40,547 bases of DNA from NCBI GenBank assembly GCA_028355575.1, contig JAOMSY010000007.1, positions 1 through 40,547 of the forward strand, in the 5' to 3' direction. This document shows positions 1 through 40,547 of this stretch, one piece after another; the stretch's first letter is position 1, and each line of letters opens with the position of its first letter. A model generated the notes under the pieces. It was not told where the DNA came from. It was given only the letters and a program-made list of their open reading frames with translations, and made no database searches. The DNA comes from Francisellaceae bacterium. GTDB lineage: Bacteria; Pseudomonadota; Gammaproteobacteria; Francisellales; Francisellaceae. A program made the position numbers and the translations under genes.

Positions 1-199
1 TAGTTCGTAATAGTTTTAGTGACCTATGAACTACTACCCAATTTCAAGACCACTTTTCAACTAAAGGTTTTAGATTATTAAAGTTAGAAAATTGCACAAC
101 GTTTTGCATAACCGAGACACATGTTCTGGTTTTAGAAATACCTTATTTAATCTATATCCAGTACGGTATCGATTAAAATTAATACTACACGAACAGCCC

Positions 200-1129
200 A
201 TGCCATTACCGAATGTCCAATATTTAGAAATATTTATAGCTGTGATTCAAACAGGTTCAGCCACACTAGCTGCAAAAAAATTGAATATGTCAACCTCCAC
301 CTGCACTAGAGCATTACACTCGCTTGAAAAAAATATTGGAAGACCTTTATTTACCAAAAATACTAATAAATATATACCCACACATTATAGTTATGAACTA
401 TATAAAAATGCACTTTTAATGCTAAATGAATACAAAAAACTCTTTAATCAAATAAAGAATAAAAAAGAATCGATAAAGCTTTATGTGCCTACTGAAGTGT
501 CAAAAATCATTTGCAATTGTGTATTACCCAAAGTTTTATCGACAAACTTGGACATGGCATATTATATCAACTCATATACATCTGGTTTTATAAACGAAAA
601 TGGTCTGTATATGCAAAATATACTACCAACATACGATGTATTATTTATTAATAATAATCTATTACATCTAATTAATCTTGACCAATGGAAAGTGATTACT
701 GAAATTAAGAGTTATGAAAAAATCTATGCATCTGACAAATATATTTTACAATCTAATCCAATACACCATCCTGATGATTTAATCAACCACAAATGGTTAA
801 GTATTAATAACCACACCAATAATAATTATATTTTCTTTGATGAGCAAAACAATCAGATCAATGTCAATATAACTCCTATGTTACAACTTGACGATGAGAC
901 TGTGATCATAAAATTAATAGAGGCAGGTTTTGGTGTAGCCAAAATAGATTCACTAAGTTTTAGTGCGACACATGATAAAAGTCTAGTTGAAGTCATTCCA
1001 GAATTTAGGCTACCTGTTAATACACATAGCATTATCACTAGAACTGGATGTAACCATAAAAAAACAGAGCCTTTAATTGAAATGCTTATAGGCTGCCTTT
1101 ACGGGTTGTCATCTATAAGTTTAAAGTAG
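200..1129 (+). CDS. LysR-family transcriptional regulator
   Basis: The protein of 309 aa has a LysR-type N-terminal winged helix-turn-helix at about residues 5-64. The characteristic run is A-x-LAAKKLNMS, then TRALHSLEKNIGRPLF, followed by a two-lobed substrate-binding-like region. The length fits the family (290-330 aa). I start at the ATG at 200 because the HTH begins directly after it. An in-frame TTG at 92 would add 36 residues that do not look like a LysR N-terminus. Neither start has a clear Shine-Dalgarno. It converges on the transglycosylase gene with only 9 nt between them, so no divergent target gene is visible and the regulon is unknown. The effector-binding half is unusually Asn/Tyr/Ile-rich, in keeping with the AT-rich genome. 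The family call is firm; the ligand and targets cannot be told. Confidence 0.85.
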   Translation: MPLPNVQYLEIFIAVIQTGSATLAAKKLNMSTSTCTRALHSLEKNIGRPLFTKNTNKYIPTHYSYELYKNALLMLNEYKKLFNQIKNKKESIKLYVPTEVSKIICNCVLPKVLSTNLDMAYYINSYTSGFINENGLYMQNILPTYDVLFINNNLLHLINLDQWKVITEIKSYEKIYASDKYILQSNPIHHPDDLINHKWLSINNHTNNNYIFFDEQNNQINVNITPMLQLDDETVIIKLIEAGFGVAKIDSLSFSATHDKSLVEVIPEFRLPVNTHSIITRTGCNHKKTEPLIEMLIGCLYGLSSISLK

Positions 1130-1138
1130 ATAAAATTG

Positions 1139-1714
1139 CTAAGACTTACATTCTAACATCTGCTTCTTATAAGTCTCAGCATTTGCTGCCACCTTTTGTG
1201 CAATTTTATATTTAGCTGCCCAACTCTGTTTTTGCTGCTCTGAACCGTTACCAGTAATGAATTTTTTATAACCGCTTTCTCCTAACATATAGGCCATGTA
1301 CAGGTTAGCAGAATTTGACCATGCCAGTTTGTATTTATTCTTGATTCTATTTAAATACCAACCTATAAAATCGGCTGAGTCATCAAAGTCGCTTCGACTA
1401 GCATCTTTATCAACCGCTTTTTTATATTCAGTCCAAGTTCCATTTATAACTTGTGCGTAACCATAAGCTGAACTAGTTGAATTTTTTGCGTCTGGATTAA
1501 ATGATGATTCTTGAAAAATAATAGCTAAAACCAAACTGGGTGGAACGCCCCATTTTTTTTGAACGTTATGCAAATCCTTACCCCATTTGGGTACTTTCTG
1601 TATAATCTGACAACCATTCTGAATATTAACACCCTCTAAATCTACTGAGGAAGAGCAACCTGCCAACAGACCGATAAAAGATAAAAATGTTATAATAGAG
1701 AAGCTTAATTTCAT
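1139..1714 (-). CDS. SLT-domain lytic transglycosylase lipoprotein
   Basis: The 191-aa protein starts with a type II signal peptide and a lipobox (LLAGC, lipidated Cys20). A family 1 lytic transglycosylase (SLT) domain follows. The catalytic Glu is probably E69 in QESSFNPDA, followed by the GYAQV...TW motif at about 85-94, which corresponds to the GLMQ(I/V) motif of the family. It should cut peptidoglycan glycan strands from the outer membrane or periplasm, leaving 1,6-anhydro-MurNAc ends. It lies beyond the last vgrG, on the same strand but separated by a plus-strand lipoprotein gene, so it is not simply part of the operon. Possible roles are general wall turnover or local wall opening for T6SS assembly, as known for MltE-type enzymes in other systems. 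The lipoprotein signal argues against it being a T6SS-delivered toxin. Confidence 0.85.
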   Translation of the reverse strand: MKLSFSIITFLSFIGLLAGCSSSVDLEGVNIQNGCQIIQKVPKWGKDLHNVQKKWGVPPSLVLAIIFQESSFNPDAKNSTSSAYGYAQVINGTWTEYKKAVDKDASRSDFDDSADFIGWYLNRIKNKYKLAWSNSANLYMAYMLGESGYKKFITGNGSEQQKQSWAAKYKIAQKVAANAETYKKQMLECKS

Positions 1715-1865
1715 AACTAGCTTAAAATGTTCTTTACCTTAACCTTAGTCAAGAAAATCACTAGTCGCAAATTACCTAAGAAAATTGCTGCTGACTAGAT
1801 ATTTTTAACAGTTGCCAAGTATACTATTTATTAGACTATCTTATATTTTAAAAGGTTATTGTTAC

Positions 1866-2264
1866 ATGGTGAAATACTTATCAATGCTAAGCCTAGCCTC
1901 TTCAGCATTGCTATTAGGGTGCTCTACGACAACTAAAGTAGTTATTCCTGATGATACAGAACTCTACATTTCAGGTGATCCCGTGGTTATAGAAGAAGAT
2001 GATAGTGTATCAACTACACCTTACTTTTGGACAAGTGCAGGTGACTCACCTGGTGGTGGTATCTCGTTTGAACTTAAAAAAGGTGATGAAGTGGTACAAA
2101 AAGGACATTTTGTCTCTGAATTTAGACCTGTCTCAATTTTCTGGCCACCATTGGCTTTTCTTTACTGGCCAATGGGTTTTCACGAAAATGTTACTTATAA
2201 TTTAGTTAACGATACAGAGATTATTACGACTAAAGAAACCATAACTGTAAATTTTTTAAAGTAA
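1866..2264 (+). CDS. small lipoprotein of unknown function
   Basis: From the ATG at 1866 the protein has 132 aa with a clear type II signal peptide and lipobox (LLLGC, Cys19), followed by STTT. There is no Asp at +2, so outer-membrane sorting is likely. AAAGG at 1851-1855 gives a suitable ribosome binding site. A TTG at 1812 in the same frame would put 18 extra residues before the signal peptide and is rejected. The mature part is acidic and beta-rich with a Trp/Pro-rich patch (FWPPLAFLYWPMG) near the C-terminus. I do not recognise the family. It converges on vgrG and is divergent from the transglycosylase lipoprotein, so the two lipoproteins may share a promoter region (1715-1865). A link to the T6SS is possible from position only. 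Confidence 0.7.
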   Translation: MVKYLSMLSLASSALLLGCSTTTKVVIPDDTELYISGDPVVIEEDDSVSTTPYFWTSAGDSPGGGISFELKKGDEVVQKGHFVSEFRPVSIFWPPLAFLYWPMGFHENVTYNLVNDTEIITTKETITVNFLK

Positions 2265-2282
2265 TTACACATAATATAGTCA

Positions 2283-4733
2283 CTAAGGCCCAATATTAAC
2301 CATTGAACCTGTACCAGTCAATGCACCTGCTGCTGCATCAAGCGAAAGAATTGCAGATCCTGACTTAATTACAACACCTTCAGGCGCATTTGATATACTA
2401 GACCCTCCATTTGTTATGGTAACCCCAGCAGGAGTTATTTCAATTGAACTAGCTCCACAAGTAAGTGTAATACTAGTTGTTGCAGTAAGGGTAATTGTAT
2501 CGCTAGTACCTGAAATCGCGCCAACTGGTGCTGAAAGCGAAATACCACCAAGTGTTGCAGTTGAAGTTATATTGCCAGCATCTGCTGTTTCAGATATATT
2601 TCCCGCTGTTGCTGTAGATGCAATATTACCAGCTGTTGCAGTTGTTGTATAATCACCTGCAGTGACAGTGTTTGATATACCACCAGCTATTACCTTATTA
2701 GTCATACCGCCTGCAGTAACTTCATTTGATATACCACCAGCTTCTACGCTATTACTTATACCCAATAATGCCGCCCTGGTAAACGTTCCAGAATTCCATT
2801 TGTACTCTTTAAATGTTTTACTATATGAAGCTTTAAGAGCTGTAAATGAATGTGATAATTCAACTCCTGTTATAGTCGATGACATCTTCACTGGACCAAC
2901 AGTCAAACTTTCGCTACCAGCCAAAGTAATACTATTTGAATTACCAACTGTTACTGAAAATGAATTACCATAAGTAAATGAATTTTTAAAACCAATAGTA
3001 ACACCACAGGAATTCCCATTTGTATAAGAAAATGAATTTCCTTGTGTATTACTTGCTGAATCACCGCCTACAGTCTTCTTTTCTCGTAAGTTGTCTCCAG
3101 GCGTAGGAAATAGCCCCCATGACAAAGCTGTCCAATTACTTGGCCAATCCATAATTTCTGTTTGATCTCCATCAGTCGAGTTATCTGATGCTGCTTTAAC
3201 ATCACCCATTACTAAACTCACATTCCCACTTGGAGAATAAAGATGCGTATATTCTTGGCCTTTTTCATCACCCATGACATATACGTTTCCGCTTGCACTT
3301 CTAGTAATGCTACGTTTTTGATTCTTCGATGTTACTAGGTTCTTATTACTGGAGTTATGAACTGCACCAATAATAATTGGACGGTCAGGATTACCAAACT
3401 GAAAAGCTAAACATATCTCCGAATTTTTATGCATAGGAAAGTGGTTGCCGTATTGGTCACCAATATATGACTCCATTTTACGAACCCAGTCAGAGGCTTG
3501 ACCATCTGGTTTATCACTATGAAGCAATCGAACTTTATAGCGCCCTTGGTCATCTAATTGCGCATACTCACCACTGGTTTCAGCATCTAACATCGCAGGA
3601 ATAATCCCATCAATGCGCTTTGCAGAAGTCACTAAGGGCGCTCTATACTGAATATTTCCAGGTATAACTTTAAATTCAGTCGTAAAAACAACTTCATTTT
3701 CTTCACTACGACTATCCTGCAAACCTAAATGTGATAAAGCAACTTGTCGTTGTGATCCTTTTTGAATCGCGTCAAAAACTAAATATTCTTGATTACAAGC
3801 ATCTCTAAAATGATTGACTAATTTAAAACGATAACCTGGAACAATATTTGAAGCCAAAGTCGTTCCTGTATAGATTTGTTCTTTACAATTAATCTCCTGC
3901 GCTCTGATCTCTGCAATTCGTTTAGCATCTTTCTCATTCAATACATTCTCATCATATATTTCAACGATACCCATTCCATGTGATGAAACTTCAACCTCTG
4001 TAACAATTGTCTTAGTATCATCATTATAATTGTACCCCTTAAGCTCAAGCGTTCTAGCCACTTTGCTTATTTCGCATATAAAATTCTCTACTACATAATT
4101 TGACTCTGAAATTCCTGTAATATTCTCCTGATTATATTTAAGTTCAGAAAAATGATCATGGTCTTTATGGGTAGAGTATCTATCCGTCAATACTAATGTT
4201 TCAAAGTCAGTACCCTGCTCAAAATAATAATAGATACCTTCATGTTCCATCCACCTAGAAATAAAATTAAAATCTGTCTCTTGAAACTGGCAGACAAAAT
4301 CTCTTGGATTATATGTTTGTGATAAATCCATACGATAATGCTGAATTTTAGCCTGCTTTAAATGTGACTCAATAATGCTAGGTATTGTTTCATTTAAGAA
4401 AACTTCTGTTTTTTCTTGGTGTTTGGTTTGAGATAAATGTGGTTCTAAAACAAGTTCATAACTATAACCTTTACCAACTTTACCTTTTTGAAAAAATTTA
4501 GTCACAATACCATTTACATATTGTAAGGCATTTGCGCCTTTAACATTAACCGTTAAAGTTGCATTCTTATCCACAAATGACCAATAATCTAAATTAGGGT
4601 TAGTCGATACTAACTCAATTTTACAAACATACAGTTGAGATAAACTTACTTCAAACTCAAAGTCTAAAACCGTTAAGCTTTCTTTTTGCCCACTTACTTT
4701 ACATTCAAAACGACTTGAAAATCCTGGTAACAT
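2283..4733 (-). CDS. vgrG: VgrG spike protein (TssI), copy 1
   Basis: An 816-aa VgrG that forms the trimeric puncturing spike at the tip of the Hcp tube. Residues about 5-330 are the gp27-like base (opening MLPGFSSRFECKVSGQ). About 370-480 is the gp5 OB-fold with the conserved SDWVRK...GNHFPMHKN..E.CLAFQFGNPDRPII region. The rest is a beta-repeat needle. Within it, ten 9-residue repeats of the pattern [G/N]-I-x5-A-G occupy about 658-747, followed by the common GASSIEITPAGV motif and a short Gly/Ala-rich tip ending NIGP. No C-terminal enzyme domain is seen. I use the ATG at 4733, because GAGGAG lies 6 nt before it; a TTG one codon upstream would add one residue. It is the last gene of the T6SS run and converges on the lipoprotein gene. 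The gap of 121 nt to copy 2 leaves room for its own promoter, which I cannot prove. Confidence 0.95.
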   Translation of the reverse strand: MLPGFSSRFECKVSGQKESLTVLDFEFEVSLSQLYVCKIELVSTNPNLDYWSFVDKNATLTVNVKGANALQYVNGIVTKFFQKGKVGKGYSYELVLEPHLSQTKHQEKTEVFLNETIPSIIESHLKQAKIQHYRMDLSQTYNPRDFVCQFQETDFNFISRWMEHEGIYYYFEQGTDFETLVLTDRYSTHKDHDHFSELKYNQENITGISESNYVVENFICEISKVARTLELKGYNYNDDTKTIVTEVEVSSHGMGIVEIYDENVLNEKDAKRIAEIRAQEINCKEQIYTGTTLASNIVPGYRFKLVNHFRDACNQEYLVFDAIQKGSQRQVALSHLGLQDSRSEENEVVFTTEFKVIPGNIQYRAPLVTSAKRIDGIIPAMLDAETSGEYAQLDDQGRYKVRLLHSDKPDGQASDWVRKMESYIGDQYGNHFPMHKNSEICLAFQFGNPDRPIIIGAVHNSSNKNLVTSKNQKRSITRSASGNVYVMGDEKGQEYTHLYSPSGNVSLVMGDVKAASDNSTDGDQTEIMDWPSNWTALSWGLFPTPGDNLREKKTVGGDSASNTQGNSFSYTNGNSCGVTIGFKNSFTYGNSFSVTVGNSNSITLAGSESLTVGPVKMSSTITGVELSHSFTALKASYSKTFKEYKWNSGTFTRAALLGISNSVEAGGISNEVTAGGMTNKVIAGGISNTVTAGDYTTTATAGNIASTATAGNISETADAGNITSTATLGGISLSAPVGAISGTSDTITLTATTSITLTCGASSIEITPAGVTITNGGSSISNAPEGVVIKSGSAILSLDAAAGALTGTGSMVNIGP
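2493..2762 (-). repeat. ten 9-residue repeats in the VgrG copy 1 needle
   Basis: The encoded segment is ten consecutive 9-residue units, such as GISNSVEAG, GISNEVTAG, GMTNKVIAG, GISNTVTAG, DYTTTATAG, NIASTATAG, NISETADAG and NITSTATLG, then two more diverged ones. The unit length at DNA level is 27 nt. The pattern would give a regular triple-stranded beta-helix or prism in the trimer. Copies 2 and 3 have only fragments of it. Confidence 0.8.
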
Positions 4734-4854
4734 CAATCACTCCTCATTGAAGTCTTTAACTTATACTAAGGAGTATTAAAAAAAATACAATATCATTTTG
4801 GGTGACTAATTATGACTACATAGTTATTCCCCATAGTCAGATGATTACGAAATT

Positions 4855-7290
4855 CTAATCAAAACTGGTCAGGGGTGATGTACCCTTCATATTTGCTTCC
4901 GTTATTCTGAGTGAATTACCCCCAGAATATAGAGTAGCATTAGCAACAGAAGTTTTAAGTCCATTAGATCCAGTACTAATTGTGATACCAGTAGAAGATA
5001 TTTCGATTGAACTCCCGCCACATTTTAATGTTAATTTACCTAAAACGCTTTCGATCGTTACATCTTTTTCTGCTTTTAGACTTATATTGTTACTTGCATT
5101 TAAATTTATATTACTGGTCAAAGCTCTAGCATTAACTGTAAACCCACCAAACGCATCAATATTTGTATCTTTTATTGATTTAAACTTTAAACTGCCTGTA
5201 GCGGCTGTTGTTGATATATTCCCAGTGGTTGCAGTTGTTGTTATCCCACCTGTTGCAACTGTAACATCATAACCTAAGCCAATAGTAAGAGTAGACTTTC
5301 CAACTATATCTGTTGTGACGTCATTTCCTTTAAAATCATACGTTTTACCAGTTTTTGTATAATCTACTTTTAAAGCAGTTATTGTTGTGCCTACAACAAG
5401 GCCTAAAATATCTGCAGACATTTTAAGTGGTCCTGCTGTTACTGCTTGAGATCCAGCTAGTTTAATATCACTTGTGTTTCCAACAGTAACTGAAGAAGAT
5501 AACCCGTATGTAAAAAAGTTTTTAGACCCATAAGTACTGGAAGCAGTATTCCCTCGAGAAAGTGACCAAGAATCACCTTTTGTATAACTATAAGCATCCC
5601 CTTTTGTAATACTTGCAGAACTCCCCGATGTTGACTCATACTTCTTTAAAAACTCGTCATTTGGTTCAGGGAAACTAGTCATTGGCCCCCAACAACTAGG
5701 CCAGGGTTCTTTTACCGTTTGATCCCCATCAGTCGAGTTATCTGTTGCTGTTTTAACATCGCCCAAAATCATGCATGAATTTCCATTTGGAGAATATAAG
5801 TTTGTATACTCTTGCCCTTTTTCATCACCCATAACAAATACATTTCCACTTGCACTTCTGGTTACACTGCGTTTTTGATTTTTAGAGGTTACAAGATTCT
5901 TATTACTGGAGTTATGAACCGCGCCAAGAATAATGGGTCTGTCTGGATTACCAAATTGGAATGCTAAACATATCTCAGCATTTTTATGCATAGGGAAATG
6001 GTTACCGTATTGATTACCAATATAAGACTCCATTTTACGAACCCAGTCAGAAGCCTGACCATCCGGTTTATCACTATGGAGTAATCGTACTTTATAGCGC
6101 CCTTGGTCATCTAATTGCGCATATTCACCACTAGTTTCGGCATCTAATATTGCAGGGATAATCCCATCAATGCGCTTTGCAGATGTTTCCAAAGGCGCTC
6201 TATATTGAACACTTCCAGGTATAACCTTAAACTCAGTCACAAAAACAACTTCATTTTCTTCACTACGACTGTCCTGCAAACCTAAATGTGATAAAGCAAC
6301 TTGCCTCTGTGAACCTTTTTGAACTGCATCAAAGACTAAATATTCTTGATTACATGCATCTCTGAAATGATCAATTAATTTAAAGCGATAGCCTGGAACG
6401 ATATTTGAAGCCAAAGTCGTGCCTGTATAAATCTGTTCTTTACAATTAATCTCTTGCGCTCTTATCTCTGCAATACGTTTCGCATCTTGCTCGTTTAGTA
6501 CATTCTCATCGTAAATCTCAACAGTACCCATTCCATGTGATGAAACTTCAGCCTCAGTAACAATGGTCTTAGTATCATCATTATAGTTATAGCCTTTAAG
6601 CTCAAGCGTTCTAGCCACTTTACTTATTTCGCATACAAAGTTTTCAACTACATAATTTGACTCTGAAATGCCTGTTATATTCTCTTGATTATACTTAAGC
6701 TCAGAAAAGTGTTCATGGTCTTTATGTGTAGAGTAACGGTCCGTTAAGACTAATGTTTCAAAGTCTGTACCTTGCTCAAAATAATAATAGATGCCTTCAT
6801 GTTCCATCCAACGAGAAATAAAATTAAAATCTGTTTCTTGAAACTGACAGACAAACTCTCTTGGATTATATGTTTGCGATAAATCCATACGATAATGCTG
6901 AATATGAGCTTGCTTTAAATGTGATTCAATAATGCTAGGTATTGTTTCATTTAAGAAAACTTCTGTTTTTTCTTGGTGTTTGGTTTGAGATAAATGTGGT
7001 TCTAAAACAAGTTCATAACTATAACCTTTACCAACTTTACCTTTTTGAAAAAATTTAGTCACAATACCATTTACATATTGTAAGGCATTCGCGCCTTTAA
7101 CATTAACCGTTAAAGTTGCATTCTTATCTACAAATGACCAATAATCTAAATTAGGGTTAGTCGATACTAACTCAATTTTACAAATATATAGTTGAGATAA
7201 ACTTACTTCAAACTCAAAATCTAAAACCGTTAAGCTCTCTTTTTGTCCACTTACTTTACATTCAAAACGACTTGAAAACCCTGGTAACAT
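4855..7290 (-). CDS. vgrG: VgrG spike protein (TssI), copy 2
   Basis: An 811-aa VgrG. The first approximately 530 residues are almost the same as copy 1, and at DNA level a 164-nt stretch is identical (6926-7089 here, 4369-4532 in copy 1). The C-terminal needle differs. It has S/T/G-rich strands (GDAYSYTKGDSWSLSRG type), a KTYDFKGNDVTT segment shared with copy 3, the CGGSSIEIS motif and a tip ending in TSPLTSFD. No enzymatic extension is visible, so it is a structural spike whose tip may select different cargo or PAAR-type partners. It is 82 nt downstream of copy 3, with GGAG ahead of the ATG. Copies 1 and 2 are each other's closest relatives at DNA level, which suggests a recent tandem duplication or gene conversion. 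Confidence 0.95.
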   Translation of the reverse strand: MLPGFSSRFECKVSGQKESLTVLDFEFEVSLSQLYICKIELVSTNPNLDYWSFVDKNATLTVNVKGANALQYVNGIVTKFFQKGKVGKGYSYELVLEPHLSQTKHQEKTEVFLNETIPSIIESHLKQAHIQHYRMDLSQTYNPREFVCQFQETDFNFISRWMEHEGIYYYFEQGTDFETLVLTDRYSTHKDHEHFSELKYNQENITGISESNYVVENFVCEISKVARTLELKGYNYNDDTKTIVTEAEVSSHGMGTVEIYDENVLNEQDAKRIAEIRAQEINCKEQIYTGTTLASNIVPGYRFKLIDHFRDACNQEYLVFDAVQKGSQRQVALSHLGLQDSRSEENEVVFVTEFKVIPGSVQYRAPLETSAKRIDGIIPAILDAETSGEYAQLDDQGRYKVRLLHSDKPDGQASDWVRKMESYIGNQYGNHFPMHKNAEICLAFQFGNPDRPIILGAVHNSSNKNLVTSKNQKRSVTRSASGNVFVMGDEKGQEYTNLYSPNGNSCMILGDVKTATDNSTDGDQTVKEPWPSCWGPMTSFPEPNDEFLKKYESTSGSSASITKGDAYSYTKGDSWSLSRGNTASSTYGSKNFFTYGLSSSVTVGNTSDIKLAGSQAVTAGPLKMSADILGLVVGTTITALKVDYTKTGKTYDFKGNDVTTDIVGKSTLTIGLGYDVTVATGGITTTATTGNISTTAATGSLKFKSIKDTNIDAFGGFTVNARALTSNINLNASNNISLKAEKDVTIESVLGKLTLKCGGSSIEISSTGITISTGSNGLKTSVANATLYSGGNSLRITEANMKGTSPLTSFD

Positions 7291-7372
7291 TAATAATACT
7301 CCTAAAAAATGTCGTTTTCTTTTTAATATTTAGTATATTCACAAGATAACTTTGACAGGCTAATAGCTTCTA

Positions 7373-9796
7373 TCAAGGCCCCCAAGAGATCATAGGAGCT
7401 GTTCCCTCAATGCCTGTAGGACCAACAATGATACCATTCCCAGCATCTAAAGCGACACCTTCAGCTGGATCTGCTGTAATTGTGGCGACACCAGAATTAA
7501 TAACAACACCAGCGGGGGTTATTTCTATAGAACTTCCTCCACAAGTAAGCGTTATACCTGCCGTTGCCTCAAGCGTAATATTTGTTGGTGTCATATTTAC
7601 AGAACTAGTATCACAAGTTGAGCTAATACTAGCAGCTGCAATATTTTCTATAGTGCTTGCATCTGATTTAATTCCATTAGATGTATTAGTAATATTTCCC
7701 ATAGCAAAATTAACAATATTGCCCATTGTGGCAGTTGAAGTTATATCACCACTCACGATAGTAATTGTATATCCCGCAGCTACTGTTAATGCTGATGTAC
7801 CCATCACAGTTGTTGTAACATCATCCCCTTTAAAATCATACGTTTTTCCAGCCTTAGTATAATCAATCTTAATCCCAGTTAGCGTTGTAGAAGCAGTTAA
7901 AACAGTACCTGTAAAACTTAACGAATGCGTTCCAAGTGTAACTGATTCTGAGCCTGCAAGCGTAATACTTGAAGAATTACCTACTGTAACCGAAGTTGAC
8001 TGGCCAAAGGTAAAATAATTTTTAGTTCCATAATTGTAACCAACCACGTTACCGTTTGTTAAACTGTAACTATCACCCGAAGTAAAACTAAAAGCACTTC
8101 CATCTGTATTACTTGCAGAATCACCCTTTGTTTGCTTATTTTCTCGCAATAATGCATCACTTGGCGATGGTGCCATCCCTAAAGTTCTAGCTCCCCAATT
8201 GGAAGGCCAAGGCATTATTTCTGTTTGATCACCACTTAAAGAATTTGATTTAGCAGCTGCAAAATTACCTAAGACCAAACTAGAAGTACCATTAGGCGAG
8301 TAGATATGTGTATATTCCTGACCTTTCTGATCACCCATTACCATCACATTACCACTAGCACTTCTGGTAATGCTACGTTTTTGATTTTTAGAGCTAACTA
8401 AGTTTTTGTTACTTGAATTATGTACTGCACCCAATATGATTGGTCTATCTGGATTACCAAATTGGAATGCTAAACAAATTTCTGCATTTTTATGCATTGG
8501 AAAATGGTTTCCGTATTGATTACCGATATATGATTCCATTTTCCTAACCCAATCAGATGCTTGCCCATCTGGCTTATCGCTGTGCAACAACCTAATTTTA
8601 TAGCGGCCTTGGCTATCTAATTGTGCGTATTCACCACTCGTTTCTGCATCTAAAATTGCAGGTATAATTCCATCTATACGTTTAGCCGGAGTAACTAAGG
8701 GTGCTCTAAATTGTACCCTGCCTGGGATAGCTTTAAATTCAGTAGTAAAAACAACTTCACCTTCCTGACTAATACTATTTTGTAGCCCTAAATGAGATAA
8801 TGCAACTTGTCGTTGTGAACCTCTCTGTATAACACTAAAAACTAAATACTCTTGATTACACTCACCTCTAAAATGATCAACAAGCTTGAAACGATAACCT
8901 GGAACGATATTTGAAGCTAATGTTTTACCTGTGAATACTTGCTCTTTACAGCTAATCTCTTGGGCTCTTATTTCCGCAATACGTTTGGCATCTTGTTCAT
9001 TCAGTACATTCTCATCATAAACTTCAACTGTACCCATCCCATGTGATGATACTTTTGCTTCTGTAACGATGGTCTTAGTATCATCGTTATAGTTATAGCC
9101 TTTAAGCTCTAAAGTCCTAGCAACTTTGCTTATCCTTGAAGAAAAATTTTCAACAACATAAGTAGATTCTGAAACACCAGTCACATTTTCTTGATTATAT
9201 TTCAGCTCAGAAAAATGCTCATGATCCTTATGGGTTGAATAACGATCAGTTAAGACCAAAGTTTCAAAATCAGTACCTTGATCAAAGTAATAATAGATTC
9301 CCTCATGTTCCATCCAACGACAAATAAAATTAAAATCAGTTTCTTGGAATTGACAAACAAACTCTCTTGGTTTGTATGTCTGTGACAAATCCATGCGATA
9401 ATGCTGAATATGAGCTTGCTTCAGATGTGACTCTATAATATTTGGAATTGTTTCATTTAAAAAAACTTCCGTTTTTTCTTGATGTTTCATTTGAGACAAA
9501 TGCGGCTCAAGGATAATTTCGTAACTATAACCTTTCCCTACCACTCCCTTCTGAACAAATTCAGTAATAATACCGTTAACATATTGGAGTGCATTTGCTC
9601 CTTTAACATTCACAGTTAAGGTTGCATTTTTATCCACAAAAGACCAATAGTCCAAATTAGGATTCGTGGAAACCAGTTCAATTTTACAAATATAAAGCTG
9701 GGATAAAGTAACTTCAAACTCAAAATCTAACACAGTTAAAGATTCATTTTGTCCACTAACTTTACATTCAAATCGACTTGAGAATCCTGGTATCAT
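7373..9796 (-). CDS. vgrG: VgrG spike protein (TssI), copy 3
   Basis: An 807-aa VgrG and the copy nearest to the DUF4150 gene (17 nt downstream of it), so probably the one first transcribed with the cargo-loading module. It has the gp27-like base and the gp5 OB-fold with the same GNHFPMHKNAE core. The needle carries GDSASNT...FSFTSGDSYSLTNG strands, then KTYDFKGDDVTT and CGGSSIEITPAGV, ending in APMISWGP. The protein matches copies 1 and 2 closely through the base and OB-fold. Its DNA has many more third-position differences from them than they have from each other, so it split off earlier. There is no C-terminal toxin domain. The ATG at 9796 is preceded by a CAGGAAT ribosome binding site. 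Confidence 0.95.
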   Translation of the reverse strand: MIPGFSSRFECKVSGQNESLTVLDFEFEVTLSQLYICKIELVSTNPNLDYWSFVDKNATLTVNVKGANALQYVNGIITEFVQKGVVGKGYSYEIILEPHLSQMKHQEKTEVFLNETIPNIIESHLKQAHIQHYRMDLSQTYKPREFVCQFQETDFNFICRWMEHEGIYYYFDQGTDFETLVLTDRYSTHKDHEHFSELKYNQENVTGVSESTYVVENFSSRISKVARTLELKGYNYNDDTKTIVTEAKVSSHGMGTVEVYDENVLNEQDAKRIAEIRAQEISCKEQVFTGKTLASNIVPGYRFKLVDHFRGECNQEYLVFSVIQRGSQRQVALSHLGLQNSISQEGEVVFTTEFKAIPGRVQFRAPLVTPAKRIDGIIPAILDAETSGEYAQLDSQGRYKIRLLHSDKPDGQASDWVRKMESYIGNQYGNHFPMHKNAEICLAFQFGNPDRPIILGAVHNSSNKNLVSSKNQKRSITRSASGNVMVMGDQKGQEYTHIYSPNGTSSLVLGNFAAAKSNSLSGDQTEIMPWPSNWGARTLGMAPSPSDALLRENKQTKGDSASNTDGSAFSFTSGDSYSLTNGNVVGYNYGTKNYFTFGQSTSVTVGNSSSITLAGSESVTLGTHSLSFTGTVLTASTTLTGIKIDYTKAGKTYDFKGDDVTTTVMGTSALTVAAGYTITIVSGDITSTATMGNIVNFAMGNITNTSNGIKSDASTIENIAAASISSTCDTSSVNMTPTNITLEATAGITLTCGGSSIEITPAGVVINSGVATITADPAEGVALDAGNGIIVGPTGIEGTAPMISWGP

Positions 9797-9813
9797 ACTA
9801 ATATTCCTGTTGT

Positions 9814-10218
9814 TTAAGCCCCTAACATAATGGTAACTGCTGTGGATGTCATTACCATGCCTGGTGTATTTTCTTTATTTTGCATTGTTGGTGATTGCGT
9901 CGTTACTGCCGGTGATCCACCAACTTTTACAGTTGGTGCCATAGTAGACATAAATTGAAGCTGACCCATAATCATACTAGAAAGCACACCGCCAATTGCA
10001 CCAGCCTGATCACCATTAGTCATCGGAATCTTACCATCTAAATTAATTGCTGGGCCATTTGCAAAAAGCACAGTTGCAACTGGTTGATCACACATTGTAG
10101 GTACACCAATATTGGGGTACGGAAGCGGCACAGTTGCTGGCCCAACCTGGGTTTTACAAATATCTGTTGGTCCAGTTGTCTGAATAGGTGGGTCTATCGT
10201 TCTCAATGGATTTGGCAT
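9814..10218 (-). CDS. DUF4150 / Tox-PAAR-like spike-tip protein
   Basis: A 134-aa protein matching the DUF4150 (Tox-PAAR-like) family. The run VPLPYPNIGVPT near residues 29-40, the TNGDQAGAIGGVLS stretch near 67-80, and the VKVGGSPAVTTQS strand near 97-109 are typical of this PAAR-related fold. Members sharpen the VgrG tip and can be fused or linked to effectors. This one is only the PAAR-like unit with no C-terminal toxin. It sits between the DUF3540 gene and three vgrG genes, so it may cap any of the three spikes. A strong ribosome binding site (GGGAG, 6 nt before the ATG) supports the start. The binding partner is inferred from position and family. Confidence 0.88.
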   Translation of the reverse strand: MPNPLRTIDPPIQTTGPTDICKTQVGPATVPLPYPNIGVPTMCDQPVATVLFANGPAINLDGKIPMTNGDQAGAIGGVLSSMIMGQLQFMSTMAPTVKVGGSPAVTTQSPTMQNKENTPGMVMTSTAVTIMLGA

Positions 10219-10231
10219 GTTCTTCTCCCGG

Positions 10232-10813
10232 TTATCCTATAGATATCGTTCTTGCATCAATGGTTGTATCTTCCTCAGACAGCATATGTATAGACTGACT
10301 ATCGACTCTCCAATGGTCATTAACAATCATTCTAAGCTCTTGAGTCACAGACTGTTCGAATTGGGATACTTCTTTTAATAACTGCTGAGTTTTAATTTGG
10401 CTAAACTCGCTATATTGATATAAATCTTCAGTTATCATATTCATTGATTTCGAAGTTATATCAGCCTGATTTGTTATCAAGTTATAACTTAATGCTTTAT
10501 TTGATATTCCTCTTGCTTCAATATTAATATTCCCTGCAGAAGTAATGTTGGTTTGATCAGGTAAGACAAGATCAACCTCCGTGTCACTATCACGCTCCAA
10601 TATACTCAAAATATATATTTCATTTTCCATAAAAACAACCTGGACAATATCTTGTTCCATTGGTTGAATTAAACAACTAAATGCTTTTTTAGCTTGAAAG
10701 TGATTATCTTTAATTTTAATTTGATATTTTTTTCCATCAACATTCGTCACTAGCGCACTTGATGTTTGCTCTGTTGATCTATATTGATTAAATGATGATA
10801 TTTGACTAGACAT
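10232..10813 (-). CDS. DUF3540 T6SS-associated protein
   Basis: A 193-aa protein resembling DUF3540 family members, which occur almost always beside DUF2169, pentapeptide-repeat and DUF4150 genes in T6SS loci. Residues about 20-95 look like a small beta-barrel (SALVTNVDGKKYQIKIKDN... then VQVVFMENEIYILSIL). The rest is beta-repeat and helix, with strands such as NINIEARGIS and TTIDARTISIG, reminiscent of a VgrG needle strand pattern. There is no signal peptide. Its start overlaps the end of the pentapeptide gene by 8 nt, so translation is probably coupled. The biochemical role of the family is not settled; a spike-tip adaptor or extension is my inference. Confidence 0.8.
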   Translation of the reverse strand: MSSQISSFNQYRSTEQTSSALVTNVDGKKYQIKIKDNHFQAKKAFSCLIQPMEQDIVQVVFMENEIYILSILERDSDTEVDLVLPDQTNITSAGNINIEARGISNKALSYNLITNQADITSKSMNMITEDLYQYSEFSQIKTQQLLKEVSQFEQSVTQELRMIVNDHWRVDSQSIHMLSEEDTTIDARTISIG

Positions 10814-11843
10814 AAGACCAATTCTCCGCTTTCAATTTTTGTTGATTTGTTTCTCTTAACCCATCTTTATTTGTGTTTGAATAAATGGGCTCTCCTTTTG
10901 TATTATGAACATCACAAGTATTCAGACTTGCATTTGTAAAATCTGTCTTATCAATATTAGCGTATATTAAATTTGAATATGATAAATTCGCTTTAGTACA
11001 ATCTGCTGAAGTTAGTATCGCATTTTGGAAATTACTAAACTGTATATTTGCAGATTCTAATTTTGCTTGAGTAAGATTTGCTTCACCAAACTGTGACATT
11101 GGCGCATGCAGTTCAATGAGATTAGCTTTCGTCAAATTTGCCTTTAAAAAGTTTAATGACTCAGATCTTAAACCTTGAAAACTTGCTTGTTCAAGATTGC
11201 TTTGAATAAATGATACTTGAATCATTTCTGCAACTGCTTCGAAATCGGCAGCTTTTAATTCTGCACTCATAAAGCTAGTTTGATTCAAGTATGTATTTCT
11301 CCATTGACAATTTTCAACCTTGGATCGATTAAACATAACCTTATTAAGCTTTGATTCATCAAAACTGCACTCTATAAATGTAGCGTCCATAAATTTAGCA
11401 CGTGAAAAATCGCAATTACTAAATCGACAGCTTTCTAAGTTAGACTTCGATATATCAACCAATGTTGAATTACAATCATTTAGCTCAGCCTCTTGCCATT
11501 TTCCGTCAATAAAAGAAGCGCGCGAAAGCTTAACGCTATTAAAGGCGACATTTTCAAATGTACAGCTTTTGAAGTGTGACTGTTCAAAATCACAATCAGT
11601 AAACTTCATATTCTTAAATGTACAGTTATTAAAAAAAGTTTTTCGAAGCGTTGCATTAGCTAAGCTTAAATTTTCAAAATTACAATTCTTCAAGATTGCC
11701 TCGTTTACCTCAAAATCCTTATAATTTTTTGCACCAAATTGTCCTTCGTCAATCACTTTATGATTTAAATATAGACAATCTGAATCCACCTCAGAAAAGT
11801 TAATATTTACTAACTTTGATTTTTCTAAATTAATCTCTGTCAT
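10806..11843 (-). CDS. pentapeptide-repeat protein of the T6SS module
   Basis: A 345-aa protein made almost wholly of pentapeptide repeats of the A(D/N)LxX type (for example ANLTKANLIEL and ANLSYSNLIYANIDKTDF), running from about residue 45 to 310. This should fold as a right-handed quadrilateral beta-helix, a rod several nanometres long. There is no signal peptide or membrane segment. Its ATG overlaps the TGA of the DUF2169 gene by 4 nt (ATGA), and its own end overlaps the DUF3540 start, so the three are translationally coupled. Pentapeptide proteins beside DUF2169 are known in T6SS cargo modules, but their job is not established. Options are spike adaptor, structural extension, or an effector in its own right. 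Confidence 0.88.
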   Translation of the reverse strand: MTEINLEKSKLVNINFSEVDSDCLYLNHKVIDEGQFGAKNYKDFEVNEAILKNCNFENLSLANATLRKTFFNNCTFKNMKFTDCDFEQSHFKSCTFENVAFNSVKLSRASFIDGKWQEAELNDCNSTLVDISKSNLESCRFSNCDFSRAKFMDATFIECSFDESKLNKVMFNRSKVENCQWRNTYLNQTSFMSAELKAADFEAVAEMIQVSFIQSNLEQASFQGLRSESLNFLKANLTKANLIELHAPMSQFGEANLTQAKLESANIQFSNFQNAILTSADCTKANLSYSNLIYANIDKTDFTNASLNTCDVHNTKGEPIYSNTNKDGLRETNQQKLKAENWSYV

Positions 11844-14224
11844 TGTACACTCGCTTTTTGCACAGATTTGGTTAGCTCAAAATTTTCATTAACCAGATTT
11901 TTCTCAAACATTACATTATCAATAACGCTCTGATAAAAACTCACATCATATAAATTAGAGTTAATGAAGCTGGCATCATTTAGTGTTGAACACCGAATAT
12001 TTACTTCTAATAAGTTTGATTTTTCCACATAACTTCCAGTCAAGTCACAAGAATAGAAATTAGAATTTTGTGCTAAAACTTTATTCAAATGCATTTTAGG
12101 TAGTTCACAAAACCTGAACTGAGATGCAACTATATTTGTTTTTGTGAAATGACAATTTTCCAATTTGGAGTTAAAGCATTTAAATTTAGTTAAATTTGCA
12201 TTTTCAAAATCACAATTATTTAAACTGGATGAAGTATCCATTCTAAAATCAGGAAAGTTAACTTCCTTAAAGCAGATATTATCGAATTTAGCATCATTCA
12301 CTGTTAATTTTTCAGCTTCAGATAATTCAAAAGAACCTTGTAAAAAATTTGATTTATTAATTTGGCATTTAGATAAGTTCGACTCAACACACTGAATGTC
12401 ATCAAAGTTAACATCAAAGAAAGTAACGCTATTTAATTTTGATTGATTTAGTAATATTTTTTTACTAACACATTGGTTAAACATTGTGGATGTAATCGTT
12501 CCATAATCAAGATTCACATTATTTAATTCGCACTTATGAAGCGTGAAGTCCTTTAAGTTCGAAGAAGGTATCCGGGTACTATTTAATTCACAACCTCTAA
12601 TATTAACATTTTCACCACTTAAGCCTGTTAAGTCTGTCCCATTAAGCTGAGTATCATTTATGGTCACAGCTTTAAATATATTATTATGCATTATGGCACT
12701 TGAAAAATTACAATCTAATATTCGTAAATCTTCAAAAAGCGCTTGATTCAATTTTGATTCTGAGAAATTTGTGCCAGACAGTTTAGATTGCTTAAATATT
12801 GCTCCAGACAAATCTGCACCAGTAAAGTTAGCATTTGACAAGTCCAATCCAGTAAAATCTCGATTAGCTAAATTTTGATATGAAAAGTCATTATCTTTAT
12901 AGACTATTTCAATCTTCTCTTTTTCTACGACTTCCTCAACTTTTGGCTCACTCGCGTCCATCTCTTTAATTTTAGCTGCAATTTCATCAGTTAATTCTTT
13001 CGGGTCAGGTAACTTATCTGCCTCTTCTTTTGGTAAATTTGCCTTGGCTTTTCCAATGCTAGATGCCAGTGAGGCGCCAAGCGCAGCAATCGTTTCATCC
13101 ATCGTCATTTTAGGTGGATTTAGAATTTCTTCTTTCTTATCTGGAAATTGTGAAATCAATTTCTGTTGCATATCATTTAATTTTTGATCCATATATGCTT
13201 TCACTTTATCTGAAGCAATCTTTGGATCTTGTTCATTTATCACACTTTTGAGTGCATCTGGTAAGTTTTTCTCAGGATTATCATCTATATGGTCAGCATA
13301 TTTGGCTTTTATCTCAGCCAACTTAGCTTCCATGTCTGATTTAATTTTCTCAACCTCAGGATCTAATTCTGGTTTTTTAGCTGGCACTTCAACTTTTGGC
13401 GCCTCACTACTTTCTACTTTTGGCGCTTCTGGTTTCTTCATTTCAACGGGTTTAAAGGAGGGTTTTTTAAGCGCTATTTTTTCGTTTAGGTTAGACAAGT
13501 GCTGTTCTTTACTTATTTCGTCATCTAACAACATATCAGCGAGATAAAGATATGCTAAGTTTGATGCCTCATTATCCTTAACTTGCTTAGATCCATGCGC
13601 AACAATAATCCCCTGTTTCTTGCTCGGGAAAAGCCATACAACATCTGGTTTTATTTTAATTTCATCGAAATTATTTGCCTTATCTAAAGAGAATAATTGT
13701 ATTTTTTTAAATGGAAATGATTGGAGTCCGTTTTCATCATCATCTAATCTAATTTTAAAAGTATCACCCCATTTAAATACCTTATCACTGCGTTGGTCTT
13801 TAGGTGCAATCTGAAAGACCTCTGGTTTGTGATCTTTAGGCAAGGCGGGCCAACGTGTTTTCAACCATTTATCGTCAAAAGTCCCACTGGTTTTTTTGTA
13901 ATGTTCATCAGTTAACGGTAATGCGAGAAATTCCTCTTTTTTACCCTCTTTGAAAATATCAGAGATTCTTAGTGATACTTTTTTTACTGTATTATCATCC
14001 AAGAACACTAGGCATTCGCCTTGAGATCGAGGTGAACAATTGTCAAAGATACATTTTTGACTTACTTCTTGAACTAATTCTAAAAGCTCTGTTTGTGGTA
14101 GCCATTCTTCAGAGTCTTCACCATAATTAAAACCAGCATATACTGATGTATGCATGTAAAAATCAGGCTTTTGCCACTCAACTTTACGCATACAATAAAG
14201 TTGGTCAGGTCTAATCACTTTCAT
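11840..14224 (-). CDS. DUF2169 adaptor fused to pentapeptide repeats
   Basis: A 794-aa protein in three parts. Residues about 1-245 are a DUF2169 domain, shown by GTFDDKWLKTRWPALPKD followed by FQIAPKDQR. Residues about 250-435 are a charged Lys/Glu/Pro linker that contains predicted-helix stretches. Residues about 440-780 are pentapeptide repeats (NLANRDFTGLDLSNANFTG onward). DUF2169 proteins are known T6SS effector chaperones or adaptors that hand cargo to a specific VgrG. The ATG at 14224 fits the family's usual opening (MKVIRPDQLY), with GAG before it; a TTG at 14236 would add four residues. It lies 82 nt after tssA in the same direction. The cargo is unknown, because no toxin gene follows. 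Confidence 0.88.
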   Translation of the reverse strand: MKVIRPDQLYCMRKVEWQKPDFYMHTSVYAGFNYGEDSEEWLPQTELLELVQEVSQKCIFDNCSPRSQGECLVFLDDNTVKKVSLRISDIFKEGKKEEFLALPLTDEHYKKTSGTFDDKWLKTRWPALPKDHKPEVFQIAPKDQRSDKVFKWGDTFKIRLDDDENGLQSFPFKKIQLFSLDKANNFDEIKIKPDVVWLFPSKKQGIIVAHGSKQVKDNEASNLAYLYLADMLLDDEISKEQHLSNLNEKIALKKPSFKPVEMKKPEAPKVESSEAPKVEVPAKKPELDPEVEKIKSDMEAKLAEIKAKYADHIDDNPEKNLPDALKSVINEQDPKIASDKVKAYMDQKLNDMQQKLISQFPDKKEEILNPPKMTMDETIAALGASLASSIGKAKANLPKEEADKLPDPKELTDEIAAKIKEMDASEPKVEEVVEKEKIEIVYKDNDFSYQNLANRDFTGLDLSNANFTGADLSGAIFKQSKLSGTNFSESKLNQALFEDLRILDCNFSSAIMHNNIFKAVTINDTQLNGTDLTGLSGENVNIRGCELNSTRIPSSNLKDFTLHKCELNNVNLDYGTITSTMFNQCVSKKILLNQSKLNSVTFFDVNFDDIQCVESNLSKCQINKSNFLQGSFELSEAEKLTVNDAKFDNICFKEVNFPDFRMDTSSSLNNCDFENANLTKFKCFNSKLENCHFTKTNIVASQFRFCELPKMHLNKVLAQNSNFYSCDLTGSYVEKSNLLEVNIRCSTLNDASFINSNLYDVSFYQSVIDNVMFEKNLVNENFELTKSVQKASVQ

Positions 14225-14306
14225 ATCAACACTCAATTCTGATTAATACATATTCAAGATATCATTATGACATGCTGTAATCATCTTAATTACAAAAAAA
14301 TTGTAA

Positions 14307-15842
14307 CTATTTATGACTAGCAATCGCTGCAAGCATATCAACTCTACAAAGTCGATGATAGTAATCATCATGTGACTCATTCAAACTCTTTTTAGCTTCA
14401 ATTAGTTTCAACAAAATCTTACTTGCTAAAACCTTATCCCAACACTCAATGTTGAAAGATTCAAGTTTTTCTTCAAGATAACCCATATAAGCTTTAATTA
14501 AACCCTCATTTTTACTCGGAATCATACTATCAAGCATTTCAATTAATAGTTCCACTTTTAAATTCTCTGATATATCTGAGTCTAAATAATGATGAATTTT
14601 AGCGTATAATTCTAATCTAGCTGTTTTTGATTTTTGGTGTATTTTGTCGAGCTCATCAAAAAATTTCTTTTCAGTATCAGTGAGATTTTCCCTATTATCA
14701 GCAGATATTGTTTGTGTTGATTCACTTGTAGCTAAGTCTTCCTGAAGCCATGCCAGTGTTTGTTGGCCTATCATTAGCGCTTTATCTGAGAATTTCAGCT
14801 TAACAATATCAGGAAAGCGATGATATAAAGCTAATAACTCACATTTAATTGACCTACTAACTTCTAATTTACCTGTCATCTCAAAAGCTGAACAAATTTT
14901 AAAATTAAGCTCAAACCAATAAGGGTTTTCAATTGCCCATCCTTCACAAATATCAATAATGCCTTGCTGGTTATCTGCATCAAGTAATAGGTTAAGCTGT
15001 TTAACCAAATTTCTATCTGGCGGTGGCACTCTGGTTATAAATTCATTATCACTTGGTGGTAATACTCTAATGATTTGCCAAATAGACATTCTCGCTAAGC
15101 GATAAGCGATTTCTGGTTCAGCATTATTTTCCTTTAGATAATCTGCAATTATTTTAGCGTTTTCCCATAAATTGGACTGCTTTTCTAAAGCATCACTGAC
15201 TGATGTTATCTGCCCAGCAGACATATTCAAACCTGAGGCTTCAGGTTCATCATTTTCCGGTTTAGAGATCTCTTCTTCTGGCTTTGACTCTTCTTTTTCA
15301 AGTGCAATAATTCTTTCAAAGTTACGAATTAATGGCAGGAAAGTCGGCGCCTCTTCACTTAAACCAGAAAGGCTTTTATCAAGATTCTTGAATTGTTCAA
15401 TAACAGGATCAACTTCTGACTTAGGTCTTTGGCCCTCAAAACTTTCTAAAAAATCTGAAAGCTGTTCTATTAACCATTCAAACGCTGACCAGCGACCATT
15501 AAGTCGTCTTAGAGGTGGATAAAGATGCTCCCAATAATCTGAAATTAGATTATCAACAACGCCTAAGCCAGCAACTAGCCCAATTAAATCTTCAGTCTTC
15601 AATAAGCCCACAGCTAGATAACAAGCAACAAGTATATCTTTACTTTCATTGCCCAATATCTCTGCAGATAGGCGACTAACATCCGGCCAATTAATGCCTG
15701 AAAGATTACTATTAGGATCATTAGCAGCAGCTAAAACATGTTTTAGCTCAAGAAAATTATCCTCTTTCCTGCAATTACTACCAATTTGATCTTCGTCATC
15801 AAAAGGTTTTTTAGCTAAGGTTTCTAACGTCTCAACACTCAT
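14307..15842 (-). CDS. tssA: TssA, T6SS assembly/cap protein
   Basis: A 511-aa TssA. The N-terminal ImpA_N domain is at about residues 50-160, with the GLLKTEDLIGLVAGLGVVDNL and WEHLYPPL(R)RLNGRW segments highly typical of the family. After a Glu-rich linker (EEEISKPENDEPE) comes a long helical C-terminal part of the VasJ/long-TssA type. In the family, TssA contacts baseplate and tube and stays at the distal sheath end to coordinate polymerisation. It is cytoplasmic. It begins 5 nt after the tssM stop codon and is the last core tss gene before the adaptor/spike module. Confidence 0.9.
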   Translation of the reverse strand: MSVETLETLAKKPFDDEDQIGSNCRKEDNFLELKHVLAAANDPNSNLSGINWPDVSRLSAEILGNESKDILVACYLAVGLLKTEDLIGLVAGLGVVDNLISDYWEHLYPPLRRLNGRWSAFEWLIEQLSDFLESFEGQRPKSEVDPVIEQFKNLDKSLSGLSEEAPTFLPLIRNFERIIALEKEESKPEEEISKPENDEPEASGLNMSAGQITSVSDALEKQSNLWENAKIIADYLKENNAEPEIAYRLARMSIWQIIRVLPPSDNEFITRVPPPDRNLVKQLNLLLDADNQQGIIDICEGWAIENPYWFELNFKICSAFEMTGKLEVSRSIKCELLALYHRFPDIVKLKFSDKALMIGQQTLAWLQEDLATSESTQTISADNRENLTDTEKKFFDELDKIHQKSKTARLELYAKIHHYLDSDISENLKVELLIEMLDSMIPSKNEGLIKAYMGYLEEKLESFNIECWDKVLASKILLKLIEAKKSLNESHDDYYHRLCRVDMLAAIASHK

Positions 15843-15847
15843 ATTTA

Positions 15848-18800
15848 TTAACTCTCAGGTGACGTTTTTTTTACAGGCGCTGGTGCAGCTTTTGGGGCTT
15901 CTGATTTTTTTTGCTCAGGGTCAGCTTTTACCGGGGTAGTATCTTTTAGCGGAACACCTAAGGTTCCAGATGTATCAGGTTTAATATTTGTATTGACTAC
16001 CACCTTTTTTGGTGCTGTAACAGGCGCACTATCAGTGCTCCATGACTGATCACCCCAACAACTTATAATATCAAGGTATTTCCAATCTGCGAGCTTCCCA
16101 TATACCTGTGAGGTTAATGCCGCTTTTTTGCTTGTATAATCTGTGAGCAGAGATTTAATAGCGTTTAAACCTTTAAAGTCAATAAATACTGATAAATCAT
16201 TCACATCATAATTCTGTAATTGAGAGTACACTTCCGGGAAATCACTTGCTTTATAATTCACTTGCCCTTGAGAGTACTCATTAACCAGCTCAAGTAATCC
16301 GTCATCACCTATGTATTTTTTGACTGCACTAAAATCAACAGCGCCTTCAAAATTAATACTCACTTCAGCATAACTACACTTAAAGATATCATTAGTTAAT
16401 GCAATGTTTGATACCATATCATAATTATTATAAACGTGCTTCTTACCCTCACATACTACTGTTACAGTCGTAGAATCAGGAAATAGTTTTGCATCTTGAT
16501 TCACATTTGTTGGTTTTATCTGAGCCTGAACAAGTTCTTGTGAACTTTTAACAATATTTTCAATACGTTTCTGCAACATCTGTAACTTAACATATTCATA
16601 TTGATCACGCGCATAACTATAAACAAAAGGTGAAAACTCAAATGTATGACCAAAAACTGGCTTTGGAACATACTTACGCTTACTGTCCTTATAAATTATA
16701 AATGGATAAACATACTTAACCATAAATTGATTAATATCACTTTTTTGACCAAATAGCTCTTCAAGAGAATATGAATTATTTATTACTGAGCTTTCAGGAT
16801 TGTTAATTACCTTATTCTTCCACATTTGCCCAACATAGCACATGGATTTTTCTATCACACCATGGAAATAAAGATCAAACATTCCCTTAAACAAATTCCA
16901 AGTAGCATCATTTCTATTAACCAAATTAAAGTCATTGGTTGCAAAAAATTTCACCTGTTGGTAGGCATTAAAGGCTTTATAAAACTCACTCTGATCTGAC
17001 TTAGAAGCATCACTTGAACCTTGACTACCTTTAGACGGGCTAGCTGCAGCATCTGAAAATAGTGATGATGCAACATTAAAGGATGCTTCTTGATCTAGCG
17101 TCAACACATATTTTTGTAATTTAATTAAGGACAATTCATAAGCATTCATCGCCTTAAGTAAGCTTTCATCATAAAAAACACCATCAACACGAGCTTTAAA
17201 GTCACGAGTATATTTATCCAAGTAATTAATAAACTCTGCCCACCAAGATAATTCCGCTTTAGTTTGGAGCGCTAATAATGATTTCTGATAATATTTATCT
17301 AAGTTAAAGAAAAGCTTCAACCATTCTGGTTGTTGTAATAGCATTTTATCAGTAAAGTTTTTATGTATTGTGTTAGCATAATAAAAGTAAGGTGACTCAG
17401 TTAATGGCAATTGTGCCGTCGCATACCAAGCTGCCTCTGATGGAATATATTCTATATCTTTCCTAAAACCATGGGCAAATTCTTCCCATGTTTTATAGCG
17501 ATTTAAGTCATATTCAGCAAAAAATTTCAAACTATATTGCTCCACTTCGGTCGGTTGAAGTTGGACATTAGCAATATTATTAAATAAGGCCTGAATCAAC
17601 TGATAACCATCTTGTGTGTAAACAGGTTTAACATACATATAGTTTGTTGGAAATTTATTCTCTGGCCAGTATGTCCCAGCCGTAATTGGTTGTATGTTAC
17701 TCACCTCATCCACCCAAGATGTTAGCCATCTAAAAGGTTGATCAAATAAGTCTAAGCTATCCAATAATTTTAGCAAATCACCTCTTTGTTTTTTTAGTTG
17801 TATTAAGTTTGGATTCCAACTAATGTAATTCTTATATAAAATACCGTAACTATTGGTTTTAAAGTCATCATTGATTAACAATGTATCCATATGCAAGGAT
17901 TCAATCGCACTTTCCGGCATTAAATCTAATTTAGCTTGAATGAGATTAATTTTTTCGACTATATTTTGTACAACAAAACCATAATTTTGTTTATGATTTG
18001 GCTTTGTAACTGTATCTGCACTCTGAACTAGCGCAGCACGCAGGTCATCTATTACATATTTATTGAACTGATTGACAAACCTTTGGTGAGTCCCTAATAC
18101 GATATCATCAAAAGCTTGTGAATATGGCCAAACAGAAAAAAACCAATTTTCTTTGATCCCTTCAATCGTCTGGATATCTTGGTTCATATTAGACAACAAT
18201 AATAAATTATAATTCAGTTTAGCTGAATACTGATTTTCCCTTACTTTTGCCACTTGGTTAATTTCAACCAACGCTTTAATTGCATGAGCGTAAGCAATAC
18301 CTAAATAAATAGCACCACCAATAAATACAAACCACCATACGCTAATCCCCTGGCGATAATAACGCCGTCTAGCAGATAAATTTTTAGAGAATTTATTATA
18401 GAAATAATAATCCGTTGGTAATATTTTGGCAAAAATATCGTGAATGAATAAATCTTGTGCCCCCAAACGTGAACGCAAACTAATAGACAAACCTTCTAGC
18501 ACAGAACCATTATCAACCTCGACACCTGACTCTTGTTTGGCACTAGTGATAAACATTCCTCTTAATACTGGGTTATCGGCCTTTACTTGTGCACTCACTC
18601 TAAAAAAGGCATTCAAAAATTTTGTTAACGGTTTTTTCAACTCATCTAAATGGTTATTAAACAACATTACTCTTGGCATGAGTGAATTATTAGCTTGCAA
18701 CTGTAGCGTATTGAACCCTCTAATTCTATCTGATAAATATCGCTGCCACTCATTAATTAATATTGCTGAGTCGCTATGGAATTCACTTTCATTAAATAGC

Positions 18801-19585
18801 TTACCAAAAGCTTGCTGCCTAACCTCTTCAGGCAGCGCAAAAGAAAAGCTTTCGAAACCCTGTAAACGATCAGCTTTTGTAATAATTAAATATACTGGAT
18901 AACTAAATCCTATCTGCTTTGAACATTTTTCAACCTTCTGGCGCAAATCTTGAGCGTATTGCGCTAGAGCATCTGCATCTCCTTGTAACTGATCAACAGA
19001 CACCGTAGCAACAAAGCCTTTTAGTTTAATATGTCTTTTATGCAGCTTAATCTTATAAGTAAGTTTTTTCCAAGCACGTAAGGCCACTCTTGATGGCTTT
19101 GCTAAAAACATTGCTCCACTTGTTTCAGCGATAACTGAGTCATCTAAAGCCCAACAATGAGCAGTCTGAGTGGGCAGAACTTCAGCATTTGGATCAATAC
19201 TTTCAGAAAGCGTATAAACCCTTGAGCCATTTACCAGGCTAGATTTACCACTATCTAAATTACCAAGTAAAATATACCATGGTAGCTTTTTCTTGTGTTC
19301 TTTATGGTAGTTCTTTGAATGCAAAATTGCATTATCAAAGCTCTCTTCAAAAGATTGATCGGCAGGCTGCTCTTCTTCATCTTCACCTAATTTTCGTTTT
19401 CTTAGATAACGCCTAAATAATTTGAAAAGCCATTTAAGCAAGTAATACGATAGGATAACCCCAAAAAATATTACAATACTCCACCAAAGTGGAATTCTAA
19501 AAAACAGACAAGCAAATAGACTTATTATTGCCAAACCAACTAATAAGGCTATTATAAACAATACTTTTAGTATCTTCTTAATCAT
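15848..19585 (-). CDS. tssM: TssM, IcmF-like inner-membrane T6SS protein
   Basis: A 1245-aa TssM. Two N-terminal membrane helices lie at about 6-28 and 33-54. A cytoplasmic NTPase-like domain has an intact Walker A (GNLDSGKS, residues 108-115) and a TKAD motif at about 236-239. A third membrane helix is at about 413-433, followed by a long periplasmic region that ends in a beta domain. It forms the envelope-spanning channel with TssL and TssJ. The last 55 or so residues are a Lys/Pro/Ala-rich low-complexity tail (PVKADPEQKKSEAPKAAPAP region). Such a tail is not part of the usual core, and it should face the periplasm. It is 16 nt downstream of tssL. Confidence 0.95.
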   Translation of the reverse strand: MIKKILKVLFIIALLVGLAIISLFACLFFRIPLWWSIVIFFGVILSYYLLKWLFKLFRRYLRKRKLGEDEEEQPADQSFEESFDNAILHSKNYHKEHKKKLPWYILLGNLDSGKSSLVNGSRVYTLSESIDPNAEVLPTQTAHCWALDDSVIAETSGAMFLAKPSRVALRAWKKLTYKIKLHKRHIKLKGFVATVSVDQLQGDADALAQYAQDLRQKVEKCSKQIGFSYPVYLIITKADRLQGFESFSFALPEEVRQQAFGKLFNESEFHSDSAILINEWQRYLSDRIRGFNTLQLQANNSLMPRVMLFNNHLDELKKPLTKFLNAFFRVSAQVKADNPVLRGMFITSAKQESGVEVDNGSVLEGLSISLRSRLGAQDLFIHDIFAKILPTDYYFYNKFSKNLSARRRYYRQGISVWWFVFIGGAIYLGIAYAHAIKALVEINQVAKVRENQYSAKLNYNLLLLSNMNQDIQTIEGIKENWFFSVWPYSQAFDDIVLGTHQRFVNQFNKYVIDDLRAALVQSADTVTKPNHKQNYGFVVQNIVEKINLIQAKLDLMPESAIESLHMDTLLINDDFKTNSYGILYKNYISWNPNLIQLKKQRGDLLKLLDSLDLFDQPFRWLTSWVDEVSNIQPITAGTYWPENKFPTNYMYVKPVYTQDGYQLIQALFNNIANVQLQPTEVEQYSLKFFAEYDLNRYKTWEEFAHGFRKDIEYIPSEAAWYATAQLPLTESPYFYYANTIHKNFTDKMLLQQPEWLKLFFNLDKYYQKSLLALQTKAELSWWAEFINYLDKYTRDFKARVDGVFYDESLLKAMNAYELSLIKLQKYVLTLDQEASFNVASSLFSDAAASPSKGSQGSSDASKSDQSEFYKAFNAYQQVKFFATNDFNLVNRNDATWNLFKGMFDLYFHGVIEKSMCYVGQMWKNKVINNPESSVINNSYSLEELFGQKSDINQFMVKYVYPFIIYKDSKRKYVPKPVFGHTFEFSPFVYSYARDQYEYVKLQMLQKRIENIVKSSQELVQAQIKPTNVNQDAKLFPDSTTVTVVCEGKKHVYNNYDMVSNIALTNDIFKCSYAEVSINFEGAVDFSAVKKYIGDDGLLELVNEYSQGQVNYKASDFPEVYSQLQNYDVNDLSVFIDFKGLNAIKSLLTDYTSKKAALTSQVYGKLADWKYLDIISCWGDQSWSTDSAPVTAPKKVVVNTNIKPDTSGTLGVPLKDTTPVKADPEQKKSEAPKAAPAPVKKTSPES

Positions 19586-19601
19586 ACCTAAAACACCTTA
19601 A

Positions 19602-20279
19602 TTAGCTTAAGCTTTTAAAATAATCAGATGCCATTGCTTGAATGACTTCGTTAAAAACAATCGTTACAATACCAAACGGTATTAGCGGGATTAACCACCA
19701 AACCAACTTAGACCAAAAGCTTTTAATAGCACTTCTATCTCCATCCAATGGCCTAGCATTTTCAACTTCAGCAAGGGGAGTGATAGTACAATTAACTAAT
19801 GGTTTATTAAAGTCACCTCCGTATTGGTCTATTATTAACTTGTAATAGTTTTTACATTTTTCAGTTAATATAGCGTTATCCTGACCACGGTGAAATTTAC
19901 CTTTAAACCCAAGCTTTAAACAATAATAGTAAATTTCAAGAAGACTAATTTCTCCCGGAGGAATGGCATCAAGCTTATCAAAAAACACCTCCCCTGCTCT
20001 GGTGGTGTTAAAATATTTGGTTTGAAGCATTTTTTTCTTCCAAGCTAGTTTTTCTCTCCAACTAGAGCATAGAACGAACTCATCAATCCAAGCGCATATC
20101 GCAAATAAACTATCGCTGTATGCCTCCTCTGGAAACGATAATAAGCTCACTTTCTTTATTTCATCAAAAAGCTTATCTAGTTTCGCTTGAACCTCATCAA
20201 TAGTCTGGCCTTTAAACTGACTATTTTGGAGTCCAATTGCATATGCAAATACTTCACTGAAGTTTGTAACCATACTCAT
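19602..20279 (-). CDS. tssL: TssL (DotU/IcmH-like) inner-membrane protein
   Basis: A 225-aa TssL. The N-terminal cytoplasmic DotU-type helical domain is recognisable from CAWIDEFVLCSSW, KYFNTTRAGEVFFDKLD and EIYYYCLKLGFKGKF. A single C-terminal membrane helix is at about 190-209 (LVWWLIPLIPFGIVTIVF). There is no OmpA-like peptidoglycan-binding extension, so anchoring to the wall must come from another protein. It pairs with TssM in the membrane complex and docks the baseplate. It starts 2 nt after the tssK stop codon, implying translational coupling. Confidence 0.93.
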   Translation of the reverse strand: MSMVTNFSEVFAYAIGLQNSQFKGQTIDEVQAKLDKLFDEIKKVSLLSFPEEAYSDSLFAICAWIDEFVLCSSWREKLAWKKKMLQTKYFNTTRAGEVFFDKLDAIPPGEISLLEIYYYCLKLGFKGKFHRGQDNAILTEKCKNYYKLIIDQYGGDFNKPLVNCTITPLAEVENARPLDGDRSAIKSFWSKLVWWLIPLIPFGIVTIVFNEVIQAMASDYFKSLS

Positions 20280-20281
20280 TG

Positions 20282-21673
20282 CTATGACCTCACAGAAACA
20301 AAATCGATACTGACACCAGATATTGGCTCAGCCCAAAACACAGAAATAGATTGAGACGCAACAACAGAACGCCACTCATCCACGGTTGGATCAAGCCGAC
20401 AATAAACACAAACGGAATCCTTTGGAACCCCTGCTGGTGCACCGTCTAACACTTCTACTGGAATACCTGAAAGTGCTCTCTCTATAATAGTATCAATACT
20501 CACAACCGAACCAACTTTTAGTTGAGATTCAAAATCAACAGTACTGAGCTCTTGAGTGTTTTCTTCCGCATGAATTCGTAGGTAATAGCTTGTTCTAGGC
20601 GTAAATATGCTATTTGGAAGATCCGTTGTGTAAACATCATTAATGTAGTCTAAGGCAAAGAACTGGTGAGGAACGAAAGTAATATTATCGCAAAGTTTAA
20701 ATATTAATCGGCGAATTTTATCAAAAATCGCAGTTAAATTTTCGTGCTGATACTCAATAAAATACTCATCACTACTCTTATTGCCAAGCGATGTGGACTC
20801 ATCTTGTGAAAAAGTCTTTAACTCACCGACTAATTGCAAGAGAATACCAAAGCATTCTGCGGGTGTAACTAATTCAACAACCAGTAAATGCGATATGATC
20901 GGAATATACCTGTTAAAAACTTGAAGTGCTAATAAGTTAAACCATTGCCTAGTGACAGCTGCATTGTCTTGCCCTGCTGTAGGGAATTTATATAAATCAA
21001 GCTGTTTCGCCCTTGCATATAAATCATCTCTTAAATCTTTTATAAGATTATTAAGCTGATGATAACTTTTTATAGACAAGCAAGGAGGAATAAACTGTGA
21101 ATCCAAAGTAAGTTTATCACCACGCTGAATAACCTGCCCAATTTGAATTACTTCATATTCTGCTGACTCTTCTAATTCATGCGACCATATAAGCTGCAAA
21201 ACAAATTGTTGCTGGCTGATATGTGCATCGGGACCATCGTGGTACATGTCTTTCACAATTTGTGGCTGCTCAAGTGATAAGAAACGTGTCTGAACTTTTT
21301 TAGCATCATTTATAGATTTAATAGTGGTTACATTAGGCACATGCTCATCCATATGCTTAACACCCAAATACACAACCAGAGGTTTAGAACGATTATCCCA
21401 ACTCTTACTAAATGAACGAGGAACAATGACTGCATTTTCACCAATTTTAACTAGCGTTCCACTTTTAAATAGGATCGTTCCAGATGAAACCTTTACCTGC
21501 TGTTCCTGTAATGCTGCTTTATCAATGGTAACTTTTTCACTACCCCACCCATAAGCATGAGTTAGTCGAGTAAAATTACTTCTCTGAAAGTCATGGTGCG
21601 CATCAACTAACTGAAAGTGTTGTGGCTGTAAGAATAAACCCTGCTGCCAACTGATTTGTTTAAACAATTCCAT
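20282..21673 (-). CDS. tssK: TssK baseplate protein
   Basis: A 463-aa TssK. The N-terminus WQQGLFLQPQHFQ is a hallmark of the family (shoulder domain). The middle (about 180-320) is helical, and the C-terminal head (about 330-463) contains FALDYINDVYTTDLPNSIFTP and ends with FWAEPISGVSIDFVSVRS. TssK links the TssEFG wedge to TssL/TssM and is the receptor-binding-protein equivalent of phage baseplates. The length is normal (about 440-460). It lies 9 nt downstream of tssJ and 2 nt upstream of tssL. Confidence 0.94.
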   Translation of the reverse strand: MELFKQISWQQGLFLQPQHFQLVDAHHDFQRSNFTRLTHAYGWGSEKVTIDKAALQEQQVKVSSGTILFKSGTLVKIGENAVIVPRSFSKSWDNRSKPLVVYLGVKHMDEHVPNVTTIKSINDAKKVQTRFLSLEQPQIVKDMYHDGPDAHISQQQFVLQLIWSHELEESAEYEVIQIGQVIQRGDKLTLDSQFIPPCLSIKSYHQLNNLIKDLRDDLYARAKQLDLYKFPTAGQDNAAVTRQWFNLLALQVFNRYIPIISHLLVVELVTPAECFGILLQLVGELKTFSQDESTSLGNKSSDEYFIEYQHENLTAIFDKIRRLIFKLCDNITFVPHQFFALDYINDVYTTDLPNSIFTPRTSYYLRIHAEENTQELSTVDFESQLKVGSVVSIDTIIERALSGIPVEVLDGAPAGVPKDSVCVYCRLDPTVDEWRSVVASQSISVFWAEPISGVSIDFVSVRS

Positions 21674-21682
21674 ATGATTTAC

Positions 21683-22222
21683 CTATTTTGTATAATTAAT
21701 ACTTGAAACGTATGTCGAACCTAACACTACCTTAATATCTAATGGCTGCGGTGTATCATCTAGAGGGATAGGGATTAAATAATCACTCTTACTAATGATC
21801 TCTGAAGCATAGCCAAATATTAAGTATACGTACTCTGTCCCTTTTGCACGATCAAGCAACAGATTCTTTTTTTCTCCCGGCTGCAATGCAATTCTTTTAA
21901 AGGCAGTCTGTCCTTCTAATGGTTTATCGTTATCAATAACGGTTACCACCCCATTCGCTGTTTGGAGAATTTGCATCATTTTAGTTGGTGAAGAAACCTG
22001 AACAATCGCAACACTTAATGCATGTGAATATCCATCGTAGACATTCAAAGATTTCTCAGCCTTAAGCTTAATATTTATAGCACCTTTAGCATAACCCCAA
22101 TCTGCAGTTTGCCTAGTCACAGAGCTCGAGCAGGCACTTAACACAAACACAATTACCCCGGCAAAAAAAACATTAACCAATTTGCCTGATCTTACTTTTT
22201 TATCATTCATATATTTTCTCAT
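21683..22222 (-). CDS. tssJ: TssJ outer-membrane lipoprotein
   Basis: A 179-aa lipoprotein with a type II signal peptide and the lipobox LSAC, followed by SSS. The mature domain looks like the TssJ transthyretin-like fold: WGYAKGAINIKLKAEKSLNVYDGYSH opens it and HALSVAIVQ follows, the family's typical 'A L .. V Q L' region. It anchors the TssM periplasmic end to the outer membrane. Two ATGs are possible, 22222 (MRKYM) and 22210 (MNDKK). The first follows the tssG stop by 2 nt and is kept, but the difference lies only in the signal peptide n-region. It is located between tssG and tssK. Confidence 0.9.
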   Translation of the reverse strand: MRKYMNDKKVRSGKLVNVFFAGVIVFVLSACSSSVTRQTADWGYAKGAINIKLKAEKSLNVYDGYSHALSVAIVQVSSPTKMMQILQTANGVVTVIDNDKPLEGQTAFKRIALQPGEKKNLLLDRAKGTEYVYLIFGYASEIISKSDYLIPIPLDDTPQPLDIKVVLGSTYVSSINYTK

Positions 22223-22224
22223 TT

Positions 22225-23214
22225 CTATACAATCTCATAATGTGCAGAATAATCAACATCACCTTCAGGTGATGCCCAAGCGTTCTGTCCTAATTTACTC
22301 CATTCCTTTAAGCCTAGCTTGCAGGCTTCGACTTCTCCACTTTTTAAATAAATGGTCACAAAACTTTTGATTGGAACATTACAAAAGAATTTAACCAAAA
22401 ATGATAATGCTTCACAATAAGGTTGCCGATGGCTGAATAAATTAAATTCTTTTGTTGATAACTCAAAAATTTCGATAGAGATACTTGAACTAACATCTTT
22501 CACCTGAGAGCCCAAATACACTTCTTGTCCCAACTTAGCATTTTTTTCACCAAGACTGATTAATTGTGAGCTAGACATTTTTTGTGTAGTACGATGACCA
22601 CATTTAACCTTTGCAGACACCTCAAAGTAATCCTTTAAAAGGATTTCTAAGTTCTTAGATGACCTGGGCTGTTGATTAAAAAGTCCAATGTACTTAATAA
22701 GACTTTTAGCACCCGGAACCATTTGCCGTAAGGTTTTGTCACCTAGACCAACTAGATGATATAGCTTATTAATATACTTTTGATCCACTGCCTCAAATGC
22801 GCACTGATTAAGCCTATACTTAAGCCATACATCATATAGTTTTTGATATAGTATTTTATGAAATATATCTAGAAAATCCTTTGCAACCGTAATATCTTCT
22901 GATATTTCTAGCATTAAATCTTCTGTATAAAACGTGGGTAATGGTGATGCAGTACCATATAATGCTAAAAACGTTACGGTGAGCTCAATGGTATTTGATT
23001 TTTCATCATAAGTTGCTGAACGAATATCGTTTCCAATAAAATCAAGACTCAACTGTGGCAATACTCTTATTTTAAATGGCTCATGCCCTTGCTCTTGGAG
23101 CGCTTTCGAAACATTGCCCAACCATCGTATAGCTTGGTAAAACCCAAAACGATGGCTTTTAGTAACAAAATGCTTAATTAGCTCAGGAGCTGTTCGCCCA
23201 TTCTCATTGGCCAT
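22225..23214 (-). CDS. tssG: TssG baseplate protein
   Basis: A 329-aa TssG, a little shorter than many relatives. The conserved N-terminal pattern HRFGFYQAIRWLG, then FKIRVLPQLSLDF and GTASPLPTFYTEDL (the family's 'G..G.LP..yte' element), identifies it. TssG pairs with two TssF to form the baseplate wedge around TssE. The gene overlaps the end of tssF by 37 nt in another frame. Its ATG is preceded by GGAGA in the tssF coding sequence, so it is probably translated by coupling or reinitiation. Confidence 0.93.
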   Translation of the reverse strand: MANENGRTAPELIKHFVTKSHRFGFYQAIRWLGNVSKALQEQGHEPFKIRVLPQLSLDFIGNDIRSATYDEKSNTIELTVTFLALYGTASPLPTFYTEDLMLEISEDITVAKDFLDIFHKILYQKLYDVWLKYRLNQCAFEAVDQKYINKLYHLVGLGDKTLRQMVPGAKSLIKYIGLFNQQPRSSKNLEILLKDYFEVSAKVKCGHRTTQKMSSSQLISLGEKNAKLGQEVYLGSQVKDVSSSISIEIFELSTKEFNLFSHRQPYCEALSFLVKFFCNVPIKSFVTIYLKSGEVEACKLGLKEWSKLGQNAWASPEGDVDYSAHYEIV

Positions 23215-24911
23215 GAGATCTCCTCTCCTGTTGATGAATCAATTAGTTCAAGCAAAGTAAATGAATTTAAAGTCGTGTAAGTCGCAAAAAATCGATCTAG
23301 TATGTTTACAAATAAAAACGCCTCTCCTTCTGAACCAAAATCATTAAGTTTACATTTAAGTCTAATGTTCTGCCCTCTCATCATAATACCTGAAACCATG
23401 CGGTTAATATTATTTACGTTGACTTCTTCAATACTATCTATCTGACGCTGAAATGCAGTGCGGGTAACATGACGCCCTTTGTTTAAAAATAGGTAAAATC
23501 TTAGCAGTGATCTTAAATTTTCTGCGTTTGCAATTGATAAATAGTTAATTGATAACATTGACTGTAAACGCCACATCCATTCATCATCATCAGGAGGAAT
23601 TTTATATGTAGTTGGCACATATATATTCTCAAATGAAAGCAAGCTTGGCGAATTCCCAGTCGGCAGGTTAATCTCTCCTTTAGACAAATATTCTGGTAGA
23701 CTACCATTTGAACACTCTAAGAGAACAGATAGCGTTTCTTCTGAACTAATATCTTCATCATCATTATATAAAACAGAAATGTAGCTATCTAATCCTTCTC
23801 CCGTAATTGATGACTTATTAATAATATCATAAGCTAATTGCTTATCTGTTTTCTCTCTTACATTATCAATATTAACATAATGCTTTGCCTTTACTCGGCC
23901 CTGCTGATAACCCTGAACCTCTTTAACGGTGTATATAGGGTAATGAGACCGCTCTACGGCATCAGGATAGATAGGGTATTGGTATTGCATATGCGTAAGT
24001 ACAATCGGCTTAGCATCATACTCAAATAAATTAATTGCAGGCGCTGTATGCAATAAAAAAGAATTTTTGTTGATTATAGGTACATTTTTAACGCTATTAT
24101 TTAAATAAAGTCGTATTGAGAACTTATTGCTTTGCCCTCTTTCAACCCACTTTTCTAACCCAGATATACTGACATACAGATATTTTTCAGGCATCAAAAA
24201 ATATTCCTGCAAAGTTCTATAAGCAGTGCTCGCATGTCCAGGATAGGGCAAGATGGCCTCATCATCACTATAACCATTATCAATTAAATTACTTTTAGGG
24301 ATTTGGTAAGAATGCTCCCCAGATGAAATTTCTATTCGATCAACAAAACGCATTAAAATGTAATATAATTGGCAGGCATCAGAAAAACCACCCCCTACAT
24401 GAAACTTTAAACTATCTGTCCACCAAGCACTCAAATCAACACCAGATAAAGAAAACTTAAGTTCAATGTATTGTTGTTCTCCTGAACTTTTAACTAAATT
24501 TGCTGAATCAAGATCAATTGGTTTGACCAAACAGTTACCACAAAGCCTAAATTTACAAGCTGTACCGTTAACAGGAATAGATGCAAAACCAGCACCCTTT
24601 TTGACAGTAAAGGGTTCTGATAACTCAGCTTTAGGCTTAAATGACATAATCGTAGCACTTGGCAGAGGACGAAGATAATGCGGGAAAAACTTCTTTATTA
24701 GCCCGCCACTAAACTCCGGAATTTGGTCATCAATAATTTCTTGAATTTGGGCAGAAACATACGCAAACCCTTCCAATAATCTTTCAACATCAGGGTCAGT
24801 TGATTTTTCACGCAACATAGGCGCAACATTGGGATGTGCTTCAGAAAATTCCTTACTTAACTGCCTTACGTTATGAAGTTCCTGTTTGTAAATATCCTGG
24901 AATTTGGCCAT
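23178..24911 (-). CDS. tssF: TssF baseplate protein
   Basis: A 577-aa TssF. The N-terminus YKQELHNVRQLSKEFSEAHPNVAPML and the segment DPDVERLLEGFAYVSAQIQEIIDD are the family signature. The pattern FPHYLRPLPSATIMSFKP follows, and the C-terminal part resembles the wedge protein region with NRMVSGIMMRGQNIRLKC. It is the main wedge protein of the T6SS baseplate, with two copies per TssG. It starts 96 nt after tssE, a gap that holds no gene and no convincing signal. AGGGATG lies before the ATG. Confidence 0.95.
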   Translation of the reverse strand: MAKFQDIYKQELHNVRQLSKEFSEAHPNVAPMLREKSTDPDVERLLEGFAYVSAQIQEIIDDQIPEFSGGLIKKFFPHYLRPLPSATIMSFKPKAELSEPFTVKKGAGFASIPVNGTACKFRLCGNCLVKPIDLDSANLVKSSGEQQYIELKFSLSGVDLSAWWTDSLKFHVGGGFSDACQLYYILMRFVDRIEISSGEHSYQIPKSNLIDNGYSDDEAILPYPGHASTAYRTLQEYFLMPEKYLYVSISGLEKWVERGQSNKFSIRLYLNNSVKNVPIINKNSFLLHTAPAINLFEYDAKPIVLTHMQYQYPIYPDAVERSHYPIYTVKEVQGYQQGRVKAKHYVNIDNVREKTDKQLAYDIINKSSITGEGLDSYISVLYNDDEDISSEETLSVLLECSNGSLPEYLSKGEINLPTGNSPSLLSFENIYVPTTYKIPPDDDEWMWRLQSMLSINYLSIANAENLRSLLRFYLFLNKGRHVTRTAFQRQIDSIEEVNVNNINRMVSGIMMRGQNIRLKCKLNDFGSEGEAFLFVNILDRFFATYTTLNSFTLLELIDSSTGEEISWPMRMGEQLLS

Positions 24912-25007
24912 ACAAATACATCCCTGTTAATTTAGGCATAAAAATAACGATTACTACCTAATAAGAAATAGATGGAAAATTGATAATTTGCAACTGAATG
25001 CAATAAA

Positions 25008-25403
25008 TTATAACTGAACGGTAACTCTACCATTTGATGTAAGAACTGTGGTAAATCTAAGAATATTTTCTTTACCTTTGACTTTCCCAGCAATTGAAAT
25101 TTCAATATTCGAAGTCTCATTATCTTTCATAGGAAGACGAGACACATTGTCGACCTCTAAACGAGGCTCATATTTTGAAATAATTTTTTTAATTTCTTCT
25201 TCTATGGAGCCATCAGTTAAATCATGAAACTCAGGAACACCATAATCTGAAAACAACTTTACACCACCTTGCTTCGTATTTAGCATACGCTCAAGGTGAT
25301 GTAAAATAGATTGCAAGATATCTGCTTCAGTTGCCTCACTAAATCGTGATATGCGCCCAGTTTCCCAGGCTGTGATTCGCTCAAGCAGTCTTATTTTATG
25401 CAT
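25008..25403 (-). CDS. tssE: TssE, gp25-like baseplate protein
   Basis: A 131-aa TssE with the gpW/gp25 lysozyme-like fold: RLLERITAWETG near the start, then ILHHLERMLNTKQGGVKLFSDYGVPEF (the ML.TR.G....DYG.pd pattern), and a KYEPRLEVDNV strand that corresponds to the EPRL motif. The fold is not catalytic in this family; it starts sheath assembly at the baseplate. It begins 18 nt after the hcp stop codon. The start codon is inside a small perfect hairpin (25400-25414), and no good Shine-Dalgarno is visible, so translation may be weak compared with hcp. Confidence 0.93.
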   Translation of the reverse strand: MHKIRLLERITAWETGRISRFSEATEADILQSILHHLERMLNTKQGGVKLFSDYGVPEFHDLTDGSIEEEIKKIISKYEPRLEVDNVSRLPMKDNETSNIEISIAGKVKGKENILRFTTVLTSNGRVTVQL

Positions 25404-25414
25404 TTATTAAATGC
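25400..25414 (-). promoter_or_regulatory. hairpin containing the tssE start codon
   Basis: GCATTT (25400-25405) and AAATGC (25409-25414) form a perfect 6-bp stem with a 3-nt loop. The tssE ATG (25401-25403) is inside the stem, and there is no strong Shine-Dalgarno upstream. In the message, this could lower tssE translation relative to hcp, 18 nt before it. Confidence 0.35.
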
Positions 25415-25421
25415 TTATTGC

Positions 25422-25910
25422 TTAGAAGTGATCTTTCCAAGAATAAGTCATTTGTTTTCCACCAGGCTTATGTTGAACTTCGATGTCCTGATAAGCAATA
25501 GTGATGTCATAAAGTGAAGGTAATTTATCATTATCATCATCTAAAAGTGTAGGATGATGATGGTCAATTTTACTTACCACTCCACCAGTTACTTTCACAA
25601 TCATATCATCTGCTGGCATTCCATCTTTGCCAATAGTTGTGTATGTGATAGTAAATGTTTTTACTTTGTCACCAGTAAAGTGTGCCTGATAAAATTCAGG
25701 AATATACTCACCACTTGCAACTGTAACAACCACACCTTCAGGTCTAACAACAGAAGCAGCAAAACCAGCCTGTGAAGACTGAGCAATTTTAGTTTCGTGT
25801 CTAACAGACTGAACTAAAATTTGTTGTTTATAGTTAGTTGCCTGGTTGTTAGAATCTTTAACTGGACCAGTTTTCTCAAAAGCCACATCCGCATAAATTG
25901 GTAGTGCCAT
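25422..25910 (-). CDS. hcp: Hcp tube protein (TssD)
   Basis: A 162-aa Hcp, the hexameric ring protein that stacks into the secreted inner tube and may carry small effectors in its lumen. Typical family pieces are PIYADVAFEKTGPVKD near the start, a long beta sandwich, and LYDITIAYQDIEVQHKPGGKQMTYSWKDHF at the end, which resembles the classical 'f..I.wt...gG....D.W' terminus. It has the strongest ribosome binding site in the operon (AAAGGAGAG, 6 nt before ATG), consistent with the large amounts needed. There is no extension and no toxin fusion. It lies 70 nt after tssC and 18 nt before tssE. Confidence 0.95.
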   Translation of the reverse strand: MALPIYADVAFEKTGPVKDSNNQATNYKQQILVQSVRHETKIAQSSQAGFAASVVRPEGVVVTVASGEYIPEFYQAHFTGDKVKTFTITYTTIGKDGMPADDMIVKVTGGVVSKIDHHHPTLLDDDNDKLPSLYDITIAYQDIEVQHKPGGKQMTYSWKDHF

Positions 25911-25957
25911 ATTTTCTCTCCTTTAATAGGTTAATTTAACAAAATACTACTCTCAAA

Positions 25958-25976
25958 TTTAGGTTAACACCCTAAA
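25958..25976 (-). promoter_or_regulatory. small hairpin between tssC and hcp
   Basis: TTTAGG (25958-25963) pairs with CCTAAA (25971-25976) around a 7-nt loop, starting 4 nt after the tssC stop codon on the minus strand. It might protect or process the message ahead of hcp, whose product is needed in far larger amounts than its neighbours. There is no T-run, so it is not a clear terminator. The TAGGTTAA motif also occurs at 25927-25934. Confidence 0.25.
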
Positions 25977-25980
25977 ATCA

Positions 25981-27465
25981 CTATTGTTTTTCTAGCTTAC
26001 CCACTAGTGAAAGGGTAAAACTTGCGCCCATATACTTAAAGTGGGGACGAACACTCATTTGAACTTTATACCAACCTGGCTCACCAGCCACTTCAGACAC
26101 TTTAATTTCAGCAGCACGTAAAGGGCAACGGCTTTTAACATCAGGTGATGGGTTTTCCATATTAACTACGTATTGGCTGATCCACTTATTTAATTCCCTT
26201 TCAAGCTCATCACGCTCTTTCCAACTACCTATATTTTCTCTCTGTAACACTTTAATGTAGTGAGATAGCCTTGAAACGATAAACAAGTATGGAAGCTGCC
26301 CACCAAGTTTATAATTTGTCTCAGCTGCTTTTCCTTCTGGTGTATTAGGAAATATTTTAGGCTTTTGGCAAGAGTTTGCTGAAAAGAAGGCCGCATTATT
26401 GCTACCTTTTCTCATGCTCAAACCAATAAACCCTTGCTCAGCTAATTCAAACTCTCTACGCTCAGAGACCAAAACCTCTGTTGGTATTTTAGTTTGTGTT
26501 TCTCCTAATGCTTCGTAGTTATATATTGGTAGATCTTCAACAGCACCGCCACCCTTAGGTCCAGTAATGTTTGCTGACCAACGATATTTAGCAAAACTAT
26601 TATGCATTCTACCAGCCATAGCAAAAGCTGCATTCCCCCAAAGAAATTCGTTATGACCTTCACTGACGTCTTCAGTGTAATCAAATTTTTTCGCTTTAGT
26701 TGTTGTCTCACTATAAGGAAGACGCAATAAGAACCTTGGACAGGTTAGACCAACATATCTAGAATCTTCTGACTCTCTAAATCCATTCCATTTAGCATAT
26801 TGAGGCATTTCAAATATAGAGCTTAAATCATTTAAGTCTGGTAGTTTACTATAGCTATCTACACCAAAAAACTTTGGCCCAGCAGCTGAAATAAACGGCG
26901 CATGTGCCATTGCACTAACACTGGCTATATCTTGCAGCAATCCTACGTCACGCGCATCAGGATTAAAGTCAAAATTACCAACAATTGCACCATAAGGCTG
27001 ACCACCAAACTGTCCATATTCTCCAGTATAAACAAGTTTGTAGAGTGCAGATTTTGGTATTTCTGGAGCATCTTCAAAGTCATCAATCAACTCATCTTTA
27101 CTAACATTTAGTATATTAACCTTAGTATTTTCTCTAAAGTCAGTGTTATCCACCAAGTATTTTAGTGATCGCCATGATGACTCAAGCTTCTGAAAATCAC
27201 GGTGATGTAAAATATTATCCATTTGCTTAGAAATTTTTTGATCCAACTTAGCCAACATATCATTGATAAGCGCACCAGAAATTTTTTCCCCTTGTCTTGA
27301 AGGCTCACACAATTCATTAATGAACGCATTTAAACCTATTTTTGCCAAGCTACCTGAATCTTCACCTGCAGAGAGGTTAGAAATATCAAGTAACTCTTCA
27401 AGTATACCTTTGCTTTCTGCTGTCTCTGTTGCGGCGGCTGCTTTTGAAGCTTCTTCTTTTGCCAT
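25981..27465 (-). CDS. tssC: TssC large sheath protein (VipB)
   Basis: A 494-aa TssC. The run WRSLKYLVDNTDFRENTKVNILNVSKDELIDDF, then GEYGQFGGQPYGAIVGNF, is highly characteristic. C-terminal elements (CPLRAAEIKVSEVAGEPGWYKVQMSVRPHFKYMGASFTLSLVGKL) also match the family fully. With TssB it forms the contractile sheath. The N-terminal helix GILEELLDISNL could be the site that ClpV binds in other systems, but no ClpV gene is seen in this window. It follows tssB by 14 nt and has AGTAGGA before the ATG. Confidence 0.96.
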   Translation of the reverse strand: MAKEEASKAAAATETAESKGILEELLDISNLSAGEDSGSLAKIGLNAFINELCEPSRQGEKISGALINDMLAKLDQKISKQMDNILHHRDFQKLESSWRSLKYLVDNTDFRENTKVNILNVSKDELIDDFEDAPEIPKSALYKLVYTGEYGQFGGQPYGAIVGNFDFNPDARDVGLLQDIASVSAMAHAPFISAAGPKFFGVDSYSKLPDLNDLSSIFEMPQYAKWNGFRESEDSRYVGLTCPRFLLRLPYSETTTKAKKFDYTEDVSEGHNEFLWGNAAFAMAGRMHNSFAKYRWSANITGPKGGGAVEDLPIYNYEALGETQTKIPTEVLVSERREFELAEQGFIGLSMRKGSNNAAFFSANSCQKPKIFPNTPEGKAAETNYKLGGQLPYLFIVSRLSHYIKVLQRENIGSWKERDELERELNKWISQYVVNMENPSPDVKSRCPLRAAEIKVSEVAGEPGWYKVQMSVRPHFKYMGASFTLSLVGKLEKQ

Positions 27466-27479
27466 AATCCTACTACCCT

Positions 27480-27992
27480 CTACTCATCTTTTTTATCGTT
27501 ATCATCTTCTATATTTAGCTCATCAAGCAACTGTTTTCTAGTTTCTTCGTTATCAACAATACCAGACAAACGCTTTCTGAACTCTGGAACATTACCCAAA
27601 GGACTTCTAACCGCTTTCAATGCTTCTCGCAATTCTATTAGCTGCTTCAACTCAGGAACCTGTTCCACAACACCATCAGGTGAAAAATCTGACAATGATT
27701 CAAAATTTAAATTTACAGCCATCTCGTCATCTTCTTCAGCATTTTCATCTAACGCATTTTTAACGTTAAGAGATAAATTTAATTTTTGCCCTTTCAATAC
27801 ATCATTGAAGTTATCTTTATCTACATTAATTGCTTTTCTTTCTGCAAGTGGTGTTGGGTCAATCTCAGAAGTAAACTCACCAACAACCAAGGTCTTCATC
27901 GCAATTTCAACATCTTCCTCAACGCCGTCTGTCGCTGGACTATATACAATATTGACACGCTCCTTAGGTGCAACTGAACTCTCTTTTCCCAT
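27480..27992 (-). CDS. tssB: TssB small sheath protein (VipA)
   Basis: A 170-aa TssB. The family pattern RVNIVYSPATDGVEEDVEIAMKTLVVGEF, then LNLSLNVKN and FESLSDFSPDGVVEQVPELKQLIELREALKAVRSPLGNVPEFRKRL, is complete. It intertwines with TssC in the sheath. I start at the ATG at 27992 because GGAGAG lies 4 nt before it. A TTG at 28004 in frame would add MERR and would itself overlap the ribosome binding site. It is the first gene of the long T6SS run, with a promoter candidate just upstream (28034-28063). Confidence 0.96.
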   Translation of the reverse strand: MGKESSVAPKERVNIVYSPATDGVEEDVEIAMKTLVVGEFTSEIDPTPLAERKAINVDKDNFNDVLKGQKLNLSLNVKNALDENAEEDDEMAVNLNFESLSDFSPDGVVEQVPELKQLIELREALKAVRSPLGNVPEFRKRLSGIVDNEETRKQLLDELNIEDDNDKKDE

Positions 27993-28033
27993 ACGTCTCT
28001 CCAATGTTTGTGCTATGGAATGAATTTTAAACT

Positions 28034-28063
28034 TTTATCTGCCTAATTGCCAGCCAATGTCAA
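28034..28063 (-). promoter_or_regulatory. candidate sigma70 promoter for the T6SS operon
   Basis: On the minus strand a perfect -35 box TTGACA (28058-28063) is followed, after 18 nt, by GATAAA (28034-28039; AGATAA at 17 nt spacing). Transcription would begin about 30-40 nt before the tssB ATG. It is the only strong consensus-like signal between tssB and purH on this strand. No transcript data are available, so the call rests on the motif and position. Confidence 0.5.
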
Positions 28064-28136
28064 CGATACTTGATGACTAAAAATGACTGCAATGGAATAT
28101 TAATAGCATATACCTTGCTATATTGCCAACGAGCAG

Positions 28137-28186
28137 AGAGTTAGTTTGCATTATGTGTACTCAATACACGTGTTTTAGCCAACTCT
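28137..28186. promoter_or_regulatory. nested inverted repeats in the tssB-purH divergent region
   Basis: The 281-nt region between tssB and purH (28005-28285) has no gene. In it, AGAGTT (28137-28142) pairs with AACTCT (28181-28186). Inside it, ATGTGTA (28153-28159) pairs with TACACGT (28165-28171, one G-T pair) around a 5-nt loop. A second small repeat, ATAGCA/TGCTAT, lies at 28103-28121. They could be an operator or part of the purH leader RNA. The role is unknown. Confidence 0.3.
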
Positions 28187-28218
28187 TCATAACGAAAAAA
28201 TATTCAAATTAAAATTTG

Positions 28219-28248
28219 TTATGACTTTTTTTTGCATCGCGTTACAAT
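28219..28248 (+). promoter_or_regulatory. weak promoter candidate for purH
   Basis: TTATGA (28219-28224) and TACAAT (28243-28248) are separated by 18 nt, about 37 nt before the purH ATG. The -10 box is good (5 of 6) and the -35 box is poor. It is the best plus-strand match in the region. Confidence 0.3.
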
Positions 28249-28285
28249 TACGCCCAAGTGAAAATATTAACTGTAGAATACAAAT

Positions 28286-29857
28286 ATGAAAAAAATCACC
28301 CGAGCTTTAATCAGTGTATCAGACAAATCTGGCATTTTAGCCTTTGCTAAAACACTTCAAGACCACAATGTTGATATTATCTCAACTGGTGGCACAGCCA
28401 AACTATTAAACGAGAATGGCATCAAAATAACTGAAATTTCTGATTACACTGGCTTTCCTGAAATGATGGATGGTCGTGTAAAAACCTTACATCCTAAAGT
28501 TCACGGAGGACTACTTGGTCGTCGCGGTGTCGATAATGATGTTATGAATAAACATGATATCAAACCAATCGATATGGTCATCGTCAACTTATACCCATTT
28601 AAACAAACAATAGAAAAACCAGATTGCTCATTCGAAAATGCAATTGAAAATATTGATATCGGTGGGCCGACAATGCTCCGCTCTGCTGCAAAAAATCATA
28701 AAGATGTTGCCGTGGTAGCAGATACTCGATTTTATGATCGAATCGTGTCTGAGCTAAATGACAATAATGGCGCATTATCCGCAAACACACGTTTTGAATT
28801 AGCATTAAGCACATTTGAACAAACAGCTAAATATGATGGCATGATTGCAAACTATTTAGGGAAACTAGATACAGAATCAAAGTCATCAAAACATATTTTC
28901 CCAAATACATTTAATTTACAATTAACAAAAAAACAAGAAATGCGCTATGGTGAAAACCCTCACCAAAATGCTGCTTTGTTTGTCGAGCCTGAGTTTGACT
29001 TTCCTGCAGTTGCAAATGCTAAACAAATACAAGGTAAAGCCCTGTCATTTAATAATGTGGCAGATACTGATGCAGCATTACAATGCGTACAAACTTTTGA
29101 AAAACCAGCTTGCGTTATAGTGAAACATGCAAATCCTTGCGGTGTTGCCATTGCAGATAGCATTCAAACTGCTTATCAAAAAGCGTTTAAATGTGACTCA
29201 ACATCAGCATTTGGCGGAATAATTGCTTTCAATAGAAGCTTAGATGTAAATACTGCGAGCGATATTATAAATAACCAATTTGTAGAAGTTATTATTGCAC
29301 CCAAAGTTGAGCCAAAAGCTGCTGAGATTTTATCTTCTAAAAAGAATGTTCGCGTCCTAGCCACTGGCTTCTGGGATACTGCAACTCCAGCAGGTTATGA
29401 ATATAAACGTATTAATGGTGGCTTGCTTGTTCAAGATAGAGACCTTGGCGCAGTACAATATAATGACCTTAAAATTGTTACAGAACGTAAGCCTACTGAT
29501 GAAGAAATTATTGACTTATTATTTGCTTGGAAAGTTGTTAAGTTTGTAAAATCAAACGCGATTGTATACGCAAAAGATAAAATGACTATCGGTATAGGTG
29601 CTGGCCAAATGAGTCGTGTATTTAGCTCTAAAATCGCACTTGAAAAGGCAAAAGAAGCAAATTTAGACATTAAAAACTCAGCAGTTGCTTCTGATGCATT
29701 CTTCCCATTCAGAGATGGTGTTGATGCAGCAGCAAAGTCTCGCGTAAGTTCCATAATACAACCTGGTGGCTCCATTCGCGACCAAGAAATTATCGATGCA
29801 GCTAATGAGCATGGACTTGCTATGGTCTTCACTGGAATGAGACATTTTAGACATTAA
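28286..29857 (+). CDS. purH: PurH, AICAR transformylase / IMP cyclohydrolase
   Basis: A 523-aa bifunctional enzyme for the last two steps of de novo purine synthesis (AICAR to FAICAR, then to IMP), cytoplasmic. The N-terminal MGS-like cyclohydrolase domain opens with [19 protein letters not shown] and includes [28 protein letters not shown] and the INLYPF-like motif. The C-terminal transformylase domain includes [23 protein letters not shown], and [15 protein letters not shown]...[18 protein letters not shown], ending in GMRHFRH. The length is standard. The gene is divergent from the T6SS operon and followed by an SDR gene on the same strand. No strong terminator is seen after it. Confidence 0.98.
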
Positions 29858-29951
29858 CCCACACTATCCTTTATAAAAGCATATTTTATTCTGTCTATTG
29901 ATTATCCAATATAACTCACTACAATCATTTTTAATTACACATTTTTTTGGT

Positions 29952-30563
29952 ATGAATATGAGAGTTATTGTCGTTGGCGCTACTGGAAAAATTGGAGGAG
30001 AAGTTGTAAAACTACTCAAAAAAAAAGAATTAGACGTTATACCTGTAAGCATCAATAATTCTGATATTAATGTGGATATCAGTTCAATTAATTCCATTCA
30101 TAAAATGTACAAACACATTGGTAAATTTGATGCCCTCATCGCTACAACAGGCGCAGTTCGTTTTAAACACCTAAATGAAATTACCTCAGAAGATTACCTA
30201 TTTGGCTTACAACAAAAACTTATGGGGCAAGTTAACTTAGTAATTGAAGGCCTCAAACATATTAACGATAATGGCTCTTTCACACTAACTAGTGGTATTT
30301 TAAATCACGAACCAATTACCCTTGGCACCTCGGCAGCCATGGTTAATTCTGCTTTAGAAGGATTTGTTACATCAGCCTGTAATGAAATGACGAATGGGCG
30401 TAGAATTAATATAGTCAGCCCAACTGTAATTACAGAAGCACTCGAAACATATGAACCATTTTTTAAAGGTTATATCCCCGTTGATGCAAAAACTGCTGCA
30501 ATGGCATACTATAAGTCTATTTCCAGCCTTCATAATGGTAAAATTTATCGCGTTGGCTATTAA
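29952..30563 (+). CDS. short-chain dehydrogenase/reductase family protein
   Basis: The protein has 203 aa from the ATG at 29952. The N-terminus MRVIVVGATGKIGGEVVKLL has the GxxGxxG nucleotide-binding motif of a Rossmann fold. Later it has ALIATTGAVRF, a TLTSG strand, and NIVSPTVITEALE. This resembles the short atypical SDR subgroup, in which the usual Y-x-x-x-K catalytic pair is not present; the sequence after TSGILNHEP reads GTSAAMVNSALEGF. The substrate is unknown. A TTG at 29898 would add 18 residues that do not belong to the fold. It is 94 nt after purH and converges with the secreted-protein gene with 9 nt between them. Confidence 0.8.
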   Translation: MNMRVIVVGATGKIGGEVVKLLKKKELDVIPVSINNSDINVDISSINSIHKMYKHIGKFDALIATTGAVRFKHLNEITSEDYLFGLQQKLMGQVNLVIEGLKHINDNGSFTLTSGILNHEPITLGTSAAMVNSALEGFVTSACNEMTNGRRINIVSPTVITEALETYEPFFKGYIPVDAKTAAMAYYKSISSLHNGKIYRVGY

Positions 30564-30572
30564 TTTATGCGC

Positions 30573-31280
30573 TTACTTTATTAATAAAGTCGTTGGGTAC
30601 TTCCATTGCTGCCCGCCCCACATAAAAGTGTTATTTATATAAACATTATCATTAAATGGGTTATTTATTGCACCTGGATTCGATACTTGCTCAGCATTAT
30701 TGACAAGAAAACCACTATCATCAATCTCAGGTATATAATATAAAGCACCAGCATTTCCATATGTAGACAAAGAATACGGGCTAGTATATTGAGCATTAGA
30801 ACTTCCCATATTCACAACAACTACCGGTGCTGCTTTTTGAGCTTGCGTGTCCTGAGAGTTTTTTAAAACAGTATAATGAATTTTCCGCAACGCGCTAGAG
30901 TTATCCTCCCAATTAAACTCATCTGCTTGAAAACTAACAACTGGTTCAGACTGATAATAGGTAGGCCAGAATCTAGAGTCACTAGGCGTAGAACAAGATC
31001 CATCTGCAGACATATACTCATAAATATCAGCTGATTTCACATTGTTGGTACCAGGAGTATTTGAACCACCTGCAAAAGTAAGTGACTGGATCGAACTATC
31101 ATCAACAGGCTTTACACACTCTGAATAATAATAATGTATTTTATTATCATTTAATGAAATATATTTCTCAACCAATTGCAAATCTTGACCAGTCTGATTT
31201 ATTACGTGAACATCCCCTGCATATACATATCCAGAAATGAAAATCAGACCGATTGATGTGAAAAGTGGTTTATATGACAT
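30573..31280 (-). CDS. secreted/periplasmic protein of unknown function, paralogue A
   Basis: A 235-aa protein with a type I signal peptide (cleavage likely after SGYVYA, before GDVHV). The mature part is Ser/Asn/Tyr-rich and probably all-beta, with two cysteines (in SECVKP and DGSCST) that could form a disulfide. It shares a pattern with the neighbour upstream: an opening V-x-N-x-TG-x-D/D-x-Q, a C-x-(K/R)-P, a DGSC, a V-SF-x-AD-x(2)-N strand, an I/L-HY strand and a PPV/APV strand, then Y-x(3)-IDxS. I do not recognise the family. The ATG has GGAG 7 nt before it. It starts 9 nt after paralogue B, so they probably form an operon. Confidence 0.75.
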   Translation of the reverse strand: MSYKPLFTSIGLIFISGYVYAGDVHVINQTGQDLQLVEKYISLNDNKIHYYYSECVKPVDDSSIQSLTFAGGSNTPGTNNVKSADIYEYMSADGSCSTPSDSRFWPTYYQSEPVVSFQADEFNWEDNSSALRKIHYTVLKNSQDTQAQKAAPVVVVNMGSSNAQYTSPYSLSTYGNAGALYYIPEIDDSGFLVNNAEQVSNPGAINNPFNDNVYINNTFMWGGQQWKYPTTLLIK

Positions 31281-31289
31281 GTTTATCTC

Positions 31290-31865
31290 CTAATATAAAT
31301 AAAGTGATTGCCCTGATTTAATATAAGCATTCTCAGAATACGAATTATCAATAGATGGTGGATATAAAATATCTGGATTCGAAGCATCATAAAAGGCATA
31401 TGAACTTTGCCCTTTATCACCCTGCCTATAACCCGTATACATTGATACTGATTTTAATTGTGGATTTAGAATCACGACTGGGGTCATGTTTAACCCTGTA
31501 GATGTAAATGCAAAATAATGCAAATCAGTGCTATTTTTATTTAAGTCATCAGCATTAAAAGAAACAATATTAGAGTACCCGACCCTTGATGATTGCATAG
31601 TACAAGAACCATCGCTAGAGGAATAACGCTTAATAAATGCCGCAGATATTTTGCCATATTTTGCTGAATCAGCAGGTAAGTTAATGTCTGTAACAGTACC
31701 ATCTGGGCGCAAACATGTTTCTCCAGATACAGAAGAACCGTTATTATACAACACAACTGACTGGACATCGTGCCCCGTATTGTTTCCAACTTTAAGATCA
31801 AATGAATTAGCAATGAGTGGCGCAGCCAATAAAGCACACACGCCAATATACCTGATTACTTTCAT
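31290..31865 (-). CDS. secreted/periplasmic protein of unknown function, paralogue B
   Basis: A 191-aa protein from the ATG at 31865, with a type I signal peptide (MKVIRYIGVCALLAAPLIANS, then FDLKV). The TTG further upstream at 31919 would put 18 extra residues ahead of the signal. The mature part aligns with paralogue A: NNTGHDVQSVV, the TCLRP cysteine, the DGSCT cysteine, IVSFNADDLN, LHYFAF, TPVVILNP, and IDNSY at the end. It is shorter than A. The ribosome binding site is AGGGTG. It is the first gene of the pair. Function is unknown; candidates are surface or secreted factors, but nothing in the sequence shows which. Confidence 0.75.
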   Translation of the reverse strand: MKVIRYIGVCALLAAPLIANSFDLKVGNNTGHDVQSVVLYNNGSSVSGETCLRPDGTVTDINLPADSAKYGKISAAFIKRYSSSDGSCTMQSSRVGYSNIVSFNADDLNKNSTDLHYFAFTSTGLNMTPVVILNPQLKSVSMYTGYRQGDKGQSSYAFYDASNPDILYPPSIDNSYSENAYIKSGQSLYLY

Positions 31866-31905
31866 ATAACACCCTATACATTTTTTGATTATATTTTGGA
31901 TGCAT

Positions 31906-31934
31906 ATTATACATCTCATTCTAGAATAGCAAGT
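31906..31934 (-). promoter_or_regulatory. promoter candidate for the secreted paralogue pair
   Basis: A perfect -10 box TATAAT on the minus strand (31906-31911) lies about 41 nt before the ATG of paralogue B. The best -35-like match is TTGCTA or CTTGCT at 15-16 nt spacing (31927-31933), so the -35 is weak. No other close -10 is in the 135-nt gap 31866-32000. Confidence 0.4.
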
Positions 31935-32000
31935 TAAAATTTTGCATCACATAATTCAAAAAAATATATTAATAACCAATTATCAGCTTATTTAGTTTAA

Positions 32001-33047
32001 CTAAAAAGTAGGCATAGCTCTAGGTAACAACAAATATGACAAGCTTAGCGCAGCTGTGGGTGCATTATAACGATAGGTTTCCAATAATTGTTGATATAAC
32101 ACTGCTCTGACACCTTGAGAATATGGGGCCAAAACACCCCAACGCCCATATTGTAACTGCATCATTTGGTTTGCTTTACCCTTACCTGAAATATCGTTAG
32201 GCAATGGGTAAATGTTTGATAAATAATTAAAAGTATTAATTAAATAAGAAATATATTTTTTGCCAAAGACAATATTGTTTTGGAAAGACAACACAATAAA
32301 TTGTACATTCAAGGCAGCATGAGAGATATCCTCACCTTGAAAAACAGATAATGTAGAAATAGCCCAATCTAAGCGTTTTTGTTTAATTTTCATTTGTTTT
32401 TTAAAATAGCCTGCTAAATAAGTTGCCCTTTTTTTGTAAAGATTATTACCTGTCAGTCGCCATAACAGAACAAAAACCGAACCTAGCACATTTTGTTGAT
32501 TAAATACGATATTTCCACCGAAACTAGGCTGTAAATACCATCCAACACCCTCAGCTTTATCCTCATGCCAATATTCATCAAAAGCAGATACTAACTCTTT
32601 AACAATCAAAATATGCGAATGGAACTTATCTAGGTTTAAATAGAACAGTATTCGATTAGACCTTAGCAAATCCAAATACTGAAGAATTGGCAATAAAATC
32701 ATACCTCCCATCACAACATATTTTTTCTTTCCCTTCGAAAACTCACCACTTTGGAAGGCATTAAACTCTTCCTTTTCTAGGTGCTTCATTACTACTTTTA
32801 CATTCCTAGATGCTAATATGAAATATCTATAATCTTTTGTAGCCAAAAACATATTTATATACGATTGCAACCAGTAACTTTCATACCAGGCCAGATTATT
32901 GACAGAAAGCTTACTCACTTCTTCAATACTGGGCGCATTTTGTAAAACTTCTTCATACATATCCATTACTTTTTTATCATTAAATGCGAAAGCTTGAGCC
33001 TGACATAAGAGTAAAATTATTATGCTAACCATCACATATCGAATCAC
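32001..33047 (-). CDS. periplasmic helical (toroid-like) protein of the EPS locus
   Basis: A 348-aa protein with an N-terminal signal peptide (MIRYVMVSIIILLLCQAQAFA). The rest is helical, with repeated patterns such as W-x-x-YINMFLATKDYRYFILA and LLWRLTGNNLYKKRATYLAGYFKKQ. These fit an (alpha/alpha) toroid like those of polysaccharide lyases, epimerases and some glycoside hydrolases. A GEDISHAALNVQFIV motif could hold active-site residues. I cannot name the family. The GTG start overlaps the wzx stop (GTGA, 4 nt), so it is coupled to the flippase and probably acts on the exported polysaccharide in the periplasm. The function is inferred from fold pattern and context. Confidence 0.6.
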   Translation of the reverse strand: MIRYVMVSIIILLLCQAQAFAFNDKKVMDMYEEVLQNAPSIEEVSKLSVNNLAWYESYWLQSYINMFLATKDYRYFILASRNVKVVMKHLEKEEFNAFQSGEFSKGKKKYVVMGGMILLPILQYLDLLRSNRILFYLNLDKFHSHILIVKELVSAFDEYWHEDKAEGVGWYLQPSFGGNIVFNQQNVLGSVFVLLWRLTGNNLYKKRATYLAGYFKKQMKIKQKRLDWAISTLSVFQGEDISHAALNVQFIVLSFQNNIVFGKKYISYLINTFNYLSNIYPLPNDISGKGKANQMMQLQYGRWGVLAPYSQGVRAVLYQQLLETYRYNAPTAALSLSYLLLPRAMPTF

Positions 33048-34438
33048 CGCAAATACCTCATTATAAGTGTATTTTTTTTATATATCTTAAATGTAAATGC
33101 CAATGATATTACTAATAGAATCAGTAATATCAGGCCAAGAAAATTAACAAATTGGGCTATCACCAAAGAAAGTATAAGAAAAGAGATATAAATCCAGCTG
33201 GGGGATAGCTTAATATATCGATCTGCCAACCACCACCTCACCACAAACAGCATTCCATATGAAGCTGATATTGAGATAGCTGCTCCCAAAGCACCATATA
33301 AAGGAATTAATATAAGACATAGAACAATATTTATAATTAAAGAAAGTAATGTTGTTAACATATTTAGTCGACTATTTTTAGCCAAGACTATACCAGCAAT
33401 CACAATATCTGCCATGACGTAAAATACAGGAATAAATAATAAACAGCCAAATACTTTTATGGATTGAAAGTATTCGTCGCCTAACAATAAATGTAAAATT
33501 GGCGAAAAACATATAATCACTAATGCACCCAATGTCATAAGCGTTAACATTAAATGTAATAATTTATTCAAAATATAGCTAGCTTTGAAACGATGATGAA
33601 GAATCAATTTATTCATAACTGGGCTCCAAACAGTTGAAAAGACACCTTGTACCAAAACAAGCGGTGCTATCAATGTAAATGAGGCTGAATAAATTCCTAA
33701 CTCATCATAACTACCCAAACTAATTAACAATACTCTGTCGATACTTTGGAATCCCCACGCCAGCGAATAAGTAAATATAAATGGCCACCCATATTGAATA
33801 AACTCTCTAAAATACCGTAGATCTATATTTTTCCTAAAATGTCTTACTGACCAAGAATATTTATCTATAAATAAAAACCACAAAAAAATTACCCAATAAG
33901 AAATTACTTGTCCAATTAAAATTATATAGAAGCTTTTTAGGTTAAATAGAAAGTATGAGACAATAATTGACAATAAATAGATTAGCGGCATTCCAATTTG
34001 CCCTAACATATAAGCACCAGATTTTTTTTGCATCCTTAATGATATAAATCCAAATTTATTTAATAAAAATCCAACTATACCAATCAGTATTAGCAGATAT
34101 AGCGCCTTGGAGCCTGAACTAAAGAAAAATTCACTGATATAAGGTAACGCAAGAACAAATGGTATAAAAAAAATACATAGAAATATGAGTGCGATTGCTA
34201 ACAATGACAAAAATAGTTTTGTGCGATTTTCTTTAAAATTATCATCAAAATAATATCGCTCATACACTTGATCCATCCCACAATTTATTAAGTAATAACA
34301 CAAGCTCATCAGCACAATAAATGTTCCGCCCTTCCCAAAATCTTCAGGAGACATGATCCTGGTCAAAAAAGGGATTGTTATTAACGAGATTAATGCTGAA
34401 CCAATTGCACCGAATCCGTATTTAAGAATATTTTTCAT
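33044..34438 (-). CDS. Wzx-type polysaccharide flippase
   Basis: A 464-aa multi-pass membrane protein of the MATE/oligosaccharidyl-lipid flippase group. It starts MKNILKYGFGAIGSALISLITIPFLTRIMSPEDFG, which is the classic opening of Wzx/RfbX proteins, and has about 12 or more hydrophobic helices. It should move undecaprenyl-linked repeat units to the periplasmic face. The ATG at 34438 is chosen; another at 34450 would add MLAI. Either way it overlaps the end of the glycosyltransferase gene (17-29 nt), so the two are translated together. The substrate sugar is not known. Confidence 0.88.
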   Translation of the reverse strand: MKNILKYGFGAIGSALISLITIPFLTRIMSPEDFGKGGTFIVLMSLCYYLINCGMDQVYERYYFDDNFKENRTKLFLSLLAIALIFLCIFFIPFVLALPYISEFFFSSGSKALYLLILIGIVGFLLNKFGFISLRMQKKSGAYMLGQIGMPLIYLLSIIVSYFLFNLKSFYIILIGQVISYWVIFLWFLFIDKYSWSVRHFRKNIDLRYFREFIQYGWPFIFTYSLAWGFQSIDRVLLISLGSYDELGIYSASFTLIAPLVLVQGVFSTVWSPVMNKLILHHRFKASYILNKLLHLMLTLMTLGALVIICFSPILHLLLGDEYFQSIKVFGCLLFIPVFYVMADIVIAGIVLAKNSRLNMLTTLLSLIINIVLCLILIPLYGALGAAISISASYGMLFVVRWWLADRYIKLSPSWIYISFLILSLVIAQFVNFLGLILLILLVISLAFTFKIYKKNTLIMRYLR

Positions 34439-35657
34439 TATTGCCAACATTTACAGTGTGATAAAAATCTTGATAGTTATTCTCAGCAGAATAGTATCTC
34501 TCCCAAAATTCCCTGTGAGCTTGTCTGATTTCCCGAATATTTTCGCTTTTGAAAATCACTTCTAATTTTTTGGTAACCTGCATTTGCAAGCGATCATCAT
34601 TTTTAATTAAATAATTTCTAAATGGTAATACTTCTGAGATACCTCCGACATCAGGTGCTATTACCGGAACATAACAGGAAGTAGCTTCCATAAGCGTAAC
34701 AGGTATACCTTCAGAGACGCTTAAGTTAATGAACACATCAACATAATTTTTTTGGTAAAAATCTATTATAAAATTATGTGGTTGATGGCCTAGTAGGCTA
34801 ACTTCTAAATTGCCTAATTTATTTTCAGAGACAATTGATTTAAGCAAATCAAATTCAGGCCCATCACCTATATGAGTCCATTTAAAAAATTCACTCTTAT
34901 TATTTTTAGCAAACATTTGGATAGACTGTAATATTTTATCAACTCGTTTATTCTCGTTTACTGTTGAACAACTTAGAATTGTCCAAAAACTTTGACTTTT
35001 CTGTTTATCCACGTTAATTATTGACTCAGTCCCAAGCCTTGATAGATATATACGTTTTTTCAATAATGGGAATTGAGTCTGTATGTAATTTATACCTTTC
35101 TGAGAAATAGAATAAATATCTAAAGAGCTGTATATAAAGCTTCTAAACGGAAGGTAATTTGACCTTTGTTGCTCCTCGAATACATCCCCACCGTGAACTT
35201 TAGCAAAACAATTTATACAAATATATTTTTGCTTAAGCATAGATAACGTTAGTGCTGACCAATTTCCCCAGTATGCGTAGAATTCAGCGTTATAAATATC
35301 GATTTTATTTTTCTTGATAAGTGATGAAAGCATCGACAGCTTCTTTGAACCAAGATATATATTAAGTAGAAAGTCTTTAAACCTAAGCTTACTACTATAC
35401 ACTTTTTTATTAAAAAACTCCCTATAAACAAATATGCAAAAAGGGAGTTTAAGCAAGGTTAATAAGAAATTAAATTTAGAAAAGTTATGATGGACAGTAA
35501 TTGGATTTTGGATACTATGATAATAAGGACTGTGATACTTATCAGGAATAATATAAATTTTCTGATAAAATCTAACTGCATATTTTAACTCAACAGATAA
35601 AAATTCTTCTCCTTTAGATACCGGAAAGTTTGAAGTAAGGATTATCAATGATGACAT
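34422..35657 (-). CDS. glycosyltransferase, GT4-like (family 1 fold)
   Basis: A 411-aa GT-B glycosyltransferase. The C-terminal half has the GT4-type signature: a LGTES loop, LSCSTVNENKRVDKILQSI (the 'r...K....li.A' strand), HIGDGPEFDLLKSIV, VSLLGHQPHNFIIDFY, and the donor-binding E-x7-E motif in SEGIPVTLMEAT, then APDVGGISEVL. The N-terminal half is the acceptor domain and is AT-biased and divergent. It is cytoplasmic, membrane-associated at most. It adds one sugar of the repeat unit; donor and acceptor are unknown. It is transcribed divergently from the wzy-like gene and overlaps wzx downstream. Confidence 0.87.
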   Translation of the reverse strand: MSSLIILTSNFPVSKGEEFLSVELKYAVRFYQKIYIIPDKYHSPYYHSIQNPITVHHNFSKFNFLLTLLKLPFCIFVYREFFNKKVYSSKLRFKDFLLNIYLGSKKLSMLSSLIKKNKIDIYNAEFYAYWGNWSALTLSMLKQKYICINCFAKVHGGDVFEEQQRSNYLPFRSFIYSSLDIYSISQKGINYIQTQFPLLKKRIYLSRLGTESIINVDKQKSQSFWTILSCSTVNENKRVDKILQSIQMFAKNNKSEFFKWTHIGDGPEFDLLKSIVSENKLGNLEVSLLGHQPHNFIIDFYQKNYVDVFINLSVSEGIPVTLMEATSCYVPVIAPDVGGISEVLPFRNYLIKNDDRLQMQVTKKLEVIFKSENIREIRQAHREFWERYYSAENNYQDFYHTVNVGNNEKYS

Positions 35658-35709
35658 TTCATTTTCTAATACGCTAAATGTTTACTTAATAATATAATCT
35701 ACAAGCAAA

Positions 35710-35746
35710 TAATACCATCTACATTATAATTGTATCTATGGTATTA
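35710..35746. repeat. inverted repeat around palindromic ATTATAAT, divergent promoter
   Basis: TAATACCAT (35710-35718) and ATGGTATTA (35738-35746) form a perfect 9-bp inverted repeat. Inside it, TACA (35720-35723) pairs with TGTA (35731-35734). The centre holds ATTATAAT (35723-35730), which reads the same on both strands and gives TATAAT in both directions. It lies in the 103-nt gap between two divergent genes. It may be an operator overlapping back-to-back -10 boxes, or a hairpin in a leader; no -35 box is clear. Confidence 0.5.
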
Positions 35747-35760
35747 GGCTGAGCGTATAA

Positions 35761-37119
35761 TTGAAGAGTAACCATTTAGGCTTAAATATATTTATATTTG
35801 TTTATATTGCTCTGTGGGCAAGCACCCCACTAATTAGCCTCTATCCAAACGGTATAATTTTATATGGATGCATCTATTTTTTATTATTATTTGTCATACT
35901 ATTCGATTCAACAAAAAACACATTCTCATTCCTACTTGCCTTTTCAACTTTTTTGTACTTTTATCAGTTCCCACTCATCAATACGTTTAGTAATGATACA
36001 CCTGCACATCAATATAATATTATTTTACTACCAAACCAGCTTATCCAGATGGCGATTGTTTATAATACGATCTTATTGTTATTATATATTTGTATTAAAT
36101 TTATTGAAAAAAACATCTCTCCAGAAAAAGTTAAAGAGGCTATCACTAACTATCATTTAGTTGATTTGCTATTTTTTATTTCCTCAATACTTTCTTTGAT
36201 CTTAGTATTTTATAGTATTGCTAGAGCCGGTGGTGTCAATGCTTATTTTGCATTAGATAAATTCCAAGCGCTTGAAGTTAGCAAATTCATCTACTTTAAC
36301 TACAACCACTTTTCAATTCTTGCTTTTTTACTTGGTGCACTATCAAAGAATAGAATAATTCGACTTCTCGCCTGGGGTTTAATCACGTTTATCATTCTTT
36401 TTAATGTGCTAAGTGCGATGCGTTACATGTTACTTTTTGGTGGTGTCATTGCATTTTCTGTGATGGTTAAAAGAGTCAAGTTTTGGCATATATTATTGGC
36501 GTTCTCTGGTGCAATATTAGGAGGATTAACCAAACTTGTTTATTATAATTTAAAACTCTTCTTCTTAGGAAAAATACCTGCTGATAAAATAATTTGGTTT
36601 GATTTTGATACATTTTATCAAACAGTTATCTTATTCCAAGATGGCCAAGGCAACTTGTTATTATTTGCTCAATACATTGGCCGATTTACGTCTTATGATT
36701 ACTTCAAATTGATGTCAGGAATTTTTGTTAATTCAGTGCCATTTAGCAGTATAGTATGGGGCGAAAACTCATCAGCTGGTGACTTAATGCAAGAACATCT
36801 AGGAATAGCGTGGGGTGGACTAGCGTCAGCACCGTATATCATACCATATATGTGCTTTGGCTTATTTGGTATAGTGCTAATTTATTACGCATATTACTTA
36901 ACCTTATATACATTTTCTAGAGTTATAAACTCTGAAACAATGATTACATCTTTATTATTTTTTTCCAGCATCCCATTCACATTGATATATTTCCAACGAA
37001 ACGAACTCTCTGCGATATATAAAAACTTTTTCATTGAGTTTGCTGCTATCATCATCATCGTATTTATCGCTAAATCAATGCAACTATTACTCTCTAAAAA
37101 AGCAATAAATGATCTATAG
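35761..37119 (+). CDS. Wzy-like polysaccharide polymerase / O-antigen ligase-type membrane protein
   Basis: A 452-aa protein with about 10-12 predicted membrane helices and a larger soluble loop in the middle-to-late part (about 265-345: FDFDTFYQTVILFQDGQGNLLLF...VNSVPFSSIVWGENSSAGD). This is the usual layout of Wzy polymerases, whose sequences are poorly conserved. An in-frame TAA at 35758-35760 forces the start to be the TTG at 35761 or later, and no ATG occurs for a long way. It is the only plus-strand gene in the EPS locus and ends 26 nt inside the 3' end of the Wzz/Wzc-like gene. Polymerase is the best guess from context; a ligase is possible. Confidence 0.7.
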   Translation: MKSNHLGLNIFIFVYIALWASTPLISLYPNGIILYGCIYFLLLFVILFDSTKNTFSFLLAFSTFLYFYQFPLINTFSNDTPAHQYNIILLPNQLIQMAIVYNTILLLLYICIKFIEKNISPEKVKEAITNYHLVDLLFFISSILSLILVFYSIARAGGVNAYFALDKFQALEVSKFIYFNYNHFSILAFLLGALSKNRIIRLLAWGLITFIILFNVLSAMRYMLLFGGVIAFSVMVKRVKFWHILLAFSGAILGGLTKLVYYNLKLFFLGKIPADKIIWFDFDTFYQTVILFQDGQGNLLLFAQYIGRFTSYDYFKLMSGIFVNSVPFSSIVWGENSSAGDLMQEHLGIAWGGLASAPYIIPYMCFGLFGIVLIYYAYYLTLYTFSRVINSETMITSLLFFSSIPFTLIYFQRNELSAIYKNFFIEFAAIIIIVFIAKSMQLLLSKKAINDL

Positions 37120-39112
37120 AAACTTTAATTTCCGACTTTAAAAATAACATGTACTTTTCAATATCGTGACTGTAATGTTTATACCTTTCAATAAGCAAGA
37201 TATTTCTCTTAGCTTCTTTTATAAAGCTTTGATTAACAAGAGAGCTGGATACATTTCCAAAAATATATATCGTAACTGCACTCTTTGGTGGGAGATCATC
37301 CTCTGGTATTGACCACCTTAAATTTTGTTCAATAGCATAGACATTATGATTACTCTGTGAACTATAACTCAAGTGCTGATAATCACCATAAAATAGATCT
37401 TGGTTAATTATAATATAAATATCTTTTTTCAGGACATTACATAATATTTTAGATAGCTCATTTAATAATAATTTACTTTGATTAGAGAATGTCCTTGAAG
37501 GTGTATAAAAACCAATACAGTCAAGCGCTTTATCATTTTTTAAATTATAATACTGATATATATCTACCTTAGAAATAAGAAAGTTTGGCATTATTCTTCT
37601 TTTTTTCTGGAAAATTCTTTTAAAATTTTTCCAAGCTGAAATTTCATTAAAAAGCTCAAATACTTTTATTTGATATGGCAAATGCAGCTCAGCTTTCTGC
37701 GCAATACCACGAACCACATTTTCCATAAGTAAAATAATTGCACATCCTGCCATGACGCCTAAAAATAGAAACAGGAGTAAAATTATTTTAAGTGACTTGT
37801 TTACTGATTTTGGATTAATAGTTGATCTATCTAATACTGATAGCGAAGACACATTATCTTTAAGTAATGCTGAAAATTGATTATAGGCAGTTAAAACATT
37901 TTCATATGTTATTTTAAGGACTGTTATCTCATTTTTTATGTCATCAATTTTGCCCGTCTTTTCAGGTAAAAGCTTAATTTGTTGATTTATCAGCTCAATA
38001 CTCTCAACTGTCTTAGCAATATCATTCTTTATTGTAATTACTTTTACATCTTTCTCTGTATATGTTTCATTAAGCTTGAAGTATCTATTCTGTAAATCAA
38101 GTAACTGGCTTTCCAATTTGCTCTGTCTATTAAGATACGACTCATAGCGACTATCAATTCCACCAGCACTCTTATCAGTCATATAATCAGTCAATTGACT
38201 TGTTTTTTGTTGCAGTTTATAAGAAATTATTTCAAGTTGAGTTTGTAAAAAATTAACTGTGGACTCTGTTTCATTATTATTTAATTTCTCGTTCATTTGA
38301 ATTGCTTGGGAGATTATTTCACTTAGAATATTTGAAGCTTCATACGGGGAACCTGCACTATAAATCAACTCTACCAAGGTAGTGTCTTTATTTGCCTCTT
38401 GAACTAATAAACTTTTCTGAATATCACTTACGACTGACTCCACTGATAGTTTAATAATTTTAAATTCCAAGCCTTCGTTGGCACGAATTTCATTTACATC
38501 AACTTCTATGTCATCTTGTTTAAGAACTTCACCAACCTTTCCTGCAAAGCTTTTACCATTCGGTAATTTTAATCGATAATTCTCATTTCCGAGGTATGTG
38601 AAAGAAATTGGCAGCCCATACCACGCTATCGGGATATTCAATTTAGAAATATTAATAATTTCACCACCCCAAGCATAACTCGTCATACCCAAGAAGGGTT
38701 TGCTTAAGTTTTCATGCTGAGCAATTTTAGCATTATAACCTTGCGCTTTATGTTTACCTATAACTGGAAAATAATCATAAACAACTTGAATATCTAAATG
38801 CAGTTTTTCAACAACCTTTTCGATTACAGAATTAGACTCAATTAAGCTAATCTGCTCATTAGTGACAGAAATCTTTGATGCAGATGAAAGAGTCTGAGCA
38901 AGTGTAGCGTTATTTTCTGATGATAAAATGGATACCATAAAGGAATTACCATAATATGGTGAAACACTAACCAATGATTTAGACTGATATATAGATGATG
39001 AGTGTAAATAAACCAATATTCCAATAATAACTGATACAATTGCACTAAAAATTATCCAGTGCCATTGCAGGATAAGCGTCCTAAGTTGTTTTGCAATGTT
39101 TAAGGAATCCAC
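37094..39112 (-). CDS. Wzz/Wzc-like polysaccharide co-polymerase, kinase domain degenerate
   Basis: A 672-aa co-polymerase with a GTG start (GGATG before it). Membrane helices lie at about 19-37 and 441-463. The periplasmic part has the Wzz domain, a coiled coil (about 284-420), and the proline-containing INPKSVNKSL segment just before the second helix. The C-terminal cytoplasmic domain (about 515-672) sits where a BY-kinase is expected. Instead of a P-loop of the G-x4-GK[ST] type it reads GFYTPSRTFSNQSKLLL, and the following strand DIYIIINQDLF replaces the usual LLIDxDLR. There is no Tyr cluster at the end (DHLLLF). It controls chain length and export through Wza. The phosphorylation cycle is probably absent. 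Confidence 0.82.
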   Translation of the reverse strand: MDSLNIAKQLRTLILQWHWIIFSAIVSVIIGILVYLHSSSIYQSKSLVSVSPYYGNSFMVSILSSENNATLAQTLSSASKISVTNEQISLIESNSVIEKVVEKLHLDIQVVYDYFPVIGKHKAQGYNAKIAQHENLSKPFLGMTSYAWGGEIINISKLNIPIAWYGLPISFTYLGNENYRLKLPNGKSFAGKVGEVLKQDDIEVDVNEIRANEGLEFKIIKLSVESVVSDIQKSLLVQEANKDTTLVELIYSAGSPYEASNILSEIISQAIQMNEKLNNNETESTVNFLQTQLEIISYKLQQKTSQLTDYMTDKSAGGIDSRYESYLNRQSKLESQLLDLQNRYFKLNETYTEKDVKVITIKNDIAKTVESIELINQQIKLLPEKTGKIDDIKNEITVLKITYENVLTAYNQFSALLKDNVSSLSVLDRSTINPKSVNKSLKIILLLFLFLGVMAGCAIILLMENVVRGIAQKAELHLPYQIKVFELFNEISAWKNFKRIFQKKRRIMPNFLISKVDIYQYYNLKNDKALDCIGFYTPSRTFSNQSKLLLNELSKILCNVLKKDIYIIINQDLFYGDYQHLSYSSQSNHNVYAIEQNLRWSIPEDDLPPKSAVTIYIFGNVSSSLVNQSFIKEAKRNILLIERYKHYSHDIEKYMLFLKSEIKVSIDHLLLF

Positions 39113-39186
39113 TAATCATCCATTTAATTTCTTAAATATCAAAGAATAGTATAGCAAATTACCCGCAAATTGATTTAATTTCATAT

Positions 39187-40386
39187 CTAATTCTTCAATG
39201 CACTTAAACTAACACCCAGCGAGGCAGTTGATATAGCGAGACTACTCACTGGTGCAACATACCCAATAACTTGACCAAGGGTTTCTAATCCACTGCGAGA
39301 AATAAATACAATATCTTGAGATTTTAAAGCAAACTGCCCAGCTAAATTAAACGCATCGGGTGACTTTAAATTAATAGTAAATACCTCAGGAATAGATTCA
39401 TAGTTTCTAACCACATAAGTATAAGCTGGGGCTGAACCCGAAGTAACACCTCTAGCTGCGACAATAGCATCTTTTAAACTCATCTCCCCATTCATCATAT
39501 TAAATGCCCCTGGTTGAAAAACATCACCAAGCACATAAACAAGAGAACGGTTAGTAGGAATAAAAACCACACTACCCCTTTCTAACAACCAATTAGTTGA
39601 AGAACCATCTGGTGCTTCTAAGTCATCAATATCAACAGATGTTTCTACACTACCTTGTTTAACAATAACATTTTGAGTATCAGCGCATATCTGTTGGTTA
39701 TTACCGTTGACACTACCAGTAGCATTACTAAGTGCATTACCACAACGTATTGGGCCGCCAGCAGTATTTATTGCATCTAATACTGTCATAGGTACATTTG
39801 TGACAGAAATAACCATAGGATCTCTTACCGCACCTGTCACATTAATGTTTTGACTATTAAATTTGACAATATCCAACGTAATTTGAGGATTTTTCATATA
39901 TTCTTTTAATTCGTTGGCAATCAAATCCCTAGCCTGTTCAACTTTTAAGCCCACAACTTTTAAATAACCTATATAAGGGTAATATATACGACCTTGTGTA
40001 TCGACAGTAAAACCATTTGACCTTACATTTGACGCTATAACAAAATTCGAAATTGGATTTGTAATATTTTCGTCATTCCATACAATTACATTCAGCACAT
40101 CTTGGTAGCCAATTTTATATTCATACCCCAATGTATCCGCAGTAAAGCCTTCTGGTGGCTTATAATTTTTAGCACTTAACTCTAAGAGTTTTTGTTGTTC
40201 TGCCCTCTGAGCATTTATTAGCGCTACATCAATATTGATAAGCTTAGCTTGCTGAGCTTCACCCTTGCGGTTTACAGATGGCGTGAAGTCATCATTATCT
40301 GCCATCCACATGCCAGGGATTGTGCAACCACACATTAATAGAGATAAGAATAGTAATGTTATGGGCTTCAAAATGTGAACTAACAT
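39187..40386 (-). CDS. Wza-type polysaccharide export lipoprotein
   Basis: A 399-aa outer-membrane lipoprotein: a type II signal peptide with lipobox LMCGC, the PES domain (YKIGYQDVLNVIVWNDENIT, and VDTQGRIYYPYIGYLKVVGLKVEQAR), then SLBB domains (INVTGAVRDPMVISVTNVPMTVLDAINTAGGP, and VYVLGDVFQPGAFNMMNGEMSLKDAIVAARG). The C-terminal stretch VSSLAISTASLGVSLSALKN could be the amphipathic helix that lines the pore. It forms the octameric export channel. The ATG at 40386 is chosen; a TTG at 40410 would add eight residues before the signal peptide. It is 74 nt upstream of the co-polymerase gene and probably the first gene of that pair. Confidence 0.93.
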   Translation of the reverse strand: MLVHILKPITLLFLSLLMCGCTIPGMWMADNDDFTPSVNRKGEAQQAKLINIDVALINAQRAEQQKLLELSAKNYKPPEGFTADTLGYEYKIGYQDVLNVIVWNDENITNPISNFVIASNVRSNGFTVDTQGRIYYPYIGYLKVVGLKVEQARDLIANELKEYMKNPQITLDIVKFNSQNINVTGAVRDPMVISVTNVPMTVLDAINTAGGPIRCGNALSNATGSVNGNNQQICADTQNVIVKQGSVETSVDIDDLEAPDGSSTNWLLERGSVVFIPTNRSLVYVLGDVFQPGAFNMMNGEMSLKDAIVAARGVTSGSAPAYTYVVRNYESIPEVFTINLKSPDAFNLAGQFALKSQDIVFISRSGLETLGQVIGYVAPVSSLAISTASLGVSLSALKN

Positions 40387-40457
40387 ATAAGCTTTAGGGT
40401 GTAATAACAAATATAAATAAAATTATTGAATCTATTAACCTTATTCAAGCATAACAG

Positions 40458-40490
40458 ATTAATATTTATAGAAATTCTATAAATATTAAT
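40458..40490. repeat. 33-nt perfect palindrome upstream of wza
   Basis: ATTAATATTTATAGAA (40458-40473) and TTCTATAAATATTAAT (40475-40490) are exact reverse complements around a single A at 40474. It lies 72 nt before the wza ATG. No T-run follows on either strand, so it does not look like a rho-independent terminator. It fits an operator for a dimeric regulator. A second smaller inverted repeat, TTGAAT/ATTCAA, is at 40426-40448. The rest of 40387-40547 shows nothing else that I can support. Confidence 0.6.
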
Positions 40491-40547
40491 AAAACATTCA
40501 ATCCTAACAAGCTCTGGCAAGTGATATTATCAATGGGAGTCATATCG

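Follow-up and report, generated by a model that had tools for sequence, protein, structure and literature searches.

Dimeric repressors, such as those of the TetR or MarR type, have operators with dyad symmetry, and polysaccharide operons can be preceded by the JUMPstart/ops motif, GGCGGTAGNNT. At the RNA level, a stem can mark the final end of a transcript after Rho-type termination and exonuclease trimming. Processing by 3′–5′ exonucleases is common among Rho-terminated transcripts (PMC7815308, PMC10319736). Here, we describe a perfect palindrome located before the polysaccharide export gene wza in a Francisellaceae genome. We tentatively read it as a single-copy, AT-rich RNA hairpin at a transcript boundary, a possible reading that we favor over a DNA operator, a repeat without function, or an artifact of assembly.

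A perfect palindrome at a contig edge

The window, by which we mean the whole stretch of DNA analyzed, is a complete contig of 40,547 bases (G000:C148). The assembly to which it belongs totals 1.95 Mb across 180 contigs and is 57.8% complete, such that approximately 42% of the genome is missing. At positions 40458–40490 of the window lies the sequence ATTAATATTTATAGAAATTCTATAAATATTAAT, which consists of two 16-nt arms flanking a single central A. All 16 arm positions pair and the symmetry breaks at the next base pair outward, confirming the 33-nt perfect palindrome reported in the first-pass annotation. The stem contains a single G-C pair, and its arms are built from self-complementary words (e.g., ATTAAT and AATATT). 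From the palindrome edge to the A of the wza ATG (40386, minus strand) we measured 71 nt, in agreement with the annotated placement close before this gene. The annotation was also right that no T-run is present on either side; the interval 40300–40547 contains zero terminator-like sites, and the palindrome does not have the form of an intrinsic terminator, a G+C-rich stem with a T-run after it.

On its other side, the palindrome is separated from the contig end by 57 nt (40491–40547), in which no neighboring gene is recognizable. This stretch holds a single open minus-strand frame that stops inside the palindrome (40466–40468). Two open frames at the contig end (26 and 30 aa) were compared with 30 family genomes, and no relative scored better than E 0.2.

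The palindrome is a real, rare feature. In a sample of 247,555 bases from this genome (247.6 kb; the window plus 14 stretches, loops of 0–8), no other perfect inverted repeat has arms as long, and only three repeats have arms of at least 11 (the palindrome, with 16, and two others, with 11). The arm-length distribution drops by 0.31 per base; extrapolated to arms of at least 16 (loops of 0–8), it yields an expectation of 0.001 per window and 0.05 per 1.95-Mb genome, in a fit to arms of 7–12 that true hairpins may inflate. When 2,000 sequences of 2 kb were simulated with the local composition, the longest arm, for a spacer of 1 only, was 14. Ten repeats with arms of at least 11 were present in 400 kb of relatives, a non-random set in which 6 of 20 stretches had been picked for matching the palindrome or wza, and one of the ten exceeds the palindrome (arm 18, 8-nt loop). 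In the relative G029 (L072, 11051–11094), 18-nt perfect arms with an 8-nt loop lie between two genes of the same direction and have no T-tail. The first-pass annotation had judged a chance origin very unlikely. The rarity within one window stands, but such a repeat is not astonishing across many scanned windows; moreover, the palindrome was picked from a scan, and its rarity is therefore not proof of function. The survey does supply a background frequency of such repeats for one AT-rich family.

Copies and similar hairpins

Many unrelated copies, the outcome that the first-pass annotation had named as speaking against its interpretation, did not turn up in a search of the assembly. Allowing as many as 3 mismatches, we found no second copy of the whole palindrome in the assembly (58% complete) and no copy in 86 further genomes. 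A dispersed repeat family is rejected on the basis of this single copy and of the last 161 nt of the contig, which surround the palindrome and likewise occur only once in the assembly. A 19-nt core, again with up to 3 mismatches, was found at 10 places in this genome, including the palindrome itself, versus 17 for the reversed control, and at 5 versus 25 in G001, the one genome of the same genus. Three of the nine other places lie inside reading frames of at least 80 aa and six lie outside. A core that is less frequent than the reversed control gives no indication of a regulon of degenerate sites.

An exact 24-base core had 0 matches in the genome_contigs collection, which may omit near relatives. 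The 19-nt core is present in eight viral contigs, six of them copies of two contexts, and the full palindrome is reached in none of the eight. A plasmid search returned only partial AT-rich matches, at E 0.009 or worse, and a phage search gave, among the matches listed, 25 bases at E 0.7. The best Rfam score was 17.5 bits against a gathering score of 58, and no known structured RNA was thus recognized. Descriptions of the "33-bp palindrome" type were not found in the literature, nor was the combination of perfect palindrome, operator, exopolysaccharide, and AT-rich; publication elsewhere is not thereby excluded in either case.

A search with the palindrome's own arms led to 33-nt AT-rich hairpins of 15 bp with a 3-nt loop in four genomes, with one sequence shared by G028, G025, and G019 and another in G005 (L095, L097, and L098, each at 1501–1533; G025:C1:796246–796278). 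The flanks, which were read in G028, G019, and G005, place the hairpin a few nucleotides behind a gene, identified as galU in G005 (L098) only. Two of the four genomes, G005 and G028, were chosen for folding. The G028 hairpin includes two G-U pairs and folds fully only on the galU strand (−11.0 versus −4.8 kcal/mol). Folding of the G-U pairs on that strand only suggests an intercistronic RNA hairpin ahead of the acetate–CoA ligase gene. Together, these loci show that AT-rich stems occur behind genes and that, in one case, the pairing can be formed only by RNA of the gene strand. In G018, a further such stem follows an MFS gene.

When the middle was left free, the outer arms matched at about as many places in the family as the reversed control and showed no enrichment. 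Across 30 family genomes, a covariance model built from the window and three relatives (R1; 150 candidates scored per genome) recovered, at E < 0.01, only the seed loci and the orthologues identical to them. Its marginal matches were one locus in G018 (G018:C1:141635; E 0.033) and one within a G029 reading frame (E 0.036). Since the model found no further clear member, common descent of the window, galU-type, and G018 hairpins is not indicated.

To weigh a DNA site against an RNA hairpin, we counted hairpins of at least 8 bp in 294 intergenic regions (103 from G000 and 191 from relatives, the latter in the non-random 400-kb set described above), with expected counts taken from Markov sequences; the palindrome's own region has no right-hand gene and lies outside these counts. 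Tandem regions contained 30 hairpins versus 15.3 expected (Poisson 0.0006) and convergent regions 7 versus 2.55 (Poisson 0.016), while divergent regions contained 6 versus 7.6 (Poisson 0.77). An excess in tandem and convergent regions and none in divergent ones indicates that the hairpins of this family mark gene ends more than promoters. The contrast is weaker for hairpins without a T-tail (26 in tandem plus convergent regions, 5 in divergent), and their enrichment is less clear (26 versus 17.9 in tandem plus convergent regions, the expectation being for all hairpins).

The wza locus and competing explanations

On the minus strand, wza (39187–40386), which encodes a polysaccharide export lipoprotein with Poly_export and SLBB domains, is followed by a gene for a wzc-like chain-length protein (37094–39112, minus strand) with N-terminal WZC_N and Wzz domains and a decayed C-terminal kinase part. 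This 672-aa protein is without Walker A, a DTPP-type Walker B, and the C-terminal tyrosine-bearing tail, motifs that are kept in two relatives (750 and 743 aa). Matches to wza were found in 14 of 51 genomes at E ≤ 0.001 and in 3 of 274 genomes of a wider draw at 1e-60, G000 included in both counts. A first scan of genome_contigs confirmed no named relative, and the best ten plasmid relatives share 29–33% identity. Besides G000, near-full-length relatives occur in G007, G004, G031, G250, and G134 (45–53% identity), and all five have a gene for a wzb-like low-molecular-weight phosphatase directly upstream of wza and co-directional with it. In G000, wzb is absent from the 161 nt upstream of wza, and the rest of the assembly gave no good copy: the only two matches, at 29% and 31% identity, are weak and lie on other contigs. 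With the Wzc motifs missing and no wzb next to wza, this genome appears to have lost the control of polysaccharide export by phosphorylation. In the five full-length relatives, neither the palindrome nor any inverted repeat with arms longer than 8 was present within 700 nt upstream of the wza match.

Further features were noted in the window. Four proteins encoded in or beside the polysaccharide cluster (30573–33047 and 35761–37119) have no Pfam or NCBIfam match. A type VI secretion cluster at 2283–28004 adjoins purH (28286–29857) and the polysaccharide genes; its members include VipA, TssF, IcmF-type, VgrG-type hub, PAAR-like, pentapeptide/DUF2169, and DUF3540 proteins.

As RNA, each strand of the palindrome can fold (−11.3 kcal/mol) into a 15-bp stem closed by a 3-nt loop; none of 200 shuffles was as stable, and the fold z-scores of the two strands are −5.3 and −6.7. 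A minus-strand transcript, either entering from past the contig edge or starting at wza's own promoter, would form this 15-bp stem. We suggest that the stem would mark the upstream gene's 3′ end, as a barrier to 3′–5′ exonucleases after Rho-type termination; alternatively, it may keep the stability of the upstream and wza messages separate. It should not end transcription by itself, since the missing U-run means that the stem is not a self-sufficient terminator. The neighbor upstream of wza is co-directional and wzb-like in all five relatives, and a tandem context is therefore plausible in G000. The stability of the fold, the excess of hairpins in tandem and convergent regions, and the like-sized hairpins behind galU also favor this reading. 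Counting against an RNA hairpin are the contig end, with no upstream gene recognizable within the last 57 nt and the one open minus-strand frame stopping inside the palindrome, and pairing that is perfect down to a 1-nt spacer, more than an RNA stem needs. The less clear enrichment of hairpins without a T-tail, the origin of the similar hairpins in a search with arms that show no enrichment themselves, and the lack of further clear members of model R1 weigh against it as well. The first-pass annotation had instead proposed an operator of a dimeric or tetrameric regulator controlling the exopolysaccharide export genes. Such a regulator would bind the dyad over the wza promoter and repress or activate export. 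Its observations of position and of the absent T-run hold, and the symmetry, perfect through the center and upstream of a transport gene, is in keeping with such a site. Promoter-like hexamers (TTGAAT-16-TAGAAT, 40474–40501, minus strand) overlap the palindrome, although sites of this kind are not above the shuffle expectation (3 near the palindrome, one of which overlaps it, versus 1.8, sd 1.4). Without wzb in the 161 nt upstream, wza may need a promoter of its own. A local regulator may also act at one site only, and the search for further sites covered 58% of the genome. The operator itself nevertheless gained no support: the palindrome is unique at up to 3 mismatches, its core falls below the reversed control in both G000 and G001, and the dyad is absent before wza in the five full-length relatives. 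No regulator was recognized near the polysaccharide genes in the window, and the sole one recognized is a LysR-type gene 39 kb away. The preference of the family's hairpins for positions behind genes rather than between divergent promoters also argues against an operator, as does the 33 bp of perfect symmetry, which exceeds a typical dimer site. We therefore regard an operator as doubtful. The more specific proposal that the dyad is a dedicated single-site transcriptional switch, replacing phosphorylation control of export after loss of the Wzc kinase motifs and displacement of wzb, we consider highly improbable. Were the palindrome a control site, it would be relevant to the regulation of a polysaccharide export locus that has neither an intact Wzc kinase nor an adjacent wzb.

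An AT-rich inverted repeat could also have arisen without function, by drift or by template switching that perfected imperfect arms. Homogenization of inverted-repeat arms by template switching has been described (PMC8604942, PMC3820800). The self-complementary words of the arms and the lack of conservation in relatives fit this explanation, and with 0.05 such repeats expected per genome by extrapolation, a large scan must contain some. Set against it are the expectation of 0.001 in the window and a position ahead of the export pair's first gene, a natural place to look for a control element; on balance, we judge a repeat devoid of function to be unlikely, at about the same probability as an operator. 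An assembly artifact, in the form of fold-back or misjoined sequence, would suit a site 57 nt from a contig end in an assembly of 180 pieces. Yet the pairing breaks off abruptly after 16 nt and gives way to unrelated flanks, unlike in fold-back chimeras, and the assembly contains the last 161 nt only once; an artifact is thus very improbable. The RNA hairpin at a transcript boundary remains the reading we prefer, with due caution. On its own the palindrome matters little, being ordinary in kind, and its case illustrates that a striking dyad may be single-copy, lineage-specific, and situated at a contig edge.

Comparison with known systems

The palindrome shares with JUMPstart/ops elements a position before an export operon, but its region is without the ops motif (0 matches in the window at up to 1 mismatch). 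Like an intrinsic terminator, it is an inverted repeat able to form a hairpin; it differs in having no T-run and one G-C pair. As with TetR- and MarR-type operators, a dyad lies upstream of a transport gene and overlaps a promoter-like site, whereas the palindrome is longer, more perfect, and present in a single copy, with no cognate regulator found. Compared with the stem-loops that protect 3′ ends in Rho- and exonuclease-dependent processing, the palindrome, known from sequence alone, is distinguished by its AT-rich stem, 3-nt loop, and contig-edge position, and it has in common with them a stable intergenic stem that is not followed by a U-run.
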